Origin: Pseudomonadota bacterium
Lineage (GTDB): Bacteria; Pseudomonadota; Gammaproteobacteria; Pseudomonadales; Moraxellaceae
Assembly (NCBI GenBank): GCA_021781515.1
Contig: JAJXWR010000007.1
Location: forward strand, 1-53,194
Reading direction: 5' to 3'
DNA length: 53,194 nt
The position numbers were made by a program, and so were the translations under genes. The notes under the pieces were generated by a model. The model worked only from the letters and a program-made list of their open reading frames with translations, ran no database searches and was not told the DNA's origin. Shown one piece after another: positions 1 to 53,194 of the stretch. Every line of letters starts with the position of its first letter. Position 1 is the first letter of the stretch.

Positions 1-731
1 TCTGCGACTCCTGCGGCCTGTCGCTGATGCACGGGTCGTTGCCCCAACAGTTCACCTAACATGGATTTACGGGAAACCCCGATCAGCAACGGCCCCTTGG
101 CGGAAAACTGCCGCAACTGCTGCATCAGTTCAATATTATGAGCTAACTGTTTGCCAAAACCAAAACCCGGGTCTAAACACAGCATTTCCGGATTGATTCC
201 CGCCGCCAGACAACAGTTCCAGCGCATTTCCAGAAAGCCCAGAACTTCAGTTGTCACTTGATGGTACTGCGGATGATCCTGCATACAATCCGGAGTTCCC
301 TGCATATGCATCAGACAGCAGGCGACCCCCGTTTGCCGGATCACTTCTATAGCCCCTTCCGCCTGCAATGCATTGATGTCATTAATCATTAATGCGCCGG
401 CTGCAATCACTTCACGCATCACCACTACATCTGAAGTATCCACTGACAGCGGAATATCGGTCTGTTGACGTATTTTCTCAATAACCGGCAATAAACGTTC
501 CAGTTGCAGGCCAGCAGCGACCGGTAATGATCCGGGCCGACTACTGGCGGCTCCCAGATCCAGAATATCAGCCCCCTCAGCCACCAATTGCAACGCCTGC
601 GTTAGCGCCATATCCGGCGACAGCCACCTCCCCCCATCGGAAAATGAATCAGGGGTAATATTCACAATACCCATCACCCAAGGGCGCAGTGATCGCCACT
701 GCCGCCCCCGGGTTCGTAATGTCCAGACCAT
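1..731 (-). CDS. folP: dihydropteroate synthase, 3' end outside window
   Basis: Condenses 7,8-dihydropterin pyrophosphate with p-aminobenzoate to dihydropteroate in cytosolic folate synthesis. I translated it by hand from an ATG at 731. The family's N-terminal strand MGIVNITPDSFSDGG is at about residues 20-34, the metal/pterin loop DLGAASSRPGS follows, then SVDTSD, INDINAL, CLMHMQGTP, LDPGFGFGK and GVSRKS. About 243 residues are visible; the C-terminus (usual length 270-285) runs off the window's left edge. Odd point: most family members have ESTRPG in loop 2, here it reads ASSRPG, keeping the arginine but replacing the Glu and Thr. It lies 50 bp downstream of ftsH on the same strand, as in the classic ftsH-folP operon. 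Confidence 0.95.
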   Translation of the reverse strand, partial: MVWTLRTRGRQWRSLRPWVMGIVNITPDSFSDGGRWLSPDMALTQALQLVAEGADILDLGAASSRPGSLPVAAGLQLERLLPVIEKIRQQTDIPLSVDTSDVVVMREVIAAGALMINDINALQAEGAIEVIRQTGVACCLMHMQGTPDCMQDHPQYHQVTTEVLGFLEMRWNCCLAAGINPEMLCLDPGFGFGKQLAHNIELMQQLRQFSAKGPLLIGVSRKSMLGELLGQRPVHQRQAAGVA

Positions 732-781
732 CGTAACCCTCTCGCCCTGAGTCTATTGTCCAGAAAAGCAGCCAGACAGAA

Positions 782-2734
782 CTAGGCGGGTCCAGGCAAC
801 GGCTGTACCATGGGAATCAATGTCGAATGTGCACTATCCGGGACATTATCTTGAAGAGACGAACCACCTCCGGTATTTTTTGGGGATCCACCTTCATGCC
901 AGTCCTGAGGCGGCTGCGGCGTACGTCCTGACATAATGTCTTCAATCTGCGTATGATCCAGCGTTTCATACTGAATCAGCGCCTGGGCCATATCATCAAG
1001 TTTGCTGCGATTTTCCATCAATAACCGGCGCGCCTGTTCATAACAGCGATCGACCACCGAACGGATCTCATTATCAATGTCAGCAGCCGTTTGCGCCGAC
1101 ACATTTTTACGCTGGGTAACGCTGCGTCCGAGAAATACCTCACCCTCATCTTCTTCATACAACAACGGCCCCAGTTTGTCAGAGAGCCCCCATTTGGTAA
1201 CCATATTACGCGCCAGTTCCGTCGCCCGCTGAATATCATTGCTCGCACCGGTGGTGACGCCGTCCTTGCCTAGAATCAGTTCCTCCGCCACCCTACCACC
1301 AAACAGCGAACAGATCATGGACTCAATAGCCCGACGGGAACGACTGTAACGATCTTCTTCAGGTAAATACTGCGTAACGCCCAACGCCCTGCCCCGCGGA
1401 ATAATCGATACTTTATAAACCGGATCGTGCTCAGGCATGAGATGACCAATAATGGCATGCCCAGCCTCATGATAAGCGGTATTACATTTCTCTTTCTCCG
1501 ACATTACCATGGACTTCCGTTCCGTCCCCATGAGAATCTTGTCCTTGGCCTGCTCAAACTCATGCATTCCTACTTGTTTTTTATTAATCCGCGCCGCAAA
1601 CAACGCCGCTTCATTCACCAGATTAGCAAGGTCGGCCCCAGAAAAACCTGGTGTTCCCCGAGCAATGATCGCCGAATCGACGTCATCCGCCAACGGAACT
1701 TTTCGCATGTGCACCTTGACAATCTGATCACGCCCACGAATATCCGGTAAACCGACCACAATCTGCCGGTCAAAGCGACCTGGGCGCAACAATGCAGTAT
1801 CCAGAACATCCGGGCGGTTCGTTGCCGCAATGACAATAATGCCATCATTGGCCTCAAAACCGTCCATTTCCACCAGCAACTGATTCAAGGTCTGTTCACG
1901 TTCATCATGCCCTCCCCCCAGTCCGGCACCGCGATGCCGGCCTACCGCATCAATTTCATCAATAAAAATGATACAGGGGGCCTGTTTCTTGGCCTGTTCA
2001 AACATGTCGCGTACCCGTGATGCGCCGACACCAACAAACATTTCCACAAAATCAGAACCGGAGATCGAGAAAAACGGAACCTTGGCCTCACCGGCAATGG
2101 CTTTTGCCAACAATGTTTTCCCGGTACCCGGCGGACCGACCATCAATACACCACGAGGAATTCGCCCACCCAGGCGCTGGAATTTCCCCGGATCCCGCAA
2201 AAATTCAACAATCTCACTGACATCTTCTTTAGCCTCATCGCAACCGGCCACATCACTGAAATTGGTTTTTATCTGATCATCCGATAGCAGACGAGCCCGG
2301 CTTTTACCAAAGGTCATCGGCCCTCCGCGCCCTCCGGCTCCACCTTGCATTTGCCGCATGAATAACATGAACAATGCCACTATAATAATCACCGGAAAGC
2401 TGGCCACCAATAGCTGCATCCACCAGGACTGCTGTTCGGGAGCGACCCCCTTCACTTCAACTTTCTGCTTGAGCAACAGATCCATGATACTGTTGTCCTG
2501 CATCGCCGGCCGCACCGTCGTAAATGGCACCGTATGGCCATCGACTACTTCATCCCCATGGATATTCAGGCCGTCCACCGTCACCACTCGAACCTTGCCT
2601 TCACTGACATCCGACACAAAATCCGAATAAGGCATGACCTGCACCGTGGGCTGCTGACCCAGGTTACTGTAGACATAAGCCACCAGAGCCAGTATAGCCA
2701 CCCACCACAACCCAGTTTTTAACCAGTTTTTCAA
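782..2734 (-). CDS. ftsH: ATP-dependent zinc metalloprotease FtsH
   Basis: Inner-membrane AAA+ protease that degrades misfolded membrane proteins and regulators such as LpxC. About 650 residues with two N-terminal membrane segments (about residues 6-23 and 104-126) flanking a periplasmic domain. Walker A GPPGTGKT is at about 200-207, Walker B IIFIDE at about 255-260, the SRH region [20 protein letters not shown] comes next, and the zinc site HEAGH is at about 422-426. I chose a TTG start at 2734: it has a GAGGGG ribosome site 8-9 bases upstream and begins with the basic residues before the first helix. The longer reading to 2839 would overlap the 3' end of rlmE and has no family-like sequence. 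It lies between rlmE and folP. Confidence 0.95.
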
Positions 2735-2801
2735 GTCAATACCCCTCAAGCACGCCCACACGTTATACCAGACTATTGCAACACCAGTGAAGCACAGGAA
2801 A

Positions 2802-3422
2802 TTACAACCGTTTATCCAGCCCCAGCAGATAAATCTCACTGGAACGAGGCCTTGATGCCTTTGGCTTTCTGGTTTTCAAGAGCGGAAACACCGCAGCCAT
2901 CGATTTACGGAACGTATCCGACCCCTCACCCTGAAACACCTTGACCAACATCGCTCCACCCGGACGCAACACCTGAACAGCCAGTTCCAGAGCCAGTTCA
3001 CAAAGATGCATGCTTCGCGCCTGATCCACCGCCGCCGTCCCTGATATATTGGGGGACATATCCGATAATACAAGATCAGCCCGATGACCGGATAACATAT
3101 TCACCAAGGATTGTACAACGCTTTCCTCCCGAAAATCGCCTTGCAAAAAGCCGACTCCTGTCAGAGGCTGCATTTCCAGTATATCGGTCGCCAGCACCTG
3201 CCCCTGTGAACCGACCAGAGGAGCCACCACCTGCGACCAACTGCCAGGTGCCGCCCCTAAATCCAGCACACGCATCCCTGATCGGACAAGGCGGTCTTTT
3301 TCCAGTATCTCAAGCAACTTATAGGCAGACCGCGCCCGATAACCCTCACGTACCGCCCGTTGTACATAAGGGTCTTCCACATGTTCTCTCAGCCAGGCCG
3401 AACTACTTTTACTGCGCGCCAT
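2802..3422 (-). CDS. rlmE: 23S rRNA 2'-O-ribose U2552 methyltransferase
   Basis: Methylates the 2'-OH of U2552 in the 23S A-loop during late 50S assembly (RrmJ/FtsJ). It has 206 residues, the usual size. The SAM site [14 protein letters not shown] is at about residues 53-66, and the catalytic K-D-K-E set is visible as AYKL, LSDMSPN, VKVFQG and SSEIYL. The start is the ATG at 3422 ([14 protein letters not shown]), preceded by an AGGA site; the longer open frame to 3728 is not family-like and runs into the divergent gene's start. It heads the rlmE-ftsH-folP operon. In enteric bacteria yhbY is the immediate divergent neighbour; here two extra genes sit between them. Confidence 0.95.
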
Positions 3423-3539
3423 GCCTTTTGCATCCTGATGGTAATGGATGTATTCTATCATCATAAGCCACGTTGCCTGAGAATTTTGCTCAGACCTCCC
3501 TCCTGAATACGATAAATCAATACACACAGCCCGTTCCTG

Positions 3540-4346
3540 ATGAAACATAAATATATTGAGTCTGCACAAAACCCCGTTTTCAAAAGCCTGCTGCGCCTGA
3601 AATCCGATCCCGGAGAACGACGACAATCCGCAAGCCTGTTGCTGGAAGGTATTCATCTCTGCACTTCCTGGATTCAGGCCGGCCTGGCACCCACACAATG
3701 GATACTGGAGCCGGAAGCGGAAAACCACAAGGAAATCATTCCCCTGTTACAACAGGTTCAGGCACCCCGACTCTATTTAAGCCGCCAACGCCTGCAGGAA
3801 CTGAGTGAACATCCGCATCCAGCAGGACTGATGGCAATAGCCCCCCTGCCCGGCACCCCACAACCAGCCAGCCGTCATGCTGTCATCATGGATCGAATTC
3901 AGGATCCGGGCAATTTGGGCACTTTATTACGCACGGCAGCAGCGGCTGGAGTCTACGAAATATTTCTGTTGCCCGGCTGCGCCGACCCCTACTCGCTGCG
4001 CTGTCTGCGTGCCGGCATGGGCGCACAGGCACAATTGAACTTGAGAACAGTAACTACGGAGATCTCGCATACAACACCACCGTGGCAGCCTCGCCACTTG
4101 CGTGTCACCTGTCTACAAGATTCCACATCGCTTTATCAGAGCGACCTCAGTGCTCCCGGTGCCTGGCTATTTGGCAATGAAGGCCAGGGTGCCAGCCTGT
4201 ACTGGTTACAACAGGCCCACACTCGCATTCACATCCCCACCTCTAATGCCGTGGAATCCCTGAATGTTGCCGCTGCTGCCGCTATTTGCCTTTTTGAGCA
4301 AAGACGCTGCGATTTGCTGCAAGCAGATCGGTTATTTTCTGGATAG
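3540..4346 (+). CDS. SpoU/TrmH-family RNA 2'-O-methyltransferase
   Basis: A SPOUT-class methyltransferase of 268 residues that should 2'-O-methylate a ribose in rRNA or tRNA; the target cannot be read from sequence. An N-terminal substrate-binding domain (residues 1 to about 105, starting MKHKYIESAQNPVFKSL, typical of RlmB/TsnR-like enzymes) precedes the knotted SPOUT domain. Motif 1 is QDPGNLGTLLRTA (about residues 121-133), motif 2 LFGNEGQG, and motif 3 ESLNVAAAAAICLFE. It is transcribed away from rlmE with a 117-bp gap that must hold both promoters. The family assignment is secure; choosing among RlmB, TrmH and TsnR-like subgroups is not. Confidence 0.88.
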   Translation: MKHKYIESAQNPVFKSLLRLKSDPGERRQSASLLLEGIHLCTSWIQAGLAPTQWILEPEAENHKEIIPLLQQVQAPRLYLSRQRLQELSEHPHPAGLMAIAPLPGTPQPASRHAVIMDRIQDPGNLGTLLRTAAAAGVYEIFLLPGCADPYSLRCLRAGMGAQAQLNLRTVTTEISHTTPPWQPRHLRVTCLQDSTSLYQSDLSAPGAWLFGNEGQGASLYWLQQAHTRIHIPTSNAVESLNVAAAAAICLFEQRRCDLLQADRLFSG

Positions 4347-4360
4347 CCTGATTTCAACTT

Positions 4361-4672
4361 CTATCGGTGAGTACCCTTATCCACCCCGTTTTCCATCGCT
4401 TGTTTTTTTAACATTTCACACACCTGAAGATTCAATTGAACAAACGCTGACCAACTCATCACCTCTGCATAATGCCGATCGTAATAGGCTGCAATATTAC
4501 AAAATTCAGGCCGTTGTGCATAAATACTGCATTTGTTGGTTTCTTCGACAAAATTAATGCAAACACCATCCCCACGATTCAGCGTATGCTCAAAATTCAC
4601 CGTATGCACCCGTCTGCAGCAAACTCCACAGGCGGCACAGGGGAAGCCATCTTCCCGTAAAAAAATTTCCAT
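4361..4672 (-). CDS. YkgJ-type CxxCxxCC metal-binding protein
   Basis: A small 103-residue protein of the YkgJ/UPF0153 family, whose conserved cysteines are predicted to bind zinc or iron; the biochemical role is unknown. The signature CAACGVCC is at about residues 13-20, followed by further cysteines in GVCINF, NKCSIY and PEFCNI, the usual order for the family. I chose the ATG at 4672 (MEIFLREDGFPC) because GGGAGGG lies about 7 bases upstream; the ATG at 4687 has no such site. It converges with the RNA methyltransferase gene, leaving 14 bp between stops. Confidence 0.82.
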   Translation of the reverse strand: MEIFLREDGFPCAACGVCCRRVHTVNFEHTLNRGDGVCINFVEETNKCSIYAQRPEFCNIAAYYDRHYAEVMSWSAFVQLNLQVCEMLKKQAMENGVDKGTHR

Positions 4673-5157
4673 CTGTATCCCTCCCATACAAACTATTGCG
4701 CTCCAACTGACATGAAGACGAATTGATGTCTGAAGGATAAAACTTATCCAGTAACTGTTGTCGCTGTTCGCACAGAACAGAATTATTACGAAATTGTTCT
4801 ATTTTTATGCGATTTTCACGGTAAAACGACAGAAATCTTTTAACATTGCGATATCTTGTGAGAAATAAACCCCATACGAACTTTTCCTCAAATAATCCAG
4901 AGAAAAATGGAGTAATCGCCCTAGTATACCGTTGAATGCCAGCTTTAATTTGTCTATAATAGCAGTACCAATAGGGTGGGTACATTGATGGTAAGTTTTG
5001 TCTGGAACAACCTGAACAAATTCTTGCCGATCCATTCGAGAACATGAGTTGTGTTTATCGGTATTCGAATTCTGTATTCCCGCACAGCAGGCAAGCTAAT
5101 AAAACCGGCCTGCATTCGCAAATAATCTAGCACTACCTGTTAACCCATGAGACGTTG
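4673..5157. other. intergenic region without a recognised gene
   Basis: About 485 bp between the ykgJ-like gene and yhbY. Two overlapping minus-strand open frames exist (4590-5045 and 4805-5035), but neither protein matches a family I know, the longer one overlaps the ykgJ-like gene out of frame, and the codon choice is unlike the neighbours. The promoters of both flanking genes must lie here. I see no tRNA or clear terminator. Confidence 0.4.
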
Positions 5158-5472
5158 ATGAATTTACTGTCACCAGAAGACAAAAAACACTACCGCCGCA
5201 TCGGCCATCATCTGAAACCGGTGATATTGCTGGGAAACCAGGGATTAAGCCCCGGTTTACTGGAAGAAACCAGCCGTGCTCTGCATGATCACGAACTGAT
5301 TAAAATACGCCTGTCTGCTGAAGACCGCGAAGGAAGACAGGAACAACTGCAAGCATTGTTGCTGGCGACTGATGCCACTTTAGTGCAGCAGATTGGCAAA
5401 ATTGCGCTGATCTTGCGCCGCTCAGAAAAACCTGAGCCAAAATTATCCAATCTTTTACGTGTTCATACCTGA
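5158..5472 (+). CDS. yhbY: YhbY-like CRM-domain RNA-binding protein
   Basis: A single CRS1-YhbY (CRM) domain of 104 residues, which binds pre-50S ribosomal particles and assists subunit assembly. The beginning LSPEDKKHYRRIGHHLKPV and the GxxG loop in LLGNQGLSPG are diagnostic; HELIKIRL and GKIALILRR complete the domain. The ATG at 5158 is preferred over the TTG directly before it. In many gammaproteobacteria yhbY is divergent from rlmE; here it keeps orientation but is separated by two genes. Confidence 0.9.
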   Translation: MNLLSPEDKKHYRRIGHHLKPVILLGNQGLSPGLLEETSRALHDHELIKIRLSAEDREGRQEQLQALLLATDATLVQQIGKIALILRRSEKPEPKLSNLLRVHT

Positions 5473-5483
5473 AGTGTAAAATG

Positions 5484-5563
5484 GCTTGGCAGGTATTTGC
5501 CCGGTTAGGTCGGGTTTATGGGGTAAACTGTTCAGTCGTCCCCGGTTTGCCAAGCATTTTTTT
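5484..5563 (+). terminator. possible terminator after yhbY
   Basis: Two 8-base arms, GCTTGGCA (5484-5491) and TGCCAAGC (5548-5555), enclose a loop that can itself fold (CCCGG...CGGG), and the right arm is followed by a run of T (5557-5563). Its position just after the yhbY stop fits a Rho-independent terminator, although the outer loop is long. Confidence 0.45.
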
Positions 5564-5614
5564 CATGATTGTTTTCATGATTGTTTTCCTTCTATTAACC
5601 TAGCCTCCTGTATT

Positions 5615-5756
5615 TCAGGCCACCCGGATATGGTCTGGCTGACAGGCTTCTTTTTGGCTTAAATCGACCCCGACAATTCGTGCTGTCTTGTTGGCCTGCG
5701 CCGCCACATTGACAGGGCGACTGGGCATTATCCACCGATCAATGTTAATCCTGCCT
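5615..5756 (-). pseudogene. IS110/IS1111-type transposase 3' remnant
   Basis: Translating the minus strand gives INIDRWIMPSRPVNVAAQA followed by NKTARIV, then 18 unfamiliar residues and a stop. The motif R-x-x-N-V-x-x-x-x-A-N-K-x-A-R is the C-terminal signature of IS1111-group IS110 transposases (usually followed by WA, here GV). Nothing of the N-terminal DEDD domain is present, so this is a small relic. It abuts the 3' end of the hipA-like gene, consistent with an insertion that brought in or trimmed that operon. Confidence 0.55.
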
Positions 5757-5757
5757 A

Positions 5758-7053
5758 TTATCGCCCTAACAATGCAGCCGCCGCTTCCATCTGCTCATGC
5801 TCAAACGCAGGTGCGAAATCATCCAGATCTTCCTCTCGAAGCCCAACATCTTTGGAGAGTGCAAGTTGCCGCCAGTCCAGCACGGCGGCATGCACCTCAG
5901 CCAAGACAGCCAGTGCTTGCTCAGCACTCAAAGCGAAGTAATCCGCTCGATCAAGCAACATGGATATGTCGGTGATCGGTCCGTCTTCTTCCGACAACCA
6001 GGTTTTCGACTCCCGATCCTTGTCTGGAAATGGATTGAGATCAAAGGCTGGTGCCAGACGCCACAGCCCTTTCTCGACATGCAGGAACCCGTGATTATGC
6101 AGATGATCATCCACATTAGTAATCAGCAGGTTGAACACCAGACGACGCCAGAGTTGTTGTATATCCTGCGAGGGTGAATGGCCATAGGAACGAATGGCAT
6201 CGGCCATCTCGGTGTAGCTATGATCCTGTGCACGTGCGGCCAGGAGCAGAGAAACGGCGGACTGGTAGGGAATCCGCCCGTCAGTATCATCACGGTCGAA
6301 CCGGCGAATGACCGCTATCGATACGGCATCCAGACATACAAGGCGTGCAGAGGCGGCGTCGATGCCTGCCTTCGCAGCCAGCTTCAAAGCCAGCACTTCA
6401 CCCTGTGTGACACTGCGTGCATCCCCCACACTGGGGAACTTGCCAATGGCAAGGCGACCATCCTCATCCACCATTGTGCACTTCGGACGCATACCGCCCA
6501 AGGAAGTTCCCTTACCTTGCAGATAGCTGAGGTCCTCGATGGTTTCTTGGCCGAGTTCTACCGCTCGACTGGCATGAAAAATCCGCTCCAGATCAATCAG
6601 CGGCGGCGTGCTGCGGCGACCTTCTTGCAGCGTCCGGTGCCAATGCCTATCAGGATCGCACAACCGCAGTGCGCCAACACGACTGAAGTCGTCGACTGCC
6701 AGCAGGTAATCCATCTCGGTAAGCGCAGAAAGGTGCGGCTCTTTTCTACGACGCTTGGCGTGGTCACGGGCAATGATGCGTCGACCCCAAGCATCAGGTG
6801 CCGTATCTGCTATGGCACCATGAAAAACAGAGTCCTGCGGTGAGGCAGCCTTGTGTGGCTGATAGCCAGGCACCAACTGCAGATCATTAGAAACATTGAA
6901 CCGCTGTGGACTCCCCAACCAGGACTCATCATAAGCAACAGCCGTATTCTCACGCTGACCTTGCTTGACATAGACCAGCGAACCAACCGGCAGTCCCACC
7001 TTGCCCATGCACAGTTGAACCTGCCGGCGAATGGATGTCGAGCCAGCCTTCAT
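5758..7053 (-). CDS. hipA: HipA-family serine/threonine kinase toxin
   Basis: A 431-residue HipA-type kinase. E. coli HipA inactivates glutamyl-tRNA synthetase by phosphorylation, causing dormancy; this protein's target is unknown. Visible elements are the N-terminal HipA_N region, the nucleotide loop GTSLGGMRPK (about 182-191), the ATP-contacting lysine in AIGKFPS (about 205), the catalytic loop LITNVDDHLHNHGFL (N313, D315, H317, N320) and the metal-binding LAPAFDLNP (D338). All key residues are present, so it looks intact. Its ATG overlaps the hipB-like stop by four bases (ATGA), implying translational coupling. It is probably repressed by the toxin-antitoxin complex. Confidence 0.9.
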   Translation of the reverse strand: MKAGSTSIRRQVQLCMGKVGLPVGSLVYVKQGQRENTAVAYDESWLGSPQRFNVSNDLQLVPGYQPHKAASPQDSVFHGAIADTAPDAWGRRIIARDHAKRRRKEPHLSALTEMDYLLAVDDFSRVGALRLCDPDRHWHRTLQEGRRSTPPLIDLERIFHASRAVELGQETIEDLSYLQGKGTSLGGMRPKCTMVDEDGRLAIGKFPSVGDARSVTQGEVLALKLAAKAGIDAASARLVCLDAVSIAVIRRFDRDDTDGRIPYQSAVSLLLAARAQDHSYTEMADAIRSYGHSPSQDIQQLWRRLVFNLLITNVDDHLHNHGFLHVEKGLWRLAPAFDLNPFPDKDRESKTWLSEEDGPITDISMLLDRADYFALSAEQALAVLAEVHAAVLDWRQLALSKDVGLREEDLDDFAPAFEHEQMEAAAALLGR

Positions 7054-7388
7054 AACGCCCCCGTAGCGCCAGGCTTGCGGCGAACACGTTTCGGCAATTG
7101 CTCATCCATGAGGGTCAGGCCGATATCGTCCTTCGCGGTATCCAGCAAATTTTCCAATGCCTGTATCTCGCCGAAAACGTGCAAAGCGCGGGCAAAGAAG
7201 TGAATAGGCACACGGGTATCACCTTTCTCCATACGCCTGATCGTCGACAATGAGGCCCCCATGCGCTCCGCCAGAGACGCTTGGGAGAGGTGACGCCGGC
7301 GTCGTGCCAACGAAATATCACTACCCAGCTTAAGGATAGCCCGTTCGACGAGCAGAGGTAGGGGTGATTCTCTATTAGGCGTTCCCAT
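7050..7388 (-). CDS. hipB: HipB-like XRE antitoxin/repressor
   Basis: A 112-residue protein with a central helix-turn-helix: ISLARRRRHLSQASLAERM then GASLSTIRRMEKGDTRVP (about residues 25-61), the Cro/CI (XRE) fold. Antitoxins of this type bind both the kinase and the operon promoter. The C-terminal tail is rich in Arg/Lys (KRVRRKPG). No strong ribosome site precedes the ATG at 7388, so the start is provisional. It is the first gene of the operon and overlaps hipA by four bases. Confidence 0.88.
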   Translation of the reverse strand: MGTPNRESPLPLLVERAILKLGSDISLARRRRHLSQASLAERMGASLSTIRRMEKGDTRVPIHFFARALHVFGEIQALENLLDTAKDDIGLTLMDEQLPKRVRRKPGATGAL

Positions 7389-7424
7389 AAGAGCACTATA
7401 TAACCAAAAAGTTCAATGAGATCC

Positions 7425-7452
7425 ATTATATGAGAATGGCCTGAAATATCAA
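7425..7452 (-). promoter_or_regulatory. hipBA promoter
   Basis: On the minus strand TTGATA (7452-7447) and TATAAT (7430-7425) are separated by 16 bp, a near-consensus sigma-70 promoter. It lies about 37 bp upstream of the hipB-like ATG. I could not define a convincing operator palindrome around it. Confidence 0.72.
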
Positions 7453-7942
7453 TAATAGCTCCTAAGAGAGCCATTAACAAGTCTATCAGCCCTGATCGGA
7501 ATACTATAGGCATTGACGCTCACATGAGTAGCATTCTATATGGACATATGTTTCCTAACCCAAATCATTTAGTTAGCCACCTAACCAATTAACAAGACTA
7601 TAAACTCAACCGTACTTTTTGAATTGAGGTCAGCGAAACAAATGGCTAAAGTAATGGCATGATCGTCCATCAATGAAACGGCATCAGTGTACCAAAATAA
7701 TGCTTTTTTAGAACCACAACCGAAAAGAGGCCTGGCAGCCAGGCCATGCCTTGGCGGCCTGAAACACAAGAGATCCAGTTAACAGAATGATTGATGTAAC
7801 GTAGTTAGAAGCGTACCACCGATTAAGACATGATGGCAAAACAGGACAGCCCGTGGGGTCCAATTAAAGTGATGGGACACTGTCCAGCAAAATCCATCAG
7901 AAACCAGAGGGCACGACCTCGATCAGAGTCCGGATATCGGGC

Positions 7943-8006
7943 ACTGACACTCCCCATGGCTAAAGCCAGGGGGTTCTCTGTTTATCTTGGGGCATAGGAT
8001 ATTACT
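7943..8006 (-). repeat. IS200/IS605 right-end-like hairpin, copy 1
   Basis: A ~64-bp sequence that recurs, inverted, at 27324-27389 with about four differences. Read on the minus strand it ends in CCCCC-TGGC-TTTA-GCCA-TGGGG, a GC-rich hairpin with a TTTA loop, followed by TGTCAG. This layout is typical of IS200/IS605-family right ends, which overlap the 3' part of the omega RNA where tnpB is present. No intact tnpA or tnpB is nearby. Confidence 0.6.
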
Positions 8007-8519
8007 CCTACTCAGACCAGGCAGAGAACTTTTGACGCAAACTGCTCCAAGGACTCGACGTTCCTCCCGTTGGCGACCCATCGAGTGTCCCTTTTTGCAA
8101 AGGAGCGGCTCGACGACAACGGTGCCAAACGGGTTTGCAGTTTATCGGCTGACACGGGTTCGCGCCAAGGCGTGTGCGGGGCCTGTGGGTACTCGTGCTC
8201 ATCACGCCGTCTCTCGGTACAAACAGTTGTTTCTCCCGAAGCGATGGCGCAAGGAGCTGCCATGCCACTTCTAACACTTCAGGATCATGCGACCAACGCT
8301 CAACGACGTTGCCATCCACTCTGGCGGTAGACCGCACGGCATTTTTTGCTAAAAATGACGCTATCATTACAGACATATCAAAAAACAGTCAACTACATGC
8401 TTATATTTCCGTCATGAATGGCGGGGTTTTACGCACAAAACTGATAAAATAAACACGAAAGTTAACTGAGAATGGCTCTCATTTCATAGGTAGAACTGCA
8501 GATTTTTAGCAGCACTATG

Positions 8520-8547
8520 TTATCTTGATCAAGGCTTGCGTTATAAT
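8520..8547 (+). promoter_or_regulatory. likely mnmG promoter
   Basis: A perfect TATAAT (8542-8547), 43 bp upstream of the mnmG ATG. The best -35 is TTATCT (8520-8525) with a 16-bp spacer, a moderate match. Position and the perfect -10 support it. Confidence 0.5.
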
Positions 8548-8590
8548 CAAAGGTTTTTATTTCCATAAATACTTTTTTGGTGGGTTCCTT

Positions 8591-10474
8591 ATGAATTTTC
8601 AGTCGGTATATGATGTGATAGTGATTGGAGGGGGGCATGCCGGTACAGAAGCAGCATTAGCAGCCAGTCGCATGGGGTGTGTCACGCTACTCATAACACA
8701 TAATATTGAAACATTAGGACAGATGAGTTGTAATCCGGCCATTGGTGGTATTGGGAAAAGTCATCTGGTGCGAGAAATTGATGCTATGGGTGGTGCCATG
8801 GCGCTGGCGGCGGATCAGGCAGGTATTCAGTTTCGCATATTGAACTCCAGAAAAGGCTCTGCGGTCCGTGCAACCCGTGCTCAGGCCGATCGTCTGTTAT
8901 ATAAAGCAGCCATACGACACGTTTTAGAAAATCAGGAGAATCTATCGATATTTCAGCAGGCTGTTGATGATCTGATTATTGAGAATTCCTGTGTTTGTGG
9001 AGTAATCACGCAAACAGGATTACGCTTTAAAAGTCGGACAGTGATTTTGACAGCGGGGACTTTTCTGGCGGGAATGTTGCACGTCGGATTGTCGCACCAT
9101 CCGGGTGGGCGGGCAGGTGAACAGGCTTCTACGGCGCTCGCACAGCAATTGCGTGCGCTGGGTTTAAGGACAGGGCGACTCAAGACCGGAACGCCACCGA
9201 GAATTGACCGACGGACCATAGATTTTTCTATTCTTAAGCCACAGCCGGGGGATACCCCAGTGCCTGTGATGTCTTTTATGGGTTCTGCCGCATTACATCC
9301 CGCCCAGGTGCCGTGTCATATCACGGCAACGAATGCACAGACGCATGACATTATTCGGCAAAATCTGGATCGTTCACCGATGTATACCGGGGTCATTGAA
9401 GGGATCGGTCCGAGGTATTGCCCTTCTATTGAGGATAAAATTCATCGGTTTGCTGACAAATCTTCGCACCAGATTTTTTTGGAGCCGGAAGGACTGACGA
9501 GTCAGGAAATTTATCCGAATGGTATTTCAACCTCATTGCCTTTTGATGTGCAGGTTCAATTGGTACATAGTATCAAAGGCATGGAAAGGGCGCATATCAT
9601 CCGTCCAGGATATGCGATTGAGTATGATTTTTTTGATCCCAGAGATCTTTTCCCGACGCTGGAATCCCGTGCAATTGTGGGATTATTTATGGCAGGGCAG
9701 ATCAATGGAACCACGGGTTATGAGGAAGCGGCAGCACAAGGGTTATTGGCGGGCATCAATGCGGCACTCAAATCTCGGGAAAAGGCACCTTGGGTACCGA
9801 CCCGGGATCTGGCCTACCTCGCTGTTATGGTCGATGATCTGATTACCGCAGGTACACGTGAGCCCTATCGCATGTTTACTTCCCGGGCCGAATTTCGTTT
9901 ACAGCTGCGCGAAGACAATGCTGATTTACGGCTTACTCCGGTTGCAATGCAATTGGGGTTGGTGGATTTGCCTCGAATTCAGGCATACGAAGGCCGCAGG
10001 GAAGCCATTGCATGCGGTGAATCATGGTTGACCAGTACGGTTATTCAACCGGATAGTGTTGAAGGACAACGGCTACAGGCAGTAACGGGTGAGGTTTTCT
10101 CGCGGGAATACACTTTAAAGGAGTTGTTGCGTCGACCACAAATCAGCATCAATGATTTGGTGGTTGATCCCAGCGAGTTACACCTAACGGATGATGTGGC
10201 TGAACAGTTGGAGATAAATACCAAATATGCAGGTTATATCGCACGCCAGTCTGATGAGGTGGCACGTATGCAGCGCTACGAACATCTTAAACTGCCGGCA
10301 GACTTTGATTTCACCGTTGTCCATGGATTATCAAAAGAGGTGCTCAGTAAACTTCTGGACGTTCGCCCATTAACCTTAGCCCAGGCGTCACGCATCCCTG
10401 GAGTGACCCCCGCTGCTGTTTCACTGCTGCTTATCCATTTAAAACGCTGGATGGATTTACCCAAGGCCGGTTGA
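8591..10474 (+). CDS. mnmG: tRNA U34 carboxymethylaminomethyl modification enzyme MnmG
   Basis: The FAD-binding partner of MnmE; together they install cmnm5 (or mnm5) on U34 of several tRNAs. It has 627 residues, the normal length. The Rossmann FAD motif [20 protein letters not shown] is at about residues 9-28, followed by [20 protein letters not shown], the family signature LKTGTPPRI, the second signature [17 protein letters not shown] and [16 protein letters not shown]. The ATG at 8591 (MNFQSVYDV) is the family start; an in-frame TTG at 8525 lies within the promoter. It heads the mnmG-rsmG pair. Confidence 0.96.
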
Positions 10475-10483
10475 GGGAATGGT

Positions 10484-11095
10484 ATGTTGAGTTCAGTGAG
10501 TTTACAACTGCTATCTGAGGGACTGGCCATCGCCCCGGATCCGCTGGCCATCGAACGACTGAGTGGATATTTGAGTAGTTTGCAGCGATGGAATAACGCC
10601 TTTAACCTCACTGCTATTCGAAGCACGGAAGAGATGGTTGTTAAACACCTGCTGGATTCTGCCAGCATTATTCCCTGGATTAAAAATCCCTTGCTGGATG
10701 TGGGAACTGGAGCAGGCCTGCCGGGTTTGGTTGTTGCCATATTGCGTCCTGATATCCAGGTGCATTTGCTGGATTCAAATGGAAAAAAAATACGTTTTCT
10801 AAAACAGGTGACGGCAGAGCTTGGGGTGTCTAACATCCATCTGCATTATACTCGGGTCAATGAGTATCGCGATGAAAAATTCCCTTGTGTAGTCAGTCGG
10901 GCCTTTGCCAGCCTTGCTGAAATGGTCAGGCATTGTCGGCATCTTTTGTGTGAAGATGGCTATTTTCTGGCGATGAAGGGTAAATTTCCTCAAGCAGAAA
11001 TTGATGAATTGTCTGAAGGGATAGAAATAATTTCTACCATTGCCTTAAAAATACCGGCGTTGAACGAGGAAAGAAATCTGATCCTCCTGAGATAA
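10484..11095 (+). CDS. rsmG: 16S rRNA m7G527 methyltransferase
   Basis: RsmG (GidB) methylates N7 of G527 in 16S rRNA. It has 203 residues, the usual size. WNNAFNLTAI (about 36-45) and the SAM motif LLDVGTGAGLPGLVVAI (about 69-85) are family hallmarks, followed by LLDSNGKKIRFL and VVSRAFASL. It starts 9 bp after the mnmG stop, so the two are co-transcribed. Loss of this enzyme gives low-level streptomycin resistance in other bacteria. Confidence 0.95.
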   Translation: MLSSVSLQLLSEGLAIAPDPLAIERLSGYLSSLQRWNNAFNLTAIRSTEEMVVKHLLDSASIIPWIKNPLLDVGTGAGLPGLVVAILRPDIQVHLLDSNGKKIRFLKQVTAELGVSNIHLHYTRVNEYRDEKFPCVVSRAFASLAEMVRHCRHLLCEDGYFLAMKGKFPQAEIDELSEGIEIISTIALKIPALNEERNLILLR

Positions 11096-11543
11096 TTTCA
11101 ATGCTCACTTAAGTGTACCACTGTAACAACAATTAATGGATGGCGGACATCTGGCGACAGTGGGGAGTGTCGTCTGGGTCGACCGAAATGAACCGTTTAG
11201 CAGGTCGGTAAGGGAACGATGCAGCGATTTAAAGCGCATATATCTTCCCTTCCAGAAATTGTCGTGTTATGAGGGTGGCAATCTGCAACTTAAATCTTCG
11301 AAGGCGTCGAGTTTAGTAGTAAAATGCGCTTGGTTTGTCCGCAACACCGTAAAGACAGGGTAGGTAGCCTGAGACCCGAACAACAGGACAACGGTACATT
11401 AACAGCAGTTAGTAACAGGGCGCAGACAGCGAAGGTAAATTCACGATGATAGCCAGATCAAGTAGAGGAAGCGAGAATCAGGCCGCCTGAGTGCGGAGCT
11501 ATCCCTCCTCCCCCTCAACCCCATACGGGAGGTTTCTTGCAAA
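11096..11543 (+). other. unexplained 450-bp spacer between rsmG and parA
   Basis: Longer than the few tens of bases usually found between rsmG and parA. One 75-residue frame (11136-11363) is open but matches nothing I know. The segment 11150-11490 has near-balanced base composition and short GC-rich self-complementary pieces, more like structured RNA or mobile-element debris than a coding region. The last 20 bases carry the GGGAGG site used by parA. Confidence 0.35.
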
Positions 11544-12335
11544 TTGAAGATGAATAAAATTTTTGCGGTGGCGAATCAAAAAGGGGGTGTTGGTAAAACC
11601 ACGACCAGCGTCAATCTCGCTGCGTCACTGGCGGCGGCAGGCCGGAAAATTTTGCTCATTGATATGGATCCCCAAGGAAATGCGACCATGGGATCCGGTC
11701 TGGACAAGAACTCACTTGAATATTCGGTGTATCATGTATTGACGCGTACCACTCAGGGACACTCTGCAATTTTCCGGGAGTTGCAAGCGGGATACTCGCT
11801 GATGCCTGCCAATGGCGATCTGGTCGCTGCAGAAGTTGAACTGGTCAGTGTCATAGGTCGCGAAATGCGTCTTAGACAGGCTCTGGAAACCCTGCGGCCG
11901 CAATATGATGCGATTTTAATAGATTGCGCACCCTCATTAAGTCTGCTGACGATTAATGCCCTGGTCGCTGCTGACTCGGTGATTATCCCTATGCAATGCG
12001 AATATTTTGCGCTGGAGGGACTGGCGGCATTAAAAGATACAATCGACCAGGTGGCCCAGACCGTCAATCCTGGCCTGCATATCTCTGGAATCTTACGCAC
12101 CATGTTTGATCCGCGAAATTCATTGTCAACAGATATATCGGCAGAATTGCAACAGCATTTCCCCAAAGAACTGTATGAAACCATTATTCCACGGAATGTC
12201 CGTCTGGCCGAAGCACCGGCGCACGGTAAGCCCGCATTATATTACGATAAAACATCACGTGGGGCACTGGCATATCTGGCCCTTGCCGCAGAAATTATCA
12301 GACGACAGAATTCGGCTTCGGTGCAGTTGGCCTGA
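11544..12335 (+). CDS. parA: chromosome-partitioning ATPase ParA (Soj)
   Basis: A deviant Walker A ATPase that with ParB moves newly replicated origin regions apart. About 263 residues: KIFAVANQKGGVGKTTTSV carries the signature lysine and P-loop at the N-terminus, LLIDMDPQGNATMG is the A' motif and ILIDCAPSLSLLT is Walker B. Length and sequence are those of chromosomal Soj, not plasmid ParA with an HTH extension. GGGAGG lies 11 bases before a TTG at 11544 and 17 before the ATG at 11550; either could be the start. It is followed after 25 bp by parB, the order seen upstream of atp operons in Pseudomonas and relatives. Confidence 0.94.
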   Translation: MKMNKIFAVANQKGGVGKTTTSVNLAASLAAAGRKILLIDMDPQGNATMGSGLDKNSLEYSVYHVLTRTTQGHSAIFRELQAGYSLMPANGDLVAAEVELVSVIGREMRLRQALETLRPQYDAILIDCAPSLSLLTINALVAADSVIIPMQCEYFALEGLAALKDTIDQVAQTVNPGLHISGILRTMFDPRNSLSTDISAELQQHFPKELYETIIPRNVRLAEAPAHGKPALYYDKTSRGALAYLALAAEIIRRQNSASVQLA

Positions 12336-12360
12336 TTTCGCTTTAAGGGGTAGCGTCAAA

Positions 12361-13257
12361 ATGAATGGAAAAAAAAGAGGATTGGCAGGAGGTAGAGGGT
12401 TGTCTGCTCTGCTGGGACAGGCTCGGGAGGCTGTGGCAGAAGTGGCTGCTATAGAAGATGGGCATTATGATGACGGTGAACTCAGAAAAATCGCGCTGCA
12501 TCAATTACAACGAGGTGCTTATCAGCCGCGATGTGAGATGGATGAAGCGGCACTGGCTGAACTCGCTGATTCGATCCGTATGCATGGGGTTATGCAACCG
12601 ATCGTCGTACGGCAAATAGAGAACGGTCTCTTTGATATTATCGCCGGAGAACGGCGCTGGCGTGCAGCCCGTCTTGCCGGGCTGGAATTCATTCCCGCTA
12701 TAATCCGGGAAATACCGGATGAAACCGCAGCCATAATGGCTTTGATTGAAAATATCCAGCGGGAAGATCTTAATCCACTGGAACAGGCGATGGCGTTGCA
12801 AAGAATGGCGGATGAGTTTAGCCTGACCCATGAAAAACTGGCAGAATCCGTAGGCAAATCCAGGGCCGGGGTCAGTAATCTGATGCGTCTTTTGCAGTTA
12901 GAACCTGATGTGCGCCGATTGCTGGAAAATGGGGACATTGAAGTCGGGCATGCCAAAGCGCTGCTCGGACTGCAGGCGATCGCCCAGTCTGAAGCAGCCA
13001 GAACGGTATCAGCACGGGGGTTTTCGGTTCGGCAGACTGAAGATCTGGTACGTAAACTTCAGCTACAGGCCAGTCAGCAAGGCATCACCGACATTGAGGA
13101 AAAAGAAGACCCCAATGTGCGTAAACTGGTGAATGAATTGAGCGATCGCCTTGGGGCACCGGTACGTATTGTTCATGACAAGAAAGGCAAAGGACGTTTG
13201 ATGATTTCGTATAACTCGCTGGATGAACTGGACGGGATTCTGGCGCACATCAGATGA
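12361..13257 (+). CDS. parB: chromosome-partitioning CTPase ParB (Spo0J)
   Basis: Binds parS and spreads as a CTP-dependent clamp, recruiting ParA. It has 298 residues: an N-terminal region GLAGGRGLSALLG that contacts ParA, the CTP-binding motifs GERRWRAARLAG (about residues 97-108) and ENIQREDLNPLEQA, a helix-turn-helix for parS (LTHEKLAESVGKSRAGVSNL) and a C-terminal dimerisation domain. The ATG at 12361 has AAGGGG about 10 bases upstream; a longer open frame to 12106 overlaps parA and is not family-like. I found no parS sequence in this window. Confidence 0.94.
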   Translation: MNGKKRGLAGGRGLSALLGQAREAVAEVAAIEDGHYDDGELRKIALHQLQRGAYQPRCEMDEAALAELADSIRMHGVMQPIVVRQIENGLFDIIAGERRWRAARLAGLEFIPAIIREIPDETAAIMALIENIQREDLNPLEQAMALQRMADEFSLTHEKLAESVGKSRAGVSNLMRLLQLEPDVRRLLENGDIEVGHAKALLGLQAIAQSEAARTVSARGFSVRQTEDLVRKLQLQASQQGITDIEEKEDPNVRKLVNELSDRLGAPVRIVHDKKGKGRLMISYNSLDELDGILAHIR

Positions 13258-13325
13258 TTCAGGTCAAAAAAAACTGCACTTTATGGTGTAAATCAAGAAA
13301 ATCTGCTACCACAACCTAGTTTAGG

Positions 13326-13354
13326 TTGCCAACCTCCTGCAGAGTAATTATAAT
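13326..13354 (+). promoter_or_regulatory. atp operon promoter
   Basis: TTGCCA (13326-13331) and a perfect TATAAT (13349-13354) are separated by exactly 17 bp, one of the best sigma-70 promoters in the window. It implies a 5' leader of roughly 165 bases before atpI. A small inverted repeat (AACCTA/TAGGTT, 13313-13328) overlaps the -35. Confidence 0.8.
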
Positions 13355-13383
13355 CCGCCCGCTTGAATGATGTGCATGAAATT

Positions 13384-13503
13384 ATGTTCAAGTATGAAAT
13401 TTCCGAATATTGGCTTTACAGGTGGGACAGAAATCCGGTGGTATTGCTGGAAGTTAAAGCGTCCAGGCAGGAACTGAGCCATGAACAGCCGGGAACATCA
13501 TGA
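13384..13503 (+). CDS. possible 39-residue leader ORF in the atp 5' UTR
   Basis: An ATG-initiated frame of 39 codons lies entirely between the atp promoter and atpI: MFKYEISEYWLYRWDR, then NPVVLLEVKASRQELS, ending HEQPGTS. It ends 21 bp before the atpI ATG. The composition is ordinary for protein, but there is no clear ribosome site and I know no homologue, so it may be chance. A CTTGAA/TTCAAG inverted repeat at about 13362-13389 overlaps its start. Confidence 0.25.
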   Translation: MFKYEISEYWLYRWDRNPVVLLEVKASRQELSHEQPGTS

Positions 13504-13524
13504 TGCACAAGAGTGTCATGAGCA

Positions 13525-13896
13525 ATGAACCGTGATGAACGATGGCAGCTGTACGGCTTTCAGCTGGGACTGAGCGTACTGGCACTGCTCATTACTGTGG
13601 CGGTAAAACCCGCTGCTTGGTGGGGAACGATTGCAGGCAGTGCAGTTGCGTTGTTTTCCAGTGTCTGGTGGCAACGCAGAGCCGGCTCAGTTACAGCGGC
13701 TTCGAGGCCGGTAGACATGGTGAAGGTGTTTTATCAGGCAGAGTTTGAAAAGATCCTGTGGATTGTTTTGTTGCTGACGCTGATATTCAAAAATGGAACG
13801 ATTGTAAACAAAAGCTATGTGTTGCTGGGTTTCGGAATGCCCCAATTAGCAATGTTGCTGCTGGTTGTGTTCCGGTTGATGGTTGCAGGGCAGTAA
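13525..13896 (+). CDS. atpI: ATP synthase accessory protein AtpI
   Basis: A 123-residue membrane protein at the head of the atp operon, with four hydrophobic segments (about residues 10-25, 30-45, 72-88, 96-118). AtpI is thought to help assemble the c-ring; it is not a structural subunit. Recognition rests on position, size and the pattern of paired helices, since the family is poorly conserved in sequence. It ends 15 bp before atpB. Confidence 0.85.
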   Translation: MNRDERWQLYGFQLGLSVLALLITVAVKPAAWWGTIAGSAVALFSSVWWQRRAGSVTAASRPVDMVKVFYQAEFEKILWIVLLLTLIFKNGTIVNKSYVLLGFGMPQLAMLLLVVFRLMVAGQ

Positions 13897-13908
13897 TCGA
13901 GTAGGTGA

Positions 13909-14751
<843 letters not shown>

Positions 14752-14802
14752 GTTACAGAGGCACTGGCAACAGATTTTTTGTTAACAACGCAAAAGAGGT
14801 GA

Positions 14803-15075
<273 letters not shown>

Positions 15076-15175
15076 TTGCCTGGAAGATTATCAGGCAGTG
15101 CGGTGGATAATATATCAATGCATGGCGGATGCGCCTGGTGCATCCACAGATAACCATTGAGAATGAGGTGAAGGT

Positions 15176-15655
15176 GTGGATATCAATGCAACTTTGTTAG
15201 GCCAACTGGTTTCATTGGCTTTTTTCGTGTGGTTCTGCATGAAATTTGTCTGGCCTCCTATCCTTGCCGGTCTTTCAGAGCGTCAACGAAAAATTGAAGA
15301 TGGACTCAATGCGGCTGCTAAAGCGCAAAATGATCTGAGTTCAGCCCACGACCAGGTGGCTGCAGAGCTGAAGCAGGCCAAGCAGCAGGGAATGGTGCTG
15401 ATTGAACAGGCAGGGAAACGCGCTGAAGCTATCGTTGAAGAGGCCAAGGTCGCTGCGCAGGCAGAAGCCATGCGGATCAAGACGGCTGCACAGGCTGAAC
15501 TGGAGCAGGAAATTACTCGGGCAAAAGATCAATTACGTTTGCAGGTGGCGCATCTGGCGGTCATTGGTGCTGAAAAAATCCTGGCCGTAGAAGTGGATCG
15601 GGCGCGTCATGCCTCCATGCTGGAAGGCTTGGCTGCTCAGTTGACACATCTGTAA
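15176..15655 (+). CDS. atpF: F1Fo ATP synthase subunit b
   Basis: The peripheral stalk subunit, 159 residues: one N-terminal membrane helix ([20 protein letters not shown]) and then a long charged, Ala-rich coiled coil. It starts with GTG at 15176, with GAGGTGAAG just upstream. A 100-bp gap separates it from atpE, so some transcription or stability control may sit there. Confidence 0.95.
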
Positions 15656-15675
15656 TTTATTGGAGTCTGCTAGTC

Positions 15676-16218
15676 ATGAGTGAATTGGCAACCTTAGCCA
15701 GACCCTACGCCAAAGCGTATTTCAGACTGGCACTGGAAGAAGGGCAAATGGAACTGCGTTCCCGGGAACTGGCGTTGCTGGCCGTTATTATCAGGGACTC
15801 CAGTTTTATACAGTACCTTTCCCGGCCTGAATGGACGGCGGTTCAGCAGGCTGACCTGGTGTGCAGGATCCCTGAGGAACCACTGAGCTCTACAGCGACA
15901 GGTCTGGTTAATGAACTGGCGCACTATAAACGCCTTGCCTTGTTGCCGCAGGTGTTTGTTTTGTATGAACTGTATCGTTCAGAGGCACAAAGTACGATGG
16001 ACGTTCAGGTAACCACGGCCTTTCCATTAAGCGATACTGAAGAAGCGGAAATTATCAGAAGCCTCTCAGTGCGTATGGCAAGAACAGTCAAGGCCCATGT
16101 AGAAATTGATCCCTCCCTGATGGGAGGACTGGTGGTGCGCGCAGGTGATCTGGTCATCGATGCTTCCGTCCGCGGGAAGATTGCCAGACTTCGCGATACC
16201 CTGAATTCTCAAGCTTGA
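15676..16218 (+). CDS. atpH: F1Fo ATP synthase subunit delta
   Basis: Links the peripheral stalk to the top of F1; 180 residues. The N-terminal [18 protein letters not shown] and the C-terminal [24 protein letters not shown] are strongly conserved family elements. Its stop is 11 bp before the atpA start. Confidence 0.95.
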
Positions 16219-16229
16219 GGACCATTAGC

Positions 16230-17774
16230 ATGCAGCAATTGAACCCGGCAGAAATTAGTGAACTGATCAAGCAACGAATTGCTGATCTGCAGACAGGCGT
16301 TGAAGCAAAAAATGAAGGCACGATTGTGTCGGTGTCTGATGGTATTGTCAGAATTTATGGTCTCGCTGATGTGATGTATGGTGAGATGATTGAGTTTGAT
16401 GGCAATATTTTTGGAGTGGCGCTTAACCTTGAGCGTGACTCTGTCGGCGCTGTAGTGCTAGGTGATTACCTGTCCTTGGCAGAAGGCGATAAAGTGCGCT
16501 GTACCGGGAAAGTCGTTGAAGTTCCCATTGGCCCGGAACTTTTGGGACGGGTCGTGGATGCGCTGGGACGCCCGATTGATGGTCGCGGCCCGATAAATGC
16601 GGCGTTGCACGATGGAGTGGAAAAAGTGGCTCCGGGTGTGATCTGGCGTAAGTCCGTGGATCAGCCGGTGCAGACGGGTTACAAGGCAGTGGACTCAATG
16701 GTGCCGATTGGACGGGGTCAGCGTGAACTGATTATCGGAGACCGGCAGACCGGAAAAACCGCTCTGGCCGTCGACACCATTATTGCCCAGAAGGGATCAG
16801 GCATTAAGTGTGTTTATGTGGCCGTAGGACAGAAACAATCGACTATTGCCAACGTGGTACGCAAGCTGGAAGAACATGGAGCCATGTCTTACACCACGGT
16901 AGTGGCGGCTTCGGCCTCGGATCCTGCGTCCATGCAGTATCTGGCTCCGTTTGCAGGTTGCACTATGGGCGAGTATTTCCGCGATCGTGGTGAAGATGCG
17001 CTGATTATTTATGATGATTTGACCAAACAGGCATGGGCCTATCGGCAGATTTCTTTGCTATTACGGCGCCCCCCCGGACGTGAAGCCTATCCTGGCGACG
17101 TATTTTATTTACATTCCCGTTTGCTGGAAAGAGCGGCACGAGTGTCTGCTGAGTATGTAGAACGTTTTACTCAGGGAGCAGTGAAGGGTAAAACCGGTTC
17201 GTTGACGGCGTTGCCGATTATTGAAACCCAGGCCGGCGATGTCTCGGCGTTTGTGCCGACAAACGTGATTTCAATCACGGATGGTCAGATATTTCTGGAA
17301 ACCGGATTGTTCAATGCCGGGGTACGACCTGCCATGAATGCCGGGATTTCGGTGTCGCGTGTAGGGGGTGCGGCGCAGACTAAAATAATCAAGAAATTAG
17401 GTGGCGGTATTCGACTGGCACTGGCGCAATACCGCGAACTGGCCGCATTTGCGCAGTTTGCTTCCGATCTTGATGATACGACCCGTAAGCAACTGGAGCA
17501 TGGACAACGTGTTACAGAGTTAATGAAACAGAAACAATATGCGCCATTTTCCATTGCAGATATGGCTGTTTCTATTTTTGCCTCTAACGAAGGCTTCCTG
17601 ACGGATATTGATGTTAAAAAAATTGGTGCGTTTGAAAGTGCACTGTTGTATTTCATGAATGCCCAGTTCAAGGATCTGATGCAGAGTATTAATGAAACAG
17701 CGGACTACAACGGGGAAATTGAAGGCACCTTGCGCAAAGCGATACAGCAGTTCAAATCGACTCAGACGTGGTAA
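16230..17774 (+). CDS. atpA: F1Fo ATP synthase subunit alpha
   Basis: Non-catalytic nucleotide-binding F1 subunit, 514 residues. Walker A GDRQTGKT is at about residues 170-177, [17 protein letters not shown] is Walker B, and the arginine finger is in the [11 protein letters not shown] region. I chose the ATG at 16230 ([17 protein letters not shown]) with GAGG 9 bases upstream; the upstream TTG at 16215 would overlap the atpH stop. Confidence 0.97.
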
Positions 17775-17786
17775 GGGTGATATGCC

Positions 17787-18659
17787 ATGGCCAGTCTGAA
17801 AGAGATACGTATCAAGGTCGCCAGCATTAAAAGCACACAGAAAATAACCCGTGCCATGCAACTGGTGGCTGCCAGTAAAATGAAAAAGGCACAGGAACGG
17901 ATGAATTCCGGGAAGTCCTATGCCCGGAAAATTCGTGAAGTGATGGCGCATATTGCCCATGCCTCAACGGAATACCGGCATGAGTACATGCAACCACGGG
18001 CCGTGAAACGTGCGGGCTATATTATTATCAGTTCGGATCGCGGACTCTGCGGCGGCTTGAATATTAATCTGTTCAAGCGGGTATTGACGGAAATCCGTGC
18101 TGGCCGTGAACAAGGGGTTGAAGCCGAGTTTGTTTTGATCGGTCAGAAAGCCGTTAGTTTTTTTAAAAACGTCGGTGGACGGGTCGTCGGTGCCCGAACT
18201 CATTTGGGTGATGCGCCTTCAGAAGCGGACTTGATTGGTACCGTCAAGCTGATGCTGGATGCCTATTCCGAGGAACGTATCGATAGCATTCACTTGGTGA
18301 GTAACGTATTTGTCAATACCATGACACAGCAACCACAAATTCAGCAACTGGTGCCTTTACCCAAGGAAACGGTACAGGAAATGACCGCTAAAGGCGATAC
18401 CAGTTGGGATTATATTTACGAGCCCGATGCCAAGGAACTACTGGACCGGTTGATGGTTCGCTTCATTGAGTCCCAGGTGTATCAAGGGGTGGTTGAGAAT
18501 ACCGCTTGTGAACAGGCAGCACGCATGGTCGCCATGAAGTCAGCGACTGATAATGCCGGAGAACTGATCACTTCAATGCAACTGGTTTATAACAAGTTAC
18601 GTCAGGCAGCAATTACGCAGGAAATTTCTGAAATTGTAGGTGGAGCGGCTGCGGTCTGA
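17787..18659 (+). CDS. atpG: F1Fo ATP synthase subunit gamma
   Basis: Central rotor shaft, 290 residues. Family hallmarks are the N-terminal helix [20 protein letters not shown] with MVAASK-like [10 protein letters not shown], the internal [11 protein letters not shown], and the C-terminal helix [20 protein letters not shown]. It sits between atpA and atpD. Confidence 0.96.
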
Positions 18660-18680
18660 TTCACCTGGATATTTTTTTGA

Positions 18681-20087
<1,407 letters not shown>

Positions 20088-20123
20088 TGCTGACCCGAAA
20101 CAGACCTTAAGAGAGAACAACCG

Positions 20124-20549
20124 ATGAGTAAAACGGTCAAGTTGAGCATAGTCTCCATGAAGGGCCTGATTTATGAAGGGGATGTCAGCTTTGTGGTGGC
20201 GCATGGTGCGCATGGTGACCTGGGGATTACCCCGGGCCACACGGCGCTGTTAACCAGTCTGTTACCGGGCCCGGTGCGTGTCATGACGGCAGAGTCTGAA
20301 GACGTCTACTATGTGTCTGGCGGCATTATGGAAGTACAGCCCTATAAAGTTACTTTGCTGGCTGATAATGCCGTGCGTGCTGCGGATCTGGACGAAGCCG
20401 CTGCGGCACAGGCGCGTTCTCATGCCGAGCAGTTGATGCAGGAACAGCATGATGAAATGAATATCTCTAAAGCCTTGGAGCATCTTGCCCATGCCACGGC
20501 TGAATTGCGCACCTTGCAACAGCACAAGAACAGGGCCGGTCGGGGTTAA
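20124..20549 (+). CDS. atpC: F1Fo ATP synthase subunit epsilon
   Basis: Rotor subunit that couples gamma to the c-ring and can inhibit hydrolysis; 141 residues. The beta-sandwich (SIVSMKGLIYEGDVSFVVA, GDLGITPGHTALLT, YVSGGIMEV) is followed by a helical hairpin ending in ATAELRTLQQHKNRAG. It is the last gene of the atp operon. Confidence 0.95.
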   Translation: MSKTVKLSIVSMKGLIYEGDVSFVVAHGAHGDLGITPGHTALLTSLLPGPVRVMTAESEDVYYVSGGIMEVQPYKVTLLADNAVRAADLDEAAAAQARSHAEQLMQEQHDEMNISKALEHLAHATAELRTLQQHKNRAGRG

Positions 20550-20961
20550 CTGGTTTTTTAACCGCCATCACACAAGGTCACTTAGGGACTGATTTGGTAT
20601 ATACAGCCGGTTTAAGAGAAAACTAACCGGCGTATCATTTGATTTCCTTTAATTTCTTTCCAGAACTACAGATCCTGTATTGGCGAAATTGCCAGAGGCA
20701 ATGTTCTGCATCGTTGTTGCCATGCAACTATAATCCTTCCTCTTTCTGTTATATACTTTCCTGGGTTATATACTATTCCCGAATAGACGCACTGAATCAG
20801 TGTTCTGCTGCTTAAGGTTGCAGGATGACATTGCATAGAGCGACCAGTGTGTGTAACTGGTTACATCTCCACAAATGGATGGCATTGAACGTAAAGGAGG
20901 CAGCGAGGCCAGCGACCGCTATCCCTCTCGGCTTGAATGCCGGGGTCCTCGCAATAAACCG
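20550..20961 (+). other. atpC-glmU intergenic region
   Basis: 412 bp. It contains two hairpins after atpC, GGTTAA/TTAACC (20544-20563) and CCGGTT/AACCGG (20607-20630), neither followed by a clean T-run, so a Rho-independent terminator is only possible. A TATAAT at 20729-20734 lacks a convincing -35. An open frame from 20875 runs in phase into glmU, but its first 29 codons are not family-like. Confidence 0.4.
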
Positions 20962-22350
20962 ATGGATTTAAGTATTGTTATATTAGCGGCTGGTAAGGGC
21001 ACGCGGATGCGCTCAGGAATTGCCAAAGTGCTGCAGCCCATTGCCGGACGGCCGTTGCTGCAGCATGTGCTGGAGACAGGTAGTCAACTGCAGGCCAATC
21101 GTCTGGTGGTGGTTTATGGCCATGCAGGAGAGCAGGTACAGGCGGCGATGCGGGGGTTTCAGTCGCAGGCGACATTGCTCTGGGTTAAGCAAGAGCCGCA
21201 GTCAGGAACTGGGCATGCGGTATTATGTGCTTTGCCGGTGTTGCCCCCCACAGGCAAGACGTTGATTCTCTACGGTGATGTTCCTTTCATTACAACGCAG
21301 ACACTGCAACTATTACTGGAGAAAAGCGGTTGCGGATTAAGTATGTTGACCATGACACTGCAAAATCCCTCTGGATACGGTCGGATATACCGTGACCATG
21401 GCCGGGTGCTCGGTATTGTTGAAGAAAAGGATGCCGATGCACATCAAAAACTGATTACTGAAGTGAATACTGGTATTTTATGCGTAGACAATGCATTGTT
21501 ACACGCAGAAATTCCCTGCCTCAACAACGATAATGCACAAAAAGAATATTACCTCACGGATTTGATTGCCAGAGTGGTCGCCAGGGGAATTGTAGTTGAC
21601 ACCGTGGCACCGCAGGCACTATGGGAAGTCGAAGGAGTGAACGACAAAGTGCAACTGGCAGCACTGGAGCGGGATTGGCAAAAGGCTCAAGCTAAGCGGT
21701 TGATGCTACAGGGATTGACTATCGCTGATCCGCTGCGTTTCGATCTGCGCGGACAACTGACCCATGGATCAGACTGCTATGTCGATATAAATGTCATTTT
21801 TGAAGGACAGGTGACATTGGGCAACCATGTCCATATTGAAGCCAATTGTGTGTTAAAAGATTGTGTCATTGGGGATCATTCCCGGGTACGGGCGATGAGT
21901 AGCATAGACAGCGCTCGTATAGAAGACCATTGTCTACTAGGGCCGTTTGCACGTATTCGCCCGGACACGCATCTGGAATCAGGGGTTCATGTGGGTAATT
22001 TTGTAGAGGTGAAAAAATCCATCCTCGGCCGGGGCAGTAAGGCCAACCACCTGACCTATCTCGGAGATGCAATTGTAGGAGAAGCCGTCAATATTGGTGC
22101 CGGCACTATCACCTGTAATTATGATGGATTTAATAAACATACGACGCAGATTGACGCTGGGGTATTTATAGGGAGTAATAACTCCCTGGTCGCTCCAGTA
22201 CATATTCATGCAGGTGCGACGACGGGTGCAGGTTCAGTGATCAGTAAGGATGTACCAGAAAATACACTGGCCGTAGGTCGTAGCCGTCAGCAGCATATTG
22301 AGCAATGGCAACGACCACAGGATAGACAAAATAAACCCTCAGATCATTGA
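20962..22350 (+). CDS. glmU: bifunctional N-acetylglucosamine-1-P uridyltransferase / glucosamine-1-P acetyltransferase
   Basis: Makes UDP-GlcNAc in two steps for peptidoglycan and LPS. It has 462 residues. The N-terminal nucleotidyltransferase starts [16 protein letters not shown] with the conserved [12 protein letters not shown], and GTGHAV and YGDVPF follow. The C-terminal half is a left-handed beta helix of hexapeptide repeats with the acetyltransferase segment [20 protein letters not shown]. The ATG at 20962 gives the standard N-terminus. glmS follows after 19 bp. Confidence 0.95.
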
Positions 22351-22369
22351 GCAGAAGGCAGAAGGAACT

Positions 22370-24196
22370 ATGTGCGGAATTGTTGGGGCATTGGCGCAGA
22401 GAAATGTAACTCCGATCCTGATTGATGGACTGAAACGTCTGGAATATCGTGGCTATGACAGCGCAGGCATAGCGGTGTTAAATGGCGATATTCAGCGTGT
22501 ACGCCGTGTAGGGCGTGTGATTGAAACAGAAAATGCCGCAGAACAGGAAGAAATCCAGGGCAACCTAGGGATTGGGCATACCCGTTGGGCCACCCACGGC
22601 GGAGTGACTGAACCGAATGCTCACCCGCATGTATCCAAGGACCTGATCGCGGTAGTGCATAATGGCATTATTGAAAATCATGAGGCCAAACGCGAAGAAT
22701 TAGGTAAAAAAGGCTATGACTTCAGTTCACAGACTGACACCGAAGTTATTGCGCACCTGATTCACTGGCATTATTTACAGACGGCGGATTTACTAAAGGC
22801 GGTACAGGGGGCAATCAATGAGCTTGAGGGTGCCTATGCGATTGCTGTTCTGGCACAGGATCGGCCCAACGAACTGATTTGTGCCCGGATGGGTTGCCCA
22901 TTACTGGTCGGTATCGGACGCCAGGAATTTTTTATTGCCAGTGATGTCTCTGCCATTATTGCCGAGACGCGCAAAATTGTATTCCTTGATGAAGGCGATG
23001 TCGTGCAACTGCAATTGACAGGCATGCAGATTTTTGACAGACATCAGCATGCAGTCACCCGGCCGGTGCATACCAGCGACGTGTCGCTGGCTTCACTGGA
23101 ACTGGGGCCGTATAACCATTTTATGCAGAAAGAAATCCATGAGCAACCACAAGCCATAGCAGACACAATTGACAGCATACTGGAACTGGGATTTTCACCG
23201 GTACTCCTCGGTGATGCAGCGGAAGATCGCTTACGCCATTGCCAGGGCGTGCAGATTGTTGCCTGTGGAACCAGTTATTATGCAGGTTCGATCGCTCGTT
23301 ACTGGATTGAATCCTTGGTGGGAATACCCTGCCAGGTAGAAATTGCCAGTGAATACCGCTATCGAGACGTCGTGGTCAATCCTGACGATCTATTGGTGAC
23401 GATCTCGCAAAGTGGAGAGACACTGGACACCATGGAGGCGTTGAAATTTGCCAAACAACGCGGCGTCAAGACCGCCTTGTCAATATGCAATGTTCCAGAG
23501 AGCGCCATTCCTCGACACTCGGATCTGATATTTCTGACACGTGCCGGAGCCGAAATTGGCGTTGCCTCCACCAAGGCATTTACAACGCAACTCGTTGCCT
23601 TGTTTGCCCTGACGCAGATTCTTGCCAAAATACGCGGTCGGCTATCTTCCGCAGAGGAATTACGGCAACTGGATGCGCTGCGGCATTTACCGGTCAGCAT
23701 ACAACATGCCTTGAACCTGGAGCCACAGATACATGCCTGGGCTGAACAGTTTGCCAGCAAAGACCATGCACTCTTCCTGGGACGGGGCGTGCATTACCCG
23801 ATCGCCATGGAAGGGGCGCTGAAACTGAAAGAAATTACCTACATTCATGCAGAGGCTTATGCTGCGGGAGAACTGAAACACGGGCCACTGGCACTAGTTG
23901 ATGAGGGAATGCCGGTCGTTGTTATTGCTCCTAACGATGCTTTGTTGGAAAAACTGAAAAGCAATATGCAGGAAGTCCGGGCGCGCGGTGGCGAACTGTT
24001 TGTATTTGCCGACCAGGACAGTCATTTCACCAGCAGCGAAGGAGTAAAAGTTATTCGTACGCCACGGCACACCGGCGTGCTATCGCCGATTGTCCATGCT
24101 ATCCCCGTGCAGTTGTTGGCGTATCACACGGCACTGGCACGTGGTACGGATGTAGATAAACCCAGAAACCTTGCAAAATCGGTTACCGTGGAATGA
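22370..24196 (+). CDS. glmS: glutamine-fructose-6-phosphate aminotransferase
   Basis: Makes glucosamine 6-phosphate from fructose 6-P and glutamine, the entry step to UDP-GlcNAc. It has 608 residues. Cys1 of the mature N-terminus (MCGIVG) is the glutaminase nucleophile, HTRWATHG and HNGIIENH line that site, two SIS domains follow ([28 protein letters not shown]), and the C-terminus NLAKSVTVE is the conserved tail. The ATG at 22370 has GAAGGA upstream. The 3' end of glmS is the attTn7 recognition site, and a Tn7-like scar lies just beyond. Confidence 0.97.
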
Positions 24197-24220
24197 GTCA
24201 TCAGGACGATGTAAAAATGC

Positions 24221-24526
24221 TGTGTGCAGAAAATAAAGGTGTATCCCGCAGCCAAGTGTCTATTCTGTAAAAGAAGGATCTGGTTGGGAATGCGCTATGG
24301 CTAAACGACGCTACGGTATGGATAGTGCCAAGATTGCTAAATGGCACAAGGAAGGTCGTGGCCAAGGGATAGGAGCTGAGTACACAACTACGCATCAACT
24401 TTCTATAACTTCAAGCTGTTTAATTGCACTGAAAACTGACCCCATGCCATGGGGGTGCAGACAGCGCTTTGTGCTTTCTGGAGTCAATTCAGATGTTCAT
24501 GCGTGAGCACAGTAGGCACCCACACA
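24221..24526 (+). mobile_element. Tn7-like end remnant at attTn7
   Basis: Starts exactly 25 bp after the glmS stop, the insertion point used by Tn7 in other bacteria, with the terminus TGTGTGCAGAAAATAAAGG. Seventy-six bp inside it an ATG opens a tnsA start reading away from glmS, the orientation of Tn7's right end. A CACACA at 24521-24526 could be a degenerate opposite end, but the flanking five bases (AATGC left, GCCTA right) do not match as a target duplication. The outer limit is therefore a guess. Confidence 0.55.
24297..24506 (+). pseudogene. tnsA: tnsA N-terminal fragment (Tn7-like transposase)
   Basis: The first ~29 residues, MAKRRYGMDSAKIAKW then HKEGRGQGIGAEY, match the start of TnsA, the endonuclease that cuts the 5' ends of Tn7; the KEGRGQGxGxxY stretch is diagnostic. 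After GAEYT the family continues PWLT, but here the frame changes to unrelated sequence and stops at 24506. The catalytic domain is missing, so it cannot be functional. Confidence 0.75.
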
Positions 24527-24869
24527 GCCTAAGTCATTATACGTTAAGGATATTCAATTGATATTGATAGGATCCCGCTTATTCCCAATAAATACAAGAA
24601 GTTAAATGCAAATTTTTGAAGTGGTGTGATGCTTTAAGACTTTTGGCATCAAAGCTGAAAAATTAAAATCAATAGGTTGCTTTACTTTCAAGTAGGATAC
24701 CATATTCACATTTCAACATATTGAAGTAATTGTCTCTGCTGCCCATTAAACTGTGTTGAAGATCTGATCAAAGTACGTGAGACTGGGCACAGCGGCTCAT
24801 GAACTGATACAATAACGAGCATTGCCATGTGGGTAGGGGATCAACCCGGGTATGGAAATACATTCACAG
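24527..24869. other. non-coding tail between the Tn7 scar and the lipase-chaperone-like gene
   Basis: About 340 bp, AT-rich, with no open frame of note. An inverted repeat TGATGC/GCATCA at about 24627-24651 lacks a T-run. I recognise nothing else. Confidence 0.4.
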
Positions 24870-25547
24870 CTACCGAGGTTGATCTTGTTGGTGAGCAAAT
24901 GCCTCAAGGCGGCTCTGCATGGCGGTTAATTGGCGGATTCTATCTTCAGGACTGAGGTTGGAGTTTTGCAGAATAGACAGTTGATCAGCCGCCAGTGTGC
25001 TGACCTCATGCGATTGAGGAAATAAGGCCTGATCAATGTCAGCGCCAAGATACTGGGTGCGACGTTGGTCAATCTGAGCCTGCTGACTGAGAATCTTTGA
25101 ACTGCTGCTCAGACTGGTGGAGGTTTGCTGTTGGTTAAGTTGAGCAATAGCCTCCTGATAACGTTCGTAGTTAGCAAAAATGATCATGGCTTTTTGGACG
25201 TCACCGGGCTCAAGTTGAGTGTGCAGGTCGTGCAGCATTGTCTGGGTTTGTGCCATTCGATCAAAAGATCCATGTCTCAGATGTGCATCGAAAAACTGGC
25301 GAAGATGACGGTCAATAATCAAGTGGCCGTGCGCATCAAGACGCAGTTGGGGCAGTGAGGGGGCGTTGAGTGATAGGACGGATGGAGGTGGCGGCGTAGC
25401 GGCGAGAACCGGTGCGATGGTCTGAATTCGTGTCTGGAGGCGGGTGGTAGCGGGTCGAAGTGGTTCCGTATTTCGTTGGCTCATCCAGACAACGAGTGCC
25501 ATACAGCTTGAGGCAAGCAGAGTGATAGTGATGATTGTGCGGCGCAT
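24870..25547 (-). CDS. lipase chaperone (foldase)-like protein
   Basis: 225 residues: an N-terminal membrane anchor (RTIITITLLASSCMALVVWM), a Pro/Thr-rich linker (about 30-60), then a helical domain with the Lif-type element RHLRQFFDAHLRHGS (family consensus RxxFDY). Lipase chaperones are anchored in the inner membrane and fold a partner lipase in the periplasm before type II secretion. At 225 residues it is shorter than usual (280-340), mostly at the C-terminus, and the motif has FFDAHL for FDYxL. No lipase is adjacent; the neighbour is a GH5 enzyme. The start is the ATG at 25547, with a TTG at 25553 possible. Confidence 0.65.
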   Translation of the reverse strand: MRRTIITITLLASSCMALVVWMSQRNTEPLRPATTRLQTRIQTIAPVLAATPPPPSVLSLNAPSLPQLRLDAHGHLIIDRHLRQFFDAHLRHGSFDRMAQTQTMLHDLHTQLEPGDVQKAMIIFANYERYQEAIAQLNQQQTSTSLSSSSKILSQQAQIDQRRTQYLGADIDQALFPQSHEVSTLAADQLSILQNSNLSPEDRIRQLTAMQSRLEAFAHQQDQPR

Positions 25548-25600
25548 AGGCAAATCCGTTACTCAGGATCCCTGTAATTGAACAGGATGATCATAAGGAT

Positions 25601-25635
25601 AGGCGACCGATGGCAAGAGACAAGATCGGTCGCCT
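25601..25635 (-). terminator. 11-bp perfect inverted repeat between the GH5 and chaperone-like genes
   Basis: AGGCGACCGAT (25601-25611) and ATCGGTCGCCT (25625-25635) can form a strong stem with a 13-base loop, between the GH5 stop and the downstream gene. No T-run follows, so it may protect mRNA ends or attenuate rather than terminate. Confidence 0.5.
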
Positions 25636-25649
25636 GACCGTAAATCCAA

Positions 25650-27080
25650 TCAAAGTGCTGTAATGGAGACCTGCACCTCAGTGGCGGCTGGATCATTTTG
25701 AATCAGCAGCAAGGGTGCATTCGCTGCAGAAAGGACACTGCCCCCAGAGACCGTTACTTGATAACCATTTGGATAATGAATGGGCGGAACAAAAATCTGG
25801 GTTGGGGCCGATGCCGCCTGGGGTGCATAGGTGTAACTGAATGCACCGCTGTTGGGATCAAACGACAGCGATTGTGGAATCCCGGCCGTTGCCTGAGGAT
25901 AGGTGCGGGATAATAGCGCCAGTTTCCCCTGATTCACAGAGCCTAAGTCGCTGTCGTTGGCAAAAAGGCCTTCAGTTCCCGCAGCACCTGTGGGATCATT
26001 GAAACTCTTGTAGGCCCAGTAATCCCAACTCGTCAGAAACTGGTCTGCCATATTGGCTACACGTGCGATATCGCCAAGATCGTTACCCGAACCAAACTCA
26101 GACATAAAACTGCTGGCGTTCATGCTATTGCTGGTATTGTTGGCATTGTTGAAGACCGTCGTTTCCGGATTGACGCAACTGGAAGGGGTAGAAACTCCAA
26201 GCATCTGAGCAATATCGCTTTGCATACAGTAGTTGTGCCAGGAAAAACCAAGGTTATGAGTGTCCGAAACAGGCTGGGACGTATTCAGATAGCTAGGAAT
26301 GCCGAAGTCGAACAGCACATTGGGTTCAATCCAGATCATTCCGTTCGGGTCGACTTGGCGGATTCCTTGCTGCAAGGCTGTCTCAAAGGGCTGAAGGTAA
26401 TTAGAATCAAAGTCTTGGCAGCCGTTACTGAAGTAGCAAAGAGCAAATACAAAACCGGGTGGTGGCTCATTGATGACTTCATAGCCTTGAAGGTTGGACT
26501 GATTCTGCCATTTTGCTGCGACTGCCTGCAAAGCCTGCTGATAATAAGCCCAGATATTATTGTCGTTGGTGTAAAGGTGGTAATAGGTTAGTTGAACATT
26601 AGGCATGAGATAACCAAGAGGAAATCCCGGGTTGATCCAGTTCGGGATGCCATCGTCATAGACGGCCCAGGAAGGAAATCCCTCGCCCTTGAACTTCTCA
26701 TTGAACAGATCCTGATGAAAATCGAGAAGGACGTAAATGTTACGTGCCGCAAGCAATTGCACAATACGATCAACGTTGTTCAGATAATTGTTGTCGATCA
26801 CCCCTTGTTGCGGCATGACACCAGAGAAAAGTACTCCAAGCCGGACACTGTTGAAGCCCTGTGCAGCGAGCCAGTCGGCATCTGCGGAAGTAAATCCGCC
26901 AAGCGTGTCGGGCGGAAAATACGGTGCCTGCTTCCATACCACATTCATTCCGTGCAGCATGACAATGCGGTTATTGTCGTCAACCAGCCAGCGCCCCTGA
27001 CTTTGCAAACCCGCCATTGCCAGTAATGGCCATAGCAAGCTGATCATGATAATAAAAAGCTTCATCGACATGCGTTGCAT
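25650..27080 (-). CDS. secreted GH5 endoglycosylceramidase-like glycosidase
   Basis: 476 residues with a Sec signal peptide (MSMKLFIIMISLLWPLLAMA, cleavage after AMA). The (beta/alpha)8 domain begins GRWLVDDNNRIVMLHGMNVVW; the acid/base Glu is in YEVINEP and the nucleophile Glu in FMSEFGSG, the GH5 pair. The N-terminal HGMNVVWK and DFHQDLFNEKF resemble endoglycosylceramidases/GH5 lipid-glycan hydrolases more than cellulases. A C-terminal beta domain (about 390-476) follows, as in those enzymes. The start at 27080 has GAGAGGATC upstream. The substrate is unproven: glycolipid is the best guess, beta-glucan the alternative. Confidence 0.82.
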   Translation of the reverse strand: MQRMSMKLFIIMISLLWPLLAMAGLQSQGRWLVDDNNRIVMLHGMNVVWKQAPYFPPDTLGGFTSADADWLAAQGFNSVRLGVLFSGVMPQQGVIDNNYLNNVDRIVQLLAARNIYVLLDFHQDLFNEKFKGEGFPSWAVYDDGIPNWINPGFPLGYLMPNVQLTYYHLYTNDNNIWAYYQQALQAVAAKWQNQSNLQGYEVINEPPPGFVFALCYFSNGCQDFDSNYLQPFETALQQGIRQVDPNGMIWIEPNVLFDFGIPSYLNTSQPVSDTHNLGFSWHNYCMQSDIAQMLGVSTPSSCVNPETTVFNNANNTSNSMNASSFMSEFGSGNDLGDIARVANMADQFLTSWDYWAYKSFNDPTGAAGTEGLFANDSDLGSVNQGKLALLSRTYPQATAGIPQSLSFDPNSGAFSYTYAPQAASAPTQIFVPPIHYPNGYQVTVSGGSVLSAANAPLLLIQNDPAATEVQVSITAL

Positions 27081-27323
27081 GATGAGATCCTCTCTAGTTG
27101 TATTTGTTTTTGCTCTTGAGCCTGTACAGTGAAACATGTCAGGCCGGAATCTTGTTGTTAATGCAAGCGGATTCTAGCAACGCCTGGAATCACCGGCGAC
27201 AATTGGCCGAATTTGCTTATCCCATGACCGTAGATGCCTACCAGAACTTGAAGTTGAGATCAATGGCTTATTTACATTAATATTTTTGCTCTTTACCCAT
27301 AGATTACCGGTAATTTCTTGACT
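27081..27323. other. intergenic region upstream of the GH5 gene
   Basis: About 240 bp holding the GH5 promoter and the flank of the hairpin repeat. The small frames here are not convincing. Confidence 0.35.
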
Positions 27324-27389
27324 GGGGGTAATATCCTATGCCCCAAGATAAACAGAGAACCCCCTGGTTTTAGTCATGGGGATTGTCAG
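27324..27389 (+). repeat. IS200/IS605 right-end-like hairpin, copy 2
   Basis: The inverted counterpart of 7943-8006. Its hairpin reads CCCCC-TGGT-TTTA-GTCA-TGGGG: relative to copy 1 both stem C's have become T, which keeps pairing through G-U wobbles if transcribed. It ends in TGTCAG, overlapping the start of the antitoxin remnant. Confidence 0.6.
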
Positions 27390-27676
27390 AAATGGAGCGA
27401 ATGACCATGACCGAGAAACTAACCACTTTCGATCCGGCCAAGCACTTAAATTCTGATCAGGCCATTGCCGACTTCATGGCCGGTGCTTTTGAGACGAACG
27501 ATCCCGGATTCAACGCTCACGCACTAGGCATTGTTGCTCGCGCCAAGGGCATGACGCAGATCGCCAATCAGACCGACCTATTGCGTGAACAGATCTACCG
27601 CAAACGGCAAAGTCACTTCAACGATCAGGATAACGTAATTCCTGTTTTGGCAGCGATTTTAAACGCAAGCTTCTGA
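27383..27676 (+). pseudogene. HigA-type antitoxin remnant, frameshifted
   Basis: The first 70 or so residues (TEKLTTFDPAKHLNSDQAIA, then FMAGAFETNDPGFNAHALGI, VARAKGMTQIANQTDLLREQ) match small XRE-type addiction-module antidote proteins. After REQIYR the family has a short loop and NGxPxxST; here another frame contains NGKVTSTI, while the annotated frame continues as RQSHFNDQDNV and stops. Part of the recognition helix region is lost and the frame shifted. No toxin gene is present. The likely true start is the ATG at 27407. Its end overlaps the 3' end of the ParA-like gene. Confidence 0.65.
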
Positions 27677-28608
27677 AAATCGGTGTAACAACTTCTTACG
27701 GCTTCGGTATGGGCACCAATGGCACCATCTGCCGATTTAAGAAAAAAAATCGGCTTGCGGGCTTCAATTGCCATTGGTATCAGACTTCGATAATGTTTGA
27801 GTAAGGCCAAGCAATAAGGATCGTTGGTGACTGCCGGTGTGGTCGAGATTTCTTCATCAAGAATAACTTCGCGATAAATCCCTGGAATTTGCTCCATCCA
27901 TCGCTTGTAGGCTTTGACAGGCCTTGTGTCGAGAATCCCATTCTGCAGCACAATATAACCGATGGGTCGCATCGTGTCTTCTGGCATTGGGAAATCAGTG
28001 GGGGCTTTTGTCAGCAGATCCGCCCAAACGGTACGCCATTCGCCTAATGTTGGTCCCAGATACTTTAGACCTTGTAAGGAAAAGAGATCTGGTGCGAGTG
28101 GAAAGCAAACCATATCAGAGGCAACTAGTGCCGAATGATTGATGGCACCCAGATTGGGGCCAAGATCAATCAATACGATATCTGCTTCCCAATCCGTACC
28201 TGGTTGAACAAGACGGTGAAACGCAGTCATTATGCGAAATGTTGATTCATCCGGATTGTGACAACGGAACCAGGCGTTCGAGAATTTATCCTCAAACCAG
28301 GATAATCCTGGATTGCCCGCCAGCAGCCCGAGGTTCGGCGTAATTTTCTCAATGGTGGGGGGCGCAATGTCACCGAGGCCGCAAAGAATCGGATGGATTG
28401 CTCCAAAAACTGTTTCGGGGTGATTATTATCTGACCAAAGAGTTTCAAGGCGATCCTCGTTCAAAAACATTGCGGTGAGAGTAGCCTGCGGGTCTAAATC
28501 AACAGCTAGTGTTTTGATTCCATGATCGGCAAACATCCATGCAAGGTGGTATACCAGTGAGGTTTTCCCCACACCGCCATTGTTGTTGAAGAAGGCTACC
28601 GTCTTCAT
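27625..28608 (-). CDS. ParA-like ATPase lacking the signature lysine
   Basis: A 327-residue SIMIBI ATPase (AAA_31/ParA family). The P-loop FNNNGGVGKTSLVYHLAWMF is at about residues 7-26: the usual KGG signature lysine is Asn, while the Walker A GKT is intact. The A' motif LAVDLDPQATLTAMF and Walker B IVLIDLGPNLGAINHSALVA are normal. It is clearly not the chromosomal ParA, being longer and sharing only the family motifs, and there is no ParB beside it. GGAGG lies about 7 bases upstream of the ATG at 28608, which overlaps by four bases the stop of the AlbA_2-type gene. Likely function: an accessory or defence-related ATPase; unproven. Confidence 0.85.
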   Translation of the reverse strand: MKTVAFFNNNGGVGKTSLVYHLAWMFADHGIKTLAVDLDPQATLTAMFLNEDRLETLWSDNNHPETVFGAIHPILCGLGDIAPPTIEKITPNLGLLAGNPGLSWFEDKFSNAWFRCHNPDESTFRIMTAFHRLVQPGTDWEADIVLIDLGPNLGAINHSALVASDMVCFPLAPDLFSLQGLKYLGPTLGEWRTVWADLLTKAPTDFPMPEDTMRPIGYIVLQNGILDTRPVKAYKRWMEQIPGIYREVILDEEISTTPAVTNDPYCLALLKHYRSLIPMAIEARKPIFFLKSADGAIGAHTEAVRSCYTDFQKLAFKIAAKTGITLS

Positions 28609-29789
28609 GCTGGCCTCCTGTATATTTTTACTAAGACCGAATGTGCATCAAAATAAAATTCAGCGGCCGGATTGCCGTTCTGCGAAAGTAAGGCCTGAGC
28701 ACGTTGAACACCATAACCAAAACGGTTTACAAAGCCGAGTGACTTCATTGCCTCAGCAAATAACAGGGTTTCGGTAACTATTCCGTGTAGGAAAGTTTTC
28801 TGGCGTTGCCTCACCATACAATCCACCCGGATTCTGAATTTCAATATGATCGCTAAAAACATAAAACCGGATTGGTGTATTGCTATCGTAGTTGCGATGC
28901 ATGACTGCGTTCATCAACAGTTCGCGCAGTGCCCATTCCGGATAGTCAGGAAGCAATTTTTCCTTAAGTGCGCTAATAGTGCGCATCGACGTCTTAATGA
29001 GCAGTTTTAACCGACCTTCCAACTCACGCAGTACCGAGTGAATATCTCCTGATATTTCAGCCTGATCTTCAGGCACGTCGATTAAATCAGTGCCTGGCAA
29101 TTTGAGGTACTGAACATATGCCCCTGGCAAAAAAACCGCAGGTTTTTTCCGAAAAGCAAAATACCTGCATGGGTTGGACAAGAGCGCTCAGGATCGTACA
29201 GCCGAAGCGACGCCAGCTGTTGTTCAATCGGTCTGTGGTTGGCAGCAATGGTCTCAGGATCAATAACTTCGCGACGATATGCGTCAAACTGGCCTAATGC
29301 CACTTCATCAAGAGTCGCTTCAGTACACGGACGTGCGTCAAAGTTACGAGCCAGCGCTACTCGCCGCTCGCTGAGCAGGCGCTCTTCCTGTTCATTGGCG
29401 AATGCCTTGCGCGGCCCAACGCGAATATGTACACGTCCCTTGTATCGCACCGGAGGAAGATCGGAGGGAAAAACCTCTACAACAGCAATTTCGCCATTCT
29501 CAAAGGAATACCTGGCAATATTCAGCATCGGTTGGGGTAGAATATTTCCGTCAGATCGAATTCCGCCAAGGTTTTTTAATAGTTCATCTGTCACAGTTAG
29601 GCCAGAGAGCGATCCATTGTCCTTGACTCCAACAAGCAAGTAACCCGGTTGACGATGATTGGGTAAATCATTGGCAAATGCGCAAATCGCCTGACTAAAT
29701 TTCTCTGTATTGGAGACGGATTCCGTACGTTCAATACGATCTGATTCCAAATCCAATAGCAACACTTTCAGTTGATCTTCGGTCAACAC
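28605..29789 (-). pseudogene. AlbA_2/Schlafen-type ATP-binding protein with two frameshifts
   Basis: Three overlapping minus-strand frames join into one protein of about 394 residues. The N-terminal AlbA_2 domain includes KFSQAICAFANDLP, GYLLVGVKDNG and RYKGRVHIRVGP; the C-terminal half resembles the HATPase_c_4 (RecG-like regulator) domain with PEWALRELLMNAVMHRNYD, FSDHIEIQNPGGLYG, NSYRNPVI and AEAMKSLGFVNRFGYG. The first break is in a 7-A run (29129-29135; one more base restores frame), the second in TTATTTGC near 28763 (one T too many). The GTG start at 29789 has GGAGG upstream. It is co-transcribed with the ParA-like gene (ATGA overlap). It may be a true pseudogene or carry two sequencing indels. 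Confidence 0.78.
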
Positions 29790-30361
29790 GGTGCCTCCGG
29801 GTTTTTTAATAGATCGCTTAACTACAGGTCGATTCGAGCCCAATCCGCTTCCAGTGTGCAGTGCCTATCAAATAGAACGACCCCCTATTTATTTAGGATT
29901 TATTTAGGTACCCGTCCACTTACACGACGGTCAGAATCGAATTTACAGCAACTTTTCCGCCAGTATTTCTCTTACAGGGTACATCAATCATTATTGCACT
30001 GTTTTTATTTTAGCAAGAATGGTGGTTCAAGAGCCATGATGTATTATAGAGAGGAATGCGGGTGGGGATCTGTTGAGCAAGTAGCAAAAGACGGTATTTT
30101 ATCCGCTGCCTAAAATAAATCAGCCCGAACAGATTCCTTAACCCCCTTCCACTCACTGAAGAAATCTGGCTAAAATAAACAGGTTGGCCAGTTGTACGAA
30201 GAATTTTTCCAGAGCAGCACACCTCCGCAGGAACAGGCGGGGCAATCGCGGAGCGTTTTCTACCGTGGTGATCGGTGATCCGCCTGGCTTGAAATAGTGA
30301 TGGGGTAAACGTACGGCAAATTGTGTTAAGGATCAGTCAGCAATTCTCAGGAGGCGCTACG
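29790..30361. other. intergenic region between the AlbA_2 operon and sbcD
   Basis: About 570 bp. It should hold divergent promoters for the AlbA_2/ParA operon and sbcDC. The small open frames on both strands match nothing I recognise, and I see no RNA gene. Confidence 0.4.
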
Positions 30362-30517
30362 ATGCGCTGTGCTAAACTGACAGAAATTTTTTTTGTGTTG
30401 AACCTATGCAGCGTCAGCAGTGAGTATTGTGCATGCGAATTCTTCATACGTCGGACTGGCACTTGGGGCGTACCTTATACGGAAAGAAACGCTATGATGA
30501 ATTTGAGCAATTCCTGA
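30362..30517 (+). CDS. possible small ORF overlapping the sbcD start
   Basis: ATG at 30362, 51 codons, preceded at the right distance by a perfect AGGAGG (30350-30355). It contains an 8-T run and overlaps the start of sbcD in another frame. The peptide (MRCAKLTEIFFVLNLCSVSS...) has no family. It could be a leader whose translation influences sbcD, whose own ribosome site is weak, or simply chance. Confidence 0.25.
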   Translation: MRCAKLTEIFFVLNLCSVSSEYCACEFFIRRTGTWGVPYTERNAMMNLSNS

Positions 30518-31665
30518 CTTGGCTGGCAGAGCAAATCAATCAGTTGAACATAGATGTATTACTAGTCGCTGGTGATGTATTTGATACGACGGCACCCAGT
30601 AACAGATCCCAGGAACTGTATTACCAGTTTTTGTGTAAAGTAGCAGCATCGCCCTGTCGTTATGTCGTTATTATTGCTGGAAATCATGATTCTCCTTCAT
30701 TTCTTGAAGCACCCAAAGCACTGCTTAAAGCGCTGCATGTGTACGTCATTGGCAGTACAACAGACGATCTGGAAAATGAAGTGCTGGTGCTGGGGCAAGC
30801 GGAGCAGGCACCAGAGTTGATTGTTGGTGCAGTGCCTTATCTGCGAGACAAGGAGGTTCGCCAGGCCGAAGTGGGCGAAACTTTCGAGGACAAAGAAAGA
30901 AAACTGCTGCAAGGCATTTGCAGCCATTATGCAAAGATCGGTGCCCTTGCAGCGCAGAAACGGCAGCAATCGGGTTTGGCAATCCCAGTAGTTGGTATGG
31001 GGCATTTATTTACTGCCGGTGGCGCAACCGTTGATGGTGACGGAGTGCGTGATCTTTATGTAGGATCATTGGCACAGGTGTCAGCCAATTGTTTTCCTGA
31101 GAGTTTCAATTATCTGGCGTTAGGACACCTGCATGTTCCGCAGAAAGTCGGTGGTTCTGAAACCATCCGCTATAGTGGTTCGCCTTTGCCCATGGGTTTT
31201 GGTGAGGCAACGCAACAAAAAAGTATCTGCCTGATTGAATTCACCGGGTTAATCCCATCGGTACAGTTGGTTGAGGTGCCGTTGTTTCGCACATTACGGC
31301 GCATCAAGGGGGATTGGGAGCATATCGCTGCAGAACTGAAAAAATTACAGGACAACTGTTTTAAAGGGTGGCTTGAAATCATCCATGAAGGTAGCGAAGT
31401 GCTCGGGGATCTGCGTCAACGCATCGAGGCACTGAATAACGTCCCCTCCCCCCTGGAAATTTTGCGGATAAAAAATAACCGTATCATCGACGGCATACTG
31501 GAACAGTCGCCAGACGGGGAAACACTGGACACGTTGAACGTCCATGAGGTCTTTAACCGCTGCCTTGTCGCCAACCGGATTCCTGAAATGCAGCGGCAGG
31601 AGTTGGTTCATAGTTTTAATGAAATACTGACAATGCTTGCTGATGCGGATCCACTGGCGCAGTAA
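30433..31665 (+). CDS. sbcD: SbcD/Mre11-type nuclease subunit
   Basis: 410 residues. With SbcC it opens DNA hairpins and degrades blocked ends. The metallophosphoesterase motifs are visible in order: LHTSDWHLG (residues 4-12), LLVAGDVFD, VIIAGNHDS, VGMGHLF and ALGHLHVPQ; a C-terminal capping domain follows. ATG at 30433 gives the canonical MRILHTSDWHLG start; an in-frame stop at 30421 limits any extension. sbcC starts 47 bp downstream. Confidence 0.95.
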   Translation: MRILHTSDWHLGRTLYGKKRYDEFEQFLTWLAEQINQLNIDVLLVAGDVFDTTAPSNRSQELYYQFLCKVAASPCRYVVIIAGNHDSPSFLEAPKALLKALHVYVIGSTTDDLENEVLVLGQAEQAPELIVGAVPYLRDKEVRQAEVGETFEDKERKLLQGICSHYAKIGALAAQKRQQSGLAIPVVGMGHLFTAGGATVDGDGVRDLYVGSLAQVSANCFPESFNYLALGHLHVPQKVGGSETIRYSGSPLPMGFGEATQQKSICLIEFTGLIPSVQLVEVPLFRTLRRIKGDWEHIAAELKKLQDNCFKGWLEIIHEGSEVLGDLRQRIEALNNVPSPLEILRIKNNRIIDGILEQSPDGETLDTLNVHEVFNRCLVANRIPEMQRQELVHSFNEILTMLADADPLAQ

Positions 31666-31712
31666 CCTGAACGTACGTAATACCAAAACGCAATACAGAG
31701 GCGTAGCGACCG

Positions 31713-34700
31713 ATGAAAATACAGCAGATACGTTTCAAGAATCTGAATTCTTTGGTCGGTACGTGGGAAATTGATCTGACACACCCGGATTTTAGCTCCA
31801 ACGGGATATTTGCCATTATCGGCCCGACCGGTGCAGGTAAAACCACCCTGTTGGATGCCATTTGCCTGGCGCTTTATGGACGTACACCTCGTTTGGCCAG
31901 AGTCAGTAAAAACACCAATGAAATCATGTCACGCCAAACGGGTGACTGTTTTGCCGAAGTTAGCTTTCGTACAGCGGTTGGGGATTATCGTTGTAGCTGG
32001 AGTCAGCACCGTTCCCGTAAACGACCGGAGGGGGATCTGCAGCCTGCAAAGCATGAAATTGTCAAAATAGTCGAGGGCGGTTCGGCTCCAGTCCTTGAGA
32101 CCGGTGCCAGAGGGGTAGCGGAGCAGATTATCAAAGTAACCGGGATGGACTTTGATCGCTTTATTCGTTCCATGTTATTGGCTCAAGGCAGCTTTGCCGC
32201 CTTTTTACAGTCCGAACCGAATGATCGGGCCCCAATTCTTGAACAGATCACCGGTACAGAAATTTACAGCACTATTTCCAAGTCTGCTCATGAACGCTGT
32301 GTCGGAGAACGGAGCAGATTGCGAGAACTCCAAGCGCAACTGGCCGGATTGCCATTACTGACCCCGGAAGAAGCAGAGGCGCTTTCACAGCTTCTGCAGC
32401 AGAAATCACAGGAACAGGAGCGACTTCTGCCCCAATTAACTTATAACAGACTGAATATACAATGGCTTGAGAATATAGCTCGACTTGAGACAGAATTGGA
32501 GCGTATTGACCAGGAAAAATCAGGATTACTGAGTGCGTGGGACGCTTTTGCTCCGGAGCGGGATCGTCTGCGCCAGGCGAATCTGGCACTGGAACTCGCT
32601 GCCGATTTCGCAACACTGACACAGCAGCGCCAAGCAGTGAATAGCACCCAGCACCAGTTGCAGGTCAATCGCACCGCTTTACCGGCATGTCTCCTGGGAG
32701 CTGAGCAGTCTGGACAGGAACTGCAACAGGCGCAAGCTTTGCTGAAGGAAAAAAAATCAGCCCAACTTACTCAATTGCCGATCATCCGCCAAGTCATTCT
32801 ACTGGATCAGCAAATCACTGCCAGTAGAACAGCACTCCAGACAGCGAAAGAAACAGAAAAAAAACAGACCTTGGCGCTTACTAAACAGCGAAGCCAAATA
32901 CAGATCGACAAGAACAGGCTTTGCCAGCACCAAGAGGAAGTCAACGCATTACGCACGCAACTTCAGGCGTCCTGCACTGATGCCGGATTAGTGGAAGATC
33001 TGGCCAAGTTTCGCAGCCAGTTCGCCACCTTGAAAATGGGTGAGCAACAGCGAACCCGTAAAGAGAAAACACTTGTTCAGGACGAACACGACCTTAAAGA
33101 GGCACAACAGGGGTTGGCGCATCAGTTAGCGTCGCTAGCCCTGCAAAAGGCCACCCTTGAAGAAATTCAGGCAAGGCTGAGCGGCCACGAATCAGAATTG
33201 GCCTCTCTACTCGATGGTAAAACCGTCTCCGTGTGGCGGGAACAGCAGTTCGCCTTGAAAAACAGAGAGAATATTATTAAGAATGCCCGATACACACTAA
33301 ACGCATTGCGGCAGTTACAGGAAAACAACCACCAATTGCAAGGGCGTAAATCTGAATGCCAACGGATGCTTGAAACGATGACGTCGGAACTGCAAGAACA
33401 ATATATCCGGTGCAACGAACTGGATACAGAAGTCCAGGCACTGGAAAAACAGTGTTTGTTCCTCCGGCGTGTTGACGATCTGGGTGAAGCCCGCAAACAC
33501 TTGCATGAAGGTGAAGCGTGCCCATTGTGTGGAGCCCTGACGCATCCGTTTGCAACGGATCTCATTCCGGAAACTGATGCCACGCAACAACGCTATGAGT
33601 GTGCCAAAAATGACCTTCAGGCACTGAGAGAAGAGCAATCGAATCACAAAATCCGCATTGCACAGTTGAACAACGAGATAGAACAGACAGAGAAAACACT
33701 GGATCAACAAAACCAAACCATGGATGCCCTGAAGCAATCTCAACAACAGTACAGAGCGTTGGATGTGTCGACTGAACGGAGTGTTGCCGAAACGCCAGCG
33801 TCCGAAGATGTACTGACACGACTTGAAAAACAGACAGAGCAGCAATTCGTACAAGTAAAAAACCGGTTGGAAGCAATTGATAAAATTGGACAAAAAATTA
33901 CCATTCTGCGCAATGACAAGGAAAAGGAAAGAGATGTCCTGCTGCAGAAAGAGACAGAGGCGCAGACAGCTTGCCATAAAATAGACATCAAGAATCAGGG
34001 AGTTGCCCAGCAAAAAGAAAACCTTAAGAACGAAAAACAGCAGGAATCCTTATTATTGAATCAGCTACAGCAAGAGTTGCAACCTTATGGGGTAGAGACC
34101 CTCTCGATTGCAACCCTTGATCTACTGAGCGCACAACTGGGTAAACAGCGAGAGCAGTGGGTGGCGAGGGACAGCCAACGCATAGCACTTGAAAAACAGA
34201 ACCCGGTTCTGGAATTGTCGATAGCCCATCAAGCGCAGCAGATTAGCCTTTCAGAGGTTGAAAACAGGGAGCAACAGGAACAGTTAGTCAAACTACAACA
34301 ACACCACGAGGCATTATTGACAGAACGGCACCAGTTGTTAGGAGAAAAAAATGCCACTGAAGAAGAAAAAAAACTGGCCGAAGCCATAGAAAGTGCCCAG
34401 AAAAAGCTGGAAATTGCACACCACAAAGCTACCAGTACCGAACAACAGTGTAAACAACTGCAAGAACGAATTACTGAACTTGAAAAAAATTGTGTCATGC
34501 AAGACACCACAGTACGGGACAGCAACGTCCGGTTCGTTGCACGCCTGACCGCGAGTGGTTTTACTGATGAAGCCCATTACCAGGCGTCCTGCTTAACGGA
34601 TACCGAACGTAATCAGTTGACGGACAAGGATAAAACCCTATCTGAGAAACGCACAGAAATCATCAACAGGGCAAAGGAAAAAACACAGGAACTGCATACG

Positions 34701-35426
34701 GAACGCCAGAAAAAATGGGACACAGCGTCGCTCGCTGATTTGCAGGCAGCCGTGCAATCCTTGGAAAAATGTCAACAGGAACTGTTGCTGGAAATAGGTG
34801 GAATCCAGCATAAATTAGATGAAAACAATAAATTGCGTTTGGAACAACAAAGCCAGATTCAGCGCATTGAGCAGCAGAACAGCGAATGCGCCAAATGGGA
34901 TAAACTCGATGAACTGATCGGTTCTGGCGATGGCAAAAAATTCCGCAATTTCGCCCAGGGAATTACCTTTGAAATCATGATTGCCCAAGCAAACCTGCAG
35001 TTGCAGAAAATGTCAGACCGTTATCTGTTGATTCGCAATACCCTTGAACCCATGGAACTTAATATCGTGGATCAATACCAGGCTGGAGAAATCCGCTCCA
35101 CAAAAAACCTCTCCGGTGGCGAATCTTTTCTAGTCAGTCTGGCACTGGCTTTGGGTCTGTCCCATATGGTCAGTCAAAATGTGCGAATTGATTCCCTGTT
35201 TCTAGATGAAGGGTTCGGTACACTTGATGAGGATGCACTGGATATGGCATTGCAAACACTGGCAAGTTTGCCACAGGAGGGAAAATTGATTGGAGTCATT
35301 TCCCACGTTGCCGCACTGAAAGAACGGATTAGCACCCAGATTGAAATCATCCCCCACACCGGAGGAATCAGTAAGATTTCGGGGCCTGGATGTAAAAGAG
35401 TTACTGAACAGGCTGAGTCACGATAG
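31713..35426 (+). CDS. sbcC: SbcC/Rad50-type ATPase subunit
   Basis: 1237 residues, an SMC-like ATPase partner of SbcD. Walker A GPTGAGKTTLLDAICLALYG starts at residue 37, and the Q/hinge portion is followed by very long Gln/Glu-rich coiled coils. The zinc hook is C603-P-L-C606 (EACPLCGALTHP). The C-terminal lobe has the ABC signature LSGGESFLVSLALALG and Walker B SLFLDEGFGTLD. The gene is intact and of normal length (1050-1250 is usual). Confidence 0.95.
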   Translation: MKIQQIRFKNLNSLVGTWEIDLTHPDFSSNGIFAIIGPTGAGKTTLLDAICLALYGRTPRLARVSKNTNEIMSRQTGDCFAEVSFRTAVGDYRCSWSQHRSRKRPEGDLQPAKHEIVKIVEGGSAPVLETGARGVAEQIIKVTGMDFDRFIRSMLLAQGSFAAFLQSEPNDRAPILEQITGTEIYSTISKSAHERCVGERSRLRELQAQLAGLPLLTPEEAEALSQLLQQKSQEQERLLPQLTYNRLNIQWLENIARLETELERIDQEKSGLLSAWDAFAPERDRLRQANLALELAADFATLTQQRQAVNSTQHQLQVNRTALPACLLGAEQSGQELQQAQALLKEKKSAQLTQLPIIRQVILLDQQITASRTALQTAKETEKKQTLALTKQRSQIQIDKNRLCQHQEEVNALRTQLQASCTDAGLVEDLAKFRSQFATLKMGEQQRTRKEKTLVQDEHDLKEAQQGLAHQLASLALQKATLEEIQARLSGHESELASLLDGKTVSVWREQQFALKNRENIIKNARYTLNALRQLQENNHQLQGRKSECQRMLETMTSELQEQYIRCNELDTEVQALEKQCLFLRRVDDLGEARKHLHEGEACPLCGALTHPFATDLIPETDATQQRYECAKNDLQALREEQSNHKIRIAQLNNEIEQTEKTLDQQNQTMDALKQSQQQYRALDVSTERSVAETPASEDVLTRLEKQTEQQFVQVKNRLEAIDKIGQKITILRNDKEKERDVLLQKETEAQTACHKIDIKNQGVAQQKENLKNEKQQESLLLNQLQQELQPYGVETLSIATLDLLSAQLGKQREQWVARDSQRIALEKQNPVLELSIAHQAQQISLSEVENREQQEQLVKLQQHHEALLTERHQLLGEKNATEEEKKLAEAIESAQKKLEIAHHKATSTEQQCKQLQERITELEKNCVMQDTTVRDSNVRFVARLTASGFTDEAHYQASCLTDTERNQLTDKDKTLSEKRTEIINRAKEKTQELHTERQKKWDTASLADLQAAVQSLEKCQQELLLEIGGIQHKLDENNKLRLEQQSQIQRIEQQNSECAKWDKLDELIGSGDGKKFRNFAQGITFEIMIAQANLQLQKMSDRYLLIRNTLEPMELNIVDQYQAGEIRSTKNLSGGESFLVSLALALGLSHMVSQNVRIDSLFLDEGFGTLDEDALDMALQTLASLPQEGKLIGVISHVAALKERISTQIEIIPHTGGISKISGPGCKRVTEQAESR

Positions 35427-36594
35427 GTGGTGGCTGATCTTAAAATCCATGTTCTTGACGGTTGATAGTAGAAAATGCGCAATAACTTATGCAACGATTG
35501 ATATTATGGGATTTGTCATGACATTTCTTGTGAAATCATATGGGTAAAATTATTACTGTATCTGCATGATTTTGCGAAATTTTATGCAAGATTAAAGAGA
35601 TTGTCGTGCTTCTTTATACAACAATATTACGGAATTTAAACAAATCTACTCATTGTTATGCACCGAATTGTCATACCTGAAATTTTTCAGCGTCTATTCC
35701 AATTTTCCCTGACTGATCTACAAAAATCTGAAATTTCGTTCACCGGACGCTTACTTTTCAAATGACAAATCTTGGAATATAACGGTACTTTGATATAATG
35801 ACTAAATTTACGGAATCCAGTTTGCCCAGAGTGTCAAAAATACGTGCATCTAGTCCCAGTAATTACTTTTACCCAACGGAGCGGCTGGCTAGGATAAAGG
35901 CTAAACTTGGCGACTTCATGGCGATTATTGAACCGCAAATTATAAAAGGTTGATGTTGTGCGACTATACTCAGTGCGGGTATCTCCTCGTACCTACAGTA
36001 GCTACTATGGATTTTTGGCAGATTTTCTGTAATAACCTCTTGACTGTTTCAGTATTCAAACAATATTTTTTCTGGAAGGTTGTCCTGCAAAAACCCAAGG
36101 TTGGGTTTTACGGAAAGCTAGGCATCAAGCAAACAGATAATGAAACTTGGAAATGGAGGACAACCTGCAATTGGCTGAAAATCGCTCCGGCTTGGCCTGT
36201 AAATTGATAACCTATTGAATAACCAGAGATTACTATAAATTTTTTTATATCACATTGTATTTTTGGGAAAGATGAATCAATGACATAGTGAATGTAACCG
36301 TTTGCAAAGTCTTACAGTGAAATTTTGGCCGCTGGAGAGTATGGCGGTTACAGCAATCAAAGCAGCTGATTGAAGTCGTCGTTTGGTACAACGCAAGTAG
36401 TGCAAAGTGCAGTATCCTTGATGCAAGCAGATGATTTTAGGGAAATATTAATAAATACTGCTTTCCTGATTCATCAATGTTAGGTATTTTGAGTGGTAAA
36501 TGTAATCAGCGTCTGATCGTGTATGAAGGAAATAAACAGAGAATTCGATTAATACAGGTTTTATGTCATGGCCTCAGGACATAATGGAAAAATA
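35427..36594. other. 1.17-kb AT-rich region upstream of the sugar operon
   Basis: Markedly AT-rich. Two small plus-strand frames overlap at TGATG: 35798-35953 (51 residues, MTKFTESSLPRVSKIRASSP...) and one starting at the ATG at 35952 (84 residues, Trp/Phe-rich); neither matches a family I know. A short hairpin AAACCCAAGGTTGGGTTT is at about 36091-36108. No JUMPstart-like or clear promoter element is visible, though the sugar operon's promoter must lie in the last part. Confidence 0.4.
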
Positions 36595-37563
36595 ATGGAA
36601 ACAGCGTTGCATCATGTTGTGGTGACGGGAGCGGCAGGATTTATTGGGAGTCACATGGTTGAACGGTTGCTGGCGCTTGGTGTTCGAGTAACAGGAATTG
36701 ATAATCTGTCCACTGGAAAAATCAATTTTCTCGGTGGAGTCATGAAGCATCCCAATTTTATATTTGTGCTGCGGGATCTTTATATGGAAAATTGTGATGA
36801 TATTTTCCATGGTGTTGATTTTGTTTTTCATTTTTCTGCCAATGCAGATGTAAGGTTTGGGGTTGATCAACCCCGGAAAGATTTAGAACAGAACACGATA
36901 GTGACGTTTAATGTACTGGAGGCAATGCGCAAAAATCAGGTCCGGAAGATTGCATTTTCATCCACAGGGTCAGTGTATGGGGAAGCTAAAATTTTCCCCA
37001 CGCCTGAGGATGCGCAATTTCCGGTACAGACTTCTTTATATGCTGCCTCAAAACTGGCCTGTGAGGGCATGATTCAGGCCTATTGTGAAGGATTTGATTT
37101 TCAGGCATGGATATTCCGCTTTGTTTCCATCCTGGGTGAACGATATACCCATGGACATGTTATCGACTTTTACAGGAAGTTGAAAAACAACAGCTTAGTC
37201 TTGGATGTACTTGGAGATGGAACGCAGCGTAAGTCTTATTTATACATACAAGATTGTATTTCAGCGCAACTCTTGGCCGTGCAGAAGACCGATGATGCAG
37301 TCAATATTTTCAACTTGGGTGTGGATGATTATTGCGAAGTTAAAGAATCTGTTGCCTGGATCTGTAATGAACTTGGCGTGTCACCCCAAATCAACTATGC
37401 AGGTGGCCGCAATGGCTGGATTGGGGACAACCCCTTTATTTACCTGGATACAAAGAAAATAAGTGCATTGGGTTGGGCACCATTGTTGACGATCAAAAAC
37501 AGCGTAATCAGGACGGTGCGTTATCTCGATGCTAATCAGTGGCTTTTTGAGGGCAACCCATGA
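36595..37563 (+). CDS. NAD-dependent nucleotide-sugar epimerase/dehydratase
   Basis: An extended SDR of about 322 residues acting on a nucleotide sugar. The NAD loop TGAAGFIGSHMVERLL is near the N-terminus, NLSTGK binds the cofactor, the catalytic Ser/Thr is in AFSSTGSVYGEA and the Tyr-Lys pair in SLYAASKLACEG; RKSYLYIQDCI is family-typical. I prefer the ATG at 36595 (METALHHVVVTG); the ATG at 36568 would add nine residues. It heads an operon with overlapping genes for GDP-heptose synthesis, so it may be a GDP-manno-heptose 4-epimerase or 4,6-dehydratase-type enzyme; the exact reaction is unknown. Confidence 0.82.
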   Translation: METALHHVVVTGAAGFIGSHMVERLLALGVRVTGIDNLSTGKINFLGGVMKHPNFIFVLRDLYMENCDDIFHGVDFVFHFSANADVRFGVDQPRKDLEQNTIVTFNVLEAMRKNQVRKIAFSSTGSVYGEAKIFPTPEDAQFPVQTSLYAASKLACEGMIQAYCEGFDFQAWIFRFVSILGERYTHGHVIDFYRKLKNNSLVLDVLGDGTQRKSYLYIQDCISAQLLAVQKTDDAVNIFNLGVDDYCEVKESVAWICNELGVSPQINYAGGRNGWIGDNPFIYLDTKKISALGWAPLLTIKNSVIRTVRYLDANQWLFEGNP

Positions 37564-38423
37564 CAGACAAAACGGTACTGATTACCGGAGGATCCAGAGG
37601 CTTGGGTCAGGCACTGGTTCATAAATTCCTGCAGGAGGGGTATATAGTTCATAGCGTCAGCAGAAATACTTGGTCTTCGTTGCATGGCCGCATGGATAGC
37701 ACTGTGCAGAAGCAAAAAATCCATTTGCATACTTGCGATCTTGGGGATGTCAAACAGGTCAATGCGCTGTGTGCCAGGATTCAGGAAGAACAATGGGTGG
37801 TTGATGTTCTCATCAATAATGCGGCAATCCATGGCCCAATCGGTCCTTTTGTTGAAAACCAGATCCATGCCTGGCGGAATACGATAGAGACAGACCTGAT
37901 GGCTCCAGTGGCCTTGTGTCAAGCGGTATTGCCCATAATGCGCAGACGCCGGTCAGGAGTCATCATTAACCTGTCCGGTGGTGGGGCCACCAGTTCCCGC
38001 CCTAATTTTTCAGCTTACGCAACCGCCAAGGCCGCTTTGGTTCGCTTTAGTGAAATTCTTGCGGAAGAAGAAATGGAAAACGGAATACGGGTGAACTGCG
38101 TGGCTCCGGGAGCCATGAACACCCAGTTATTGCATGAAGTGTTGGCGCAAGGGGTACAGGGGTCAGGGATGAAAGAGCACTCAATGGCCGCCTCAATCAT
38201 TGCGAATCGTACGAAAAGTGAAGAGACGATGGAACGGGCGGTGGCATTGGTTACATTTCTTTCAGGATCTGCAGGTTCTACCATTACGGGGAAAATTATT
38301 AGTGCACAGTGGGATAATTGGGAACAATGGCCGGCTCATACGCAGGAACTGGGTGCGTCGGATATCTATACATTGCGTCGTATAGTGGGGAAAGATCGTA
38401 ACATAGCGTGGGGAGATCGCTAA
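37560..38423 (+). CDS. short-chain dehydrogenase/reductase
   Basis: Classical SDR of 287 residues. Cofactor loop TGGSRGLGQAL (about 9-19), NNAAIHG, catalytic Ser region INLSGGGATSS, the Tyr-Lys pair in FSAYATAKAAL and PGAMNT are all visible. It overlaps the epimerase stop by four bases (ATGA). Its extended C-terminus (about residues 245-287, including TGKIISAQWDNWEQWP) is unusual for simple SDRs and seen in sugar-cluster members. Probably oxidises or reduces a sugar intermediate. Confidence 0.8.
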   Translation: MTDKTVLITGGSRGLGQALVHKFLQEGYIVHSVSRNTWSSLHGRMDSTVQKQKIHLHTCDLGDVKQVNALCARIQEEQWVVDVLINNAAIHGPIGPFVENQIHAWRNTIETDLMAPVALCQAVLPIMRRRRSGVIINLSGGGATSSRPNFSAYATAKAALVRFSEILAEEEMENGIRVNCVAPGAMNTQLLHEVLAQGVQGSGMKEHSMAASIIANRTKSEETMERAVALVTFLSGSAGSTITGKIISAQWDNWEQWPAHTQELGASDIYTLRRIVGKDRNIAWGDR

Positions 38424-39409
38424 TGCTGGGGCTCGGCATCATCGGTTGTGGTCTTATTGGCAGAAAACGGGCGGAGGCGTTGGGCACTCACTGGACGCTG
38501 GTGGCTTGTGCGGACCCAAGGAGAGAACGGGCCCAGTCATTGGCGAACGGTTACACGCACAATCCGGTGCAGGTGTTTGATCACTGGCAAACATTGCTGA
38601 CTTTACCCGAGGTGGATGCCGTTGTTATCGCAACGACGCACGATGCTCTGGTACCTGTTGCATGTTCGGCATTGTGTGCAGGAAAACCAGTGCTGATTGA
38701 AAAACCGGCAGCTCGGAGCGTTGAGGAGCTGATCCCGTTACTTGAACTGGCGTTGAAGCAGACGGCGATCGTGCGTGTTGGGTTCAACCACCGCTATCAT
38801 CGAGCAATGCGCAAAACCCGGGAGTTGCTGGATGCGGACGCATTGGGTGAACTGATGTTTATCCGAGCCCGTTATGGGCATGGGGGAAGAGTGGGATATG
38901 ACCGTGAATGGCGATCCGATCCAGCAATTTCTGGGGGTGGAGAACTGCTGGATCAAGGAACCCATTTGATCGATTTGTCCCGGTGGTTTCTGGGTAAGAA
39001 CCTTGCGGTGACGTGTGGCAAAGCCAGAACATTTTATTGGAATATGCCTGTGGATGATAATGCATTCATGCTTCTTGAAACAGCAGAACAGCAGATTGCC
39101 TTTCTGCATGCCTCCTGTACCGAGTGGAAAAATCTGTTTTCCTTTGAAATATATGGACGTAAGGGAAAAATTGAGATTTCAGGTCTGGGTGGAAGTTATG
39201 GTGTTGAAAAAATCACTTGGTATAACCTGCTGCCGACACTGGGCCCACCTGAAACGATGGCATGGGAATATCCCATGTCGGATGATTCCTGGGAAAAAGA
39301 AATGGATGCATTTTATGATGACATTGTTGAGGGAAAACAGCCACAGCCCGGTTTGCCTGATGCGCTTGAGGTGTTGAAAGTTGTCCAGTCGGTTTATAGA
39401 GGGATTTGA
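38423..39409 (+). CDS. Gfo/Idh/MocA-family sugar oxidoreductase
   Basis: 328 residues. Rossmann N-terminus LGIIGCGLIGRKRAEAL, the family lysine in PVLIEKPAARS, and C-terminal GGGELLDQGTHLIDLSRWF with the catalytic His. It starts at ATG 38423, overlapping the SDR stop (TAATG). Such enzymes oxidise or epimerise a hydroxyl on (nucleotide) sugars through a keto intermediate; the SDR and this protein may act in sequence. Confidence 0.85.
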   Translation: MLGLGIIGCGLIGRKRAEALGTHWTLVACADPRRERAQSLANGYTHNPVQVFDHWQTLLTLPEVDAVVIATTHDALVPVACSALCAGKPVLIEKPAARSVEELIPLLELALKQTAIVRVGFNHRYHRAMRKTRELLDADALGELMFIRARYGHGGRVGYDREWRSDPAISGGGELLDQGTHLIDLSRWFLGKNLAVTCGKARTFYWNMPVDDNAFMLLETAEQQIAFLHASCTEWKNLFSFEIYGRKGKIEISGLGGSYGVEKITWYNLLPTLGPPETMAWEYPMSDDSWEKEMDAFYDDIVEGKQPQPGLPDALEVLKVVQSVYRGI

Positions 39410-39411
39410 CC

Positions 39412-40395
39412 ATGATCATTGCCCGAAGTCCACTACGGATCACTTTGGGGGGAGGGGGAACCGACTTGCCCTCGTACTACCGGGAGCACGAGGGGTTCCT
39501 GATCTCTGCGGCTATTGATAAATACGTGTACGTCACTGTCATGCGCCCATTTACTCAGGGCATCTATCTCAAATATTCTCAACTGGAACTTGTTCAGAAA
39601 ATAATTGAAGTTAAACATCCTATTGTACGCGAATGCCTGCAACTGATGGATTTCAGAACACCACAGATTGAAATTACCACGTTGGCGGACATTCCATCGG
39701 GAACCGGTTTGGGATCTTCCGGGAGTTTCACAACGGCATTGCTGAAAGCATTACACACGCATCGAAGACGACCGGTGCATCAGGAAAGACTGGCGGAACT
39801 CGCTTGTCATATTGAGATTGACCGTCTGGGTGAACCAATCGGCAAACAGGATCAATATGCAGCGGCAGTGGGTGGAATCACCTGCTTTACTTTTCACAGA
39901 GACGACACAGTATCGGCGAAACCACTCAATATCAGTTCAGAAACACTTTTTGATCTTGAAGACAATTTATTGTTGTTCTTTACTGGGTTTTCACGCAGCG
40001 CCAGTGGCATTTTACAGGATCAGAACGAAAAGACCCAAAAAAATAATCAGCCCATGTTGGATAATCTTCATTATGTGAAGGAACTCGGCAGACGAAGTAA
40101 GGAAGCGCTGGAAGCGGGGGATACCCGATTGTTTGGACAATTAATGCACGAACACTGGTTGCATAAAAAATCCCGTTCTGTAGGAATGAGCAACCCACAA
40201 ATTGACGCATGGTATGAATTAGGTCTGAGTGGAGGAGCAGTGGGTGGCAAACTGGTTGGTGCGGGTGGTGGAGGATTTCTGATGTTCATGGCGCATGATC
40301 GTAATCAGTTGCGAAAAGTGATGACGCAGGCAGGACTTGAGGAAGTCCGTTTCCATTTTGATTTTGAGGGAACAAAAATTGTGATGGCGGCGTGA
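39412..40395 (+). CDS. hddA: GHMP kinase, D-glycero-D-manno-heptose 7-phosphate kinase-like
   Basis: 327 residues. N-terminal RSPLRITLGGGGTDLPSYY and ATP loop PSGTGLGSSGSFTTALLKAL (about 95-114) place it with HddA-type kinases, which phosphorylate the anomeric position of heptose 7-phosphate to the alpha-1,7-bisphosphate. Motif 3 is GGKLVGAGGGGFLMF. The ATG at 39412 is chosen over a TTG at 39406. The flanking HddC-, GmhA- and GmhB-like genes support the role. Confidence 0.85.
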   Translation: MIIARSPLRITLGGGGTDLPSYYREHEGFLISAAIDKYVYVTVMRPFTQGIYLKYSQLELVQKIIEVKHPIVRECLQLMDFRTPQIEITTLADIPSGTGLGSSGSFTTALLKALHTHRRRPVHQERLAELACHIEIDRLGEPIGKQDQYAAAVGGITCFTFHRDDTVSAKPLNISSETLFDLEDNLLLFFTGFSRSASGILQDQNEKTQKNNQPMLDNLHYVKELGRRSKEALEAGDTRLFGQLMHEHWLHKKSRSVGMSNPQIDAWYELGLSGGAVGGKLVGAGGGGFLMFMAHDRNQLRKVMTQAGLEEVRFHFDFEGTKIVMAA

Positions 40396-41099
40396 TGTTA
40401 CCACTAGCCTTGTTGGCGGGAGGGCTGGCGACACGTTTGCGGCCGTTGACGGAGCACATCCCTAAATCCTTAGTCGAAGTGGCAGGAAGGCCGTTTATTG
40501 CTCATCAACTGGAGTATCTTGGTACTCAGGGGATTGATGACGTGGTGGTATGCATTGGTCATTTGGGTGCAATGATTCAAGCTGTGGTGGGTGATGGTCA
40601 TCAATTCGGGGTGCGGGTCAGATATTCTTCAGATGGCCCTGTGCCGTTAGGCACAGGGGGCGCTTTACGACAGGCACTGCCTTTATTGGGAGATGCATTT
40701 TTTGTTATGTATGGGGATTCTTATTTACCAATTTGCTTAGCCGAGGTTGAGACGGCATTTCTGGGCGCAGCTCAGCCTGCATTGATGACTGTGTATAAAA
40801 ATGATGGTAAGTTTGATGTCAGTAATGTTATTTTTGTCGATGGAGTGATTCAGTGTTACGATAAAAAAAACAGGCAGTCGTCAATGAACTATATTGACTA
40901 TGGGCTGAGCGTTTTATCCAGAAAAATATTGCAAAATTATCGAGAAGGTACCGTTTTCGATATCTCCGACGTATTCAGTGTGTTGTCCTTGCAGCAGCAG
41001 TTGGCGGCTTTCGAGACGTTTTCACGTTTTTATGAAATAGGTTCCTATCAGGGGCTGCAAGAGATGCAGGTTTTGATGACATCGGGAGCGAGCAAATGA
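40395..41099 (+). CDS. hddC: sugar-1-phosphate nucleotidyltransferase, HddC-like
   Basis: 234 residues, the size of D-glycero-alpha-D-manno-heptose 1-phosphate guanylyltransferases. The signature LALLAGGLATRLRPLT then EHIPKSLVEVAGRPF is at the N-terminus, and PLGTGGALRQA and VMYGDSYL (metal-binding Asp) follow. It starts at ATG 40395, overlapping the hddA stop (TGATG). GDP versus other nucleotide specificity is inferred from context. Confidence 0.83.
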   Translation: MLPLALLAGGLATRLRPLTEHIPKSLVEVAGRPFIAHQLEYLGTQGIDDVVVCIGHLGAMIQAVVGDGHQFGVRVRYSSDGPVPLGTGGALRQALPLLGDAFFVMYGDSYLPICLAEVETAFLGAAQPALMTVYKNDGKFDVSNVIFVDGVIQCYDKKNRQSSMNYIDYGLSVLSRKILQNYREGTVFDISDVFSVLSLQQQLAAFETFSRFYEIGSYQGLQEMQVLMTSGASK

Positions 41100-41701
41100 A
41101 TTATGTCAGGCAGCATTTTCAGGAAACCGTGGCAATTGTTCACGCCATGGATGCGCAGTTGATAGAGCGCCTAGTGGATCTGTTGGTTAGCGTAAGAGCG
41201 AATGCGGGACGTCTTTTTTTTCTTGGAGTCGGGGGCAGTGCAGGAAATTGCTCGCATGCAGTGAATGATTTCAGAAAAATTGCGGGATTTGAGGCCTATG
41301 CCCCCACAGATAATGTCTCTGAACTGACTGCACGCACTAATGATGAAGGATGGGCCAGTATTTTTGTCGAGTGGTTGAAAGGAAGCCGGTTAAAGGCAAA
41401 CGATTGTCTTTTTATACTGTCCGTCGGTGGCGGCAATCTGGAAAAAAATGTTAGCCCCAATCTGGTGGCTGCGTTAGATTACGGTCGTTCTGTTGGAGCA
41501 AAAATTGCGGGTGTTGTAGGACGTGATGGAGGCTATACAGCGCAAGTGGCTGATGTCTGTATCATTGTTCCCACCGTAAATCCCGAAACAGTAACCCCGC
41601 ATTCTGAAGCTTTTCAGTCAATAATATGGCATCTGCTGGTGTCACATCCCAAGTTGAAAATCCAGCAAACCAAGTGGGAATCGACGATTGCCACAATATG
41701 A
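41096..41701 (+). CDS. gmhA: SIS-domain phosphoheptose isomerase-like protein
   Basis: 201 residues with one SIS fold: FFLGVGGSAGNCSHAVNDFR (phosphate-binding loop) and FILSVGGGNLEKNVSPNLVA. GmhA converts sedoheptulose 7-phosphate to D-glycero-D-manno-heptose 7-phosphate. The sequence NVSELTARTNDEGW and GRDGGYTAQVADVCIIVP are clearly of the GmhA type but diverge from housekeeping GmhA (GNGGSAADAQH). ATGA overlaps on both sides. Position between hddC and gmhB supports the assignment. Confidence 0.75.
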   Translation: MNYVRQHFQETVAIVHAMDAQLIERLVDLLVSVRANAGRLFFLGVGGSAGNCSHAVNDFRKIAGFEAYAPTDNVSELTARTNDEGWASIFVEWLKGSRLKANDCLFILSVGGGNLEKNVSPNLVAALDYGRSVGAKIAGVVGRDGGYTAQVADVCIIVPTVNPETVTPHSEAFQSIIWHLLVSHPKLKIQQTKWESTIATI

Positions 41702-42231
41702 ACAGAAAAGCCGTCTTTCTCGATCGGGATGGAGTGATCAACCGAGCGTTGGTAATTGCAGGCAGACCTTACCCCCCCTCCACATTGGCGGAACTGGAGA
41801 TCCTTCCTGGGGTGGAAAGCGCATTGGCACACCTGCACACTGACTATCTGCTAATTGTAGTTACCAATCAACCGGACGTTGCCCGTGGCACTAAAAGTAA
41901 GGGAGAGGTGGAAGCAATTAACTGTGCTCTGGCGCAAAAATTGCCCATTGATGAATTCTGCGTGTGTTATCACGATGAAACAGATCGCTGTCATTGTCGC
42001 AAACCAGCGCCTGGATTATTGCTGCAAGCGGCAGAGCGGCAGCAGATTGATCTGCATAAAAGTTTTATGATTGGTGATCGTTGGCGGGATATTGAGGCCG
42101 GGTACCTGGCGGGATGCAGGACATTTTTTATAGATTATGGTTATAAAGAAAAACAGCCGGAGCAAGTGGATTATGTGGTTTCTTCCCTTGAAGAAGCATC
42201 TAGGATCATTATGCAATTAAATGGAGAGTGA
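41698..42231 (+). CDS. gmhB: HAD-family heptose bisphosphate phosphatase
   Basis: 177 residues. DxD motif FLDRDGVIN (D9, D11), VVTNQPDVARG, the zinc loop C90-Y-H92...C98-H-C100 followed by RKPAPG, and MIGDRWRDIEAG. GmhB removes the 7-phosphate from heptose 1,7-bisphosphate. The zinc loop is shorter than in E. coli GmhB (about five residues between the His and the next Cys). The start is the ATG at 41698, overlapping the gmhA stop; a longer frame back to 41626 lies inside gmhA. Confidence 0.88.
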   Translation: MNRKAVFLDRDGVINRALVIAGRPYPPSTLAELEILPGVESALAHLHTDYLLIVVTNQPDVARGTKSKGEVEAINCALAQKLPIDEFCVCYHDETDRCHCRKPAPGLLLQAAERQQIDLHKSFMIGDRWRDIEAGYLAGCRTFFIDYGYKEKQPEQVDYVVSSLEEASRIIMQLNGE

Positions 42232-42232
42232 G

Positions 42233-42955
42233 ATGAAATCATTGGAATCGTTGCAGGTAAAAATCTTTGCAGATGGTGCGGACAAGAACGGTATGCTGGA
42301 GATGTATGCCAAACCATTGATCAAAGGCTTGACGACCAATCCGACATTGATGAAAAGTGCTGGCATTAAAGATTACAAGGCGTTTTGCAAGGATATACTG
42401 GCGGCAATAAAAGATAAGCCATTGTCTTTTGAAGTATTTTCTGATGATTTTGAGGTAATGGCAAGACAGGCACTGGAAATCGCCAGTTGGGGTGATAACG
42501 TATATGTAAAAATTCCGGTGACTAATACTCGGGGCGAATCCAGCGGCCGAGTGATCAAAACGCTCGTGGCCGAACATGTGAAAGTCAATGTGACGGCGTT
42601 GTTGACACTGGGACAGATCAGGTCGGTGGTGGATTTCCTTGACCCGAAAATTCCCAGTTATGTTTCAGTATTTGCCGGACGCATTGCGGATACAGGCATA
42701 GATCCGTTGCCGATCATGGCCGCCGCCGTTGAACTGCTGAAATTGATTCCTGCTGCCGAGTTAATCTGGGCCAGTTCGCGGGAACTGCTGAATATTATGC
42801 AGGCTGATAGCGTAGGCTGTCAGATTATTACCGTGAGCCATGATATTTTGAGAAAACTGAAATTGATCGGGTACCCTCTGGAGAATTATTCATTGGATAC
42901 AGTGAAACTGTTTTATCATGATGCCTGTGCCGCCGGTTATCGAATTGATAGTTAA
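42233..42955 (+). CDS. transaldolase-family protein
   Basis: 240 residues, the size of single-domain transaldolase/fructose-6-phosphate aldolase (TalC/FSA-like) proteins. IFADGAD (Asp13), GLTTNPTLM, the Schiff-base lysine K93 in NVYVKIPVTN and VNVTALLTLGQ are visible, then SVFAGRIADTGIDP and LIWASSRELLNI. It could make or drain sedoheptulose 7-phosphate, the substrate of GmhA. Start at ATG 42233 with GGAGAGTGAG upstream; an ATG at 42221 overlaps gmhB. Confidence 0.85.
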   Translation: MKSLESLQVKIFADGADKNGMLEMYAKPLIKGLTTNPTLMKSAGIKDYKAFCKDILAAIKDKPLSFEVFSDDFEVMARQALEIASWGDNVYVKIPVTNTRGESSGRVIKTLVAEHVKVNVTALLTLGQIRSVVDFLDPKIPSYVSVFAGRIADTGIDPLPIMAAAVELLKLIPAAELIWASSRELLNIMQADSVGCQIITVSHDILRKLKLIGYPLENYSLDTVKLFYHDACAAGYRIDS

Positions 42956-42960
42956 ACTTC

Positions 42961-43392
42961 ATGAACAATCAGTCAGGCATCAACGCCGTCTTTCAGAATG
43001 TAGTGAGCCACCTGATGACATTGGCATTTCTGCGCTTCCTTATAGTGGGTGGATCCACGGCGGTCATTTATTTTGTACTTATTTATCTGACCTATTCCTT
43101 GGGAAATATCAACTACAATCTGTCGATCAGTATTGCATATTTCAGTTCTGTGATTTTTCACTTTCTGGCGAACCGGCGTTATACGTTTGACCATCATGGG
43201 CATCGTCTGTCTAAACAGGTTTCCCGGTATATATCGTTACTGATGCTGGGCTATCTGACGACACTAATGATTGTCAATGGAGCCGTCAGAGGTCTGGCTT
43301 TCTCACCTTTCTGTGGAGCTTTACTGGCAGTAGGCTTCAACCTGGTCATGAATTTCTTTCTGATGCGTTTTTGGGTGTTTCCTGTTCATTAA
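42961..43392 (+). CDS. GtrA-family membrane protein
   Basis: 143 residues with four transmembrane segments: FLRFLIVGGSTAVIYFVLIY, LSISIAYFSSVIFHFLANRR, YISLLMLGYLTTLMIVNGAV and ALLAVGFNLVMNFFLMRFWV. The NRRYTF and FNLVMNFFLMRFWVF pieces are GtrA hallmarks. GtrA proteins are proposed to flip undecaprenyl-phosphate-linked sugars. It is last in the operon and pairs functionally with the GtrB-like gene at 44412 on the other strand. Confidence 0.85.
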   Translation: MNNQSGINAVFQNVVSHLMTLAFLRFLIVGGSTAVIYFVLIYLTYSLGNINYNLSISIAYFSSVIFHFLANRRYTFDHHGHRLSKQVSRYISLLMLGYLTTLMIVNGAVRGLAFSPFCGALLAVGFNLVMNFFLMRFWVFPVH

Positions 43393-43458
43393 GGTCGATG
43401 AAATCTAGACACAACAGTTCTTGAGAAAAAAGCAATAGCCACCCTGGCAGTGGTAGGT

Positions 43459-44388
43459 TTATCCATTTCCCTTATTTTTTTCAGCGGTTATGAGTACCCT
43501 TATTCCGAATGGAAAATTGAATCGCAACTTCAGTGTGGATTCAATTTTCATCGCTAAATTTAATAATCTATTACGTGATGATTTTGCAGCCAACTTACTC
43601 ACTACAAGATTGTCACTTCTTAAATTATTTTTATTTAAGTATTTCCATTTGTTTAATAATTTGATTGTTGCAAATGCTGGAAATAACAAAAAACCAAGGT
43701 GTGACTGTCTCTTTACAGTGAGCCCAACGCTCTGGATTTTTTCTATCAACTCTTGCGCCGAGTAACGTCTAAAATGACATAGCTCTGAGTCATATAAATC
43801 ATATAAATATGGCCCTGCCGGAACCTCAATTATCAATGATCCGCCAGGCTTTAGGAGACTATAAACGTTGTGTAGTGCAGCCACATCATCCTCTATATGT
43901 TCAAGTACATTTAACATCACTAGTACGTCAATGCATTGCTTCGGCAAAGGGTTTTGCAACAAATCAAAGCGCAACATAGGAACACATGGTAACGACTGTG
44001 CAAGTCGGTATAGTGGATCTTTAACCACGTCGGCTCCAATAACAATCGCATCAGGAAATTGTTGCACCAGACTGCGTATCAAATAGCCTGAGGAGCAGCC
44101 AATTTCCAAAATGACCGGATTTTTAGAGGGTATGGATTTTTTCACTTGGTTTAGCGCATCAAGACGAGAAGCCAGGTCAATAGGATGGCTATCACCAGCA
44201 GCTTCTTCGTGAAGTGTTGTCAAGTCATCTGACCAACCAGAAAAATTTTCGCTATATTCAAGTACCTGAAATTTCTCATTACCTAAGACAAAATGAGAAC
44301 CATCCCAAATTGGAGAAATAGAGTATCCCGCTGGCGGTGGCAAGTCAAAAGGCAGTATCATTTGGATTGCTCTAACAGGTTTGGACAC
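43459..44388 (-). CDS. class I SAM-dependent methyltransferase
   Basis: 309 residues. Motif I ILEIGCSSGYLIRSL (about 93-107), acidic end GADVVKDPLYR, FDLLQNPLPKQCIDVLVMLN, VLEHIEDDVAALHNVYSLLK and PGGSLIIEVPAGP are the typical Methyltransf_11/23 order. An N-terminal ~80-residue extension and a Lys/Asn-rich C-terminal region flank it. The 3' part is clearly more AT-rich than the neighbours. Start GTG 44388 or ATG 44361. Target unknown; context suggests a glycan or lipid-linked sugar. Confidence 0.8.
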   Translation of the reverse strand: MSKPVRAIQMILPFDLPPPAGYSISPIWDGSHFVLGNEKFQVLEYSENFSGWSDDLTTLHEEAAGDSHPIDLASRLDALNQVKKSIPSKNPVILEIGCSSGYLIRSLVQQFPDAIVIGADVVKDPLYRLAQSLPCVPMLRFDLLQNPLPKQCIDVLVMLNVLEHIEDDVAALHNVYSLLKPGGSLIIEVPAGPYLYDLYDSELCHFRRYSAQELIEKIQSVGLTVKRQSHLGFLLFPAFATIKLLNKWKYLNKNNLRSDNLVVSKLAAKSSRNRLLNLAMKIESTLKLRFNFPFGIRVLITAEKNKGNG

Positions 44389-44411
44389 ATCACTCGCATA
44401 CTACACGTCGT

Positions 44412-45395
44412 TTAAGTTTCATGTTCGTGATTAAAGTTGACTGATTTATCCACAATATACATCGGACGAGACTTTACCTCATCATAAATTCTGCCGACAT
44501 ATTCGCCGATAAGGCCGAGGCCTAATAATTGAATCCCCGAAAAAAAAGTCACTACCAACACCGTGGTAGGCAGGCCAGGCGTCAAGTCAAAACCCAGAAG
44601 TTTTTGCAACACATACCAGCCACCCAGAGCGAAGCTGAACAAGGCAAGAAAAAAACCAGTCAGTGACATGGCGAATAATGGTTTGGAACTGAAACTGATC
44701 AGGCCATTCAGTCCGATTTTCAGGGAGCCAAAAAGCCGGTTGTAATTGCCTTTGCCGCTATGACGCGCATCGCGGTCGTATTCCACAAAAGTTTGATTGA
44801 ATCCAACAAAAGAGACCAGACCGCGTAAAAATCCGTGAGTTTCACGAAGATTTGAGAGTTCTTGCAGGACACGGCGGGACATAATGCGAAAGTCGCCGGT
44901 GTTTCTTGGAATATTGACATCACTCAGTTTATTGATCGCCGCATAGCCAATGAAGGCAATGAGGCGTTTGACCAGCGTTTCTCCTTCTCGGGAGCGGCGT
45001 TTGGCATAAACAACATCGAACCCTTGACGCATCTTCTGATACATTTCAGGGATCAATTCAGGAGGATCCTGCAGATCGACATCAATCACTACACAGGCAC
45101 TGCCATTTGCATGCTGAATTCCTGCCATTGTCGCAGCGGGTTGACCAAATCTTCTGGAGAAGACAAGTAGTTTGATGTGGGGATTACGCAAAATTTCCTC
45201 ACGAATAACCGCTTCGGTCTGATCGGGCCCAGGGTCCATGGCAAAAACGATTTCGTAGGCAATATTCATGGAATGAACAACCGCTTCCATTCGGCTGAGG
45301 AAGGGCCTGATATTGTCGGCTTCCTTAAATACAGGAACCACAATGGATAAAAATTCAGAAGCGGTTGCAGGCGATGACATGATGTTCTCTTTCAC
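44412..45395 (-). CDS. GtrB/DPM1-like polyprenyl-phosphate glycosyltransferase
   Basis: 327 residues. N-terminal GT2 domain with LSIVVPVFKEADNIRPFL, the DxD in VVIDVDLQDPPELIPEM and RNTGDFRIMSRRVL, then two C-terminal membrane helices (about 235-260 and 272-295). Such enzymes move a sugar from a nucleotide donor to undecaprenyl phosphate on the cytoplasmic face. Its ATG overlaps the upstream membrane-protein stop by four bases. Confidence 0.88.
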   Translation of the reverse strand: MKENIMSSPATASEFLSIVVPVFKEADNIRPFLSRMEAVVHSMNIAYEIVFAMDPGPDQTEAVIREEILRNPHIKLLVFSRRFGQPAATMAGIQHANGSACVVIDVDLQDPPELIPEMYQKMRQGFDVVYAKRRSREGETLVKRLIAFIGYAAINKLSDVNIPRNTGDFRIMSRRVLQELSNLRETHGFLRGLVSFVGFNQTFVEYDRDARHSGKGNYNRLFGSLKIGLNGLISFSSKPLFAMSLTGFFLALFSFALGGWYVLQKLLGFDLTPGLPTTVLVVTFFSGIQLLGLGLIGEYVGRIYDEVKSRPMYIVDKSVNFNHEHET

Positions 45396-46915
45396 ATCAG
45401 GTGACTGATGTTTTTATCTGAAGGGTCAGCGAGGTTTCTGTACAGCCACCACGCATGGATATGGCGCACCAATTGTACCTTATACAAGTGACTTCCGAAT
45501 ATAACCCTGCTCAGATCCACCGGGGAGCGCACGATGAAATAGCTGTACATCGTCCCTTGGAAGGTTACATAGTTAAATAGCCACGGATTCCACTCAAAAC
45601 CGGGAATGTCCGCCGGGTTGTCCAACTGTTGGAACTGGACTATGGGAGTGTAGGCGCTGGCGGCGTTGAAATCAACCACTCCGCCACGAAGGGCTTGATA
45701 CCATAGTGGAAAATGCAGAAACAGCGGGGCTGTGGAAAACTGACTTCTGTTGGCGTACTCCAGCATGAGCACACGCCGTTCCGGTTCCATTACCTGCAGT
45801 ATACGATTAAATCCACGAATTTCCGCATTAAATCCAAGCATTGCATTCGTCGTATTGATCAGAAACAGCAGAAAAATAGCACCTGAACTGGCTAGCACCA
45901 ATGGGGTAGTCAACCGTTGGGGTGAGGACGGACTGATGTTGCGTTTTTCGAGGGCAACAAGATAAAACGGAATGAAAAATATGGAAAAACGCTGATACAA
46001 AAATGCGATTCTTAAAAAGCTGTGGGGAACGAACAGTAGAATAAGTATTATACACAATAACGGTAGCCAGCGGGCTGGTGCGGCAGAGAGTCGATAATTC
46101 AGCAACAGTGGAGCCAGCAAGACAAAAAAGCCAATTGCCAGATTATAAAATTTTTGTGTGTCCCCGATGACCAGATCCAGAATATTCAGGCGCTGCCACG
46201 AAAGTGCAAAAAAAGCCCCATGATCGACCATGTGCTGCTGGATAACATCTGTTGAAAACCAGTAAAGGCACAACGGCAGACTGGAGAGTAGAAGGCTAGC
46301 AAAAACCAAACGTTGACGCCAGGAAGCATGCAATGTCCAGTAAGCAGCATAGGCAAGCACGCCACAGAGGGCCCAGATCAGTGCATGACAGAAAAACAGA
46401 ATATTCACACCCAGAACGATCACTACACCTTGACGAGGCGTCAGGCGTTCCTGGAGAGAATAGATATACCCCAGAAAAAATAATGCAATAGGAACGGCAA
46501 CGTAAAAATTGAAAAAACCCCATTGAAAGGGAAAACCGTAAAGACAGGGAATACACAGTAGCGCCAGTCTAATGTCTTGTTTGAGGTTTCGCAGCATATA
46601 AGCCGTGGCCATTGGGATAGACCAGAGAGCCAACCCTGCCACAATTTTAAACGCCAACGCCAAGCCAACGACAGGCATGATACACAGCACCAACGAGTAT
46701 CCGAAAAGATAGGGGGTGAGCCAGTGAACAGTGAACAACTGCCGAAATGGAAAGTCAGGATTATACATGTGGAGCAGTAGATTGATCTGTCCTGCATGTT
46801 GAGGGATATCTACGCCAGGAAGATAGTCAGGAAGGAACAAAGGAAACGTGGCAATGGCGGTACATAGTGCTAGAAATAAAAAATGGGATGATGTTGTATT
46901 CCAGGAATGTTGCAT
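45392..46915 (-). CDS. polytopic membrane protein, possible GT-C glycosyltransferase
   Basis: 507 residues with about 10-11 hydrophobic helices in the first 350, then a soluble C-terminal domain. The first extracytoplasmic loop LPGVDIPQHAGQ carries an Asp as in GT-C transferases. Together with GtrA and the GtrB-like protein it matches the three-part GtrABC layout in which the third gene transfers the lipid-linked sugar. I see no specific family signature, so the role is inferred. Start ATG 46915 has GAGG upstream. Confidence 0.6.
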   Translation of the reverse strand: MQHSWNTTSSHFLFLALCTAIATFPLFLPDYLPGVDIPQHAGQINLLLHMYNPDFPFRQLFTVHWLTPYLFGYSLVLCIMPVVGLALAFKIVAGLALWSIPMATAYMLRNLKQDIRLALLCIPCLYGFPFQWGFFNFYVAVPIALFFLGYIYSLQERLTPRQGVVIVLGVNILFFCHALIWALCGVLAYAAYWTLHASWRQRLVFASLLLSSLPLCLYWFSTDVIQQHMVDHGAFFALSWQRLNILDLVIGDTQKFYNLAIGFFVLLAPLLLNYRLSAAPARWLPLLCIILILLFVPHSFLRIAFLYQRFSIFFIPFYLVALEKRNISPSSPQRLTTPLVLASSGAIFLLFLINTTNAMLGFNAEIRGFNRILQVMEPERRVLMLEYANRSQFSTAPLFLHFPLWYQALRGGVVDFNAASAYTPIVQFQQLDNPADIPGFEWNPWLFNYVTFQGTMYSYFIVRSPVDLSRVIFGSHLYKVQLVRHIHAWWLYRNLADPSDKNISHLM

Positions 46916-47005
46916 GCTACCTCGCACAGAGTGTGGGATAATTTTCAGTAATGAAATGTCTTGGAGTAAGATTAAACAGAATAATGACTAATTCCAATGT
47001 GCTTC

Positions 47006-47896
47006 TTAAATAGCAATGCCAACAGGGTGACGAGTAACGCCATAGTAAGCATCTACTAATCTTGATAATACATGCCAAGGCATGGTTTTTGCCCATAGAG
47101 GTTCATGTTTATATCTCATTACTTTGAGTATCTTAAATTTAATGATATTGGAGTACCCAGGAAGATAACCTGGCCAATAGGGTTTAAAACCAGCTTTTTC
47201 CAGAGCTGTTGCAATTGTCTTGGGTTCAAAAAAACCAACATGGACTTCAGGAATAGATGCATAAGACCAATTTAATAAATTATTATGATAAGGCCGAGCG
47301 TTGCCTGTAGTAAAAAACAGAACCCCACCCTTTTTTATCAGTTTTCTGATTTTTTTAAGTTCTGATACAGGGTCAACAAGATGCTCAAAAACTTCAATTG
47401 CTGTGATGATATCGAATTGATTTTCAAGATTGTCAAGTTCATTTTTGTTAAGTATAGGGATACCCCTCGATTGGGCCATGTTAGTAATCCAACCTTCATC
47501 GTACCCAATAGTATTCCAACCTCGTGAAATACCTTCACGAACAAGGCAGCCATTACCACAGCCATAGTCGAGCCAACGTTTGCTGTTTTCAGAACCAACA
47601 AGATCAAGAAGGATTTTTATAATTCCATCCCACTCAAAGCGACGAACAGAGTCTCTTGGGTTTTCTAATTCATGTAGATAGTTTACTAATGGATCTGCAC
47701 CAAATCCAGAATAATAATCTTCATTATAAATCTGATTATAACATATTAGTGGATCAGCAAGATATGCATAAAAACAAACCTTACAGCGAAGTAGTGTAAA
47801 ATATTTACGAGACCATTTGCCATAAATATCTCCAATGCATTCAATTGAATTATTTTCATTGCATAAAGGACATGATTTGAAGCTGGATTCATTCAT
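47006..47896 (-). CDS. SAM-dependent methyltransferase with N-terminal zinc ribbon
   Basis: 296 residues. An N-terminal zinc ribbon (C9-P-L-C12 and C38-K-V-C41) precedes a class I methyltransferase domain: WLDYGCGNGCLVREG (motif I), FDIITAIEVFEHLVDPVSEL and KKGGVLFFTTGN. This arrangement is common among methyltransferases of surface-glycan and nucleotide-sugar clusters (C-methyl- or O-methyltransferases). AT-rich and stand-alone, with a 90-bp gap to the downstream membrane protein. Confidence 0.82.
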   Translation of the reverse strand: MNESSFKSCPLCNENNSIECIGDIYGKWSRKYFTLLRCKVCFYAYLADPLICYNQIYNEDYYSGFGADPLVNYLHELENPRDSVRRFEWDGIIKILLDLVGSENSKRWLDYGCGNGCLVREGISRGWNTIGYDEGWITNMAQSRGIPILNKNELDNLENQFDIITAIEVFEHLVDPVSELKKIRKLIKKGGVLFFTTGNARPYHNNLLNWSYASIPEVHVGFFEPKTIATALEKAGFKPYWPGYLPGYSNIIKFKILKVMRYKHEPLWAKTMPWHVLSRLVDAYYGVTRHPVGIAI

Positions 47897-48867
47897 TTAA
47901 AGCACCATGGTACGGTAATATATGTTATATCATATCGTTTGAAAAATTACGATTTTTAGTAAACTCGCCGAGTTTGTGTTGGTTATTATGTTTTACTGCA
48001 TTTATAAAATAAAAAACCAACAAGCCACAATAATATCAAATAAACCAAAAAACATGTCAAGCATGGTTTGATCGCCATTAATATCAAGTATATGTCTGAT
48101 ATTTATTCAATGTGTTATTATTTGATGCACTCACACCATGTACATATCATAAATTCATGTGTTCATATTTTGATTTTATTTGACTTAAAACCTGCAGCAA
48201 CCAAAAGAGGCCATAGCTGATTTTTGCTGTGTACATTTTATGATCATTCATTTCTTCGGTTGGTGCCACTTCAAGCGTAAAAACCAAAAATTCAAGAACG
48301 ACTTTTCCTTTCTAACTTGGTACGTTTAAACAAAGTTTTCCGTCAGATTTTAGTAAGCGGAACAAACATGACAGAGTTTCGACTGGAGCATCAAGATTTT
48401 TAAGAACAGAAATTAAAATTATACCATCAAAAAATCTGTTTGGTAATGAATATAGAGTTTCGGTAACTACTCACCTGTCGGGTAACGAATAAGGATTAAT
48501 CGTGTGAAGCCACGATGAATCCGATTGTTGGACAAGCCCAGAGGAGCTCAGATGAACTCAAAAAATGCGTGTTTTTTGGGGGCAGCGGCTATGCAAATAT
48601 ATTCCGGACGGCGATATTCATTCTGACCCGTATTTCAGATCAACACGCCCATCCTGTCAGTAATCATTGCCATTGCGGCAACCAGATTCTGTTTTTCACT
48701 GTATTGTACTGATTTTTTGCCATTATTGAGTAAATTTTGACTTTTTTGGGCGAGTTTGCCCACTCTCATCTTGGAAGACAAGTTTGCCAACCTGATTTCA
48801 GTTACATGATGACGGAATCCATTGCGACACAGTGTTAAGTTGAATCTTTGTGGATTGAATGGGATTA
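47897..48867. other. AT-rich intergenic region with gene debris
   Basis: 970 bp, strongly AT-rich from 47900 to 48480. It contains the methyltransferase fragment listed separately. The minus-strand frame 48635-48910 and the short plus-strand frame at 48515-48712 match nothing I recognise. Confidence 0.45.
48312..48470 (-). pseudogene. methyltransferase fragment
   Basis: Reading the minus strand from a stop at 48471-48473 gives VVTETLYSLPNRFFDGIILI, then SVLKNLDAPVETLSCLFRLL and KSDGKLCLNVPS, then a TAG. The FDxI....VLEHLxxPxxxLxxLxxLLKPGGxLxxxVP pattern is the C-terminal half of class I methyltransferases. Only about 52 residues survive, with no SAM motif upstream. It resembles, but is not a copy of, the two intact methyltransferases nearby. 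Confidence 0.6.
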
Positions 48868-50772
48868 TTAGTGCTGTTGTTGTATTTTTTCTGTGTGCCA
48901 AGCAAGGCACACTTGGGGGGGTTTCAGTGGTTTTTGCTTACAAAGATTGTTGAGAAATTCGATCCGAGCGCTGATTGCAGCTGTGCGTCCCAAGCTAACT
49001 GTATATTGTAGGAATTTTTGATGAGAGGTATTGCCATCGTTCCAGTGGTCTGTTCCATATGCCGCAAAACTTCGTGCAGCCCACGCTGCTGGGAAGTGAT
49101 AGGAATAAAATGTGGCAATAATAGAGTAATGATAGGCTTGATTGTAATTATTTAGTAGCAGGTAAGCATTAGCTAGCTGAGTGTACAAATATTGGTAGAA
49201 CCAAAGTCCGCCTGCATTAGATACGGCATGCGCATTGGCGATGTTCACATGTAAGGCTATAAGTTTCATATAGGATCTAGGTGTTTTCTGCTCAACGTCG
49301 CGTAGTATGTCAATGCCCTCATTTATCTTTCCTTGTTCAATGAGCAATACCCCGTGGACAGTTCTAATTTCTGCAGATCCATCACGAGGATGTTGTGAAA
49401 AAAAGGTTTCAGCTTGCTTAAGCTTTCGGTACTGAAGACAGGCTCCTATGTAGTTATATTGTACGAAAATATCTTTAGGATTTTCTTTCATAGCCCAGGA
49501 CCAGAGTGTGAAGTTGTTGGTCCAAAGAGGGATGGTCATGCGAACAGTGATAATGGACAGAGCTAGCCAAATTGCAACTAGAAATTGTGGGGCTTTATTG
49601 ATTCGGCTAAGGCGAGCGTTAAGCTGACTGGGAACACGTAGTCGGGAAAGTGCAATTGAAAAAAATACAAGAGGCAACGTTAAAAATCGATCCTGGGCCA
49701 TATTGTTATTTATAGTAAGTGGAATGATGTTGCTGACGGGTAAAATAGCTGTTAACCAAAGAGTACTCAAAATGAGAGAAGTTGTTCTTTTGAGTAGTGT
49801 TGCAACAATAAGGATTAGGCAAGCCGCTAGACTTAAAAAACCTGTTATATAGTCAATCCAGCCAAAGTTAAGAAGTGTTGATGTATGTATAGATCCAAAA
49901 TAGCCAAATGGAAATATGCTTATTTTAAAGTAAATCCATAAGGTTTCACCTACATACGCCATATGAGTTAATGTGTGCTTAAAGAAGCCAGGACTATTTA
50001 TAAATCGGCCTGATACAAATTGACTGCGTAGCAGTAGGTATCCTAAACCAGTTGTTAATAGTGAAATATAGAGTGTAAGTAGATGGGGTGAGAACTGAGC
50101 AGCAATAATAGTTCGTATAGAGTTTTTTCTATTTTTATAGATTTCAAGCAGAAAAATAAGAATTGGAAATACGATAGCCTCTTCTTTGCTTAATGCAGCT
50201 AGAAAAAACGATAGGCAAACTAAGAAAATATTAATTTTGTTATTATAAAAATTTTTTAAATAGATGAGATGTCCAATCAATATGAAAAAAGTGGCCATTT
50301 CATCAAATCTTCCAACAACCCAGCTGGTGGATTCTATGAGTGCTGGGTGTAGGCCATAAATCAGGGCAGCCAGCATGGGGCGCCAATAACCTGTTTCTCC
50401 TTCTGCATCATTAAAATATAATGCTAATTGATAAACCAGAACACTATTTATGCAGAGAAGCATTAAGTTGACAGAGTGTGCAATGGCTGCACTTAAACCC
50501 AAGGTGGTAAATTGTAGGGCCAGGGTTGCCATCACTAAGGGACGAAAGTAAGAAGATTCTTGAAAAATTGGCTTCCATATGGCCTGCCAAGCCATGCTTT
50601 TAACTCGCAATGCCGGATTCATTATAAACATACTGATATCATCCCAGACATAGCTGAGATGGAATACATATGGTATGTAAGCAAGAAAGATAAGGCCGAA
50701 TATGACTATTGAACCTATCAAGTTCTTATGTAATTGGATTTTATTAACTAAGATGTTAAGTTTTATGGGCAT
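48868..50772 (-). CDS. GT-C/TMTC-like membrane protein with TPR-like C-terminus
   Basis: 634 residues. About 11 membrane helices in the first ~430; after the first one comes SYVWDDISMFIMNPALR with the paired Asp (D44, D45) typical of PMT/TMTC GT-C enzymes, and later ALIESTSWVVGRFDEMATFF. From about 440 it is helical and TPR-like (FVQYNYIGACLQYRKLKQAE). It should transfer a lipid-linked sugar to a protein or glycan on the periplasmic side. It lies directly downstream of pilA on the same strand, separated by a terminator, so pilin glycosylation is a reasonable guess. AT-rich compared with the core genes. Confidence 0.7.
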   Translation of the reverse strand: MPIKLNILVNKIQLHKNLIGSIVIFGLIFLAYIPYVFHLSYVWDDISMFIMNPALRVKSMAWQAIWKPIFQESSYFRPLVMATLALQFTTLGLSAAIAHSVNLMLLCINSVLVYQLALYFNDAEGETGYWRPMLAALIYGLHPALIESTSWVVGRFDEMATFFILIGHLIYLKNFYNNKINIFLVCLSFFLAALSKEEAIVFPILIFLLEIYKNRKNSIRTIIAAQFSPHLLTLYISLLTTGLGYLLLRSQFVSGRFINSPGFFKHTLTHMAYVGETLWIYFKISIFPFGYFGSIHTSTLLNFGWIDYITGFLSLAACLILIVATLLKRTTSLILSTLWLTAILPVSNIIPLTINNNMAQDRFLTLPLVFFSIALSRLRVPSQLNARLSRINKAPQFLVAIWLALSIITVRMTIPLWTNNFTLWSWAMKENPKDIFVQYNYIGACLQYRKLKQAETFFSQHPRDGSAEIRTVHGVLLIEQGKINEGIDILRDVEQKTPRSYMKLIALHVNIANAHAVSNAGGLWFYQYLYTQLANAYLLLNNYNQAYHYSIIATFYSYHFPAAWAARSFAAYGTDHWNDGNTSHQKFLQYTVSLGRTAAISARIEFLNNLCKQKPLKPPQVCLAWHTEKIQQQH

Positions 50773-50822
50773 TTTAATGCATCAAATTTTATGAGTTAGG
50801 TATATCCACTATGGCAATTCAA

Positions 50823-50849
50823 TAAAAAGCCGGCCTCATGTGGCCGGCT
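50823..50849 (-). terminator. Rho-independent terminator of pilA
   Basis: In the minus direction AGCCGGCC-ACATGA-GGCCGGCT is a perfect 8-bp GC stem followed by TTTTTATT. It starts about 28 bp after the pilA stop. Confidence 0.88.
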
Positions 50850-50876
50850 AAATGTGACATATCAAATTTCTAAGAA

Positions 50877-51389
50877 TTAACGACAGATTACTGGCAGATA
50901 TGAATTGTTTGGCATCGGGTTAGCGGGATTTTTGGCAACGGTATTGATTGCAGTTAAGTTGGTATTCTTAAGGGCGTTCTGTGCTGAGGTTCCATCATTA
51001 CAAACCCATGTGATATCGCCGTTCTGTGATTTGTAAGCAAAGAAAGAGATATTGGATCCATTGATGGCTTGGTTCACGGCACTTCCACCATAATAAACAT
51101 CAATTTCTCCTGGGGCGGTCATACTCACTTCTGACACATACGTGCCTTGGATTGAGCTGGTTATCCCAAGATCACCATTGCCGCTGACGCTGCCCAAGGC
51201 ACTATTGCCTGTAGCGGCATACGTTTCTGCATAGGCTGTCTCAACGCCAGAAACCAGTGAAGTACCTTCGGAGACCTGGGCGCGGATGGTATAGTTCTGG
51301 TAAGCAGGGATGGCTACAGCTGCCAGAATACCAATGATCGCAACCACGATCATCAGTTCGATCAGCGTAAAGCCTTGTTGTTTTTTCAT
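50877..51389 (-). CDS. pilA: type IVa major pilin
   Basis: 170 residues. Prepilin leader MKKQQG is cut before Phe7; [20 protein letters not shown] carries the conserved Glu (E11, position 5 of the mature protein). The globular domain is Ser/Thr/Gly-rich, with a C-terminal disulfide pair C130 and C169 (D-region); it ends ICR, not in the Ser used by TfpO-type glycosylation. Subunits polymerise into pili for twitching and attachment. GAGGA lies 9 bases before the ATG; a sigma-54 promoter and a terminator bracket it as a single unit. Confidence 0.95.
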
Positions 51390-51450
51390 AGTTTCTATCC
51401 TCAGTTTGATGGTGGCTGGTGGGTAGTCCCTTCAGCTCTGAGGCTGATAT

Positions 51451-51466
51451 TGCAGGAACTGTACCA
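51451..51466 (-). promoter_or_regulatory. sigma-54 promoter of pilA
   Basis: TGGTACAGTTCCTGCA on the minus strand matches the -24/-12 consensus TGGCAC-N5-TTGCA at all but two bases, with the invariant GG and GC at correct spacing. It ends about 62 bp before the ATG. PilS/PilR control of pilA is known in Pseudomonas. Confidence 0.8.
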
Positions 51467-51600
51467 GCCTTGCAAGTAGTATAGATCTAGTTTTTTTGCT
51501 ATTTTTAATAGATGTATATTTAATTTACTGACAAAAATTGTCTCATTATGTCGAGATTGGTCGGTTTGGCTGCAATCTATAGTGACTGGTTCGGTTTATG

Positions 51601-51629
51601 TTGTGTCTGGCTCTCAGTCAGGCTAGAAT
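51601..51629 (+). promoter_or_regulatory. tRNA-Thr promoter
   Basis: TTGTGT (51601-51606), a 17-bp spacer, TAGAAT (51624-51629), and the tRNA starting 13 bp later. Confidence 0.6.
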
Positions 51630-51642
51630 CACAGTACTTCGT

Positions 51643-51718
51643 GCCGGCATAGCTCAGTTGGTAGAGCAGCGCATTCGTAATGCGAAGGTCGGGGGTTCGA
51701 CTCCTCTTGCCGGCACCA
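51643..51718 (+). tRNA. tRNA-Thr (anticodon CGT)
   Basis: 76 bases. The acceptor arms GCCGGCA and TGCCGGC pair fully, the D-arm is AGCTCAGTTGGTAGAGC, the anticodon loop is TTCGTAA between GCGCA and TGCGA, and the T-loop GGTTCGACTCC is present. CCA is encoded. Anticodon CGT reads ACG (Thr). It is followed by integrase debris, suggesting it served as an attachment site. Confidence 0.95.
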
Positions 51719-52029
51719 TTTCATTAGCGTATATTGTTGATTTATAACAATTTTTTTATTAAATTTGCTATATATGGAATCGTACCCTGCTGCGTTTGGT
51801 GCGACCAAAGCGTTCAGATGTCACTCATGTACGACTTTACTGTATCTTATGTTGAGTATTCAGTTATGTGGATTCGTCTGCTGACATGTTTGATATTGCA
51901 ACGTTTCCTGTATCAGTGGCTTGAGACCATTCCACATAATCATCAAAGCCGACGAAGCCAGTCGGTAATATCGTTGCCACGGTAGATGTAGGCACCGCCT
52001 TTCGGTGGAGCCATTGCCTCGGGAAATAC
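51719..52029. other. spacer between tRNA-Thr and integrase remnant
   Basis: About 310 bp. One 83-residue open frame (51734-51985) has no recognisable features. I looked for a repeated tRNA 3' end (an attR-like copy) and saw none inside the window. Confidence 0.35.
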
Positions 52030-52335
52030 CTAGGCAAGAGCTTGTCGCTTCAGGTCAAGATCGGCCCGAGCGTATCGCATTGTTGTGTTCAAACTCGCAT
52101 GGCCGAGTCATTGGCTGATGGTAGCGAAATCGATCCCAGCTTTGAGCAGATGGATGGCGGTCGTGTGGCGCAAAGAATGGGGGTGAATTCGCTTTCCGGT
52201 CAGGGACGGAGCTATGTTTGCGCTAACGGCGACATATTTTTGCAAGAGGTATCGAACGCCAAATCGAGTCATTTGATCTCCATGACAATTTATGGTGATG
52301 GGACAACTCAAATCAAACAGAAAGGGTTGAGGATG
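52030..52335 (-). pseudogene. tyrosine recombinase C-terminal remnant with nonsense codon
   Basis: Reads MTRFGVRYLLQKY, IHPHSLRHTTAIHLLKAGID, FATISQ, then TGA (52110-52108) where the family has Trp, and continues in the same frame LGHASLNTTMRYARADLDLK to a TAG at 52032-52030. It thus keeps the HxxR box, the LGHxSLxTT box and the catalytic Tyr, but lacks the N-terminal half and carries a TGG-to-TGA change. It reads toward the tRNA gene, as integrases at tRNA sites commonly do. Confidence 0.78.
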
Positions 52336-52521
52336 TAGCAATTGCTCGATTCGATTACAGAGCAACGGCCATTCGTCTTTTTCCAGCGCAAAGTGTTTTC
52401 CCAGGTTGAGCAAAGTGATCTGGCGCACTGTCCCACTCACACGTTCACAGTGTACTAATCGATAGGTGTAATACCCCTCACCGGTGATTTTACTTTTGGT
52501 TCTTGTTTCACGAATGTACAT
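52336..52521 (-). pseudogene. IS1634-type transposase N-terminal fragment
   Basis: The first ~62 residues, MYIRETRTKSKITGEGYYTY, RLVHCERVSGTVRQITLL, NLGKHFALEKDEWPLLCNRI, match the start of IS1634-family (IS4 superfamily) transposases. The frame then runs straight into recombinase sequence, so a deletion has fused the two. Confidence 0.65.
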
Positions 52522-53194
52522 GGGCTGCCACTGATCAATTGCAATCCTTCAGCCTGCCCGATAACCCGGAAATTGGCTAGAGCCACTTTTACGATTATGG
52601 CACTTTTTTTGACTTCTAGAAAAATACCCAATAAAACCAATACTGAAAAATTTCAAATGTCCGAAAGTAATCAAGAAACCCCCTCGTTTTTTGGGCCGGT
52701 TGTTAAAGTTAGGCTAGGTTAGGGTTCGCCTGCCACTAAAGCGGCAGCACAATGGGCTTGCCCTGTTCCACACTGTTTTTCGAAGGGGTCGGATGTGCTC
52801 TATACGCCGGCGATCATGATAGTCACGGTGTGCCAAATGAGGGGGATACACACTTGATCGCAATGCCATTTTTGGCTCGGACCTGTCAGCACCTTTGACC
52901 CGTTTGTGTTCACGACGCCTTAACCGAGCATTCACATTTGTTCATCGTTGCCCTTCATCTTTAGCACTGGCGGCAGGCACTAGACCTTCGTCAGTAGTCC
53001 GGTCAGTTGATTTCTTGTACTGCTGGAGGCAGCGATATTTCGCCACCTCCAGACGAATGGCCTGTCTTGTCTTCCCTGTTACTCAGTAGGTGATCTGCCC
53101 CCAGATCCATGCCTTGGTCGTCGATGGGGTCGAAGGCGCATAACCGGTTTGAGCAATCATCGTGATGCTGTGATAGACACCCACGGCGGCACCA
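52522..53194. other. right-hand end, no gene recognised
   Basis: About 670 bp. Several short frames on both strands (for example minus 52714-52935, Arg-rich) have no domain I know. A minus-strand stretch near 53080-53190 reads like the end of a protein (IAQTGYAPSTPSTTKAWIWG) with a stop near 53080, but I cannot name a family. Confidence 0.35.

Follow-up and report, generated by a model that had tools for sequence, protein, structure and literature searches.

In Tn7, the tnsA side of the element adjoins glmS, and Tn5468 of Acidithiobacillus ferrooxidans is a further Tn7-like element found behind this gene. A passage of one published source places the Tn7 insertion ~20 bp past the glmS stop (PMC2918618). 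Here we describe the region behind glmS in a 53,194-nucleotide stretch of DNA (the window), which is one contig (C135) of a 142-contig, 2.79-Mb assembly. Its gene order, judged by what we take the sequences to encode, is atp genes, then glmU and glmS. We consider it very likely that the site holds a decayed Tn7-like relic of ~498 bp, left by insertion at attTn7 and later deletion, and consisting of a right end, 29 tnsA codons, an insertion-sequence-like fragment and a left end (Table 1). Similar to Tn7, whose TnsA is represented in the PDB by 1F1Z and 1T0F, the relic lies behind glmS, has a TGT terminus and starts TnsA in register. Unlike Tn7, it is only ~0.5 kb long, has no tns genes past the 29 tnsA codons and has no target duplication.

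Table 1. Features of the glmS-distal region, with positions in the window.
Feature	Position	Strand	Remark
glmS	22370..24196	+	3' end is the attTn7 target
AATGC	24216..24220	.	5-bp flank expected to duplicate on insertion
Tn7-like right end	24221..24296	+	terminus TGTGTGC, then TnsB-like site
tnsA stub, codons 1-29	24297..24383	+	MAKRRYGMDSAKIAKWHKEGRGQGIGAEY; from sequence searches
Breakpoint sequence	24384..24407	.	in frame with the stub, unlike TnsA; by eye
Insertion-sequence-end-like fragment	24408..24443	.	TTGCACTGAAAACTGACCC core
Best place in third left-end slot	24569..24588	-	score -1.2, below zero, unconvincing
TnsB-like site, second from left terminus	24623..24642	-	68 bp further in than the terminal one
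TnsB-like site, terminal left-end	24691..24710	-	
Probable left terminus ACA	24716..24718	.	then TATTG
Genes beyond the relic	24870..27137	-	lipase-chaperone-like 24870-25553; GH5 25650-27137
Relic signatures			terminus TGTGTGCAGAAAATAAAG; TnsA start MAKRRYGMDSAKIAKWHKEGRGQG

The initial annotation placed a Tn7-like end 25 bp after the glmS stop, and the position holds: TGTGTGCAG begins at 24221, 25 nt past the TGA at 24194-24196, with tnsA, present as a stub only, adjoining it and reading inward. The TGT terminus stands at +25 or +26 in all 12 fetched relatives that carry tnsA or a stub beside glmS; a 13th fetched region (G122) has its tnsA away from glmS. In the closer relatives G001, G019 and G004, right ends start at +27, +26 and +27. 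The same-family elements of G026, G115, G124 and others share with the window both the +25/+26 terminus and a first site 7 nt in. Ten of the 12 relatives have 20-bp sites of the GAGTAATAAAGTNTCATACT type in tandem (two to four copies), starting 7 nt from the terminus, and the right ends of G026 and G159 are without a site of this type. The window retains a single related TnsB-like site, AGAAAATAAAGGTGTATCCC (24228-24247), at the same 7-nt offset; tandem sites two and three are unrecognisable. The site is a weak match, scoring -1.6 (below zero) with a strict matrix, and a softened matrix finds 159 equally good positions among 106,350. When a TGT exactly 7 nt before the site is required, three places in the window, counting both strands, are as good, 24228 among them.

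As annotated, an ATG at 24297, 76 nt inside the right end, opens MAKRRYGMDSAKIAKWHKEGRGQGIGAEY and reads away from glmS. The claim that this is a TnsA-like N-terminus is borne out by similarity beyond chance in tblastn, phmmer and genome searches. Against plasmids, tblastn returned 92 records, in all of which the match spans 80% or more of the 33-aa query (best E 1e-3), and 13 among the 20 of them that were listed are annotated as TnsA. A phmmer search of 177,635 distinct PDB sequences gave two matches at E<=10, both Tn7 TnsA; they are weak (E 0.88 and 0.89) and run in register from residue 1. A search of 149 genomes matched the stub in 24, its own included; of the 23 others, 13 regions were fetched, and the remaining 10 had weak matches (E 0.28-0.93). 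In a search at the level of the order, the best match has E=1.5e-4. Relatives include homologues with long open frames; those compared across all 29 residues show ~45-59% identity in the rows shown, and the best matches among the genomes show 48-65% over the matched parts of the stub. G026, G115, G124 and others differ from the window in having a full-length tnsA frame, and G026 and G115 in having tnsB as well.

A profile match to residues 1-29 had been put forward as a check. Pfam and NCBIfam profiles gave no match to the stub, and PF08722 found nothing in its own genome and was also silent in all 14 control genomes. Because pairwise searches match TnsA in register, we regard the null profile result as uninformative for a stub of 29 residues. 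In 80 named glmS loci, many with short downstream flanks, tblastn with the stub and with G026 TnsA found nothing at E<=0.05, and a plasmid DNA search with 24197-24900 was likewise empty at E<=0.1. The remainder of tnsA is indeed missing here: similarity ends at codon 29 (24383), and by eye the frame past Tyr29 is no longer TnsA-like.

The position, the spacing of the terminus, the single TnsB-like site and the start of TnsA together give good support to a past insertion of a Tn7-like element at attTn7, and this part of the initial annotation stands. Its second part, the collapse of the element to a right end alone, is probably incorrect, since 0.5 kb further on there is an arrangement that resembles a left end and is oriented as one should be.

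The initial annotation had also looked to related genomes for the same 300 bp behind glmS or for an intact element. Among 58 genomes, glmS-anchored DNA matches extend no more than ~14 nt beyond the stop (to query position 310), and the sole other match beyond is a 32-nt insertion-sequence-like fragment in G019, so none shares the 300 bp. The same intact element was not found in the genomes searched, but in relatives this position is occupied by intact elements. The relics of G066 and G016 are similar to ours, with glmS followed by a right end and then a tnsA broken soon after its start. They differ in that G066 has a second right end directly after, whereas in G016 the frame breaks early and no insertion-sequence fragment is seen. 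In detail, the first 420 nt past glmS in G066 (L141, G066:C174) hold two stacked Tn7-like right ends at attTn7, the first tnsA stub of ~25 codons running straight into the second right end, which has its own tnsA start. In G016 (L017, G016:C10), the right end behind glmS and the early-broken tnsA frame lie at ~1783-1960 and form another relic. We also observed, in G006 (L144, G006:C50), a second, diverged glmS 3' tail ~1.47-1.54 kb downstream of the resident glmS; matching residues 584-608 (64% identical, E=0.008), it is a duplicated attTn7-like target.

The candidate left end consists of two minus-strand TnsB-like sites (scores 9.5 and 14.7) before an ACA ending at 24718; in relatives, left-end sites run the opposite way to right-end sites, and with this boundary the relic would probably span 498 bp (24221-24718). 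Their 68-bp spacing is like that of the G124 main left end (66 and 54 bp between successive sites) and of a mini-element in G115 (67 and 55 bp); in the G115 main left end, the first two sites are 55 bp apart, not 66-67. The terminal site lies 8 nt from the terminus, compared to 7 in relatives, and TGT is all that the left terminus, TGTTGAAA, has in common with TGTGTGC at the right end. Taken as arrays, the right end shows one of three expected sites and the left end two, the third slot scoring below zero. The initial annotation had suggested a minimal deletion interval ending at a CACACA (24521-24526). This finds no support, as no TnsB-like site precedes the CACACA (best minus-strand score -4.6), and 24718 is preferred as the other end.

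That target duplications do not match had already been remarked for the shorter interval, and it is equally true at 24718, where AATGC at the right end faces TATTG at the left instead of a 5-bp duplication. In G124, GTTAG stands on both sides of the element. Between 24231 and 27000, AATGC does not follow any ACA with up to one mismatch. When the whole window was searched for a left end that repeats the right terminus together with AATGC, one chance match with two mismatches came up at 40559 (2.94 expected), and a further such search returned only the right end itself. Given that neither the target duplication nor the terminal repeats match, the two ends may stem from successive insertions. The right end and tnsA would then come from one element and the left end from another, probably older, a deletion having joined the two. 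Such a hybrid is a variant of the decayed-relic explanation and not an exclusive rival to it, and we hold it to be a real, though not the favoured, possibility. Apart from the differing flanks, it draws on the left terminus, which is closer to the right terminus TGTTGGA of the same-genus G001 and of G004 than to its own right end, and on the precedent of the right ends stacked at attTn7 in G066. However, simple mutation could account for the flank, and the likeness of the termini spans few bases.

A rival to a decayed relic with both ends is that only the right end and the tnsA stub are real, the sites at 24623-24710 being chance and the rest of the element having been deleted together with flanking chromosome. 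The absent target duplication and the poor terminal inverted repeat are in keeping with this, as is a generic three-site cluster test, which was not significant: such a cluster turns up in 18% of random 500-bp local sequences, and the third slot here is below zero. Left-end spacing also varies among relatives, and this lesser uniformity raises the odds of the right-end-only reading. Against it, a spacing-aware test, the only left-end test to reach significance, puts the arrangement at 24718 first on both strands of the whole window with a score of 23.1; the runner-up, at 48237, scores 22.4 and is without TGT. Two local Markov models never reached 23.1 in 2000 sequences each, and in ~3.4 Mb of real DNA (both strands) just six places did, 24718 included; two of the other five, L017 and L079, proved on inspection to be Tn7-like ends. 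The real-DNA control retained the window, omitted its copies and the loci listed with tnsA matches or right ends, and includes some duplicated stretches; the remaining three places are L070, L032 and L033. The spacing ranges (64-70 and 52-58) were chosen once the sites in the window were already known, around the values of G124 and of the G115 mini-element, and the G115 main left end falls outside them. On balance, the statistical test suggests a left end at 24623-24718, and we think it unlikely that the right end and stub stand alone.

What separates the stub from this left end may bear on how the element decayed. We take the fragment at 24408-24443 to be an insertion-sequence end, probably of IS21 type. 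It occurs once in this genome at up to two mismatches, and its core, TTGCACTGAAAACTGACCC, was found once in G019 (eight genomes searched) and once on an Undibacterium plasmid. On a Lichenicola plasmid, a diverged copy stands with IS3-type/istB genes on one side and other genes on the other; two plasmid neighbourhoods were examined (from four plasmid matches), and only that of Lichenicola has insertion-sequence genes near the fragment. The fragment could be a remnant of the event by which the element lost its other parts, and G066, where a tnsA stub runs into a second right end, shows something comparable.

For the decayed relic we envisage the following course. A Tn7-like element would have entered attTn7, its right end facing glmS; a deletion, perhaps mediated by an insertion sequence or nested element, would later have broken it and left ~498 bp, from which nothing functional is likely to be made. 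The relic records how a Tn7-like element came to lie behind glmS and decayed there, in a lineage of which little is known. It adds one more case to a kind already known, an unremarkable fossil at a site often used by Tn7-like elements, and leaves our understanding of the mechanism unchanged.

TniQ was not detected in the relic's own genome (G000), while the G026 control was positive, and a search of G000 with G026 TnsB as query likewise found no TnsB, with G026 and G115 positive. This protein search replaced the profile PF09299, which was silent everywhere, even in the tnsB-bearing G026. Neither tnsB nor tnsD/tniQ, as would be expected of a Tn7-like element, was thus detected in this genome; we therefore class the remains as a relic and not as a functional member, presumably immobile. 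TniQ and TnsB were not detected in the genomes of G001, G019 and G004 either.

These null results also bear on whether the 498 bp might be a non-autonomous mini-element of ~0.5 kb, inserted in one piece and mobile, now or in the past, through transposases supplied in trans by incoming relatives. Two precedents are a 491-bp element in G115, with both end types and a 5-bp duplication (AAAAT), and an ~8.4-kb segment behind glmS in Duganella flavida with both ends, AATGC flanks and no TnsA by tblastn. But the window has no duplication, the tnsA stub inside it fits deletion better, and TniQ and TnsB went undetected in the genome; we consider this reading quite improbable.

The G115 mini-element (L133, G115:C1) lies 1075-1565 nt beyond the end of glmS, where it is inserted in a larger Tn7-like element, within the 5' part of its tnsB. 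Its right and left ends are of Tn7 type, AAAAT flanks it on either side, and it contains a 77-aa open reading frame (L133:3347-3580). As a sub-kilobase element with Tn7-type ends, it is a more useful lead than the relic itself. The D. flavida segment (L079, ~11830-20209) also has Tn7-type right and left ends, and the AATGC on both its sides is the same five bases as the right-end flank in the window; its lack of a tblastn match suggests an island without its own tnsA.

A metagenomic misassembly joining the right end to unrelated sequence is very improbable: although the site seems hard to assemble, with the contigs of G001, G004 and G019 ending 144-222 nt into their right ends, the GH5 gene ~1.3 kb past the breakpoint is 90% identical to one in the same-genus G002, so both sides of the breakpoint belong to the lineage, and the only shift in base composition is a fall to 45% GC between 24001 and 25000. 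The contigs concerned (G001:C97, G004:C80 and G019:C165) carry CTATGG[C/T]T shortly past their sites, and their ends may reflect variable islands in the population.

We also considered whether the genes beyond the decayed relic could be transposon cargo, and rejected this. The same-genus G002 has relatives of both (lipase-chaperone-like 56%, GH5 90%) in a different neighbourhood, and because this pair sits elsewhere the two genes are better read as chromosomal neighbours. The first 10 kb of the G002 contig with the pair show no glmS match, and in the DNA search of relatives' genomes glmS of G002 was unmatched.

Further along the window, a ParA-like ATPase gene (27625-28608) stands beside an AlbA_2/Schlafen-type gene on the minus strand (28753-29843), which is split between two frames and is probably a pseudogene. 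Near the contig end, the region 51643-52521 holds a tRNA-Thr and, ~0.4 kb from it, a phage-integrase-family fragment on the minus strand (52108-52521).
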